DNA of 45,780 bases, taken from positions 1 to 45,780 of the forward strand of contig JARBAW010000132.1 of the NCBI GenBank assembly GCA_029237505.1. Reading direction: 5' to 3'. Shown here in pieces: positions 1 through 45,780 of this stretch. Source of the DNA: Nitrososphaerales archaeon (GTDB lineage Archaea; Thermoproteota; Nitrososphaeria; Nitrososphaerales; Nitrososphaeraceae). Within the stretch, counting starts at the first letter, position 1. Each line of letters opens with the position of its first letter. Made by a program: the position numbers and the translations under genes. A model generated the notes under the pieces. The model was not told where the DNA came from and searched no databases. It worked only from the letters and a program-made list of their open reading frames with translations.

Positions 1-42
1 CCAAAAATGGAACGGGCTAGACATTTAAGGACATAAAAGTAA

Positions 43-336
43 TTACCGACTTAATACTGATTTCATCATCTGTTTTTTTATTGCACATTCTATACAGTAG
101 ATTCCTCTGATGTCGAATGTACAGATATCATTATTGTTAGTACTAAAAATAGGATTATTTTCATTAATGCTAAATTCAACAATAGAAAATAATTGCACAA
201 AATCGCCGATTTTTCCATTTACCTGATTAAGAGAGTACAAAAAACCGAAAGATAGCATAACGCTATCAGAAAGTATTCTTTCGTTATAGTGTGAGAAATT
301 AGTCTTGTTAAATACAACTCCGAAGGCCAAATTCAT
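43..336 (-). CDS. hypothetical protein (97 aa)
   Basis: ORF only; start close to an AT-rich region, contains a CxxC; no family recognised. Confidence 0.4.
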   Translation of the reverse strand: MNLAFGVVFNKTNFSHYNERILSDSVMLSFGFLYSLNQVNGKIGDFVQLFSIVEFSINENNPIFSTNNNDICTFDIRGIYCIECAIKKQMMKSVLSR

Positions 337-503
337 TATGAGTTACCAATATTTAGCACTTATGTCATGTAACATAGCGCTTTATCTATGATATTAATGA
401 TATTGAACATTTTTAACTGATCTAGTGCCTGGGTGCCAAATATCTCACGGGGTTCTCTGATAAGGTTTAATTAATACTTCTCTGGTATCAATCAACGACC
501 ATC

Positions 504-950
504 ATGCGACCTTCTGGAAATTATGCATCGAGGGCACTTTTATTGTCTTTTGTTACATTTATTTCATCACACGGTTTTATCACAAACTCTTACACTAACG
601 AGGTATGGTCAGACCAAGAAGATAAGATTCATGAGGTTAGGAGCCAAATGTCAGTCACCGATCCCGGTTGTCCTACCGGCTTTTGGTACACTGATGTAAT
701 GAGAAATGAATGTACTGGAGAAGCAACAATCTCCAGGGAGTGTCCAAAAGACTTTAATCTTGTGCAAGGGGTTTGTTCAGGACCGGCTCAAGACTGTTCC
801 TCTAGAGGACCTGGATACAACATACAACATCCTCCAATTGCGGGATTTCAAATTTACTGTGCAGGACCACCAACAGACAAACCGATCTGTCCAACTGGGT
901 ATCGCCTTATGGAGGATAAGAAGTTTTGCATAGGTCCTCGACAGGCTTAG
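504..950 (+). CDS. secreted Cys-rich repeat protein, hypothetical
   Basis: N-terminal hydrophobic signal-like segment; 8 Cys in the mature part with repeated CPxGF/Y...CxGp motifs. Confidence 0.65.
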   Translation: MRPSGNYASRALLLSFVTFISSHGFITNSYTNEVWSDQEDKIHEVRSQMSVTDPGCPTGFWYTDVMRNECTGEATISRECPKDFNLVQGVCSGPAQDCSSRGPGYNIQHPPIAGFQIYCAGPPTDKPICPTGYRLMEDKKFCIGPRQA

Positions 951-1223
951 CGAATTTTTTTGTGAACTGTACAAAATAAAAAACGTCACATTACGACACA
1001 AAACTAAAAAAAAATCCATAAAACGCCATATTGCTTAATAATAGTCCTAAAAGGGAGATAAATTGAGCACTCATAATGGCTTAAAAATAACATTTTTTGG
1101 ATCGAAAAATTAATTTGCTAAAGCGCATAAAATCACTTTAATTGCCATTTACTGTCAAGTGTTGAAAAAGGTCATTATTCCCTAAATTAGATTCCACGTG
1201 ACGTGATAAAACGGACTAACAAA

Positions 1224-1775
1224 TCAGTCAGTTATTTGGTCGTTAATTGCGGTTGGATGCGCGTCTATTATTAGTGTAGATTTACCAAGATCTTTTGGCA
1301 GCTCAATAGAAGTTGCGTTATCAGGAGTAACCTCGTATCTTAATGTCTTTTTATTTTCGTCATAAACAGGATCAAATAATATCATTGTGGACGTATCTTG
1401 TCCTTGAATATCATCCACTACCATAATAGCATTAGGTGAATCTTCTGAAAAACTATCATCACCAACAGACCAATTACCTATAAACTCATTTGTTCCAATT
1501 GTTGTAACAATTCTATATGGTCGATCAGAAAATAGTATTGTCTTATCTGAAACGTTGTCTAATTCAAGCGCATAAGCGGTATCATTGATTCGAGTTATCG
1601 ATCCAGACTGTGCACTTTGAATACTAAGAAATTTTGCCGTGGTCATGTATCCGTCGATTGTCTGATTGGTTGATTCGGCGACCAGAAATTGTTCACCTTG
1701 AACCAAGTGATTGTAATATACCATCGCTGAAAGAATAGCAAAGGATATTGCAATGAGCAATATGAAATTGAGCAT
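1224..1775 (-). CDS. hypothetical protein with N-terminal membrane anchor
   Basis: Starts MLNFILLIAISFAILSAMVYY, followed by an extracellular-like domain. Confidence 0.65.
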   Translation of the reverse strand: MLNFILLIAISFAILSAMVYYNHLVQGEQFLVAESTNQTIDGYMTTAKFLSIQSAQSGSITRINDTAYALELDNVSDKTILFSDRPYRIVTTIGTNEFIGNWSVGDDSFSEDSPNAIMVVDDIQGQDTSTMILFDPVYDENKKTLRYEVTPDNATSIELPKDLGKSTLIIDAHPTAINDQITD

Positions 1776-1863
1776 AGAATTGTATTGTTTTATTAAATTA
1801 CTTAAATCTGTTGGTTCTACATTAACAATGAAATATCAAATGTAGTAATTTGTAGTAAAGATA

Positions 1864-2178
1864 CTATTTCCTAATAAATAACTTAAACATCTCATAACCA
1901 ATCCAACTAATTAGTAGTCCGATTATGCTAAGTGTGGCTAATAATGCATGATGACTAACCATGATTCCAACACGGTATACCTCATTTTCCTGAGTCTTGT
2001 ATCGATAATCATTAACGTAGTTATGTCCAAAGAAATACTCATTCTTGTCATCTATACCGTAGAATAACAAAATACTAACTGGAATTGCTGTAAACATGAT
2101 GGAAATCAGAATTTTGCGACTATAGAGATGTTTTAGAAAATCAGTCCTTGATCTTGCTTTGTCTTCTGTTCTCAACAA
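1864..2178 (-). CDS. small two-TM membrane protein, hypothetical
   Basis: Two hydrophobic segments (ISIMFTAIPVSILLFYG; ALLATLSIIGLLISWIGYEMF). Confidence 0.55.
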   Translation of the reverse strand: MLRTEDKARSRTDFLKHLYSRKILISIMFTAIPVSILLFYGIDDKNEYFFGHNYVNDYRYKTQENEVYRVGIMVSHHALLATLSIIGLLISWIGYEMFKLFIRK

Positions 2179-2416
2179 TTACTATTACTACTTTTCAGTG
2201 TGGATTATGCTTATAATGCTTCGTAACACTATTCTTCTGTTCTATGATTGAGAACGCTCGATAAATGTCACTCTTGAATTCAAATTATTCACTTTTCTCG
2301 CTGATTGATTTCACACGGGGTGAAAATATTATTAGATATCTTGAAATTGTATATTTCTTATGACAGGATGAAAAAAGAGATTACATAATTTTAATTAATT
2401 ATGATATCATAACTGC

Positions 2417-3220
2417 CTATCTTACCACAAGGTTATGTATGTGCCCAGTATGTACTGTGTGTCTGTGCTCACATTCTGTTCCCTCCGGCGGATTCAATTC
2501 ATCTCCAGATACACAGGCAAAGAACAGATCTCCTTTTTGGATCGGACCAATTTCAGGAACCTTGTCGAACACAAATGGAATTATCAAGGTATTGTGATCA
2601 GCCTCTTTGAGTAATTTCTGTGCATCAATCGTCTTTGTATTAAACTCACCTCTAATCATTGTAACCACTTTTAGTTCCTTGACATCTTTTCTGTCAGATA
2701 ATGGTATAGTAATTTGGAGTGTGGGATTATTTATCGTGGCATTTTCGCCACCGTTAGAAGTTTGGAATCTTCCTGTAGTAAGGGTTTTTTCAGTCCCTGA
2801 CCCAATGTTAACTGTGTTTTTTCCACCAGTGCTGCCAATATTTCCCTCCACACAAGAATAAGATTTCATTTCATTAGTCTGTCCGTTAAGATCATAAGCA
2901 CACGCAAAGAATTCATCTCTATCACCTACTTTAACAACATCATTTTTTTGATTGAATTTAAATGAAACAGTAGTGCTTTTTGATTTTAGATCATTAGCGG
3001 TCAAGTTCTTAACTTGAGTATCACCATTAGCTGATGCAACTACCTTCATTTTGACAGGGTCGCTTAATTTTTGTAAATTAATCTTTGCTTCGATTGTAAA
3101 ATCACTTGCTGCAAATGCAGAATTATGAGAGGAAATTACTGCAAATGACAAGAACATAAAGTACAAAAAACAAAGTGGTAAAGTTAACACTATTTTTCTC
3201 TTAATATCGGATTGGTCCAT
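2417..3220 (-). CDS. secreted protein with internal duplication (two GDxFFAC repeats), hypothetical
   Basis: ORF track extends to 3385, but MDQSDIKRKIVLTLPLCFLYFMFLSFAVISSHNSAFA at 3220 is a good signal peptide start with a TATA-like element just upstream. Confidence 0.7.
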   Translation of the reverse strand: MDQSDIKRKIVLTLPLCFLYFMFLSFAVISSHNSAFAASDFTIEAKINLQKLSDPVKMKVVASANGDTQVKNLTANDLKSKSTTVSFKFNQKNDVVKVGDRDEFFACAYDLNGQTNEMKSYSCVEGNIGSTGGKNTVNIGSGTEKTLTTGRFQTSNGGENATINNPTLQITIPLSDRKDVKELKVVTMIRGEFNTKTIDAQKLLKEADHNTLIIPFVFDKVPEIGPIQKGDLFFACVSGDELNPPEGTECEHRHTVHTGHIHNLVVR

Positions 3221-3241
3221 CAGTTTAATTAAAATTAAATC

Positions 3242-3253
3242 CCATATATATGA
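3242..3253 (-). promoter_or_regulatory. candidate TATA box for the 2417..3220 gene
   Basis: catatatatggg on the minus strand, about 25-30 nt upstream of the proposed ATG at 3220. Confidence 0.45.
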
Positions 3254-3257
3254 CACT

Positions 3258-3285
3258 AATTTCTTGATCATAATTTCTTGATCAT
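3258..3285. repeat. 14-bp perfect tandem direct repeat aatttcttgatcat x2
   Basis: Direct reading; lies immediately upstream of a TATA-like element (3242-3253) on the minus strand. Confidence 0.8.
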
Positions 3286-3759
3286 AATTTTTATCCAATA
3301 TTTTACCTAAGTTTTGAAGTGATCGATATAGGTTAAATCGGAAATTCACAGGGTAAAACATTCGGATTATGTCTAAATATTTCATAGCTTGCTATTGAGT
3401 AGTTTTTCTTCATCGAAATGAGCGCACAAGTGGACCCAGATGAGCGCCCTTCATAAGATCGTGATAGTAACATTCAATCAGATTTAGGACCATATTCATT
3501 GGTAATGCCCGTGCTGATTTTAATTTACGAAGATAGGAAATTACGAGTAATTGGAAGACTAACCAATTCATAAATCAATATTGAGCATGAACAGTGTATT
3601 TTCAAAGATTTTTGTGCACTTCATCTGTCCAAAATATCAAAAAATCTAATCCTGCCACCAATACTACTTCACCCGTCCAAACACGTTATTTCAATAAATT
3701 CATTGAATTTTGATTGGAAATCCTTATATGAGTAAAAAAATCATCCGATTCATACGAAT

Positions 3760-4131
3760 ATGAGCACAGAAGTCGTGGTCTTACGTGATTATAACAACCA
3801 ATTAATGAACAGGAGAGAACTCCAGGTCATATTTAGAAATGTCTCAGGAAATATAAAAAAGAAAGATGCAATCGAAACAATATCCAAATCAAACAATGTG
3901 GATTTAAAGACAATCATACCGATTGAAATCAAATGCAATAAGGGAAGCACTGACGTTAATGGTTTTTTCCATATCTACAAAGATGAGAAAAGCGCCCAAG
4001 ATACTTTACCAAAATACATATCAATGAGATTGATAGACAAGGCAGAAAGAAAGAAAATATTTGACGAAGCAAAAGCTCAAAAATTGAAAGAAAAGCAGCA
4101 AAGTTCAGAAAAGGGAAAATCAAAGAAATAG
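3760..4131 (+). CDS. rps24e: 30S ribosomal protein S24e
   Basis: Protein similarity by eye (NRRELQVIFRNVSGNIKKKDAIETI); adjacent to S27ae. Confidence 0.9.
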   Translation: MSTEVVVLRDYNNQLMNRRELQVIFRNVSGNIKKKDAIETISKSNNVDLKTIIPIEIKCNKGSTDVNGFFHIYKDEKSAQDTLPKYISMRLIDKAERKKIFDEAKAQKLKEKQQSSEKGKSKK

Positions 4132-4141
4132 TGATAAAGAC

Positions 4142-4327
4142 ATGGCAGACAAAAAGAATGATTCAAAAACACAAATTTACACATTCTATGATATCTCTGG
4201 AGACAAAGTAACTAGAAAGAAAAGGGATTGCCCTAGATGCGGAAAGGGCGTTTTCATGGCAGAACATAAGGATAGAAACACTTGCGGTAAATGTGGATTT
4301 ACTGAATTCAAGCAGAAGTCAAAATAG
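4142..4327 (+). CDS. rps27ae: 30S ribosomal protein S27ae
   Basis: CPRCGKGVFMAEHKDRNTCGKCGFTEF zinc ribbon. Confidence 0.93.
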   Translation: MADKKNDSKTQIYTFYDISGDKVTRKKRDCPRCGKGVFMAEHKDRNTCGKCGFTEFKQKSK

Positions 4328-4360
4328 TCACATTTATTCTTCAAAGTTCACAAAGACTAC

Positions 4361-5434
4361 TTAGTTTAGCAAATTTTCTTCGTTCAAAATATCCAAAATA
4401 TCAGACTTGACACAACTGCATTTTTTACCCACTATTTGTCCGAGAGTTGGAGAAATATCGGCGTCTTCACCTTCAATAAACTTTCTAATGGGAAGTCCAT
4501 TATCACATGTTATCGTCAATTCTAATTTTCTAGGCGTCTTGAGTTTCAAATTTATCCCATAAATGAATTTCCAGTTTTTGTTTTTCCTGTTGATAAGCTC
4601 GATCATCAATATTCCTGAATCAGTCAAATTCCTAAAATCAACAGGTTTCAGCTTTTCTTCAAAAGAAACTACAATCAGAACTTTTTTTACATAAAGTGGA
4701 GCAGAGTTCGGCAATGATCTTATCTTTTCAATTAATCTAAACAAGATCCCATTAGATTGAATGGATAAGGTTTGTTTGAAACTAACTATTTTTGAATTTT
4801 TTATTGTCACATAAAATGGTCTGCCATTTCCAAGTACCAAACTTTCGGGCTCCTCTTTTCCAATTGGCCAAAACGTTATGGAATCAGAATTGAATTTATC
4901 AGATATTACTTTCTTCAAGATTTTTTCAATGTGATGCTGATTGACTTCCATTGTATTAGTAGCAGTAGAATTTTTAGTCTTTATTTGAAACCCCTTTAAC
5001 TTATTATAGCGTCCTCTTAAAATTACCGTGCTTGAGCTGACAGAGACAGTTGTTTCAAATCTTCTACTAATCTGTACGTTGATGGTAATGTCCGGATAAT
5101 CTAGATCAGCTTTCTTTTTCGAAGTCTTGCCAAAGTTCTTTCTAATTTCTCGGAGCAGACTTGTTTTGATATTTTCTTTACCTCTGATCTTGAATCTAGA
5201 CCTAAATTTGTCTTCACTTTCATAAAAGCTGGGATCTAGTGTAAGCCCAATTAGGAATGTGTCATATTGATAATTTCTAGTTGCCTGGATAATCCTGTTA
5301 CTTATTTCGTCCAATTGGTTCCATAAACCTCTACATATCTGACAATTTTTAGCAAATTTTTGAAGACGGTAGTTCTTAATATGTTGCCTTTCTGAACACC
5401 ATTTACATAGATTATACTCTGATCTAGTTTTCAA
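4361..5434 (-). CDS. pus10: Pus10-family tRNA pseudouridine(54/55) synthase
   Basis: N-terminal CxxC...CxxC zinc motif, LGNGRPF motif, C-terminal GLPIRKFIEGEDADISPTLGQIVG typical of Pus10; catalytic motif divergent. Confidence 0.8.
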   Translation of the reverse strand: MKTRSEYNLCKWCSERQHIKNYRLQKFAKNCQICRGLWNQLDEISNRIIQATRNYQYDTFLIGLTLDPSFYESEDKFRSRFKIRGKENIKTSLLREIRKNFGKTSKKKADLDYPDITINVQISRRFETTVSVSSSTVILRGRYNKLKGFQIKTKNSTATNTMEVNQHHIEKILKKVISDKFNSDSITFWPIGKEEPESLVLGNGRPFYVTIKNSKIVSFKQTLSIQSNGILFRLIEKIRSLPNSAPLYVKKVLIVVSFEEKLKPVDFRNLTDSGILMIELINRKNKNWKFIYGINLKLKTPRKLELTITCDNGLPIRKFIEGEDADISPTLGQIVGKKCSCVKSDILDILNEENLLN

Positions 5435-5448
5435 TTAGACGCATCGTA

Positions 5449-6813
5449 CTATCCTATGCCTAATCTTCTCATCATACCTTGCATTTGTCTTCCCTTACTT
5501 TGTTTAATCATGCTCTTGGAATTGTTGAAATTCTTTATCAGATCCTTCACGTCATGTTCGGCAACACCTGAACCTCTTGCTATCCTTTTTCGTCGCGAAT
5601 CATTTATCACCTCTGGATTTTTTTTCTCCTGTTTTGTCATTGATTGTATAATGTACCGCCATTTTACCAATTTACCCTGTATTGCGTCAAGCTGATCTTC
5701 TTTAACTAATCCAGACAGACCAGGCATATTATCGATAATGTTCCTAAAACCCATTTTTCCAACGCTTTCCATTTGTGAATAAAAGTCTTCAATGGTCATC
5801 TTCCCGCTCATTACTCGCTTGGATTGATTTTCATCTGCCTGTAATTCTAAATCTTTTGCTAGGTCCAAAATTGCTTTAATGTCTCCCATTCCCAGCAACC
5901 TACCAACAAATCTTGTGGGACTGAACTCTTCGAGATCGTCAATTCTTTCACCGTTTCCTATAAAGAAGATCTTTGAACCTGTTACTGCCGATGCAGCCAG
6001 AGCTCCACCACCCTTCGCAGTCCCATCCAGTTTTGTAATGATGATACCGCCAACAGGAACCGTATCATGGAATGATTTGGCCTGACTATATGCCTGCTGA
6101 CCTATTGTACCATCAATTACCAGCAGAATTAGATCAGGCTTTGAAATCTTGTACATGCTTTTCATTTCTTCTAAAAGCTCAGTTTCATCTTTATGTCTGC
6201 CAGCAGTATCAATTATTACAACATCCGACCCTGCATCTTTAAAATAATCAAGTCCCTTCTTAACTATTGAAGGTGCATCTTTATTTGATTCGTCACCGTA
6301 CACTTCAACATTTATCTTGACACAATTCATTTTAAGTTGTGTAAGAGCGCCAGGTCTCCATGTATCTGCCCCAATTACCCCAACATGATATCCATGCTTT
6401 GTAAGCCATCTTGCCAATTTTGCAGTGACTGTTGTTTTACCACTTCCCTGGATACCAAACATCAATACGATATTGAGTTTTCCAGGAGAAATGGGAATGA
6501 CCTGGTTCTCAGTCTGACTGTTTTGGCTTTGAGCATTAGACTCTCCTGTGTAGCCCATCAATCGTGAAAGTTCATCATAAAGGATTGAGACAATATGATC
6601 TTTCCTAGATAATCCCTTAGGTGGAGTCTCCTCTAGAGATCTCTTTTTCAAGTTTTGTGTAATATTCAATACCAATCTTACGTTAACGTCGGATTGAAGC
6701 AGCGCTCTTTGTACATCCTTGCATAATGAATCTATCAGTTCTTCATTTACGTCAGATGCACCCACTAGTTTTTTTAGAGCCGTCCCAAGACTTGAGCGAA
6801 GATTATCTAGCAT
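5449..6813 (-). CDS. srp54: signal recognition particle SRP54
   Basis: GIQGSGKTTVTAKLA, DTAGRHKDE, TKLDGTAKGGGAL; Met-rich C-terminal M domain. Confidence 0.97.
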   Translation of the reverse strand: MLDNLRSSLGTALKKLVGASDVNEELIDSLCKDVQRALLQSDVNVRLVLNITQNLKKRSLEETPPKGLSRKDHIVSILYDELSRLMGYTGESNAQSQNSQTENQVIPISPGKLNIVLMFGIQGSGKTTVTAKLARWLTKHGYHVGVIGADTWRPGALTQLKMNCVKINVEVYGDESNKDAPSIVKKGLDYFKDAGSDVVIIDTAGRHKDETELLEEMKSMYKISKPDLILLVIDGTIGQQAYSQAKSFHDTVPVGGIIITKLDGTAKGGGALAASAVTGSKIFFIGNGERIDDLEEFSPTRFVGRLLGMGDIKAILDLAKDLELQADENQSKRVMSGKMTIEDFYSQMESVGKMGFRNIIDNMPGLSGLVKEDQLDAIQGKLVKWRYIIQSMTKQEKKNPEVINDSRRKRIARGSGVAEHDVKDLIKNFNNSKSMIKQSKGRQMQGMMRRLGIG

Positions 6814-7499
6814 TACTTGTCTATTAAATCATAATCTATTATTTCAAATATTCCATTGTCGCCAAACCATTTGACTATTCCCTCTCTGATCTCCAGTTTC
6901 TTCTTGTAAATTGGGCAATCAACAACCAATGTCTCTGCCTCTCCTCCTTCAAAACTCAGGTTAAAACCATATTTTGCAGATAGGAACTCCAACTTTGTTA
7001 AATTCTCACGATTAAGAGTACTTCCAAGCCATTCTTTACCCAATCCCAATGCAGATACTCCAACAATAATTATTTTGAATTTTTCATCAATCAATTGATT
7101 AAGGTAGTTTCTCGGATTCAAATTCCACAAGGGAGAATATATTGACAATTGAAGATCCTCACATACTTTCTGAAAATTTTTTTTTTGAAACATGCTTGCA
7201 ATTCCCCCGTGCACAATTCCATCTATATGGAACTCATCCTTTACAATTGAGAGTGCTTTTTCTAGAACAGACATTTCACTTTCTAGGCTGGAAGTCCTTG
7301 ATTGAAAATTTCTTACTGGCAAATCGATTGCCTGTGCAAGTGCTTTTGTAAGGTGGATGTTTGGAAAATGGAAAAGTAAACTATCACCAATTTCAGGCAT
7401 TATAGAAATTAAGCATACTACATCATGACCAAGCCTCCTCATCTCAAAAATGGAGTAATTACTATCTTTTCCTCCTGAATACAATGAAGCTAATTTCAT
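6813..7499 (-). CDS. dph6: diphthine--ammonia ligase / MJ0570-type ATP pyrophosphatase
   Basis: MKLASLYSGGKDSNYSIFEM, VHGGIAS, FEGGEAETLVVDCP. Confidence 0.9.
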   Translation of the reverse strand: MKLASLYSGGKDSNYSIFEMRRLGHDVVCLISIMPEIGDSLLFHFPNIHLTKALAQAIDLPVRNFQSRTSSLESEMSVLEKALSIVKDEFHIDGIVHGGIASMFQKKNFQKVCEDLQLSIYSPLWNLNPRNYLNQLIDEKFKIIIVGVSALGLGKEWLGSTLNRENLTKLEFLSAKYGFNLSFEGGEAETLVVDCPIYKKKLEIREGIVKWFGDNGIFEIIDYDLIDK

Positions 7500-7608
7500 T
7501 TTTTATAATATTAGTAAGGAAATCATATTGGTCATATATTCATTGAACTAGAATTTAAAAAAAAGTAATTGTAAGATTTTTTTACCTCTCTACAAAATCA
7601 TTGTTTAG

Positions 7609-8394
7609 ATGAAAATATCTGAAGGCGCATATGTCCTATTTTTTTATCAAGCAACTAAGAATTGGTTAACAAAGGTGGAAAAGAGCAAGAAACTACACAC
7701 ACATATTGGAATAATAGATTTTGATCAGGTAATAGGACTTGAGTATGGCTCTTCTATCGTTACACCCAAGCAGAAAATGGTTTACCTCTTAGAACCATCA
7801 GTCTATGACTTTGTCATGAAGTCCGACAGAAAAACTCAGATTGTATATCCAAAGGATTTAGGATACATAGCAATTAGAACTGGACTAAAGAGCGGGTCTA
7901 ATGTTCTTGAAATAGGGACAGGAAGTGCTTCACTAACGACATTCTTTGCCAGTCTCGTAGAACCTGGAGGACATGTCTTTACTTACGACGTTAATGAAGA
8001 ATTTATGGAAATCGCCAGTAGGAATCTCAAGAAATCAGGAATGGAAAAAAATGTTACAATGTTCAAACATGATATAATGAAGCAAGGATTGGAACAATCC
8101 AACATTGATGTTGCAATTATTGATTTAGGAGATCCCTGGAATGTATTGCATGTTGTTCACCAATCTCTAAAAAACAGCGGATCTGTTGCAATAATATGTC
8201 CAACCATGAATCAATTGGAAAAGACTGCCAAACGATTGTACGAAGTAGGTTTTACAGATATAGAAAGTTCTGAAATAATGATCCGCAACATAGAGGCAAG
8301 GGAAGGAAAAACAAGACCGTCAACGCGTATGATTGGCCATACAACATACCTCATATTCGCCAGAAAAATTATTCAAGACATGATACAAAAGTAG
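7609..8394 (+). CDS. trmI: tRNA (adenine-57/58-N1) methyltransferase TrmI
   Basis: VYPKDLGYIAIRTGLKSGSNVLEIGTGSASLT, DVAIIDLGDPWN. Confidence 0.92.
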   Translation: MKISEGAYVLFFYQATKNWLTKVEKSKKLHTHIGIIDFDQVIGLEYGSSIVTPKQKMVYLLEPSVYDFVMKSDRKTQIVYPKDLGYIAIRTGLKSGSNVLEIGTGSASLTTFFASLVEPGGHVFTYDVNEEFMEIASRNLKKSGMEKNVTMFKHDIMKQGLEQSNIDVAIIDLGDPWNVLHVVHQSLKNSGSVAIICPTMNQLEKTAKRLYEVGFTDIESSEIMIRNIEAREGKTRPSTRMIGHTTYLIFARKIIQDMIQK

Positions 8395-8615
8395 GAATCA
8401 ATGTAGAGAATCTGAAATTGTAAACCGCAAATTATTATTAATAGATTTCCAGTTTAATGCATTGGAGCAACATCAATCTTGAACATTTTATCAAGTCGAC
8501 TCTAATGATTTTCCATAATCATAACCGACCAAGAGAACAAAAGCTCATTGTTTGAGATTAATAACGCAATTCAAATTGAAGTAAGAGAGCTATTCTTATA
8601 AGGAACCACCATAAC

Positions 8616-8894
8616 TTGAATATGTTGGCAACTGAAGGTTATTGTGTAAAATGTAAAGCAAAGAGGCAAATGAAAGATGAATCACAGGTCGTCATGAAAA
8701 ATGGAAGACCTGCAACAAAGGGAACATGTTCGGTTTGTGGAACCAAAATGTTCAAGATTGGCGGTGGTCCTAGCAAAGCGGTCAAGAAAGGCAAGACGAA
8801 ACCAAAAGCAAAATCAAAGGCAAAATCAAAAGCAAAATCAAAGGCAAAATCAAAAGCAAAATCAAAGGCAAAATCAAAAGCAAGAAGACGATAA
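8616..8894 (+). CDS. DUF5679-like zinc-ribbon protein with Lys/Ala/Ser-rich tail
   Basis: YCVKCKAKRQMKDESQVVMKNGRPATKGTCSVCGTKMFKIG followed by AKSK repeats. Confidence 0.8.
   Translation: MNMLATEGYCVKCKAKRQMKDESQVVMKNGRPATKGTCSVCGTKMFKIGGGPSKAVKKGKTKPKAKSKAKSKAKSKAKSKAKSKAKSKARRR
8808..8879 (+). repeat. 12-bp tandem repeat gcaaaatcaaar, six units (three 24-bp alternating units)
   Basis: Direct reading; encodes (AKSK)n. Confidence 0.92.
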
Positions 8895-8954
8895 AATCCT
8901 AAATTTCTCTTTTATCTTTTTATTTTAAGAGTTAGAAATTAATTTGATCTAGTA

Positions 8955-10034
8955 CTACCTAGTTAATAGCGAAAATTCCTTTTCGATGTCATCCAATTTT
9001 TGAATGTTCCCACATGAAGATATCAATTCTCGCAGTTTAGTTCTTGGAGTTTCAGATTTCACTAGTTCCCTTGCAATTTTTATTCCTTCGTTCAGATCAC
9101 TAGCCTTTTCTCCCGCCATTAATGCAACAGCAGTGTTGAGAATTACTATGTCTTGTTTTGCGCTAGCAGATTTCCCGTAAATTGTTTCTAAAGTTGTCTT
9201 TATTGAATCTCGCACAGATTTGATTTGAATTTGTTCTTTTTTAGCGACTTTGACATCCAATAATTTTGGATCTACTTCTTGTCTTTCAACTTTGCCTGAT
9301 TGAAGGACGACCATAATATTACTTGAAGTGTTTGATAACTCGTCCATACCATCTAATGAATGAACCAGGAAAACTTTCCTTAGATTTGAGTGAATCATCG
9401 CACTGGAGACAAGATCCATAAATTTAGAATCAGAAATTCCAATTACCTGAGATGTAATATTTGTACACGGATTACATAACGGCCCAATTAGATTGAAAAT
9501 TGTTTTAAAGCCAAGTCGTTTTCGTATGCCCGAAAGCCTTTTCAATTTAGGATGAAATTTAGGCGCAAATAAGAAGGCATAACCAAGTGTTTCAAGTGAT
9601 TCAATAGCTGTGCTTTCTGGCATGGTCAAATCAAGTCCTATAAATTCAAAGAAATCTGCACTTCCTAATATTCCACTGGCAGATCTGTTCCCATGTTTTG
9701 CGACATTTATTCCAGAAGCAGATGCAACAATTGATGCAGCGGTGCTGATACTAAATGAATTTGACATATCACCACCAGTACCGCAATTATCAATTAGCGC
9801 GCCACTAATTTTTGGAGATATTTTATGAGAATTTTGAATCATAATATCTCTTACTATCTTTAGTTGATTGGCATCAATACCTCTAAATGTTAGCGCGGCA
9901 AGGAACGAAGCAATAGTAGAATCTGGAATTTCATCCATGAAAATAATATTTACTGCATTAGTAAATTCATCTACATCAATATCTTTCTTTGATATTATTT
10001 TTCTCGTTTGCTTTTGAAGATATTCTGTGGACAT
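8955..10034 (-). CDS. trpD: anthranilate phosphoribosyltransferase
   Basis: DNCGTGGDMSNSFSISTAASIVASASGINVAKHGNRSASG. Confidence 0.96.
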   Translation of the reverse strand: MSTEYLQKQTRKIISKKDIDVDEFTNAVNIIFMDEIPDSTIASFLAALTFRGIDANQLKIVRDIMIQNSHKISPKISGALIDNCGTGGDMSNSFSISTAASIVASASGINVAKHGNRSASGILGSADFFEFIGLDLTMPESTAIESLETLGYAFLFAPKFHPKLKRLSGIRKRLGFKTIFNLIGPLCNPCTNITSQVIGISDSKFMDLVSSAMIHSNLRKVFLVHSLDGMDELSNTSSNIMVVLQSGKVERQEVDPKLLDVKVAKKEQIQIKSVRDSIKTTLETIYGKSASAKQDIVILNTAVALMAGEKASDLNEGIKIARELVKSETPRTKLRELISSCGNIQKLDDIEKEFSLLTR

Positions 10035-10624
10035 TATTTTTTCAGAACATTTATGAAATTTTCTAGAATATGATAACCATTTTTCGTTAGTACGGATTCT
10101 GGGTGAAATTGAACACCGTAAATGGGGTATTTCTTGTGTTTTAACCCCATAATTTCTGAGTCGTCAAGTGAAAATGCCGTTACTTCCAAGCAATCTGGAA
10201 AGTTTTCTCTAGCTGCAACCAATGAATGATATCTAGTTGCGACAAATGGATTTGCCAGTTTTTCAAATAACTCATTATCCAGGTATTTTATTTTACTAGT
10301 CTTTCCATGCCGTACAACGTGTGCATTAATTACTTTACCACCATAGACATGAACTATACCTTGATGACCCAGACATACACCCAAAACTGGAATATTAGGT
10401 CCAATGGTTTCAATAATATCACCACAAATTCCAAATGATTTTTTATCTGCAGGATGTCCGGGACCAGGTGAGAGGACTATTCCATCAGGTTGCATTTTGT
10501 CTATATCATTTATTGTTATTTTGTTATTACGAAAAACAATCGGCGCTGTGGAGAGTTTTCCAAATAATTGCGCAATGTTGTAAACGAATGAGTCATAATT
10601 ATCAATTATCAAAATTTTTTTCAT
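10034..10624 (-). CDS. trpG: anthranilate synthase component II (glutamine amidotransferase)
   Basis: IIDNYDSFVYN, LSPGPGHP, GVCLGHQ, YGVQFHPES; overlaps trpD by 1 nt. Confidence 0.94.
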   Translation of the reverse strand: MKKILIIDNYDSFVYNIAQLFGKLSTAPIVFRNNKITINDIDKMQPDGIVLSPGPGHPADKKSFGICGDIIETIGPNIPVLGVCLGHQGIVHVYGGKVINAHVVRHGKTSKIKYLDNELFEKLANPFVATRYHSLVAARENFPDCLEVTAFSLDDSEIMGLKHKKYPIYGVQFHPESVLTKNGYHILENFINVLKK

Positions 10625-10815
10625 TTCAAGGCACCATAATTTGTTGTTCTTTTCTTAATGTTTATTTTTACATCCATAGATATTTAATGTTTGTAAATTG
10701 ATCTCAATCCAGTAGTCCTTTTGAATTTTGAAACCATACATACTCGCTCTAGAAAAACAAGACTTGACTTATGATAAATTAAATAATCCTTCAGTTTCTC
10801 TAAAAACATCAGGAA

Positions 10816-11862
10816 ATGGTTCGAGTATTCATTAATGGATATGGAAATATTGGAAGGAGACTGGCATCTGCATTATCTCGTGACAAGGAAATTCAGTTCG
10901 TTGGAATTGGAAAATATTCAATTGATGAAAAGTTAGATGAAGCGTTTGCAAAGAAATTTCCTGTCTATGTTCCCGAAGAAAAACTGCCTGAGTTTAGACA
11001 AAAAGGCTATGATATTTCGGGTACAATCACCGATGCAATCAAATCAGCTGATCTTGTTATCGATGCCGCCAAGGACGGGCTGGGATACAGCAATAAAGTA
11101 AATTACTACATTCCCATGAATAAACCTGCAATCTTCCAAGGAGGCGAGGATAGAGCAGGCGAAAAGAAGGTTGCCGATATCATACACAATTCCAGGGTAA
11201 ACTACGATAAGGTTGCAAACCAAAAATATGTCATACAGGGCAGCTGTAATGTTTCTGGAATGGGGCGAATTATGCAACCAATGATCGAAAAATTCGGAGA
11301 CAAAATACAGCGGTATGATGTTACTTTGATTAGAAGATGGGCGGACCTTGAGGACACAAAAGAAGTTAAGGATTCGATAGAGTGGGATAAAAATCCGCAT
11401 CATCAAGATGACGTTAAATCGTTCCTACCTTCAGTAAAACTATTTGTTGAGGCATATAAGGTGCCATCAAGGATGATGCATCTTCATCAAATGACAATTA
11501 GATTCAGTGATAAGATACCCTACTTTGATTCACTTGCAGATATCTATGATGACGAATTTGGTGTAGCTGTTCTTGGTAAAGCAAAAGGTACAGCCGACAT
11601 CCGTCTTAAGGCACGTGAATTTGGATTTGAACATGATGATACTAACATGGTACACCTTCATGAGGAGACAATGAGGAAAACTGATGATACTCTGAAGATA
11701 CTTTATTCGGATGATCAGACAGGTATTGTAATCCCTGAAAATCACCTCCTATTCCAATCTATGATGTTTGGTAGACCCAAAAAAGAGGCATATGAAAGAA
11801 CAGACTCACTCTTCCAAATTAGCAAGAAGAGAGACATGCTAGTAAAGCAATTTGGTTTATGA
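10816..11862 (+). CDS. gap: type II (archaeal) glyceraldehyde-3-phosphate dehydrogenase
   Basis: MVRVFINGYGNIGRRLASAL, IFQGGEDR, GSCNVSGMGRI. Confidence 0.95.
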   Translation: MVRVFINGYGNIGRRLASALSRDKEIQFVGIGKYSIDEKLDEAFAKKFPVYVPEEKLPEFRQKGYDISGTITDAIKSADLVIDAAKDGLGYSNKVNYYIPMNKPAIFQGGEDRAGEKKVADIIHNSRVNYDKVANQKYVIQGSCNVSGMGRIMQPMIEKFGDKIQRYDVTLIRRWADLEDTKEVKDSIEWDKNPHHQDDVKSFLPSVKLFVEAYKVPSRMMHLHQMTIRFSDKIPYFDSLADIYDDEFGVAVLGKAKGTADIRLKAREFGFEHDDTNMVHLHEETMRKTDDTLKILYSDDQTGIVIPENHLLFQSMMFGRPKKEAYERTDSLFQISKKRDMLVKQFGL

Positions 11863-11982
11863 TTTAGAAAAATTCCTATTTCAATAGAAACATGCCGTAA
11901 GTAGGGTGAGCCAATGCGAATATCATATTCTCATGATTGCAAAGTAAAAAAGATTTTTGTAGTCTTGCATCTAATTCTTATC

Positions 11983-12269
11983 GTGTGAGCTAGCGTGTGG
12001 GTGACTCGAAAGAGAGGAAACTCCTCCCTCGCAACAGGCACTCAAATTAGCGATAATTAGGTGGAGACACCTGGCTACGGAACAGAAAGGAAATCCAGTT
12101 GATCAAAATGATGATGATGGCTAATAGCCTGAAGATGTCAATGCTGGAATGAAACCGCCGACCTGAGTGGAGCAAGGACAAAAAGGGGCTAACATTCCTG
12201 TATGAACCCAGGTTGACCGCTCAGTGGAATCCCACTTAAAACAAAAGGAGGGTTACGGCTAGCAACCAC
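11983..12269 (+). ncRNA. rnpB: RNase P RNA (archaeal)
   Basis: GAGGAAACTCCTCCCTCGCAACAGGC 5' conserved region; internal gaaaccgccgacctgagtggagcaaggac; 3' ggaatcccacttaaaacaaaaggagggtta; ends can pair as P1 (gtg..gctagc / gctagc..cac); followed by a T-run. Confidence 0.78.
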
Positions 12270-12277
12270 ATTTTTTT
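12270..12277 (+). terminator. T-rich terminator after RNase P RNA
   Basis: Run of T immediately after the P1 3' strand. Confidence 0.4.
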
Positions 12278-12533
12278 CTTTGAATCTTGCAGGGTAGTTT
12301 CCAAAAAAGTAACAATACCCTTCTTTAATTTAGATGTAAATGCTATTTTAGTTTTCCAAGTTGCCCCTTAAAAAAACTCAAGTTTTTAGATTATTTTTAA
12401 CAAGTTTCATTTTAAGAGTCGACCAAAAATTAAATCATCCCAATAGAATCTGCTTTATGCAAATTACGATTGATTGCAATATAAGAAATAAATAAAGTGG
12501 ATAAAGTGCGTAATGCGTAACTTGCTTACCCTT

Positions 12534-13583
12534 TTACTTTCTTGCTTTCCACAGGACAAATACCGATACAGCTGCCATCATGCCTGCAAGTATAAAGAGC
12601 ACCTGTAATGGAAATCCACCAGTTGCGGTTGTAGTTCCTTCGGGCGCATTTTCAGTTACAAATGCAATCTCAGAGTTTCCGCTTTTAGAGACTGTTGCGA
12701 ATCCAGCAATTTGTACTTGACCACTTGGCGGAGGAGTAGTGGAATGAACATTGATATTTGTACCGTCGGCTACTCCGGTGGCTTCAGTTTCCTCTGCTTC
12801 CATAACTCCTTCTCTAAAGCTGCTTTCACCTAGAGAGAATATGGAAACTACACGGGCCCCTCCTAATTCTTGATATCCAGAACCTGCTGTTGAAGCCTGA
12901 CTACCAGTTGGGTCAAATAAGAAGTGCCAGCGTTCCATGGGAGTAGCAATTTTCTCAAAATTAAAGAGTGGAGTATTGAATATCCGACCGGCTTCACTTG
13001 AATTCAATTGCTGTGCTAATTCGGGATACTTGATTTGAAGTAAACTTATCGGATAATTAAGACTGACATTACCAAGGCTTGGTACTTGTAATTCTAGTGG
13101 TCTATTGGTAAAAAATCCTCTCCAATCCAAATCTACTAGAGCTCCACCAGATTCTGAATTATTGCTTGGGAGTGTGAATCCACTTATGCTTGGCGTAAAG
13201 ACTACTTTGTACGAGAGGATTAATCTGTCACTGCTACCCCTTAAGGTTCCAGTGTAATCGACCGTTGCATTTTGGATGGAAATAGGGCTTTGTTTTTCTG
13301 TAAAAATATCCTGATTTATTCCGGAAATTAATTCTGCCATTCCCGGCGAAGACGCATTCGCCTTAAATCTAATATTGTCATTTACTGTGGCAAATTTCTT
13401 GGCCAGCTCGCTTGATGGATCGTATTGTAAGGTAATGAATCGATTGGCGGTAAATACTGGCTCGGCTTGATTCAAACTAGGAGACAAAACGACTGTCATT
13501 TGAGCGGCATAAGAATTAGAGATAAGTGAACTAACTGTGAATGTTATCAAAAAAACAACCATAATGAATCTGAAACTATTCAC
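12534..13583 (-). CDS. exported protein with C-terminal TM anchor, hypothetical
   Basis: N-terminal signal peptide and C-terminal LQVLFILAGMMAAVSVFVLWKARK. Confidence 0.75.
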   Translation of the reverse strand: MNSFRFIMVVFLITFTVSSLISNSYAAQMTVVLSPSLNQAEPVFTANRFITLQYDPSSELAKKFATVNDNIRFKANASSPGMAELISGINQDIFTEKQSPISIQNATVDYTGTLRGSSDRLILSYKVVFTPSISGFTLPSNNSESGGALVDLDWRGFFTNRPLELQVPSLGNVSLNYPISLLQIKYPELAQQLNSSEAGRIFNTPLFNFEKIATPMERWHFLFDPTGSQASTAGSGYQELGGARVVSIFSLGESSFREGVMEAEETEATGVADGTNINVHSTTPPPSGQVQIAGFATVSKSGNSEIAFVTENAPEGTTTATGGFPLQVLFILAGMMAAVSVFVLWKARK

Positions 13584-13752
13584 AGGGTAGAGACTGATTC
13601 AACCTGTTTATAATCTTTATCTAAAGTACCAATTTTCTAATCTAAATAGTTCTGATTTTATTTAGAATTTCGTGGGCCCTATTTTTTAATCATAGAATAT
13701 GTCAATTTCGGAAAATATAAAAAAGTTGTATGTCAAGTAGTGGTCTTTTATT

Positions 13753-14676
13753 TTGATTACACTAATAGCGGGAGGAACGGGGTCGGTAAAACTGGCTCGA
13801 GGGCTATCTAAGGTCACTGAAGATTTGATGGTTATCTCAAATGTCGCTGATAACATTTGGTTGCATGGACTGTACATATGCCCGGACATAGATACAGTGA
13901 CCTATGGACTTTCGGGTCTTTTAGATAAAAACAGAGGCTGGGGGGTGATGAATGATTCTTTTGTGTTTATGGAACAAATGAGGAGATTTGGAAAGGATTA
14001 CTGGTTCAAACTTGGCGACAAGGATCTTGCTCTTCATATTGTAAGAACCCAATTTATCAAAGAAGGCAAGTCTCTTTCCTGGATTACAGAATGGATACGA
14101 AAAAGCCTTTCCATTTCTACAGTCATCTTACCAGCTTCAGATAAACACTTTGAAACCAGAATAGAAACTTCAATGGGTGAAATGCATATTCAAGAATATT
14201 GGGTCAAACACCATGCTGAATTGGATATTTTGAATATCAGATACGAGGGTATCGAACATGCAAATCCGAGTGCCAAAATTTTTGATGCCATCAGAAATTC
14301 GGAAATGATTATTATCGCGCCAGGTAATCCAATTTCAAGCATAGCTCCTGTAACTTCAATTCCATCAATTCGAAAGGAACTTGAATTAAGAAAAGAAAAG
14401 GTAATCGCAGTAAGTCCAATAGTTGGAAACCAAGCATTAAGTGGACCGGCTTCAAAGTACTTGAGAGCCATGAGTATTGAATCTTCTCCAGCAGGAATAG
14501 CCTCTTTCTATTCAAATATTGCAGCGAATTTGGTTATCTCTGAATCAGATAAGGAGTATGAAAATAAAATACAAAGTAGCGGGGTTCAAGTCTACAAGAC
14601 AAATATAATTATGGAAGATGATCAAGACGAAATTAGGTTGTCAAAGCATCTTCTGAAAATACTCAACAAGTGTTAA
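13753..14676 (+). CDS. cofD: 2-phospho-L-lactate transferase CofD
   Basis: TTG start; ITLIAGGTGSVKLARGL, DIDTVTYGLSGLLD, GWGVMNDSF. Confidence 0.95.
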   Translation: MITLIAGGTGSVKLARGLSKVTEDLMVISNVADNIWLHGLYICPDIDTVTYGLSGLLDKNRGWGVMNDSFVFMEQMRRFGKDYWFKLGDKDLALHIVRTQFIKEGKSLSWITEWIRKSLSISTVILPASDKHFETRIETSMGEMHIQEYWVKHHAELDILNIRYEGIEHANPSAKIFDAIRNSEMIIIAPGNPISSIAPVTSIPSIRKELELRKEKVIAVSPIVGNQALSGPASKYLRAMSIESSPAGIASFYSNIAANLVISESDKEYENKIQSSGVQVYKTNIIMEDDQDEIRLSKHLLKILNKC

Positions 14677-14679
14677 ATC

Positions 14680-15315
14680 ATGAAAACCGCAGCGTTTATC
14701 CCAGTTAAGCAATTTGAATCAAGTAAAAGCAGATTGGCACTAACCAGAAATCAAAAAATTGTATTGACAGAACTGATGCTTAAATCAACCATTCTCACGT
14801 TGAGAAAATGTAAAAATATCTCTAAAGTAGTAACTATTTCCGCTGATGAAAGAGTAGAAAAAATTTCCAGTTATTACGATGTAAAATTTATCTTCGCAGA
14901 AGAAAAGGGAGTTAATTATGCAATTAAGGTTGGAGATAGCATTTGCAAAGAAAATCATGTGAATACAAATATTGTAGTGCCCATAGATCTGATCTTTCTG
15001 GATCCGAATGAGATTGAGTTATTGTTATCAATAGCCAGTAAACTAAATAAATGCTCAATAATTGTGCCTTCCGTAAGAATGGATGGGACTAATCTGCTAA
15101 TAAGAAAACCGTTTAACTTGTATGATACCTCATATGATAATAATAGTTATTACAATCATGTTCTATCCTCTCGAAATACAGCTTCACAGACGATAGTTGT
15201 CAAATCTGAAAACCTGTCTAAAGATCTAGATACAATGGAAGATTATGAGAATATTGTGGATCGACCCACAAACAAACTATCTTATTTGATATCAAGAATA
15301 CTAAAGATTAGTTGA
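14680..15315 (+). CDS. cofC: 2-phospho-L-lactate guanylyltransferase CofC
   Basis: MKTAAFIPVKQFESSKSRLA; adjacent to cofD. Confidence 0.9.
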   Translation: MKTAAFIPVKQFESSKSRLALTRNQKIVLTELMLKSTILTLRKCKNISKVVTISADERVEKISSYYDVKFIFAEEKGVNYAIKVGDSICKENHVNTNIVVPIDLIFLDPNEIELLLSIASKLNKCSIIVPSVRMDGTNLLIRKPFNLYDTSYDNNSYYNHVLSSRNTASQTIVVKSENLSKDLDTMEDYENIVDRPTNKLSYLISRILKIS

Positions 15316-15372
15316 TTGGAGTTTAGCGTGGAAATAGATTGGATATTTGAAGATTGAATTTAGGAAATACGA

Positions 15373-15978
15373 TTAACCTGTTACACTTGGCAAGTTGGTC
15401 TTAGTAAGCTTTGAAATTATTCCATTAAATGCAAAATTAACAATTAGAAACCATCCCCAAAGGTATACCTGGCCTTCTATTTTGCAAGGTCCTTGTGGCT
15501 TTCCATCGTCTTTGAGGGTTGTGTCATTTTTCACATTATCTGCGTTACATGTTATCCATGGAATGTCAGGATGAATTGGCGAAAGTGCCACCACTTGCCC
15601 AAAAATGGTTGGAAATACTAGAATCCATAATAGAAATGACGGTATCATATAGATGAACATTGGCTTCATTTGCTGCTGCTGGACTTCCATATTCATCTTA
15701 TTTACATAAGCCTGCTTCTTCTTTAGTTCGGCAATCAACTCTTTATCTTGCTTTTTGACAGCAGCCATCATCTGTTTTCTAAATTCAACAGATTCTTTCA
15801 TAATCTTACTCATTTTTTCTATATCCGTTGTTTTCTTTCTGAGCAGTGCGAATAAGATATTCATGGAAATAGCAACAAGAGCTGCGATAATCATTGAGCT
15901 GAACGAGAATGGTAATGGAGGATGTTCAACGTAGTGTGGTGTAAACAGAAATTGCATGATTAAATATGTGAAATCCAT
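15373..15978 (-). CDS. DUF106 / EMC3-TMCO1-like (YidC/Oxa1 superfamily) membrane protein
   Basis: TM, long charged coiled-coil-like loop, MKPMFIYMIPSFLLWILVFPTIFG, further TM. Confidence 0.8.
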   Translation of the reverse strand: MDFTYLIMQFLFTPHYVEHPPLPFSFSSMIIAALVAISMNILFALLRKKTTDIEKMSKIMKESVEFRKQMMAAVKKQDKELIAELKKKQAYVNKMNMEVQQQQMKPMFIYMIPSFLLWILVFPTIFGQVVALSPIHPDIPWITCNADNVKNDTTLKDDGKPQGPCKIEGQVYLWGWFLIVNFAFNGIISKLTKTNLPSVTG

Positions 15979-16136
15979 TTAGAGTTCTCCATAAACCTTC
16001 TATAATTCAAAAAGAAATCACTTTAAGGCGGCTTATAAGGATTTCAATTTTATAAAATGAAAAAAATTACTAAGGCAAATACTCCAAACGTAATCAAGTT
16101 CGCAAAAATAATTGAGAGTTAGATCGTATCTCTTGT

Positions 16137-17534
16137 TTATCCGACAGAGCCTTCCATCTCTAACTTTAGCAGCCTGTTGAGTTCTACTGCATATTCCATC
16201 GGCAGCTCTTTTGTAAATGGTTCCATAAAGCCACCAACTATCAAAGACAGTGCATCTGATTCTGAAAATCCTCTACTCATCAGATAGAATATTTGATCCT
16301 CGCCTATCTTACCTACCGTTGCTTCATGAGAGATAGTGGCATCATCTTCATTTACTTCCACATATGGATAGGTGTCTGTCCTAGAGTTCTTGTCAAGAAG
16401 TAAGGCATCACATCTGACATTCGATTTAACACCTGTTGCGCCTTTAGCAACATGCAGTAATCCTCGATATGTTGTGCGACCTGCGTCCTTGCTTACAGAT
16501 TTGCTTGTAATTCTAGATGTTGTTTCAGGAGCAAGATGCACTGCTTTAGCTCCAGCATCTTGATGTTGTCCGCTACCAGCAAAAGCAATTGAAATTACTT
16601 CAGCATGGGCTCTTTTACCAAGCATGTAAACACCTGGATATTTCATGGTTAACTTACTTCCAAGATTACCATCTATCCACTCAACTGTTGCATTTTCATA
16701 AGCATATGCTCTTTTAGTAACTAGATTATAGACATCTTTACTCCAGTTTTGAATGGTAGTATACCTTATTTTTGCACCTCTTTTTGCAATTAGCTCTACT
16801 ACTGCAGAATGAAGTGATTCAGTTGTGTACACTGGCGCAGTACATCCTTCGATGTAATGGACTTCTGCACCTTCGTCTGCTATGATTAGTGTTCTCTCAA
16901 ACTGACCAATATTTTCAGCGTTAATTCTGAAATATGCTTGAAGTGGGAGATCAACTTTTACATTTCGTGGAACATAGATAAATGATCCGCCAGACCACAC
17001 AGCACTGTTTAAAGCTGCAAACTTGTTATCCTCAGGAGGAATGACTTTACCAAAGTGTTTCTTCAAAATATCAGGGTATTTCTTTACCGCGCTGTCGGTA
17101 TCGATGAATATTACTCCTTGTTTTTCTAGATCTTCTCGGAGATTATGATATACAACCTCTGACTCATATTGTGCTCCTACTCCAGCGAGGAATTTTCTTT
17201 CTGCCTCAGGAATTCCTAATTTTTCAAAAGTGTTCCTCACAGATTCTGGAACTTCTTCCCAACTCTTACTTTGCTTTTCAGAAGCTTTGGCATAATAGTA
17301 GATATTCTGAAAATCAATATGTGACAAGTCTCCGCCCCAATTTGGCATTGGTTTACTTAGAAAAACATCAAATGATCTTAACCTAAATTCTCTCATCCAA
17401 TCAGGTTCACCCTTTAGTTTGCTAATCTCCTCGACGGTTCCCCTAGAAAGTCCCTTCTTACTTAAATATACGTAAAGCTCGGTAGAATCTTTAAAGTCAT
17501 ACTTGCTATAATCCATGTTCAGATCTGAGGTCAT
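16137..17534 (-). CDS. sufB: Fe-S cluster assembly protein SufB
   Basis: [79 protein letters not shown]. Confidence 0.96.
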
Positions 17535-17693
17535 TAAAAATTATAACGTCGTTATTGTATATATACTATATGATATTCTTGATGAATATAAAAATCACTC
17601 ATATTTGAAAATATGAATTATTTGATCATACATTCATGGAACGATTAAATAAAGACATTAGCATCAAATCCATAGATCACCAGGTGTTCCCAA

Positions 17694-18365
17694 TTGATAG
17701 TTGATCTTAACGTAAATAACAAGAAAGCTATAGTGATAGGGGGGGGTACTGAAGGCCTACGCAAAATAAATGGACTTCTGGATCAGGATTGCCAAATAAC
17801 TGTAATAACAAGTAGACTCAATGCTCAACTCAAGGAATTAGTGTCTGATGAGAAAATTAACTTGATAAAAAGCACAATCAAGGATGCCACCATTTTGGAC
17901 CAATTCAATGATGTATACTTGATATTGGCTGCGACTGATGATAGGGTCTTAAATAGGAAACTCGTAGAGAAGGGAAGATCCATGGGCGCCTTTGTATACG
18001 CCGCTGATGACCCAGAGATAAGTGATTTTTCATATACATCATTAGTAAACTATGAAGGTTTAATCCAAATTGCAATCTCAACTTCTGGAAAGAGTCCAAT
18101 TATGGCCCGAAAAATAAGGATGAAAATAGAAAGAATGGTTCATAGGAGTATTAATGATTCAGACATAAGCAACATAATTTTACAGGAATTTGCAAGAAAG
18201 AATGCAAAGCGGAAAATTAATACTGTGAAAGAAAGAAAGCTATTTTTATACTCACTAATAAAAGATAAAAATATCCAATATTTGTTAAGATCAAACAAGC
18301 TCAACGAAGCAAAAATGACTGCATTACACATCTTGAATAATTGGGGAAAGGTGAATAAGCCTTGA
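17694..18365 (+). CDS. precorrin-2 dehydrogenase / siroheme synthase N-terminal domain-like
   Basis: VDLNVNNKKAIVIGGGTEGLRKINGLL, YAADDPEISDFSYTSLVNYEGLIQIAISTSGKSP. Confidence 0.9.
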   Translation: MIVDLNVNNKKAIVIGGGTEGLRKINGLLDQDCQITVITSRLNAQLKELVSDEKINLIKSTIKDATILDQFNDVYLILAATDDRVLNRKLVEKGRSMGAFVYAADDPEISDFSYTSLVNYEGLIQIAISTSGKSPIMARKIRMKIERMVHRSINDSDISNIILQEFARKNAKRKINTVKERKLFLYSLIKDKNIQYLLRSNKLNEAKMTALHILNNWGKVNKP

Positions 18366-19636
18366 ATACCGTAGTGACCGACGAGATAAAACTATTGAAT
18401 GTGAGAATAACTCACAAGAAAGCTCCAATACACATACTAGAAAAATTCACTTTCAATGATATTGGTAAGGCACATCGGATATTTTTGACAACTGGCGATA
18501 TACGAGAATGTGTTATACTTCAAACATGCAATAGAGTAGAACTTTTTTTAGCGCTAGAAAAGATAAATGTTGGCAAGATCTTTGATACATGGAAAAGCAT
18601 CACAGAACAGGATGACTTGTCATTTGAATCTGCTGAGATTGATGAAGGAAAAGAAGCAATCCATCATCTTTTGCGATTGACTTCAGGACTTGAATCCCTT
18701 GTAGTAGGAGAAGATCAAATATTGGGTCAAGTTAAGAGAGCCTTTGAATTTTCTCGCCAGAACTGCTATATTGATTCTTTTATTCCGTTAATTTTTGAAC
18801 ATGCAATAAAAGTTGGCAGTAGAATTAGAACCAATACCGGCTTGAATAAAGGAAGCGTATCAATTGGTTCAATGGCGGTAAATTTGGCTGAAGAATATTT
18901 TGATGATTTTCAAGATAAAAAAGTTCTATTGATTGGAACTGGTGAGGGAGCAATGCTAGTTGCCAAATCGTTAAAGAAAAGACAGGTCAACTTTGAAGTG
19001 GCAAGCAGAACCTATGAGAGAGCAAAGTCATTTTCTAGTACTGTTGGTGGAACTCCAATAGAATTTGAACAAGCTCTTCATAATTTTGATAAAACCGATA
19101 TCATCTTTGTTTCTACAACTGCTCCATACTATCTTATTACTTTTGATCGAATTTTCAGATGTAAAAAGAAAAATGATGGAATGATGATATTTGATCTTTC
19201 CAATCCAAGGACTGTTGATGATAGAATTGCAACAATATCGGGAATTAAATTAGTGAACATAGATCAAATTGCAGAAATAGTAGACAGAAATCTAAAACGC
19301 AGACATGAAGAAATTCGATTGGCAGAAACAATGATCCAAAGTGGAATGGAATCCATGGATCTATTGTTTAGAAAGATAAAAGCCGAACCCTTTGTGGTAT
19401 CAATATTCAAAATAGTAGATGAAGTCAGAAATAGAGAATTATCCAAGGCCGCCAGGATGCTTGGAATTAAGAAAGGAATGAAGGAATTTGAGATTATGGA
19501 GCAGTTATCTTTTGCAATTGTAGAAGGAATACTATCCACACCAATGAATAATTTCAGAAAGGAAATTGGCAATAGAGAGAAAAATGAGGACGTGTTGAAC
19601 ATAGTATCAAGGATTTTTAATTATGAACCAAAATGA
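18362..19636 (+). CDS. hemA: glutamyl-tRNA reductase
   Basis: ILQTCNRVELF, GLESLVVGEDQILGQVK; TTG start overlapping the upstream stop. Confidence 0.97.
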   Translation: MNTVVTDEIKLLNVRITHKKAPIHILEKFTFNDIGKAHRIFLTTGDIRECVILQTCNRVELFLALEKINVGKIFDTWKSITEQDDLSFESAEIDEGKEAIHHLLRLTSGLESLVVGEDQILGQVKRAFEFSRQNCYIDSFIPLIFEHAIKVGSRIRTNTGLNKGSVSIGSMAVNLAEEYFDDFQDKKVLLIGTGEGAMLVAKSLKKRQVNFEVASRTYERAKSFSSTVGGTPIEFEQALHNFDKTDIIFVSTTAPYYLITFDRIFRCKKKNDGMMIFDLSNPRTVDDRIATISGIKLVNIDQIAEIVDRNLKRRHEEIRLAETMIQSGMESMDLLFRKIKAEPFVVSIFKIVDEVRNRELSKAARMLGIKKGMKEFEIMEQLSFAIVEGILSTPMNNFRKEIGNREKNEDVLNIVSRIFNYEPK

Positions 19637-20630
19637 GGATTTTGAATTTAATGGATTTCCACAAGTTCGATTAAGAAGATTAAGACGTACTCCTGCCATA
19701 AGGGATCTTTTGCAAGAAACGAGATTATCAGTAAAAGATCTTGTATATCCTGTTTTTGTTCAAGAAGGTATCAAAGAGCCAAAAGAAATTGAGTTGATGC
19801 CTGGAATCTTCAGAATACCCCAAAAACATCTCATCAAAGACGTTCAAGAGTTGTATGATTTGGGCGTAAAGACTTTTTTGATTTTTGGTATACCAAAATT
19901 AAAAAACGATAGGGGAACCAGTGCGTATCAAAAAGATGGAATAGTTCAAGAGTCTGTGAGAACCATCAAGAGTAACTTCGGCGAAAAAATCGTAACAGTA
20001 ACTGACGTGTGTCTATGTCAGTATACTTCTCATGGTCATTGTGGCATCATAAAAAACAATGTTGCGGACAATGATGAAAGTTTGAAAATTTTGGATCGTG
20101 TCGCCCTAAGTCATGCCGAAGCTGGAGCTGATTTTGTAGCGCCCTCAGCTATGATGGATGGACAGGTAAGAAGTATCAGGAAAGCATTGGACGATGATAG
20201 GTTCAAAAATGTTGGTATAATTGGATATTCAGCAAAGTTGTCCTCGAACCTATACACTCCATTCAGAGATGCATCTCACTCCATGCCAGAATTTGGGGAC
20301 AGAAAATCATATCAAATGCCATTCCACAATACTAACGAAGCACTACATGAGGTCATGATGGATGTTAAAGAAGGTGCAGACATCATAATGATAAAGCCTG
20401 CGCTGCCATATCTTGATCTTATTTACAAGACAAGACAAAGCACCTTATTGCCGGTGTGTGCATACAGCGTTTCAGGAGAATACTCTATCGTTAAAGCAGC
20501 AGCTCGTGAAGGATGGGTAAACGAAGATGAAGTGGTTATGGAATTTACAACATCTATCAAAAGAGCAGGAGCCGATATCATCATTTCTTATCATACAAAG
20601 AAAATTGCAGAAATTCTAAACAATATTTAA
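19623..20630 (+). CDS. hemB: delta-aminolevulinic acid dehydratase
   Basis: VYPVFVQEG, DVCLCQYTSHGHCGII, GADFVAPSAMMDGQV, MIKPALPYLD. Confidence 0.97.
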   Translation: MNQNEDFEFNGFPQVRLRRLRRTPAIRDLLQETRLSVKDLVYPVFVQEGIKEPKEIELMPGIFRIPQKHLIKDVQELYDLGVKTFLIFGIPKLKNDRGTSAYQKDGIVQESVRTIKSNFGEKIVTVTDVCLCQYTSHGHCGIIKNNVADNDESLKILDRVALSHAEAGADFVAPSAMMDGQVRSIRKALDDDRFKNVGIIGYSAKLSSNLYTPFRDASHSMPEFGDRKSYQMPFHNTNEALHEVMMDVKEGADIIMIKPALPYLDLIYKTRQSTLLPVCAYSVSGEYSIVKAAAREGWVNEDEVVMEFTTSIKRAGADIIISYHTKKIAEILNNI

Positions 20631-20670
20631 AGATACAATTATAACAGTTTCAAAATCATGATATTCATGT

Positions 20671-21939
20671 TTGTCGGCTTCTCTATTTGATAGAGCGAAA
20701 GAAATAATCCCAGGCGGTGTTAACAGTCCTGTTCGTTTCTATGAACCTTATCCTTTCTTTGCCTCGTATGGAAGAGGTTCAAAGATTATTACAGAAGATC
20801 ATGATACACTGATAGATTATTGCCTGGGATACGGTGCTATCATTTTAGGTCATACATATTTTGAAATAATGAGCGCTGTGAAGAAACAACTCGAAAAGGG
20901 GAATATTTTCGGCGTACCTACAGAAAATGAAGTAAGACTTGCTGAACTTATTATTAAAATGATTCCCAATATGGAAATGGTAAGATTGATGAACACGGGT
21001 GCAGAATCAACCATGCATTCTATTAGGTTGGCAAGGGCTTTTACAAAGAAAAAAAAGATAGTAAAGTTTGACGGATGTTATCATGGTGCTTATGATTATG
21101 TCATGGTAAATCCCGGTTCTAGTGCCTCGACTAATTCATTTAATGGTAATTTAGAAGAGTCGATGAATCAAACTTTGGTACTACCATACAATGACATTGG
21201 TGCTCTTGAAAATCTGGTCAAGAATAACAACGATATCGCATGTGTGATTATTGAACCGGTCTTGGCAAATATGGGTTTGATAATCCCAGAGGAAGAGTAT
21301 CTTAGCAAATTAAGAAGAGTTTGTGACATGGAAGAGATTGTCTTAATTTTTGATGAAGTTGTAACTGGCTTTAGACTCTCACCCGGAGGTGCCTCCGAAT
21401 ATTTTGGAGTGATACCAGATATTATGACACTTGCAAAATCAATTGGTAACGGTTTTCCACTTTCTGCCATGGTTGGGAAAAAGGAGATATTGGAACTGTT
21501 ATCTCCAAAAGGAACTGTGTTTCAAGGAAGTACCTATGCAGGAAATACGATTTCAACTAGTGCAGGTATTGCAACATTGGAAACTCTAAGTAGAGAGAAA
21601 AATGAGCTTTATCCAAAGCTCTCGCGTTTTGGCGATACCCTATCAAATGGAATTAGAGACCACCTGAAAGAACTAAAATTTGATGCAAGTGTAAATAATA
21701 TCTCTTCCATGTTCCAGCTTTATTTCACTAATGAAAAAATAAAAGATGCATCCAGTGTCAAGAAATCAAATGGTCGCTTATATAAGAAATTATTTGACGA
21801 ACTCTTAAAATCCGGGATATTCGTACCGCCTTCGCAATTCGAAACTTGCTTCATATCTTATTCACATGATGATGAGGATATAGATAGAACCATTGAATCA
21901 TTTGCTAAGGCATTGAGAAAAGTGAAAGATTTTGAGTAA
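20671..21939 (+). CDS. hemL: glutamate-1-semialdehyde 2,1-aminomutase
   Basis: GGVNSPVR, MNTGAESTMHSIRLARAFT, FDEVVTGFRLSPGG, LAKSIGNGFPLSAMVG. Confidence 0.96.
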   Translation: MSASLFDRAKEIIPGGVNSPVRFYEPYPFFASYGRGSKIITEDHDTLIDYCLGYGAIILGHTYFEIMSAVKKQLEKGNIFGVPTENEVRLAELIIKMIPNMEMVRLMNTGAESTMHSIRLARAFTKKKKIVKFDGCYHGAYDYVMVNPGSSASTNSFNGNLEESMNQTLVLPYNDIGALENLVKNNNDIACVIIEPVLANMGLIIPEEEYLSKLRRVCDMEEIVLIFDEVVTGFRLSPGGASEYFGVIPDIMTLAKSIGNGFPLSAMVGKKEILELLSPKGTVFQGSTYAGNTISTSAGIATLETLSREKNELYPKLSRFGDTLSNGIRDHLKELKFDASVNNISSMFQLYFTNEKIKDASSVKKSNGRLYKKLFDELLKSGIFVPPSQFETCFISYSHDDEDIDRTIESFAKALRKVKDFE

Positions 21940-22885
21940 GTATATAGTTGCAACGCGTGGAAGTAAGTTGGCTTTAATTCAGACTGAAATAGTAACCAAT
22001 AATCTCCACAAACTCTTTCCTAGGTTAATATGTGAAGTAATAAAAATTAAATCTAGTGGAGATATTAATAAGAACAAGTTCCTATTTTCCGTAGACGAAA
22101 AAGGCGTTTTTGAGAAGGAAGTTGATAGGGCAGTCCTCGACGAGCAGGCAGATTTTGCAGTTCATAGTATTAAGGATATTCCGACTGATATTGATGATGA
22201 ACTAGTTGTGGCATCTGTACTAAAACGAGAAAAACCAAATGATGTCTTGATAGGAAAATCAAAATCAACAATCGAAGTATTGGAGCCCAATTGTACCGTA
22301 GGTACATCTAGTTTGAGGAGAGCTGTCCAAATAAGAAGGAAGAATCCCAATGTTAGAGTGGTTCCAATAAGGGGTAATGTCGAAAGTCGCGTTAGAAAAT
22401 GTATTGAAGGTCCTTTTGATGCCCTTGTTTTGGCAGAGGCCGGTCTAAAAAGACTTCACCTGAATAATTTCATTGTTCAACGATTTAACTACCGAGATTT
22501 TGTTCCAGCGCCAGGACAAGGAGCAATAGGAATCGTATGTCGAAAAGACAACAAAAGCGTACTTGCAAAATTAAAAAAAATTGAAGATAAGCCATCAAGA
22601 CATGCTATCGATGCAGAGAGATCACTCATTCGGCACTTGGATGCTGGTTGCAGATTCCCAGTGGGTGCCATAGCATTACCCAATTTAAGGACAAAAAAAA
22701 TCATGATGTATGCTACAGTTTTTTCTGCTGATGGCACTCAGGCAATAAATGTAAAAAAATCAGGGGAAATATCAGATGCAGCGCAAGTTGGAAGTGATGT
22801 AGCAAATGTCCTACTGTCAAAGGGAGCAGCAGACTTTGCTCAAGAATGGAGAGAGGCATTAGAAAAGTGGAACAATCAAAAGTAA
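21932..22885 (+). CDS. hemC: hydroxymethylbilane synthase
   Basis: ATRGSKLALIQTEIV, FAVHSIKDIPT, GTSSLRRAVQI, APGQGAIGIVCR. Confidence 0.97.
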   Translation: MSKYIVATRGSKLALIQTEIVTNNLHKLFPRLICEVIKIKSSGDINKNKFLFSVDEKGVFEKEVDRAVLDEQADFAVHSIKDIPTDIDDELVVASVLKREKPNDVLIGKSKSTIEVLEPNCTVGTSSLRRAVQIRRKNPNVRVVPIRGNVESRVRKCIEGPFDALVLAEAGLKRLHLNNFIVQRFNYRDFVPAPGQGAIGIVCRKDNKSVLAKLKKIEDKPSRHAIDAERSLIRHLDAGCRFPVGAIALPNLRTKKIMMYATVFSADGTQAINVKKSGEISDAAQVGSDVANVLLSKGAADFAQEWREALEKWNNQK

Positions 22886-23640
22886 AGTCAAAAGGTAAGG
22901 TGTATATTTGCGGAGCTGGTCCGGGCGACCGAGACTTGTTAACGTTAAAGGCCTTAAAACTATTATCAGAATGCAATGTAATACTTTACGATAGGTTAGT
23001 AAACAAAGGGATTCTTAAGATGGCATCGTCTAAAACATTAAAAGTTTATGTTGGCAGAGAGTCCGGTGATCCTACTACTAATCAAAAAATTACAAATGAG
23101 TTAATGTTAAAGTATGCAAATGATGGAAAAAAAATCCTGAGGTTAAAGGGCGGTGATCCATTTATTTTTGGCCGTGGTGGGGAAGAAGCTGAATTTCTTT
23201 CGTCCAAGAATATCAAATATGAAATTGTTCCTGGTATATCCTCTTTAAATGGCGCAGCAGTATATTCGGGTATTCCATTAACACATAGAGATTATTCATC
23301 ATCGGTCATAATACTCACAGGTCATGAATCAATGGAGAAAAAAAAGCCATCCATAAAATGGAATTCCATTACAAAGGCAGCTGATACAATTGTGATATTC
23401 ATGGGACTTGAACAATTAAAAGATATTTGCAGAAAGCTAATTGGAAGTGGATTAACCAGTAAGGCAAAGATTGCAGTAATTGAAAATGCTACATCGAATA
23501 ATCAGAGAGTGATAGTCGGCAATTTGCGCAATATTGAGAAAAAAGTAAAGAAGGAAAAAATTCAATCTCCGGCAATAATTATTGTGGGGCAAGTTGTGGG
23601 AATTCAAAACAAAATAAACTGGTTTGTTCCGGGTAATTAG
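22846..23640 (+). CDS. cobA: uroporphyrinogen-III C-methyltransferase
   Basis: GKVYICGAGPGDRDLLTLKALKLL, LRLKGGDPFIFGRGGEEAEFL; true start may be downstream of 22846. Confidence 0.94.
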   Translation: MERGIRKVEQSKVKSKGKVYICGAGPGDRDLLTLKALKLLSECNVILYDRLVNKGILKMASSKTLKVYVGRESGDPTTNQKITNELMLKYANDGKKILRLKGGDPFIFGRGGEEAEFLSSKNIKYEIVPGISSLNGAAVYSGIPLTHRDYSSSVIILTGHESMEKKKPSIKWNSITKAADTIVIFMGLEQLKDICRKLIGSGLTSKAKIAVIENATSNNQRVIVGNLRNIEKKVKKEKIQSPAIIIVGQVVGIQNKINWFVPGN

Positions 23641-23709
23641 ACTAGTCTTTTTTGTTAATATCTTAGAACAGTAATCCCAATGCTTTTATGACGAGTAAAT
23701 TTTATTATC

Positions 23710-24519
23710 TTGTTGGGTAAGGCTTTAGTCAACAAGACCATTGCTATAACACGTAGTGAATCAAATAATACTGAGTTCATAAGATTGGTAAAACAACAAG
23801 GAGGCATCCCAATTTCCTTACCAACAATTAAATTAATTCCAATTGATTCAATACAATTTCTTAAGAGATTTTCTCAACTTTGTTCTAACCATTACAACTA
23901 TTACATCTTTATGAGTCCTAATTCAGTAGATCTTTTCTTCAAATTAGTGAAAGTAAATAACCTTTCTCGCTTGCTGGAGGAACAATTGGGCAAATGTGAT
24001 GTTATTGCAATAGGTCCCTCTACAAGAAAAAAACTTGAATCAAATAACGTTCTGGTCAAATGGCAGCCAGAAGAATATTCTGCTTTCGGTGTCGTAAAAT
24101 TATTAAAAAAACTACAACCCAAAGCAGGAACCCGGATATTAATACCCAGGAGTAGCGCATCTAACTCTTTTCTAAAAGATGAACTAGATTCGATGTCGAT
24201 AATTCTGGATGAATTTTACATATATTATCCTCAGGCAGAAGCATCAAATAAGATATGGATTGAGTTCTCACACCAAATAAGAATGAACAAAATACAAGCA
24301 ATAATTTTTACTAGTCCTTCGGCAGTTCGCTACTTCTTTTCCATATTGCGTGAAGTGAATCCCGATTTAATACAGTATATCAAAAAGATTGTTTTGATAA
24401 GCATAGGTCCTAATACGACAATGGAGCTTAAATCTAAAGATATTGTTCCGTTTGAGTCAGAGGTACATACGATTAGGGGAACTGTACAATTGGTTAACCG
24501 AATTTTTTCTAAAGAATGA
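23710..24519 (+). CDS. hemD: uroporphyrinogen-III synthase
   Basis: NKTIAITRSESNNTEFIRLVKQQGGIPISLPTIK; position in the tetrapyrrole cluster. Confidence 0.88.
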   Translation: MLGKALVNKTIAITRSESNNTEFIRLVKQQGGIPISLPTIKLIPIDSIQFLKRFSQLCSNHYNYYIFMSPNSVDLFFKLVKVNNLSRLLEEQLGKCDVIAIGPSTRKKLESNNVLVKWQPEEYSAFGVVKLLKKLQPKAGTRILIPRSSASNSFLKDELDSMSIILDEFYIYYPQAEASNKIWIEFSHQIRMNKIQAIIFTSPSAVRYFFSILREVNPDLIQYIKKIVLISIGPNTTMELKSKDIVPFESEVHTIRGTVQLVNRIFSKE

Positions 24520-24605
24520 AAACACATGTTTGTCCACTTTGGTTGAGTATAGGAATAACAAGGTTTTTCAAACGAAGATACTAGATATTATGTGATAATT
24601 ACAAT

Positions 24606-25583
24606 TTGTCCGATAAGGGTAGCGAAAGCGCAACTGATATTGACACTTTGAAGGACATAGGTCCAGCAACTAAATCTTCCCTCAAGGAGGCCGGTTTTAG
24701 ATCAATAAAGGATTTGGTTATTCGTGGCCCCATGGATATTGCAGAAGCTACGGGGATTGCCATAGAAAAATGCATAACGCTGTGTAATAAGGCAAGAGAA
24801 ACTTTAGAAGATATTGGCGTTTTTGACAAGCCATTTATTACTGCAAATCAAATTTACGAAAAGAGAAAATCCGAATGCCGTATTGCTACCGGTTCAAAAA
24901 ATCTGGATGAACTTTTGGGCGGTGGAATAGAAACAAGAGCGATTACTGAATTATATGGTGAATTTGGCACAGGCAAGACGCAAATTTGCCACACTCTTTG
25001 CGTTACTGTTCAACAAAACGATGATAAGGGTAATTTATCGAGGGCCCTATATGTTGACACAGAAAATACGTTCAGACCAGAAAGGCTTGCCTCGATTGCG
25101 TCTGCAAGGAACATTGATCCCAACATTGCCCTTCAAAATGTCATAGTTGCAAAGGCATACAATAGCTCTCACCAGGAAGTAATTATTCAGGAATCTCCCA
25201 ACATCATCAATATACACAATATTAGGCTCATGATAGTCGATTCCATAGTATCTCATTACAGAGCTGAGTTTCTTGGTAGGTCTTTCTTGTCAGAAAGACA
25301 GCAGCGAATTAACAGACTGCTACACATACTTCTGAGGATTGCTGAAACATGCAAGATTGGGGTGGTATTGACAAATCAAATCCAGTCATCACCCGATGCA
25401 ATATTTGGTGATCCTAACAAGGCAACGGGAGGAAATGTCATGGCCCATACTAGCACGTATCGAATTTACCTCAAGAAATCAGGTAAAAACAGAATCGCAA
25501 GAATGGTTGACAGCCCTTATCATTCAGAAAGAGAGGTACTGTTTACGCTAAACGAGCAAGGTATTGGGGATCCTTCGAAATAA
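24606..25583 (+). CDS. radA: DNA repair and recombination protein RadA
   Basis: HhH N-terminus; LLGGGIETRAITELYGEFGTGKTQICHTL; TTG start. Confidence 0.97.
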   Translation: MSDKGSESATDIDTLKDIGPATKSSLKEAGFRSIKDLVIRGPMDIAEATGIAIEKCITLCNKARETLEDIGVFDKPFITANQIYEKRKSECRIATGSKNLDELLGGGIETRAITELYGEFGTGKTQICHTLCVTVQQNDDKGNLSRALYVDTENTFRPERLASIASARNIDPNIALQNVIVAKAYNSSHQEVIIQESPNIINIHNIRLMIVDSIVSHYRAEFLGRSFLSERQQRINRLLHILLRIAETCKIGVVLTNQIQSSPDAIFGDPNKATGGNVMAHTSTYRIYLKKSGKNRIARMVDSPYHSEREVLFTLNEQGIGDPSK

Positions 25584-25682
25584 TTGTTAATAAGTAACAA
25601 CAACTTACTTTGGTGCTTCAAGATCAATTTTAGACAAAATCACCAGTTAATATTAAATTAAGGAGAAATATGATAATCCAGC

Positions 25683-25964
25683 ATGCCAAAATCTCACGGT
25701 ATTAGAAGGAAATCCAGGCATATAATGACTAAAGGCAATATGTCGAGAGGACTTTCACATTTACTAATTAACTATTCAATAGGAGATAAAGTAGTAGTAA
25801 TCATAGATCCTCGAGAGCATAAGACAACCCCGCATAGAAGATTTCAGGGTAGAGTAGGGCATATTAAGGAAATTGGTCGAAGAACAGTCAAGGTGGGGAT
25901 ACTAGTTGGCGATAAACAAAAGTACTTGCAAACAAAGTTCAACCACATCCGCCCCATAAAATAG
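25683..25964 (+). CDS. rpl21e: 50S ribosomal protein L21e
   Basis: MPKSHGIRRKSRHIMTK, PHRRFQGRVGHI. Confidence 0.95.
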   Translation: MPKSHGIRRKSRHIMTKGNMSRGLSHLLINYSIGDKVVVIIDPREHKTTPHRRFQGRVGHIKEIGRRTVKVGILVGDKQKYLQTKFNHIRPIK

Positions 25965-25977
25965 AGGGTTTTGGCCA

Positions 25978-26310
25978 GTGACAAAAATAACTAAAAAAGA
26001 AATGATAGCTCTCCCAGATGTAAAGGAGATATTAGAAGCCAAGAAAGTCGACGAAATGGATCAGATTCAGAGATGGACTTATGATTATGTAAACAAGTTT
26101 TCAAAAATAACTAGAAAACAAGCACAGAAACTGGTTAGTGAATTAGTAAGCCAATGCGGACTTACGGAAGAGGAGGCCGTTGAAATTGTCAATATCTTGC
26201 CCTCTACATTGGAAGAAATAAGGGCATTTACATTTGGATGGAAGAAATTGATATTAACTTCAACTTCAGAAAACATTTTGCAGAAAATTACCGCAGTGCA
26301 TGAAACTTAA
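25978..26310 (+). CDS. rpoF: RNA polymerase subunit F (Rpb4)
   Basis: Between L21e and DUF655 as in other archaea; C-terminal VEIVNILPSTLEEIRAF. Confidence 0.9.
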   Translation: MTKITKKEMIALPDVKEILEAKKVDEMDQIQRWTYDYVNKFSKITRKQAQKLVSELVSQCGLTEEEAVEIVNILPSTLEEIRAFTFGWKKLILTSTSENILQKITAVHET

Positions 26311-26338
26311 AAAGTACGCAGTACATTATTGCAAGTAA

Positions 26339-26947
26339 TTGGATTCTGCTAATCATAGTAACTTTCGTAATAGACATACTAGTCATGACTATAATCTACA
26401 TAGTCATAAGTTTGAAGAATATGCTTATGTCTTAGATTTCACTCTAAGAGGAAAATCCCTCACAATAAGAGGAAGAGAAGGGATAATAGTTCAGGCAATA
26501 GGCGAGAACCGCTTGACATTGTTGGAATTGCTGGCGATTCAAAACGCTAATTTTGACATTGGTGAAAGAGTGTATATTGGAAAAGAAGGAAGAAATAAGA
26601 TTATCAGTGTTCTTGGCAAGTTACAATACGATTCTATATCACAGTCTGCAAAAAATGAACTTCCTCCAATCGTTGAAAAGATAGTGCTTGCAAATGAGGA
26701 ACGATTTGTGACATACATTAACACAGCTCAGCCCATCACACCAAGAATACATTCATTAGAATTGATACCAGGAATAGGTAAAACGTATATGATGAGCATA
26801 ATAAATGATAGGGAAAAAAAGAATTTTACATCTTTCTCGGACATACAATCAAGAATAGGATTAAAGGACATACATAAACTCGTAGCAAAAAGGATAGTTG
26901 AGGAAATAACCAAAGAGACTAGGATGACACTATTCGTTGGAAGATGA
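26339..26947 (+). CDS. DUF655 family protein
   Basis: EEYAYVLDFTLRG, LELIPGIGKTYMMSIINDREKKNFTSFSDIQSRIG; TTG start. Confidence 0.9.
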   Translation: MDSANHSNFRNRHTSHDYNLHSHKFEEYAYVLDFTLRGKSLTIRGREGIIVQAIGENRLTLLELLAIQNANFDIGERVYIGKEGRNKIISVLGKLQYDSISQSAKNELPPIVEKIVLANEERFVTYINTAQPITPRIHSLELIPGIGKTYMMSIINDREKKNFTSFSDIQSRIGLKDIHKLVAKRIVEEITKETRMTLFVGR

Positions 26948-27656
26948 AAACAGAAACTATCTTGGTCAACATTTTCTAATAGACTATAACATTATTTCCA
27001 AAATTATTCAATCCTGTAACGTAAAAGAGAACGATGTCGTATTAGAGTTTGGTACAGGGTATGGATACCTGACCAAGAGGATAGCTGAGATCGTCAAAAT
27101 GGTGTACACTTACGAAATTGATACGGACTTGTATTACAAAGCAAAGAGTTTTCTTGTTCAGAATGGTAATGTTGTTATTTTCAACGAGGATTTCTTTGAA
27201 CAAGAGGAACATGATTTTGATTTTTTTTTATCAAACATTCCATATTCAAGATCTAAAGAGACGATGAAATGGTTATCACTTCATCAATTTAGAGAGGCAA
27301 TAGTAATGGTCCAAAGAGAATTTTCCGACAAACTTACAGCGTTTTCTGGAAAACCAGATTATTCGGTGGTTTCGGTATTTTCTCAATATTGTTTTGATAT
27401 AGAACCGCTTTTTGACGTTGCAAAAGAGTCATTCAATCCACCGCCAAAGATAGATTCCAGAGTCATAAGACTAAGGAGGAAAAAAAATACAATCAACCGC
27501 CAAATTATTACTGGATTAGATTTTCTATTTAGTAATAGAAACAAGAATGCAGCGTCATTTTTAGACTCCAAAAAATATCAAAATAAAAAAATCAGTCAGT
27601 TAGATGTAGATACTTTGATAGGAATAGCAAAGGACATGATAAAAAAAAGGATTTAA
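26937..27656 (+). CDS. ksgA: 16S rRNA dimethyladenosine transferase
   Basis: NYLGQHFLIDYNII, VLEFGTGYGYLTKRI, LSNIPYSRS. Confidence 0.94.
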   Translation: MEDENRNYLGQHFLIDYNIISKIIQSCNVKENDVVLEFGTGYGYLTKRIAEIVKMVYTYEIDTDLYYKAKSFLVQNGNVVIFNEDFFEQEEHDFDFFLSNIPYSRSKETMKWLSLHQFREAIVMVQREFSDKLTAFSGKPDYSVVSVFSQYCFDIEPLFDVAKESFNPPPKIDSRVIRLRRKKNTINRQIITGLDFLFSNRNKNAASFLDSKKYQNKKISQLDVDTLIGIAKDMIKKRI

Positions 27657-27715
27657 GAATATGAGATCGATTAAAATATGTACAATTATAAATTTGCACA
27701 GATACTTCTTTTTTA

Positions 27716-28234
27716 TTGTATTTACCTTCAGACGATAGTATTTTTCTATGCAATACTGTAAATCACTATCATGGCCAGCAGGCTTTAGAAATAGGAACCA
27801 GTAGTGGAATCATTCTAAAAGAATTGTCAAAGAATTTCAGAATTGTAATAGGCACTGACATAGATTTTGATTCATTAAAGCATTCCCAAACTGTCTTGAA
27901 ATCTAATGGACTGATATGCTGTGACGCTGCATCAGCAATACATAACATAGTATTTGATCTAATAGTGACAAATCCCCCTTATCTTCCAGATAATCCGAAT
28001 CATGTAGACAGGACCTTAGACGGTGGACCTACAGGCATTGAAGTTTCAATTCACATTCTATCCAGTGTACTTGATAAACTATCGGAAAAAGGAAAGATCC
28101 TCATGGTGGTATCAAGCCTATCCGAAAAGAAAAAACTAGAGGATTTCATATTTGAAAATAATCTAGTAATCAAACAAATAGCTCAAAAAAAACTATTCTA
28201 CGAATCATTAGAAATCATAGAAATTAGTAGATGA
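27716..28234 (+). CDS. HemK/Mtq2-like N5-glutamine methyltransferase
   Basis: LEIGTSSGIILKEL, FDLIVTNPPYLP; follows ksgA. Confidence 0.88.
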   Translation: MYLPSDDSIFLCNTVNHYHGQQALEIGTSSGIILKELSKNFRIVIGTDIDFDSLKHSQTVLKSNGLICCDAASAIHNIVFDLIVTNPPYLPDNPNHVDRTLDGGPTGIEVSIHILSSVLDKLSEKGKILMVVSSLSEKKKLEDFIFENNLVIKQIAQKKLFYESLEIIEISR

Positions 28235-28271
28235 ATAATAAATTAATAGATGTATAAATATTGCTTATCAT

Positions 28272-29291
28272 TTAAGCCATATGCGATTTAGATCTTTTTG
28301 CTATTTCTGTGGCCATTTCACTTAAGGTAGCAGAACCGCCCAGATCGTAAGTTAGACATTTTCCTTCGTTGATAGTTTCTTCAGCTGCCGCGAAAATGGC
28401 ATTGCAAACTTCATTTTCGCCAAGATATTTAGCCATCAATGCCCCAGAAAGAATAGTCGCTACTGGATTTACCTTATTGGCGCCAGCATATTTCGGTACG
28501 CTTCCGTGCGCCGGTTCAAACATAGCATATTTGTCTCCGTAGTTTCCTGAATAGACGTTTCCAATAGAACCCACATGTCCCGAAGCACACTCTGATACAA
28601 TATCCATAAATAAGTTTGTACTTAGTAAAATGCTCTTGTTAAATCGTTCTGGATTTTTGACCAACTGTTGCGTCATATTATCGATATAATATTCCTCTAC
28701 TGAAATATCGCCAAATTCTGATTTGATATCTTCAACGGCTTTCCAAAATATTCCGTCGGTTTCCTTTAATATGTTCCTCTTTGTAATAACGTTAATTTTC
28801 TTAAATCTCATTTCAGTGGCAACCTTAAAACCATGTCTTACCACATTTTCACAACTTTTCTTGGTTATCTTCCTAACCGCTATTGCAGCACCATCACCTA
28901 TCTTGAATTCTATTCCTGAATACAATCCTTCGGTAGCCTCTCTGATACAGATAAAATCTAGCTGATGTGAGGAATTTTTATAAGTCTTTATTGGTCGCAC
29001 GTTGGCATATAGATTAAACTTTTGTCTAATACTAACTGCCACGCTTCTTGGTGCGTCTGGAGTTGGAATTGTCGTAGTAGGTCCCTTAAAACAAGCGTCT
29101 GAATTTTCCAAAAGATTCCATACTTCGTCAGAAATATATGAGCTGCCACCATTTTTTGTCCACCATTCTGAACCCGCATCACATGAAATTAATTTTATTT
29201 TTGAATTACATTCATGGAGTACGTTAACCATCGCATCAACAAGTTCGGGCCCAGTTCCATCTCCTTTTATGATTACCGCAGATTTACTCAA
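28272..29291 (-). CDS. isocitrate/isopropylmalate dehydrogenase family protein
   Basis: IKGDGTGPELVDA, SVAVSIRQKFNLYANVRP, MFEPAHGSVPKYAGANKVNPVATILSGALM; substrate not assignable from sequence. Confidence 0.9.
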   Translation of the reverse strand: MSKSAVIIKGDGTGPELVDAMVNVLHECNSKIKLISCDAGSEWWTKNGGSSYISDEVWNLLENSDACFKGPTTTIPTPDAPRSVAVSIRQKFNLYANVRPIKTYKNSSHQLDFICIREATEGLYSGIEFKIGDGAAIAVRKITKKSCENVVRHGFKVATEMRFKKINVITKRNILKETDGIFWKAVEDIKSEFGDISVEEYYIDNMTQQLVKNPERFNKSILLSTNLFMDIVSECASGHVGSIGNVYSGNYGDKYAMFEPAHGSVPKYAGANKVNPVATILSGALMAKYLGENEVCNAIFAAAEETINEGKCLTYDLGGSATLSEMATEIAKRSKSHMA

Positions 29292-29323
29292 TTCTAATCA
29301 AAAATGACGCTGTCTATTTATAT

Positions 29324-29878
29324 CTATTTGGAGACCAAAGAAATCCTTGCGAAATAGGTATCACTCAATGGCGGAGAACTCGTCAGGTTAGTTATTTTCA
29401 CGAATTGGTTTTCAGAGAAATATGAGTAATCGATGTCATAATTGGACAGAGTTAAGTTCTGATAAATGTCTTTCCCAGTTGAATTATCAACTACTTGAAT
29501 TGTACTATTGTTTGAAATGTAGATTTTCAAAAAATCATCCAAGGTTAGTCTAACTGGTCGGACATATTGGACATGAATTTGATCACCAACCTCATCGGTA
29601 TGTATTACCCTAAGACATTCCTTTCCGTCCTTCGTTTTGCCAACATTATCTGGCAAGAATCTTTGCTGTCCATCTATTTCCAAGTCAATTTTTGAGTAAA
29701 CATTGAAGGTGTCATTATGAGATTTCAGACAAACCTGTACCGGACTTGGAGCTGGAAAGAAATGCATTACAACAAATCCAGAAAGAGTTGCAATCCCAAC
29801 AATAATTGGAGGTATAAGGATTTGTTTCTTTCCCATTTTCTTTCTTGGTTTATCTTCTTTTATCTTTCTCTTTGGCAT
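29324..29878 (-). CDS. single-TM protein, hypothetical
   Basis: Basic N-terminus then IPPIIVGIATLSGFVVMHFF; extracellular-like domain. Confidence 0.7.
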   Translation of the reverse strand: MPKRKIKEDKPRKKMGKKQILIPPIIVGIATLSGFVVMHFFPAPSPVQVCLKSHNDTFNVYSKIDLEIDGQQRFLPDNVGKTKDGKECLRVIHTDEVGDQIHVQYVRPVRLTLDDFLKIYISNNSTIQVVDNSTGKDIYQNLTLSNYDIDYSYFSENQFVKITNLTSSPPLSDTYFARISLVSK

Positions 29879-30021
29879 CCATTTCCACCTGTATGCATTG
29901 TTAAAAATGCACTTTAATATCTACATAACTTGAACTAACCAAGAAATTACAATTTCAGAGCTTGTGTGCATTTTGAATATGTCAGACACAATTCATTTAT
30001 TGATTTCCTTGTTTGTTTCTA

Positions 30022-30615
30022 CTAGTTATTATTGTCATTATTTCCGTTATCCTCGTTATTTCCATTATCACTATCGTCACTATCGTCACTATTGTTACCA
30101 TTGTCACCATTGTCACCATTGTCTTCCTCATCTTCAAAATCATCATCATCCATATTGATTGATGTTCCATTACTGACAGCTCCTGCCATGGCACCCATTC
30201 CACTAAAGACGTCTAGCACAGAACCCGGTATTCCCTGTGGATAATATTTAGTGTTGAATTTAGTCATGTCAACTTGGTCATATAACATTTTTAGTTCGTT
30301 CATATTCCACAAGTCCAACCACTTTCCAGTTTCATCGTGGATGAAATTGCATGTATCGGTAAAGAATTGTTTCATTTCTGACTCTGAATCAATTTCTCTT
30401 TTTTCAGACACCTGTAAGAGTATCATTCCACTGTAAAAACTCGCATAACAGTCTGTAAATGCTCTCGGCTCAGATTCCGTTTCAGAGTTGCTTGTTTGAT
30501 TAGTAAATGGTTGTGCATTAATGGCGTTAACAGAACCAGCTGCTAGAATTATTGTCATTAAACTAACGGCAAAGAACAATTCCTTCATTTCCAGAGAGTT
30601 AACATCTGCTTTCAT
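30022..30615 (-). CDS. secreted protein with Asp/Asn-rich low-complexity C-terminus
   Basis: Signal peptide; C-terminal DDDDFEDEEDNGDNGDNGNNSDDSDDSDNGNNEDNGNNDNNN. Confidence 0.75.
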   Translation of the reverse strand: MKADVNSLEMKELFFAVSLMTIILAAGSVNAINAQPFTNQTSNSETESEPRAFTDCYASFYSGMILLQVSEKREIDSESEMKQFFTDTCNFIHDETGKWLDLWNMNELKMLYDQVDMTKFNTKYYPQGIPGSVLDVFSGMGAMAGAVSNGTSINMDDDDFEDEEDNGDNGDNGNNSDDSDDSDNGNNEDNGNNDNNN

Positions 30616-30667
30616 ATAAAGTAAAGTAATATTGTTAATGTTATATTATAGACTCAGATATTGATTT

Positions 30668-31117
30668 TTGTTGTATGAGATTTACATTGATGGTTCAAGC
30701 AGGGGAAATCCTGGTGTTTCAGGCATAGGCATAGTTGGGACCAAGGAAGACAAAAGACTGTTCAGTTATAATGAATTTATCGGAATTAAAACAAACAACC
30801 AAGCCGAATATTTTGCTCTAAAAAGGGCGCTCCAGATAAGTTTCCATCAGACCAAGAATATCATTATAAAATCAGATAGCATATTGTTGGTCAATCAAAG
30901 ATCAAAAAAATACAAGATAAGGAATTTGGAATTAAAGAATATTTCAATGGAAATAGCAAACCTTGAGAAATTATTCGATACGGTAGAATACAGACATATA
31001 ATGAGAACGGAAAATAGTCATGCGGATTTCGAAGCGAATTCTGCAATCGACGATTATGTTAAATATCAAAAAAGGAAAATAAATAGTGGCAGCAGTGAAG
31101 ACTCAGAGTTATTCTAA
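30668..31117 (+). CDS. rnhA: ribonuclease HI
   Basis: YIDGSSRGNPGVSGIG, TNNQAEYFALKRAL, KSDSILLV, NSHADFEAN; four acidic positions retained. Confidence 0.92.
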   Translation: MLYEIYIDGSSRGNPGVSGIGIVGTKEDKRLFSYNEFIGIKTNNQAEYFALKRALQISFHQTKNIIIKSDSILLVNQRSKKYKIRNLELKNISMEIANLEKLFDTVEYRHIMRTENSHADFEANSAIDDYVKYQKRKINSGSSEDSELF

Positions 31118-31218
31118 CTATCATCTTATATGATGAGAAGGCATTAGACTGAGCTGCCAAAACTAAGATACCTAAAGATTTGGTCTTGAATAACCTTATA
31201 AAGTAGTTCTTCCCACTT

Positions 31219-31803
31219 TTGGGAATGACAATACTCAGAAGTAATGAAAAAGTGGCCATATTAGTGCTGTTTGCTTTAGGTTTAGCCGCTATGTCCAGTA
31301 TGCTAATTGCATCGCCAGGCTTCGCACAAATGTCTGCAATTACTCCAGCCGCACAATTATCACATACTAAATCAATTCAGCCGAATGTTACCATGCCAGT
31401 GTATGTTCCTATGAACTCCAATGATTACATCAACGGCGGAATTACGCACAGTAATTCTAGAAATGCAGAGGATGTGATTATTAATGAAGAAGGATCTTAC
31501 CTAATTGTAGCAGCAGGTCAGGTCGGAAAGACGTCAGGAAGTACAACTTGTAACGTTGATTTGTGGCTTAGTCAAAATGGTGAATATGTAGCAAACAGCA
31601 ACACACGTGCTTCAGTAAATACAGCCAATGATACCATTGTCCTTGTATCACAAGCAATTATGCCATTGAAGGCAAATGATACGATAAATACGATATTGTC
31701 GGTATCTGCTACAGGTCAAGGTTGTGGTCTTATTAATATTGTACCACCAAATGAACCCACTATTCCTGCCATCATATTCTCTATTGTGAGAATAGGTAAT
31801 TGA
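31219..31803 (+). CDS. secreted protein with possible C1q/TNF-like (BclA-type) jelly-roll domain
   Basis: Signal peptide; EEGSYLIVAAGQVG...CNVDLWLSQNGEYVANSNTR...VLVSQAIMPLKANDTINTILS beta pattern. Confidence 0.55.
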   Translation: MGMTILRSNEKVAILVLFALGLAAMSSMLIASPGFAQMSAITPAAQLSHTKSIQPNVTMPVYVPMNSNDYINGGITHSNSRNAEDVIINEEGSYLIVAAGQVGKTSGSTTCNVDLWLSQNGEYVANSNTRASVNTANDTIVLVSQAIMPLKANDTINTILSVSATGQGCGLINIVPPNEPTIPAIIFSIVRIGN

Positions 31804-31964
31804 GATTGTTTGGTTTAGCAAAAGTGCAGTAGCAGACAGCGTATGTAGAGTCCTTGTATCATTTTCTTTACCAATGGCTCTACTCTGCCAGTTCTGTAAT
31901 CTACCGAGTTTAAATACATAAATTCTAAAGATTTATCTAATCTATTTAAATAATTTTTGATGGC

Positions 31965-32486
31965 TTGCTGGACGAAAGATCACGTCTTCCTACGGTTGTA
32001 AAAAACATCATTGTTTTTATCCTAGGAGTCTTGATTATTGTTTCACTTTACCATTATTTCGAAACCGAGTTTGACAACCCGTTGCCATTCTTTGTAATTT
32101 ATAGCGATACAATGAGTCCGGCTCTCAAGGTAAATGATTTGATAATAATCGGTGATGGATATTCGTTCAATAGCACACAAGTAGGAGAAATTATTGTATT
32201 CAATAAACCTGCTGGCGAAGACAGAGTGATAGTGCACAGAATATCTGAAATTACATCAGAGAATGGTAAAAGAGTAATTATTACCAAAGGGGACGCTAGC
32301 CCGGTTTCAATACCTGGAGTTGATTTTCCTGTAAATAGTCAAAATTTCATTGGTAAGGTAAAGTTAGTTGTTCCAGAAATTGGTATCCTATTCATTCCAC
32401 CCATAAATTACATATTGATTGCAGGAGTAGTATCTGCCGCAGGGGTCACTATCTACCTTTACGGAAGAAGGAAGACATCTAGGTAA
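31965..32486 (+). CDS. signal peptidase I (S26B-like), atypical nucleophile motif
   Basis: VIYSDTMSPALKVNDLIIIG, DRVIVHRISEI, TKGDASP, flanking TMs. Confidence 0.85.
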   Translation: MLDERSRLPTVVKNIIVFILGVLIIVSLYHYFETEFDNPLPFFVIYSDTMSPALKVNDLIIIGDGYSFNSTQVGEIIVFNKPAGEDRVIVHRISEITSENGKRVIITKGDASPVSIPGVDFPVNSQNFIGKVKLVVPEIGILFIPPINYILIAGVVSAAGVTIYLYGRRKTSR

Positions 32487-32594
32487 TAGGAAATTCAGAG
32501 GAATTTAGAGGAATTTGTATATTGGAGTAAACGAGAATCATGAACAAAGATATTTATCAAATGAATGAAAAAATTAGGTTAGGGGGTATTATCC

Positions 32595-33695
32595 CTGGGA
32601 ATTCCTGAAAAAATTAAAGCTATACAAGAAGAGATCCATAGGACTCAAATAAATAAAGCAACAGAATTTCATATCGGAATTCTTAAGGCTAAAATGGCCA
32701 AACTACGACGCGAACTTGACGAAAACAAGCATGGCAAGAATGTTTCTTCGGGAAAAGAAAATGAAGGCTTTAATGTCAGAAAAGCAGGCGACGCCTCAGT
32801 AGTGCTTGTGGGGCTGCCCAGTGTAGGCAAATCGACATTACTCAATGCGCTGACAAATGCGAAATCTCGTACCGGTTCCTACCAATTTACTACGCTTACC
32901 GCCATACCAGGAATGATGGAATACAATGGTTCTAAAATACAAATTCTTGATCTTCCAGGCATCGTGGAAGGGGCCTCCAAAGGTAGAGGGCTTGGTAGGA
33001 AAGTTCTTTCAGTAGCAAGAAACGCGGATCTAGTCTTAATGATATTGGATGTCTTTCAACCAGAGCTCTTAGGAATGCTAGAACGGGAACTTCATGAAGT
33101 TGGCATTAGGATCAACAAGAAGCTTCCGCAAGTGTTCATCGAAAGAGCTCATTATGGAGGACTCGCGGTTCACGATCAGGTCTCCAATATTCCAGATCAT
33201 CTAGTCAAGGAAATCCTCAGAATTCATGGCATTAATAATGGTCGCATAATCATTAAGGAGCCAAATCTCTCGATAGAGCAGCTAATAGATGTCGTTACAG
33301 GAAATAGAATTTATCTGCCTGCACTTGTGGTGTTAAACAAGATCGATCTAGTCGATGGGAAATTTATCTCTCAAATTGGAAAAAAGGTTCAAGATTTTAT
33401 TCCCATTTCTGCAGATCGGAAAATAAACATTGATGATTTAAAGAAGTTGATATATGACAAACTAGCTTTTATCAGAATTTTCCTAAAACCTAAAGGTGAC
33501 AAAATTGACGAAGATCCGCTAATAATGAACCAAAATTGCACTATTCGCGATGTTTGTCTAAAAATTCACAGGAATTTTGTCAGGGACTTTAAGTATGCTT
33601 ATGTTTGGGGCAGTAGTGTGAAATTTAGTTCCCAGAAAGTAGGATTGGATCACAGGCTGAAGGACAAGGACGTATTGAGAATCATATTGAAGTAA
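32595..33695 (+). CDS. DRG family GTPase (OBG-HflX superfamily), N-terminus extended to a CTG codon
   Basis: LGIPEKIKAIQEEIHRTQINKATEFHIGILKAK precedes tracked Met at 32694; GLPSVGKSTLLNALTNAKS, DLPGIVEGA, NKIDL; C-terminal TGS domain. Confidence 0.88.
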   Translation: MGIPEKIKAIQEEIHRTQINKATEFHIGILKAKMAKLRRELDENKHGKNVSSGKENEGFNVRKAGDASVVLVGLPSVGKSTLLNALTNAKSRTGSYQFTTLTAIPGMMEYNGSKIQILDLPGIVEGASKGRGLGRKVLSVARNADLVLMILDVFQPELLGMLERELHEVGIRINKKLPQVFIERAHYGGLAVHDQVSNIPDHLVKEILRIHGINNGRIIIKEPNLSIEQLIDVVTGNRIYLPALVVLNKIDLVDGKFISQIGKKVQDFIPISADRKINIDDLKKLIYDKLAFIRIFLKPKGDKIDEDPLIMNQNCTIRDVCLKIHRNFVRDFKYAYVWGSSVKFSSQKVGLDHRLKDKDVLRIILK

Positions 33696-33751
33696 GAGTT
33701 TCTAATTCAATTATTATAATTTGGAAAACTTAAAATCTACGCCTTTTTGGT

Positions 33752-35491
33752 ATGTATAAGGGACTCTTGAAATATCCAAAGGTTGTTCTTACCGCAGATC
33801 GTACTCTTATGTCACCATATAGAGGCATATCGTTAGCATCATTTTTTGGCTGTGCACCAGCTATAGATCCGAATAGATCACATGACACATTCCTGTACAA
33901 GATACTTCGAAATCAGGTTACGCCTAGATTGCTATTTGATTTCATCTGTAATCCTATTTCACATCATAATGGTATTGCAGATTATGCACCATATGGTTTG
34001 AGAAAGGTTGAAGCTTCCTTGGTAAGGGATGGATATGCTAGAGAAGATGTGGTAGTTGCACATCCAGATTACGTTGATAAATTCATCGGCCCTCAAACAG
34101 AAGTGGTAGGGACATACGAAATGGATCCGCTTGGTATGGGTCCGGTAACTATGACTTTTACTTACGGCCGAAAACAGATCTCATACGACGAATTTTATAA
34201 TAGAGATCTACATATGAAAATAAACAGAGCAAAGGAGAAAAACGGTAGTAAGGCAAAGGTAATTGCTGGTGCCTCTGGAACATGGCAGTATAATTATGAT
34301 CCTGCAAAAATAGAAGAATATGGACTATACGGAATTGTAGAAGGAGATCTGGGCGGAATTGGCCCCGAAATTGATGGAGCTGGTGCTTCATTCTTTGATG
34401 CGCTAATTAATAATGAATTGGATACGGCAAATCCGTTCAAGAAAAATCCATTTAAAGTCGAGATAAAAGAATTTGAAAGAAGTAGTAACAAGTATCATGG
34501 TCGGTTTATTCATTATTGGAATGAACCTACAGTAGATGAAATTCCAACCATCATCAACCCTAGTATGCACGGAATGATTGAGGTAATGAGGGGTTGCGGA
34601 CGTGGATGCAAGTTCTGCGATGTTACGCTTAGACCGTTAAGATACTATCCTGTAGAAAAGGTTGTAAAAGAAATAGAAATTAACATGAAATATGGAGGAT
34701 TAAAAAACGCGTGGGTTCACAGTGATGATATTTTTGTGTATGGTTTGAATCCTAGAACTACTAAAAACATGCAACCAAATAGAGAAGCCCTTGAGGAGCT
34801 GTTTTCTGGCATAATGTCGACTGGAATAGAACATACTAATCCCACGCATGGAACACTTGCGGGAGCTATTGCAGATGAGCGCTTAATTCCCAATATTTCC
34901 AAAATAATCAAGGCATCTCCTGATAATATGATTGGTATTCAGTGCGGATTTGAAACAGGAAGCATAAGATTAATTGGAAAATATGCTGATAGAAAATTAT
35001 CTCCTTTCAAGCCTTCCGAATGGCATTGGGTAGTCAAAAATGGAATAAAGACATTAAATGAAAATTATTGGGTCCCTGCATTTACGCTGATTATGGGATT
35101 GGACAATGACGAAACCGTTGAAGATAGTTGGGAGACCATTGAATTAATTCACTCTTTAGAAACTGAACAGCCTGATTCCAAATTTACGACAACTCCACTA
35201 ACATTTGTCCCAATTGGATTACTTGAAAAATCCGATTTCTTTGATATTGGTAATACCATGGATGCCCCTAAATTAGGAGTAATGTACAAGACATGGCAAC
35301 ATAACTTCAAATATGGAATTCAGAAATTTATGCATAAGGTGGGACGGGATAATCCGGTGAAGAATTTCTTCTTTGCTGGTCTTGCAAGAACATTGGGTGG
35401 AGTTCCATTGGGAGCAATGGAAAGATACGCCAGAAAGAGAGGCCCTGAACACGAAAGAGTAATTGAGAAGATAAAAGCCAACTATTGGTAA
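33752..35491 (+). CDS. B12-binding-like radical SAM protein
   Basis: RGCGRGCKFCDVTLRPLRYYP (CxxxCxxC); N-terminal Rossmann-like B12-binding-type region. Confidence 0.88.
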   Translation: MYKGLLKYPKVVLTADRTLMSPYRGISLASFFGCAPAIDPNRSHDTFLYKILRNQVTPRLLFDFICNPISHHNGIADYAPYGLRKVEASLVRDGYAREDVVVAHPDYVDKFIGPQTEVVGTYEMDPLGMGPVTMTFTYGRKQISYDEFYNRDLHMKINRAKEKNGSKAKVIAGASGTWQYNYDPAKIEEYGLYGIVEGDLGGIGPEIDGAGASFFDALINNELDTANPFKKNPFKVEIKEFERSSNKYHGRFIHYWNEPTVDEIPTIINPSMHGMIEVMRGCGRGCKFCDVTLRPLRYYPVEKVVKEIEINMKYGGLKNAWVHSDDIFVYGLNPRTTKNMQPNREALEELFSGIMSTGIEHTNPTHGTLAGAIADERLIPNISKIIKASPDNMIGIQCGFETGSIRLIGKYADRKLSPFKPSEWHWVVKNGIKTLNENYWVPAFTLIMGLDNDETVEDSWETIELIHSLETEQPDSKFTTTPLTFVPIGLLEKSDFFDIGNTMDAPKLGVMYKTWQHNFKYGIQKFMHKVGRDNPVKNFFFAGLARTLGGVPLGAMERYARKRGPEHERVIEKIKANYW

Positions 35492-35528
35492 TTTTACCTA
35501 ATTCCTGATTTGAGGAACAATGATCTCA

Positions 35529-36107
35529 TTATTCCTTTGCGATCATATATCGCCAACATTTTTCAGTGGCTCTACTAATCCCGATTCTAGGTGTAGATAT
35601 CACCTTTTTTGGTTTGATACCATCTTCAATATGTAATGCAGAATTTCTGTCTGTCAGATTAATCCCATTATGCGACCTATTAATATCCATGGCCTTTGTC
35701 AACTTTCCAGGACCATTGGCCAAGCTCAATTGATCTTTCGCGTTACAGAAACCAATCATGATATCAATTCCTTCAACCGGTAACAATGATCGAATCAACA
35801 CGGCGCCCGCTTTGCTACTGGGGGCGCGCGCAGTGATATTCATGCAATGATGCATACCATAAATAAAATAGACATATGCCTTACCAACTTCTCCAAACAT
35901 AACCGAATTCCTACTGGTCATTCCCTTAAACGCATGACTGGCCGGATCATTTTTCGAACCATATGCCTCAGTTTCATATATAATACCTGCTAGTCGTTTT
36001 GGCTGACCAGATCCGTCTTCATACATCCTTACTAGTTTCTTGCCCAGTAACCCCTTTGCTACAATTGCAGTGTGTCTTGAATAGAAATCAAGTCTAGGTT
36101 GCGACAT
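35529..36107 (-). CDS. mpg: 3-methyladenine DNA glycosylase (AAG/MPG family)
   Basis: ETEAYGSKNDPASHAFKGMTSRNSVMFGEVGKAYVYFIYGMHHCMNI. Confidence 0.94.
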   Translation of the reverse strand: MSQPRLDFYSRHTAIVAKGLLGKKLVRMYEDGSGQPKRLAGIIYETEAYGSKNDPASHAFKGMTSRNSVMFGEVGKAYVYFIYGMHHCMNITARAPSSKAGAVLIRSLLPVEGIDIMIGFCNAKDQLSLANGPGKLTKAMDINRSHNGINLTDRNSALHIEDGIKPKKVISTPRIGISRATEKCWRYMIAKE

Positions 36108-36228
36108 TCAAAATAAAATGAAAATAAATAGATAATAATATTTTGATTCCACGTCATCAATATGATTGTCATTTTAATGAGGATGAGGATGACATTAACA
36201 TAAATACTAAAAACACCATTGTCTTCCC

Positions 36229-36435
36229 ATGATAAAAATTAACAATTTTAACATTTTAAAGAAAAACAAATGCGAGTTTTGCGGCGAGGGCTTCAGGACG
36301 TTGGAGCAATTGATGAAACATTTTCAGATTACTCACGATAACAAGACTTACGAATGCAAACAGTGTAACATGAAGTTCGAAGGCATGGAAATAATGCGGG
36401 ACCATATCAAGAAGAATCACAGCTACAAAAAATGA
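36229..36435 (+). CDS. small two-finger C2H2 zinc finger protein
   Basis: CEFCGEGFRTLEQLMKHFQITH and CKQCNMKFEGMEIMRDHIKKNH. Confidence 0.85.
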   Translation: MIKINNFNILKKNKCEFCGEGFRTLEQLMKHFQITHDNKTYECKQCNMKFEGMEIMRDHIKKNHSYKK

Positions 36436-36504
36436 CTAAGAATGTTAATTCAAAATTTTTTAGAGATAAAACAATAAAATATCCTTAATGTATCATCATT
36501 GTAA

Positions 36505-36759
36505 ATGAAATGCTTAAAATGTGGTAAAGAATTTGAAGAAAGTGAAATTGAGGATCCATCCGCCATAAAGTATCCTTCCTGCAATGACTGCTGGAAAGAA
36601 TGGACTACGTATGGAGTCATGGTCATTAACGAAATGCATCTTGATATGTCATTACCAGAACATAGGAAAGCCTTAAAGAAATACGAAAGGGGATTCTTTG
36701 GTTTGGATAAAGTTGAAGAGATAAAAAAGAACCCTGAAAATCCTGAACCGCCTAACTGA
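36505..36759 (+). CDS. zinc-ribbon protein with Fe(II)-trafficking (YggX-like) C-terminus
   Basis: CxxC...CxxC, then WKEWTTYGVMVINEMHLDMSLPEHRKALKKYERGFFG. Confidence 0.65.
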   Translation: MKCLKCGKEFEESEIEDPSAIKYPSCNDCWKEWTTYGVMVINEMHLDMSLPEHRKALKKYERGFFGLDKVEEIKKNPENPEPPN

Positions 36760-37213
36760 TTATCACTTTGACAAGATCTGCAGGAATTTTTTTCAAAATC
36801 TCGACTCTTTTGGGATCAAGGAACACTGCTTCCTTCATACAATCGAGGAGCTTCATCCGTTCCCGTTCTTCAAGCGAAGAAAAAATTGCCAGTATCACTT
36901 TTCCGTCTAATTTGTCAAATAGTTTGACTTTTTCCAAAATCGAGAGATAGGCATGCATTAATTTGGTTAATTCGCTGGGAGATATCTCAGAAATAACCTT
37001 CATCCAAGTCTTGGTTAACTCAATTAGTTTGTCTTGACTAATTAGATTGATGGATGCTAAACTTCTAGCAATTGTATCTTTTTTGTCCGATTCTGTCAAT
37101 TCAATCAACTCTTTTGCTTTTTTTCGACAAACGGAAGTCTTTAGAAAGTCCGGGAGGTTGGCCATGATAAAAAGTAAGTTTTCAATATCATCATTGCTGG
37201 AATTTGCATTCAT
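36752..37213 (-). CDS. hypothetical helical protein
   Basis: Long ORF, convergent overlap of 8 nt with the upstream gene. Confidence 0.65.
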   Translation of the reverse strand: MNANSSNDDIENLLFIMANLPDFLKTSVCRKKAKELIELTESDKKDTIARSLASINLISQDKLIELTKTWMKVISEISPSELTKLMHAYLSILEKVKLFDKLDGKVILAIFSSLEERERMKLLDCMKEAVFLDPKRVEILKKIPADLVKVIIS

Positions 37214-37290
37214 ATTAAAAAATCACGATTCAATTTGTCTTTAACATATTTAATTTGTTGTTCCTTGTCAAAAATACTCTTATAGTTAGA

Positions 37291-37713
37291 ATGACATATT
37301 ATAATACAGTTAAATTGTCAGAACTTACTGAAATAAGAAGGGTCTTTGAAGGACTGCATACCCTGTATGAAATTCATCTACCAAAGGTTCATCCAAAGCT
37401 TATTCATGATCTGATGATGCGTAAACGAAACGAACCTGATAAAGATCCGTTCTATTTGATTGAAGTTTTTACAAAACCAGAGATTAACTCTGACGAAATG
37501 CGAACATACATCATTACGAAAACTGGCATGAACCCAACAATACATGACAGTGGCACTCACTATGCTTTCAACAACAAATTAACGCTCGAATTCCTGAAAG
37601 AGTTGTCAGATCTTAAAGATGTAATTGCTGTCTATGGTGATTACATGGGCGCCGTAACGGGTGTGGGAGCATCACATGAACATAGAGAGCACGAACACGA
37701 ATGGATAAAATAG
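37291..37713 (+). CDS. hypothetical protein with His-rich C-terminus
   Basis: ORF track starts at 37255; ATG at 37291 (MTYYNTVKL) is the more plausible start; C-terminus HEHREHEHEW. Confidence 0.65.
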   Translation: MTYYNTVKLSELTEIRRVFEGLHTLYEIHLPKVHPKLIHDLMMRKRNEPDKDPFYLIEVFTKPEINSDEMRTYIITKTGMNPTIHDSGTHYAFNNKLTLEFLKELSDLKDVIAVYGDYMGAVTGVGASHEHREHEHEWIK

Positions 37714-37787
37714 TACTCTAAACTCAATACCCCAAGTAGGACAAAATCATACCGAGAAACAATAACAAAAAAACAAAGTATGGATTA

Positions 37788-38135
37788 TTAGATTAGATTT
37801 AGTACTTTACCTATAATATTTTGATGATCTGCATCTACTTCTGTTGTAACAAGTAGGAGATGGTCATCATCAAGCGGAGCAGTAATGCGTTTTATCTTCT
37901 CATATTCTGCCATAGCATATTTTCCTCTTCCGACTTTAGAGGATAAAGAATTGCGTAAGCCCCACCTAGCAAGTGCTTGCAAATTTGACCTTTTCGTTTC
38001 CTCAGCCGTCAACAGATTAGCCAAACCCTCCCGTTGACCTCCGAATTTGATCTCACCAGATTCATCACACACACCTGCAAAACGAATTTTTGGATCGAGA
38101 TCTAATATCTCCTTACACAACTTTGTATAATCCAT
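37788..38135 (-). CDS. small thaumarchaeal-type hypothetical protein (DUF6659-like, possible roadblock/profilin-like fold)
   Basis: MDYTKLCKEILDLDPKIRFAGVCDESGEIKFGGQREGLANLLT...HLLLVTTE. Confidence 0.65.
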   Translation of the reverse strand: MDYTKLCKEILDLDPKIRFAGVCDESGEIKFGGQREGLANLLTAEETKRSNLQALARWGLRNSLSSKVGRGKYAMAEYEKIKRITAPLDDDHLLLVTTEVDADHQNIIGKVLNLI

Positions 38136-38353
38136 TTTAAATTAATAACATTAACCAAAATCAGCTATATAAAATTGTGTCATCGAAAAGTCATCAACTG
38201 TAGATATTTACCGCATCCGAGTCAAAATTGAATATCTGAGCGGATAGTTGGATATCAGTAAATAAACCACGTAATTACAATAATGTCCTACGACGATATT
38301 TTGAAACTGTTTGATTATCCTTATATTTACTAGTAATTTAATTTGAGTAGAAA

Positions 38354-39364
38354 ATGGCCTGTAATGTTATCGTGGGAGGCTTTTATGGTGATGAGGGGAA
38401 AGGCAAGATAATTGCGTATTTGTCCATTAAGGATAAGCCAAAAATAGCTGTAAGAGGTGGAGTTGGAGCAAATGCTGGACACACATTTGTCCACAATAAT
38501 GAAACTTTCAAGGTCCGGATGTTACCAAGTGCTGTTTTGAATCCCGACACCAAGCTTTTGATAGGCGCAGGAGTTCTTGTAACACCCAAGGTGCTGCTAG
38601 ATGAATCTCAAAGATACAACGCTGTGAATAGGACTATAATAGATAATCATTGCGGTATTATAGATGAATCCCACATAAGGCGCGATGTGGAAGATGCTCA
38701 TTTAAAGAAAATCGTTGGAACTACTGGTACTGGTACTGGTCCAGCAAATTCTGATAGAGCTTTAAGAATATTAAAGCTGGCAGAAGAGCAAAGCGAATTG
38801 AAAGGCTATCTTGGAAACGTTTCAGATATTATTAATGAGTCAATAGAAAAGAGTCAATCTGTTCTCATTGAGGGAACACAAGGCACCTTTCTATCATTAT
38901 ATCATGGGGATTATCCATTTGTAACTTCAAAGGACGTTACTGCTTCGGGAATATGTTCAGATGTTGGAATTGGACCAAAGAACGTTGACGAAGTAATCTT
39001 AGTCTTTAAAGCATATGTTACCCGCGTAGGTGGAGGACCATTAGAAAATGAACTTACAGTTGATGAGTCTAGTAAATTAGGTTGGGTAGAATATGGAAGT
39101 GTCACCGGCAGACAAAGAAGAGCATCGCCATTTAATATGGAACTCGCAAAAAAGTCAGTAGCGCTAAACAGCGCAACACAAATTGCCGTTACCAAATTAG
39201 ATGTTGTCTTTCCTGATTGCGCAGGTCTAAAAGAGTACTCTAAACTTACAGATGAGGCAAAGAAATTCATTCAAAATATTGAGGACAAATTAGGTGTTGA
39301 TGTAATGCTTATAGGAACTGGCGCGGAGATAAACGACATAATTGATAGACGGAAAGAAAATTAA
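38354..39364 (+). CDS. purA: adenylosuccinate synthetase (short archaeal form)
   Basis: GGFYGDEGKGKIIAYL, GGVGANAGHT, EGTQGTFLSLYHGDYPFVTS. Confidence 0.95.
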   Translation: MACNVIVGGFYGDEGKGKIIAYLSIKDKPKIAVRGGVGANAGHTFVHNNETFKVRMLPSAVLNPDTKLLIGAGVLVTPKVLLDESQRYNAVNRTIIDNHCGIIDESHIRRDVEDAHLKKIVGTTGTGTGPANSDRALRILKLAEEQSELKGYLGNVSDIINESIEKSQSVLIEGTQGTFLSLYHGDYPFVTSKDVTASGICSDVGIGPKNVDEVILVFKAYVTRVGGGPLENELTVDESSKLGWVEYGSVTGRQRRASPFNMELAKKSVALNSATQIAVTKLDVVFPDCAGLKEYSKLTDEAKKFIQNIEDKLGVDVMLIGTGAEINDIIDRRKEN

Positions 39365-39450
39365 TAGTTCTAGTCATTTATGCAAGTTATAGACTAAACA
39401 ACTTTCTTTTTTCGCATGATTTTAATAATGTTATTCTAAAACGTAGAGCA

Positions 39451-40131
39451 TTGCAAATCAAATCACCTTTTTTCATAGAAGTTTCCACTCTTCAGGATTT
39501 TGGTAGGCTTGTGTGTGCCTTTGAACGTACTCCACTTCTTACATTTTCATTCAAATCGGGGAAAGATGATTTGCTGGCAACTCAAATAGATTTTCTAAAT
39601 AATATACCTGTGATATATTTTGTCAAACATTCCTGTGGTGGACAATACCTATCTTATAGGAATAACGGCGGCATCGAAGATGTGTCAATAGTGGAAAATA
39701 TACAGAATCCATCTCTAGTGTATTCTCCAATCATATCAGTTGAAAAGTTTCCGACCATTTTTTGGAAAAGACCCAAAGGAACAAAGAACATGAATTATGC
39801 ACCAATTAAGTTGGGCAATTTTCAAAGCCTTGTAAAAATAGCGTCTTACAAGATGGTATTTGAAGAATCACCGCTTCCTCTTTTTGTGTTCAATAGTACA
39901 AGAAAGTCAAATTATGTTATAGGTACGGCTCTGAATATGGCAGAATCTGATGGTGTTTCCTACTTTTATTATGCAACTATTCCCGAGAATCCGGCATATT
40001 CCTTTATCAAGTATTCCAGTCTAAAATCAGATGAGCCTGCATTTACCAACAACATCGAGGAACATGGATATATTTACATCAAGCTAATAAAGTTACTGGG
40101 GTCACATCCTTTAGTGAAAGTAGATGAATAA
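39451..40131 (+). CDS. conserved-looking hypothetical protein, coupled to pyrF
   Basis: 226-aa ORF overlapping pyrF start by 8 nt; no family recognised. Confidence 0.7.
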   Translation: MQIKSPFFIEVSTLQDFGRLVCAFERTPLLTFSFKSGKDDLLATQIDFLNNIPVIYFVKHSCGGQYLSYRNNGGIEDVSIVENIQNPSLVYSPIISVEKFPTIFWKRPKGTKNMNYAPIKLGNFQSLVKIASYKMVFEESPLPLFVFNSTRKSNYVIGTALNMAESDGVSYFYYATIPENPAYSFIKYSSLKSDEPAFTNNIEEHGYIYIKLIKLLGSHPLVKVDE

Positions 40132-40879
40132 ATTATACCCGTATAGAGAACGAATTAAGAAAATTTCGGCAGATAATAATAGCTCCATAATACTAGCGCT
40201 TGACATTGAAACACGTTATCAAAATCAAAAGTATATTGAAAGATTGGTGGAGAATCTTCATCCATTCTTATGCGCGGTCAAAATAAATTTCCATCTTATT
40301 TTGCCTTTTGGGAAGAAGGAAATTCAGAAAATAAATAGAGTAATACATACATTTGGTTTGTTATCAATCGCAGATATCAAATTAAATGACATCAGCAACA
40401 CAAATCATGTAACTTTACAAATCTTGCATTCAATGGGCTTTGATTCAGTGATAGTAAATCCAATCATAGGACAAAAGCAATTAAATTCCCTGGTGGATTT
40501 TGCCCACAAATTGGGAATGGGTGTAATCTCACTAGTCTATATGAGTCATGAAAACGTCAGCGAAGGTTATGGATTGAATATGGTTGATGGAAAGCCAAGC
40601 CATCGCAAATTCTTACCACTCTTTGAGATATTTTTGAAATATGCCAACAAAAGTAATGTTGATGGCATAGTCGTCGGTGCTACGCACTTAAAGACTTTAA
40701 AACATATCTCATCAGTCACTAGTATCCCTATTTATTCACCTGGTGTTGGAACTCAGGGCGGTAACCCAAAATTGGCAATTGCCAGTGGAAGTAATTATTT
40801 GATCATAGGCAGATCTATCTTACGCTCAAAAGACCAGCAAAAAACCTTATCAAATCTACTGAGGAAAAAAGAATTATGA
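40124..40879 (+). CDS. pyrF: orotidine 5'-phosphate decarboxylase
   Basis: ILALDIETR, AVKINFHLIL, SIADIKLNDISNTN, YSPGVGTQGG. Confidence 0.92.
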   Translation: MNKLYPYRERIKKISADNNSSIILALDIETRYQNQKYIERLVENLHPFLCAVKINFHLILPFGKKEIQKINRVIHTFGLLSIADIKLNDISNTNHVTLQILHSMGFDSVIVNPIIGQKQLNSLVDFAHKLGMGVISLVYMSHENVSEGYGLNMVDGKPSHRKFLPLFEIFLKYANKSNVDGIVVGATHLKTLKHISSVTSIPIYSPGVGTQGGNPKLAIASGSNYLIIGRSILRSKDQQKTLSNLLRKKEL

Positions 40880-40934
40880 TTATTATGTTTTGGCGGAGAG
40901 ATCTAGATCACAAGATTCTTGCAAGTCTTTGAAT

Positions 40935-41372
40935 CTACTTTTTTGTGTTAGAGGAAATCTTCATAAAATTTATAGCAGATGTTAGTGCTGCTTTTGCATT
41001 TGGGTATGTTAATTTGTTGACTGCACTGTTTATTTCAGTCCATTGATAGCCTACATGTTCATGCGAAATTATTACTCTATCGACATTTGTAGATGCAAGA
41101 AACAAAGTTACTTGTTTTGATATCAATATTGATTTCCTGGTATATTTATAACTCAGAACGTTCCTAAACCCGGGTATTAATGTGAAAGTTTCAATACCTG
41201 TCTCCTCTCTTAATTCCCTAGTCGCAGCCTGAATTTCTGTCTCATTAATTTCAATATTACCCTTTGGAAAATCCCAGTGACCCGAATTGTAATGAAGTAG
41301 TAACACAGATGAAGGAGAGGCATGGAAACTGTCAGAAACCAAGATAAAACCAGCAGATTTTTCTGTAGTCAT
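40935..41372 (-). CDS. Nudix hydrolase
   Basis: GNIEINETEIQAATRELREETGIE Nudix box. Confidence 0.93.
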   Translation of the reverse strand: MTTEKSAGFILVSDSFHASPSSVLLLHYNSGHWDFPKGNIEINETEIQAATRELREETGIETFTLIPGFRNVLSYKYTRKSILISKQVTLFLASTNVDRVIISHEHVGYQWTEINSAVNKLTYPNAKAALTSAINFMKISSNTKK

Positions 41373-41401
41373 ATCAATCTTTCAAAAAGATTCCGTACGT
41401 C

Positions 41402-41557
41402 CTAATTGTTATCCGCATCGGTATCGTCGTTTTCATCCACTTCAATTTCCGCAGAAATCGGTGAATATCCATGAACCTCTGACCATTCTTTCTTATTCAT
41501 CCACCTACTGCAAAACCACCTTAATTTTTCTTTATCGTAATCACCATGTTCTGGCAT
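41402..41557 (-). CDS. 51-aa hypothetical protein (below ORF-track cutoff)
   Basis: MPEHGDYDKEKLRWFCSRWMNKKEWSEVHGYSPISAEIEVDENDDTDADNN, between uppS and the Nudix gene, same strand. Confidence 0.55.
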   Translation of the reverse strand: MPEHGDYDKEKLRWFCSRWMNKKEWSEVHGYSPISAEIEVDENDDTDADNN

Positions 41558-41595
41558 TTATAACACTCAAGGTAAATAGCCTTATCAACATTTTC

Positions 41596-42387
41596 CTATT
41601 TTCCATATCTTCTACGACGCCTTTGAAAAGTCCTTATTGCTCTCATAAGATCTATTTTTCTGAATTCTGGCCAAAAGACATCCATAAATACCAATTCACT
41701 GTACGCACTTTGCCACAAAAGAAATCCGCTTAATCTCTTCTCGCCAGAAGTTCTCAGGATAAGGTCTGGCTCGGGTTGAGGTAAATGGGATGTATAAAGA
41801 TATGAATCGATTGAATTTTCATTAATATCAGATATCTGTAGTTCCTTATTCTCAACTGCATGAGCTATTTTCCGGATTGCATCGACTAATTCTTGTTGTC
41901 CGCCGTACGCAACAGCTATATTAAGAAAAGTTAGGTCATATTGATTAGTTTCTTTTTCCAACTTGAACAAAATATCCTTTATTGATTGAGGGAGGGCGTC
42001 TATGTTTCCAATCGCCTTAATTTTCATCTCCCGCTCGTGTATTCTGGAATCATTGTATAATTTCTCGAGTTTTGAAGCAAGTAGACTGTAGATATCTTCT
42101 AATTCCTTTGGGTCGCGTTCTAAATTTTCAATTGAAAGTACGTATAGAGTAGTGATCTTTATCTTGAGATCATATATCCAGGTTAACAACTGTTCGGCCT
42201 TGTCAGCCCCCATTGCATGAGCACCCTTACTGGCAAAAAAATTGTATTTTGCCCAACGCCTATTACCGTCTAATATTATAGCAACATGATTTGGTAATGA
42301 ATCTCTTTTTATTTGAGATTCTAACTTGCGCTCATAAAATCTATAAAACGAGTTATTATTAAGGAGGCGATAAAGAAATCCGTACAT
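41596..42387 (-). CDS. uppS: cis-prenyltransferase / (undeca)prenyl diphosphate synthase
   Basis: HVAIILDGNRRWAK, RTSGEKRLSGFLLWQSAYSELVF. Confidence 0.95.
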   Translation of the reverse strand: MYGFLYRLLNNNSFYRFYERKLESQIKRDSLPNHVAIILDGNRRWAKYNFFASKGAHAMGADKAEQLLTWIYDLKIKITTLYVLSIENLERDPKELEDIYSLLASKLEKLYNDSRIHEREMKIKAIGNIDALPQSIKDILFKLEKETNQYDLTFLNIAVAYGGQQELVDAIRKIAHAVENKELQISDINENSIDSYLYTSHLPQPEPDLILRTSGEKRLSGFLLWQSAYSELVFMDVFWPEFRKIDLMRAIRTFQRRRRRYGK

Positions 42388-42444
42388 TTGACCTCAATCC
42401 AACTAATTTTAAATCATATAATAATGCTATGAATCCAAATCTTA

Positions 42445-43608
42445 CTAATGTTTCAGTTGCTCTCCACCTTTTTTGTTTCTGAAATATTGAAACAAAAATG
42501 TTGTAGCAACAAGAGTAACAGCAAGCCCGATAAGTAATGATGAAATAAGATTGAATGGATTGGTCTTTTCAGTCAGTACTGAAGTGAATTGAATTGCAGG
42601 GATGTATATTGTACCAAGTATAACCAATCTGATGATATCAGAAAATATTCTGATACTTCCTTTAAACCAGTTACTTAGGAATATTCCTCCAAATATCGTG
42701 CCTAGACCGATCCAAATGAGCGTAATTGCCCCGTTTACAAATCCCCCTACCACTGCTCTCGTCGTAATGATTTCTGATATACTTGCACCCTTTACAATAG
42801 CTCCGGGTGGTATATCAGAAATGCCATTTGATATACCGACCAAAATTATCATGATACCGGCGAACGTTGAAAATATTCTTATGAATGTTGATGGTGTTGT
42901 CCTATTAAGAGAACTCAGCGATTTGTCAATATCAAACGCCCTCATTACAAATGCCACTCCCAGGACACTTAGCACTATAGCCAGAGCTTCTCTTGTAAAT
43001 CCAAAAATGGTAGCAAATCCACTTGAGATTAGAAGGGCGCCAGGTACACCCAAAAAGAATTTTGAATATCTTGGATCGTAGACTAACATTTTGACATATT
43101 TTCCAAAGACAGCATATGAATATTCAACACTTCTACTATGTCGGATTATTATCCTTTGAATCGATATTACGGGCACCATTGCCTGAATGAGTGGTATTAC
43201 AGTTTCATCGTCTTCTCCATCAGAAACAATGACTACTCCTTCTGCCTTGAATTTTGATAATACTTGAATCAACTCGGAGGATATTTTTTCATCTGCTTCA
43301 ATACCTCGATTGTACGCACCTGTAATTACTGCAACTTCTGACTCGTAACCCTTGGTTATAAGCTCTTCATATAATTTGACGGCACCAAAAATTGCGTTGG
43401 AATCAGCATCCTCTGGATCCTCAATTGCCAGTCTAGTTCCTGCGCTTATACATTGGTCTCTTCCAAATACGGGTGTCTCAACACCGCCATTGGTTCCTAA
43501 ATCGTCATCTCGGTCTATACAAACCACGAGGACTCTCTTATAGTGAGTTGAAATAGAACCATAGTCCAAACTTTTTTTATCCCTAATGTATTCTAGGTCC
43601 TTCGGCAA
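42445..43608 (-). CDS. DUF373 family membrane protein
   Basis: VLVVCIDRDDDLG, DADSNAIFGAVKLYEEL, VVIVSDGEDDETVIPLIQ, multiple C-terminal TMs. Confidence 0.88.
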   Translation of the reverse strand: MPKDLEYIRDKKSLDYGSISTHYKRVLVVCIDRDDDLGTNGGVETPVFGRDQCISAGTRLAIEDPEDADSNAIFGAVKLYEELITKGYESEVAVITGAYNRGIEADEKISSELIQVLSKFKAEGVVIVSDGEDDETVIPLIQAMVPVISIQRIIIRHSRSVEYSYAVFGKYVKMLVYDPRYSKFFLGVPGALLISSGFATIFGFTREALAIVLSVLGVAFVMRAFDIDKSLSSLNRTTPSTFIRIFSTFAGIMIILVGISNGISDIPPGAIVKGASISEIITTRAVVGGFVNGAITLIWIGLGTIFGGIFLSNWFKGSIRIFSDIIRLVILGTIYIPAIQFTSVLTEKTNPFNLISSLLIGLAVTLVATTFLFQYFRNKKGGEQLKH

Positions 43609-43806
43609 TCTTTTCTACGAACTAAAGTAAGTGGCAGAGGCTAATTAATTTGATGGTTCAATAATACAAGTGATTTTTAGTGATGATAATACAATCGTAA
43701 AAGTAGAATGAAAAATCAATACCCTTGAACCCAAGGAAAACGGAGCAATACTGAGGGAATCAAAGAGAAAAAGACTTATGTAAACTCGTCAGTATCAGAT
43801 AATCAG

Positions 43807-44154
43807 TTGACATCATACTCGAGCACAAATAGCTCCAAGAATAAATCCAAATACGCATTAAGAACAATAAGATATCAGAATTCACTTATGGTAAACGTTT
43901 GTGATCTTTCCTTAATAGACAAGCAAATACAACATGGTGATATCACAATTGACATAAAGAAAAATTACTGGATGGATAAAGAAGCAGATGAGAACGAAAT
44001 TGAATCGTATCTAAGAAAATCATCCATTTCGAACTTAGCCGGAAAGGATACAGTAGATAAAGCCATTGAATTGAATCTAGCAAAGATATCAAGCGTAAAG
44101 TATTTTTCCGATGTTCCATTTCTTATGATATATAGGTTCACACAATCATACTAA
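43807..44154 (+). CDS. DUF424 family protein
   Basis: MVNVCDLSLIDKQIQHGDITIDI, NLAGKDTVDKAIELNLA; upstream of KH/Pno1; start uncertain. Confidence 0.75.
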   Translation: MTSYSSTNSSKNKSKYALRTIRYQNSLMVNVCDLSLIDKQIQHGDITIDIKKNYWMDKEADENEIESYLRKSSISNLAGKDTVDKAIELNLAKISSVKYFSDVPFLMIYRFTQSY

Positions 44155-44219
44155 ATGTAAAAGGCCAAACAAACAATAAATAAATAATAAAGTCGAGAAT
44201 CATAAGAGAGGGCTTCATT

Positions 44220-44795
44220 TTGAATGAGAATGAGGATGAAAATCTAAGTCTATCATTACATATCCCCGAAGACAGGATTTCGGTAGTCATAGGAAATAAA
44301 GGAAAGACTAAAAGTGAAATTTCGAAAAAATGTAGTGTCAAAATTGAAATTAAAAGTGAGACCGGTGAAATAATAATTACCTCAACATCAAAGAATTTCG
44401 ATCAATATGGAGCCTTAAAGGCAAGGGATATTATCAGTGCTATCTCAAGCGGTTTTTCTCCTGAAAGAGCCTTTAGAATTTTGGATGAAGAAACGCTGTT
44501 TCAAACTTTAGATCTTCGTAATTTTACAAGTTCAAGTAATTCTACCAATCGCATAAAGGGAAGAATTATTGGTGAGAAAGGTAAGGCAAGAAAAAATCTT
44601 GAAGAACTGACTAATACTTTCATTTCAATATACGGACATTCAATAGGATTAATTGGCAACTACGAAGAGATGAAGCTTGCCACAGACGCCATAATGTTAC
44701 TAATAAAAGGAAGATCTCACAAGAGTGTCTATGAAATGCTTTATCAAGCAAAAAGGAGAGCCAAAATTGAAAAATTACAACTCTGGGAAAATTAG
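44220..44795 (+). CDS. KH-domain rRNA-processing protein (Pno1/Dim2-like)
   Basis: Two KH domains with GNKG and GEKG loops, RIKGRIIGEKGKARKNLEELT. Confidence 0.92.
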   Translation: MNENEDENLSLSLHIPEDRISVVIGNKGKTKSEISKKCSVKIEIKSETGEIIITSTSKNFDQYGALKARDIISAISSGFSPERAFRILDEETLFQTLDLRNFTSSSNSTNRIKGRIIGEKGKARKNLEELTNTFISIYGHSIGLIGNYEEMKLATDAIMLLIKGRSHKSVYEMLYQAKRRAKIEKLQLWEN

Positions 44796-44929
44796 AATTC
44801 TTCGCTCGTGTTACCGAGAAGCATATCAATAACCGTTATTGTTCAGTTATCATTAAACTCTAGATATTGTATTTCTCAAATTTGATTAGATTTTCAACCG
44901 TCGAAATCTTTGAATTAAATTATTTTATT

Positions 44930-45505
44930 TTACTGATCTTTCCATCTTTTAAAAAGATGGTGTTCTATGTTTAGTTGATCAAGAATCTTACCAACCAAAT
45001 GATCTACAATTTCTTCAATAGTCGAAGGCTTGTGATAAAATCCCGGCATAGCAGGAAGGATAATTGCGCCAGCTTGCTGTAATTTTATCATATTTTCAAG
45101 ATGAATTCTTGATAGTGGGGTTTCTCTCGGAACTATTATCAGTTTTCTTGATTCTTTTAGGGTAACGGATGCGGCCCGAGAAATAAGAGTATCATCATAG
45201 CCATTTGCAATGCTTGACAGTGATTTCATGCTACAAGGTACAATGACCATTCCATTGTGAAGAAAAGATCCGCTTGAAACTGAAGCGTCTAGACTGAAAT
45301 TATCGTAATTAACAGAAGAGAGCGATTTTACATACTCTAAAGTTTTATCGGTCTCAATTTCTATATTCTTTTTCGCCCACTCGCTGATTATAAGATATGT
45401 TTCGACACTCATTGAATGTAGAACTTCAATCAGCCTTATACCGTAAATAACACCTGACGCCCCAGAAAATCCAATTACAATCTTGTCATGTCTTGTCTCT
45501 GTCAA
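44930..45505 (-). CDS. ubiX: UbiX-type flavin prenyltransferase
   Basis: IVIGFSGASGVIYGIRLIEVL, VPCSMKSLSSIANGYDDTLISRAA, VPRETPLSRIHLENM. Confidence 0.95.
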   Translation of the reverse strand: MTETRHDKIVIGFSGASGVIYGIRLIEVLHSMSVETYLIISEWAKKNIEIETDKTLEYVKSLSSVNYDNFSLDASVSSGSFLHNGMVIVPCSMKSLSSIANGYDDTLISRAASVTLKESRKLIIVPRETPLSRIHLENMIKLQQAGAIILPAMPGFYHKPSTIEEIVDHLVGKILDQLNIEHHLFKRWKDQ

Positions 45506-45556
45506 TATTCAAAATAATGTTGAACACTTATTTATTGTTGTTATTAATCGAACACC

Positions 45557-45780
45557 ATGCTAACTATATTCGGAACCGTTGCACTAGATACTACGCGTAC
45601 TCCATTTCACACAGTTGAAAAAACTTTGGGAGGTACGGGTACATTTTCATCAATTTCTGCTTCTAATTACGCGCCCACTTCACTTATTGGAATCGTAGGA
45701 CATGATTTTCCAAAGGCATACTTAGATCTTTTAAAAGACCGTCTTGATATCAGAGGTTTGACGATTAGTCAAACTGAAAA
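45557..45780 (+). CDS. PfkB-family carbohydrate kinase, N-terminal fragment (runs off window)
   Basis: MLTIFGTVALDTTRTPFHTVEKTLGGTGTFSSISASNYAPTSLIGIVGHDFPKAYLDLL. Confidence 0.8.
   Translation, partial: MLTIFGTVALDTTRTPFHTVEKTLGGTGTFSSISASNYAPTSLIGIVGHDFPKAYLDLLKDRLDIRGLTISQTE

Follow-up and report, generated by a model that had tools for sequence, protein, structure and literature searches.

A DRG GTPase gene very probably translated from CUG behind a strong Shine-Dalgarno element across a genus of Nitrososphaeraceae

In Escherichia coli, the translation-linked gene infC (IF3) starts at AUU, a near-cognate start that is kept across related species. The archaeal DRG gene described here is similar, in that its start also lies outside AUG, GUG and UUG, is kept among relatives and belongs to a translation-linked gene. 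It differs in using CUG instead of AUU, and in that feedback by the product belongs to infC and is only a candidate for DRG. In general, weak starts tend toward compensation by stronger Shine-Dalgarno (SD) elements (Belinky et al. 2017, PMC5622118). At DRG the same trend is found within one gene, with SD strength increasing from ATG over TTG to CTG. In that earlier study, by contrast, switches to CUG were nearly absent, being among the rarest counted (2 of 61,358 AUG starts), and CUG was omitted from the start/SD coupling analysis. CUG makes up 0.024% of starts in bacterial annotation and initiates at 0.86% of AUG output in E. coli reporters (both figures quoted in PMC11497404). Given this efficiency, a strong reliance on CUG is unusual, and the SD probably matters for function. 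Starts of the DRG kind are rare but have precedents, and this one is unusually well conserved.

The window, the whole stretch of 45,780 nucleotides that was analysed, is a contig of a 1.74 Mb Nitrososphaeraceae MAG (G000; 189 contigs). Its genus, here called g1, is probably TA-21, a name inferred by us; the members match public Nitrososphaeraceae MAGs by identity and position, namely TA_21 (VBPX01), TH703, TH1920, OS2.4, nzgw15, HEB2_70 and others. We consider it very likely that the complete DRG of this genus is translated from the CUG at 32595 by means of a strong SD, and that this SD/CUG pair was fixed in the genus ancestor. The coordinates of the features are collected in Table 1.

Table 1. 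Features of the DRG locus (window coordinates) and of further genus genes with odd starts (locus coordinates)
Feature	Location	Strand	Description
Full-length DRG GTPase CDS	32595..33695	+	CTG start, TAA stop, 366 aa; HTH, G domain with MMR_HSR1_Xtn insert, TGS
CTG start codon (CUG in mRNA)	32595..32597	+	Column of relatives' ATG/TTG/GTG starts; CTG in 9/9 genus members
Shine-Dalgarno element AGGGGGT	32581..32587	+	Pairs with own 16S 3' end; SD in all nine CTG genomes
In-frame TAG closing DRG frame	32580..32582	+	Five codons upstream of CTG
TATA-box-like element GATATTTATC	32549..32558	+	ATATTTATC invariant in aligned genus members
ATG codon 34 ('tracked' start)	32694..32696	+	ATA in 6/9 genus members
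RNase HII	L278:4944-5618 (G000:C154); L285-L293		In-frame stop 13-16 codons upstream; GVDEAGRG motif
HtrA-like protease	L232 about 1109-2095 (G000:C8)	minus	Relatives' TTG/ATG replaced by GTA/GTT; GGAGGA precedes ATT
TauE-like permease	L254:10443-11228 (G000:C30), L343-L347		First canonical codon deep inside protein in three genus genomes

After the TAG, the DRG frame continues with GGG GTA TTA TCC, the CTG, and then GGA ATT CCT GAA and onwards, which reads as LGIPEKIKAIQEEIHRTQINKATEFHIGILKAK. Between this TAG and codon 34, the window holds no ATG, GTG or TTG in the DRG frame. A sequence-only reading of the locus had already pointed to a closed frame lacking a canonical codon before the CTG, to a DRG N-terminus encoded in frame upstream of the 'tracked' ATG, and to CUG initiation as one way out, and on all of these points our analysis agrees with it. 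The GGGGG run (32582-32586) and the 22-codon ORF in another frame (32540-32608), which it had also described, are both present. It overlooked that the G-run is an SD and that the trait belongs to the whole genus and is specific to it; it also overlooked that six relatives have an Ile codon in place of the 'tracked' Met.

The protein itself is an ordinary member of the DRG/Rbg GTPases (Obg-HflX class), differing from yeast Rbg1 and Rbg2 in the start codon alone. Yeast Rbg2 (7nrc chain) aligns end to end from DRG residue 2 (E 6.6e-91), and Rbg1 (4a9a) from residue 5 (E 8.3e-90). The same domains are found in Pfam: MMR_HSR1 (PF01926, 1.7e-25), the MMR_HSR1_Xtn (S5D2L) insertion (PF16897, residues 188-291) and the C-terminal TGS (PF02824, residues 293-364). 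The P-loop, GLPSVGKST, covers about residues 73-81, with G-P-S-V-G-K-S-T invariant in the alignment of relatives. Residues 2-44 align with Rbg1 and Rbg2 only given a start at or near the CTG, and by this alignment the DRG N-terminal helix-turn-helix is present. Since residues 1-44 of Rbg1 form a helix-turn-helix (PMC3510508), initiation at ATG 32694 would leave DRG without an intact one.

Aligning orthologues and reading the start codon in close relatives, the check proposed by the sequence-only reading, returned CTG at the identical column in all nine g1 genomes that hold DRG (68-94% identity). In the other Nitrososphaeraceae genera ATG predominates at this column, TTG and GTG occur in some genomes, and CTG was found there in none of the loci sampled. 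Among 40 sampled genomes of the order outside the family, ATG occurs in 18, TTG in 17, GTG in 4 and CTG in 1. As TTG starts DRG in about 40% of these genomes (L077-L116), this gene often has a weak start. Scanning 400 genomes of the order, of which 305 contain DRG, with a sequence pattern retrieved CTG-start DRG only from the nine g1 members and from the isolate Nitrososphaerales archaeon JOPF053 (G120, JASHPQ010000063; L160 / L349), with the limit that the pattern fixes the G-x-P-E-K-I context and DRG genes with an altered N-terminus would escape it. Further CTG-GIPEKI hits in the order and phylum, beyond g1 and JOPF053, were not DRG and were dismissed: they fall in a 9-codon ORF or on Leu codons within other proteins. 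On the DRG protein tree the CTG label requires two changes, and well-supported branches force both: the first covers all of g1, the second JOPF053, whose sisters have TTG. As read from this tree, JOPF053 acquired its CTG start independently of g1.

The observation is far beyond chance, given the end-to-end alignment with the yeast proteins, the column shared with the relatives' starts and the fixed first codon: of 13 internal Leu columns that are invariant over the first 190 codons, not one keeps the same codon throughout the nine genomes, and the first codon is always CTG. Codons 2-4 (GGA ATT CCT, 32598-32606) are also nucleotide-identical in the nine genus members. Such identity is seen in only 10 of the 119 codons with an invariant amino acid (Met/Trp excluded).

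The codon is accompanied by a strong SD. The 16S rRNA of G000 was located with Rfam and ends in ...GGATCACCTCCTTAA, of which the stretch AUCACCUCCUUA was paired with the leader. The AGGGGGU element forms with it a duplex of −10.7 kcal/mol, 6 nt before the CTG by duplex calculation. Pairing energies in the nine g1 genomes range from −6.3 to −12.1 (mean −9.2), while an SD is nearly absent in other genera (mean −0.5 in 35 other Nitrososphaeraceae). The CTG start of JOPF053 also has a strong SD (GAGGTGG, −11.6), and the spacing is 5-6 nt in all ten of these genomes. Grouped by DRG start codon, the mean SD energy is −9.4 for CTG, −4.9 for TTG and −1.5 for ATG. In 555 kb of G000, comprising 60 further contig stretches, an SD of −8 kcal/mol or stronger at good spacing is found at only 4 of the 246 starts taken at the first ATG; among 20 CTG codons lying in upstream extensions, one, that of DRG, has an SD of such strength. 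Because AGGGGGU pairs with the 3' end of its own 16S rRNA, and an SD is found in all nine genomes, the G-run is a ribosome-binding site and not a slip site. Its letters vary among the g1 genomes (GGGGG, GGTGG, GGCGG, AGGGG) and the CTG remains constant.

The expected transcript start is set by the usual spacing of archaeal TATA boxes. The TATA-like ATATTTATC lies 33-36 nt upstream of the CTG in all nine genomes (in the window, 36 nt separate the end of the box from the CTG), and from this position the DRG transcript probably begins near 32580. A leader hairpin masking the SD (GGGGU/AUCCC) was considered and rejected, as the folding energies were no better than those of shuffles (z-scores of about −0.4 to 1.3) and the predicted structures differed between genomes; a hairpin shared by the leaders was not found.

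Taken together, these features suggest that the SD directly upstream would hold the 30S subunit on the weak CUG, which the initiator Met-tRNA would read with a first-position mismatch, so that Met presumably comes first. The product would be a DRG of 366 residues with a normal N-terminal helix-turn-helix, and its synthesis may be low or tunable. The SD/CUG pair would have arisen once in the genus ancestor, the CUG probably from AUG or UUG by a single base change, and would have been kept since. The AUU at codon 3 may serve as an extra start, but it has a longer spacing from the SD and is off the column of the relatives' starts.

How else could a DRG gene of this form be expressed? Translation could begin at ATG 32694, the first canonical codon in the DRG frame of the window, and give a shorter DRG lacking its N-terminus. 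We regard this as highly improbable. Codon 34 is ATA (Ile) in six of the nine genus members, and therefore ATG 32694 is not the conserved start; across the nine genomes the first in-frame ATG, GTG or TTG after the CTG is found at codons 34, 34, 34, 41, 74, 82, 82, 104 and 104, and in five of the six ATA genomes it lies in or past the P-loop. Furthermore, codons 5-33 vary synonymously while residues 1-33 are nearly invariant, which indicates that the sequence ahead of codon 34 is coding and translated. The sequence-only reading was thus right that the tracked Met drops a conserved N-terminus, here of 33 residues. Judged from the nine genomes, the start is non-canonical in every genus member, as none offers an ATG, GTG or TTG compatible with the conserved protein. 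That reading had also raised two explanations that did not hold. A sequencing or assembly error could have turned an ATG, GTG or TTG into CTG or altered the length of the G-run, and the origin of the window from a MAG in 189 contigs, with a homopolymer close by, would favour it. Yet the other eight MAGs, which come from separate records, have CTG at the identical column, and it is the G-run that changes between genomes, not the CTG, which excludes an error for practical purposes. Programmed +1 frameshifting at the G-run, joining the 22-codon ORF (ATG 32540) to the DRG frame, can likewise appeal to an ORF and a run that are both present in the window. However, an ATG, GTG or TTG in the ORF frame before the stop occurs only in the window, L122 and L123; the other six genomes (L117, L118, L119, L120, L121, L124) have none, which rules frameshifting out as a mechanism conserved in the genus. 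The G-run is moreover not kept as a slip sequence, and the TATA-like box puts ATG 32540 upstream of the probable transcript start, leaving this explanation very hard to credit.

A further possibility concerns not where translation starts but why the weak codon is kept. By analogy with AUU in infC, the weak CUG and its SD could form a regulatory device, for example for feedback on DRG synthesis. The retention of codon and SD throughout the genus without reversion would fit, as would the nucleotide-level fixation of codons 2-4 and the association of eukaryotic DRG proteins with polysomes (PMC3510508). Nevertheless, no leader hairpin is shared and neutral fixation with SD compensation suffices, and we think such a device rather unlikely.

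SD-driven CUG initiation at DRG, kept genus-wide and gained a second time in a distant relative, each time with a strong SD, would provide a clean natural case of co-evolution between start codon and SD, in a ribosome-linked GTPase of soil archaea. It also has a practical side. Gene callers limited to ATG, GTG and TTG will truncate DRG, the loss being 33 residues in the window and 40 to 103 residues in six relatives; in five of these six the P-loop would be lost, wholly or partly.

DRG may not be the only gene of the genus with an odd start. When the ORFs in the 555 kb of G000 were ranked by the coding potential of the stretch preceding their first canonical start, DRG came third of 76 and RNase HII second. 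For RNase HII, ten genus genomes were examined, and in nine of them the stretch from the in-frame stop to the catalytic G[VI]DEAGRG motif contains no ATG, GTG or TTG. An AUU start is possible for the HtrA-like gene of G000, given the replaced start and the GGAGGA before ATT. The TauE-like permease probably starts near the overlapping upstream stop, perhaps at ATT; an AUU start there is a weak lead, which we set aside because the overlapping upstream frame may, at its end, account for the conserved GGAGG and ATT. It is conceivable, if doubtful, that start choice is relaxed at several genes of the genus, comprising the CUG of DRG and the non-canonical start of RNase HII (nine genomes each) and perhaps AUU in the HtrA-like and TauE-like genes. 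If true, the genus would offer a natural setting in which to study how non-AUG starts are admitted by archaeal initiation factors and SDs. Loss of aIF1 was dismissed as a cause of relaxed starts, since a search of 12 genus genomes recovered SUI1/aIF1 from every one. Besides the best SUI1-domain match, which was taken as aIF1, there is a second or third such match in several of the genus genomes. The extra match in G000 (L336, G000:C8:811-1023) adjoins the HtrA-like gene.
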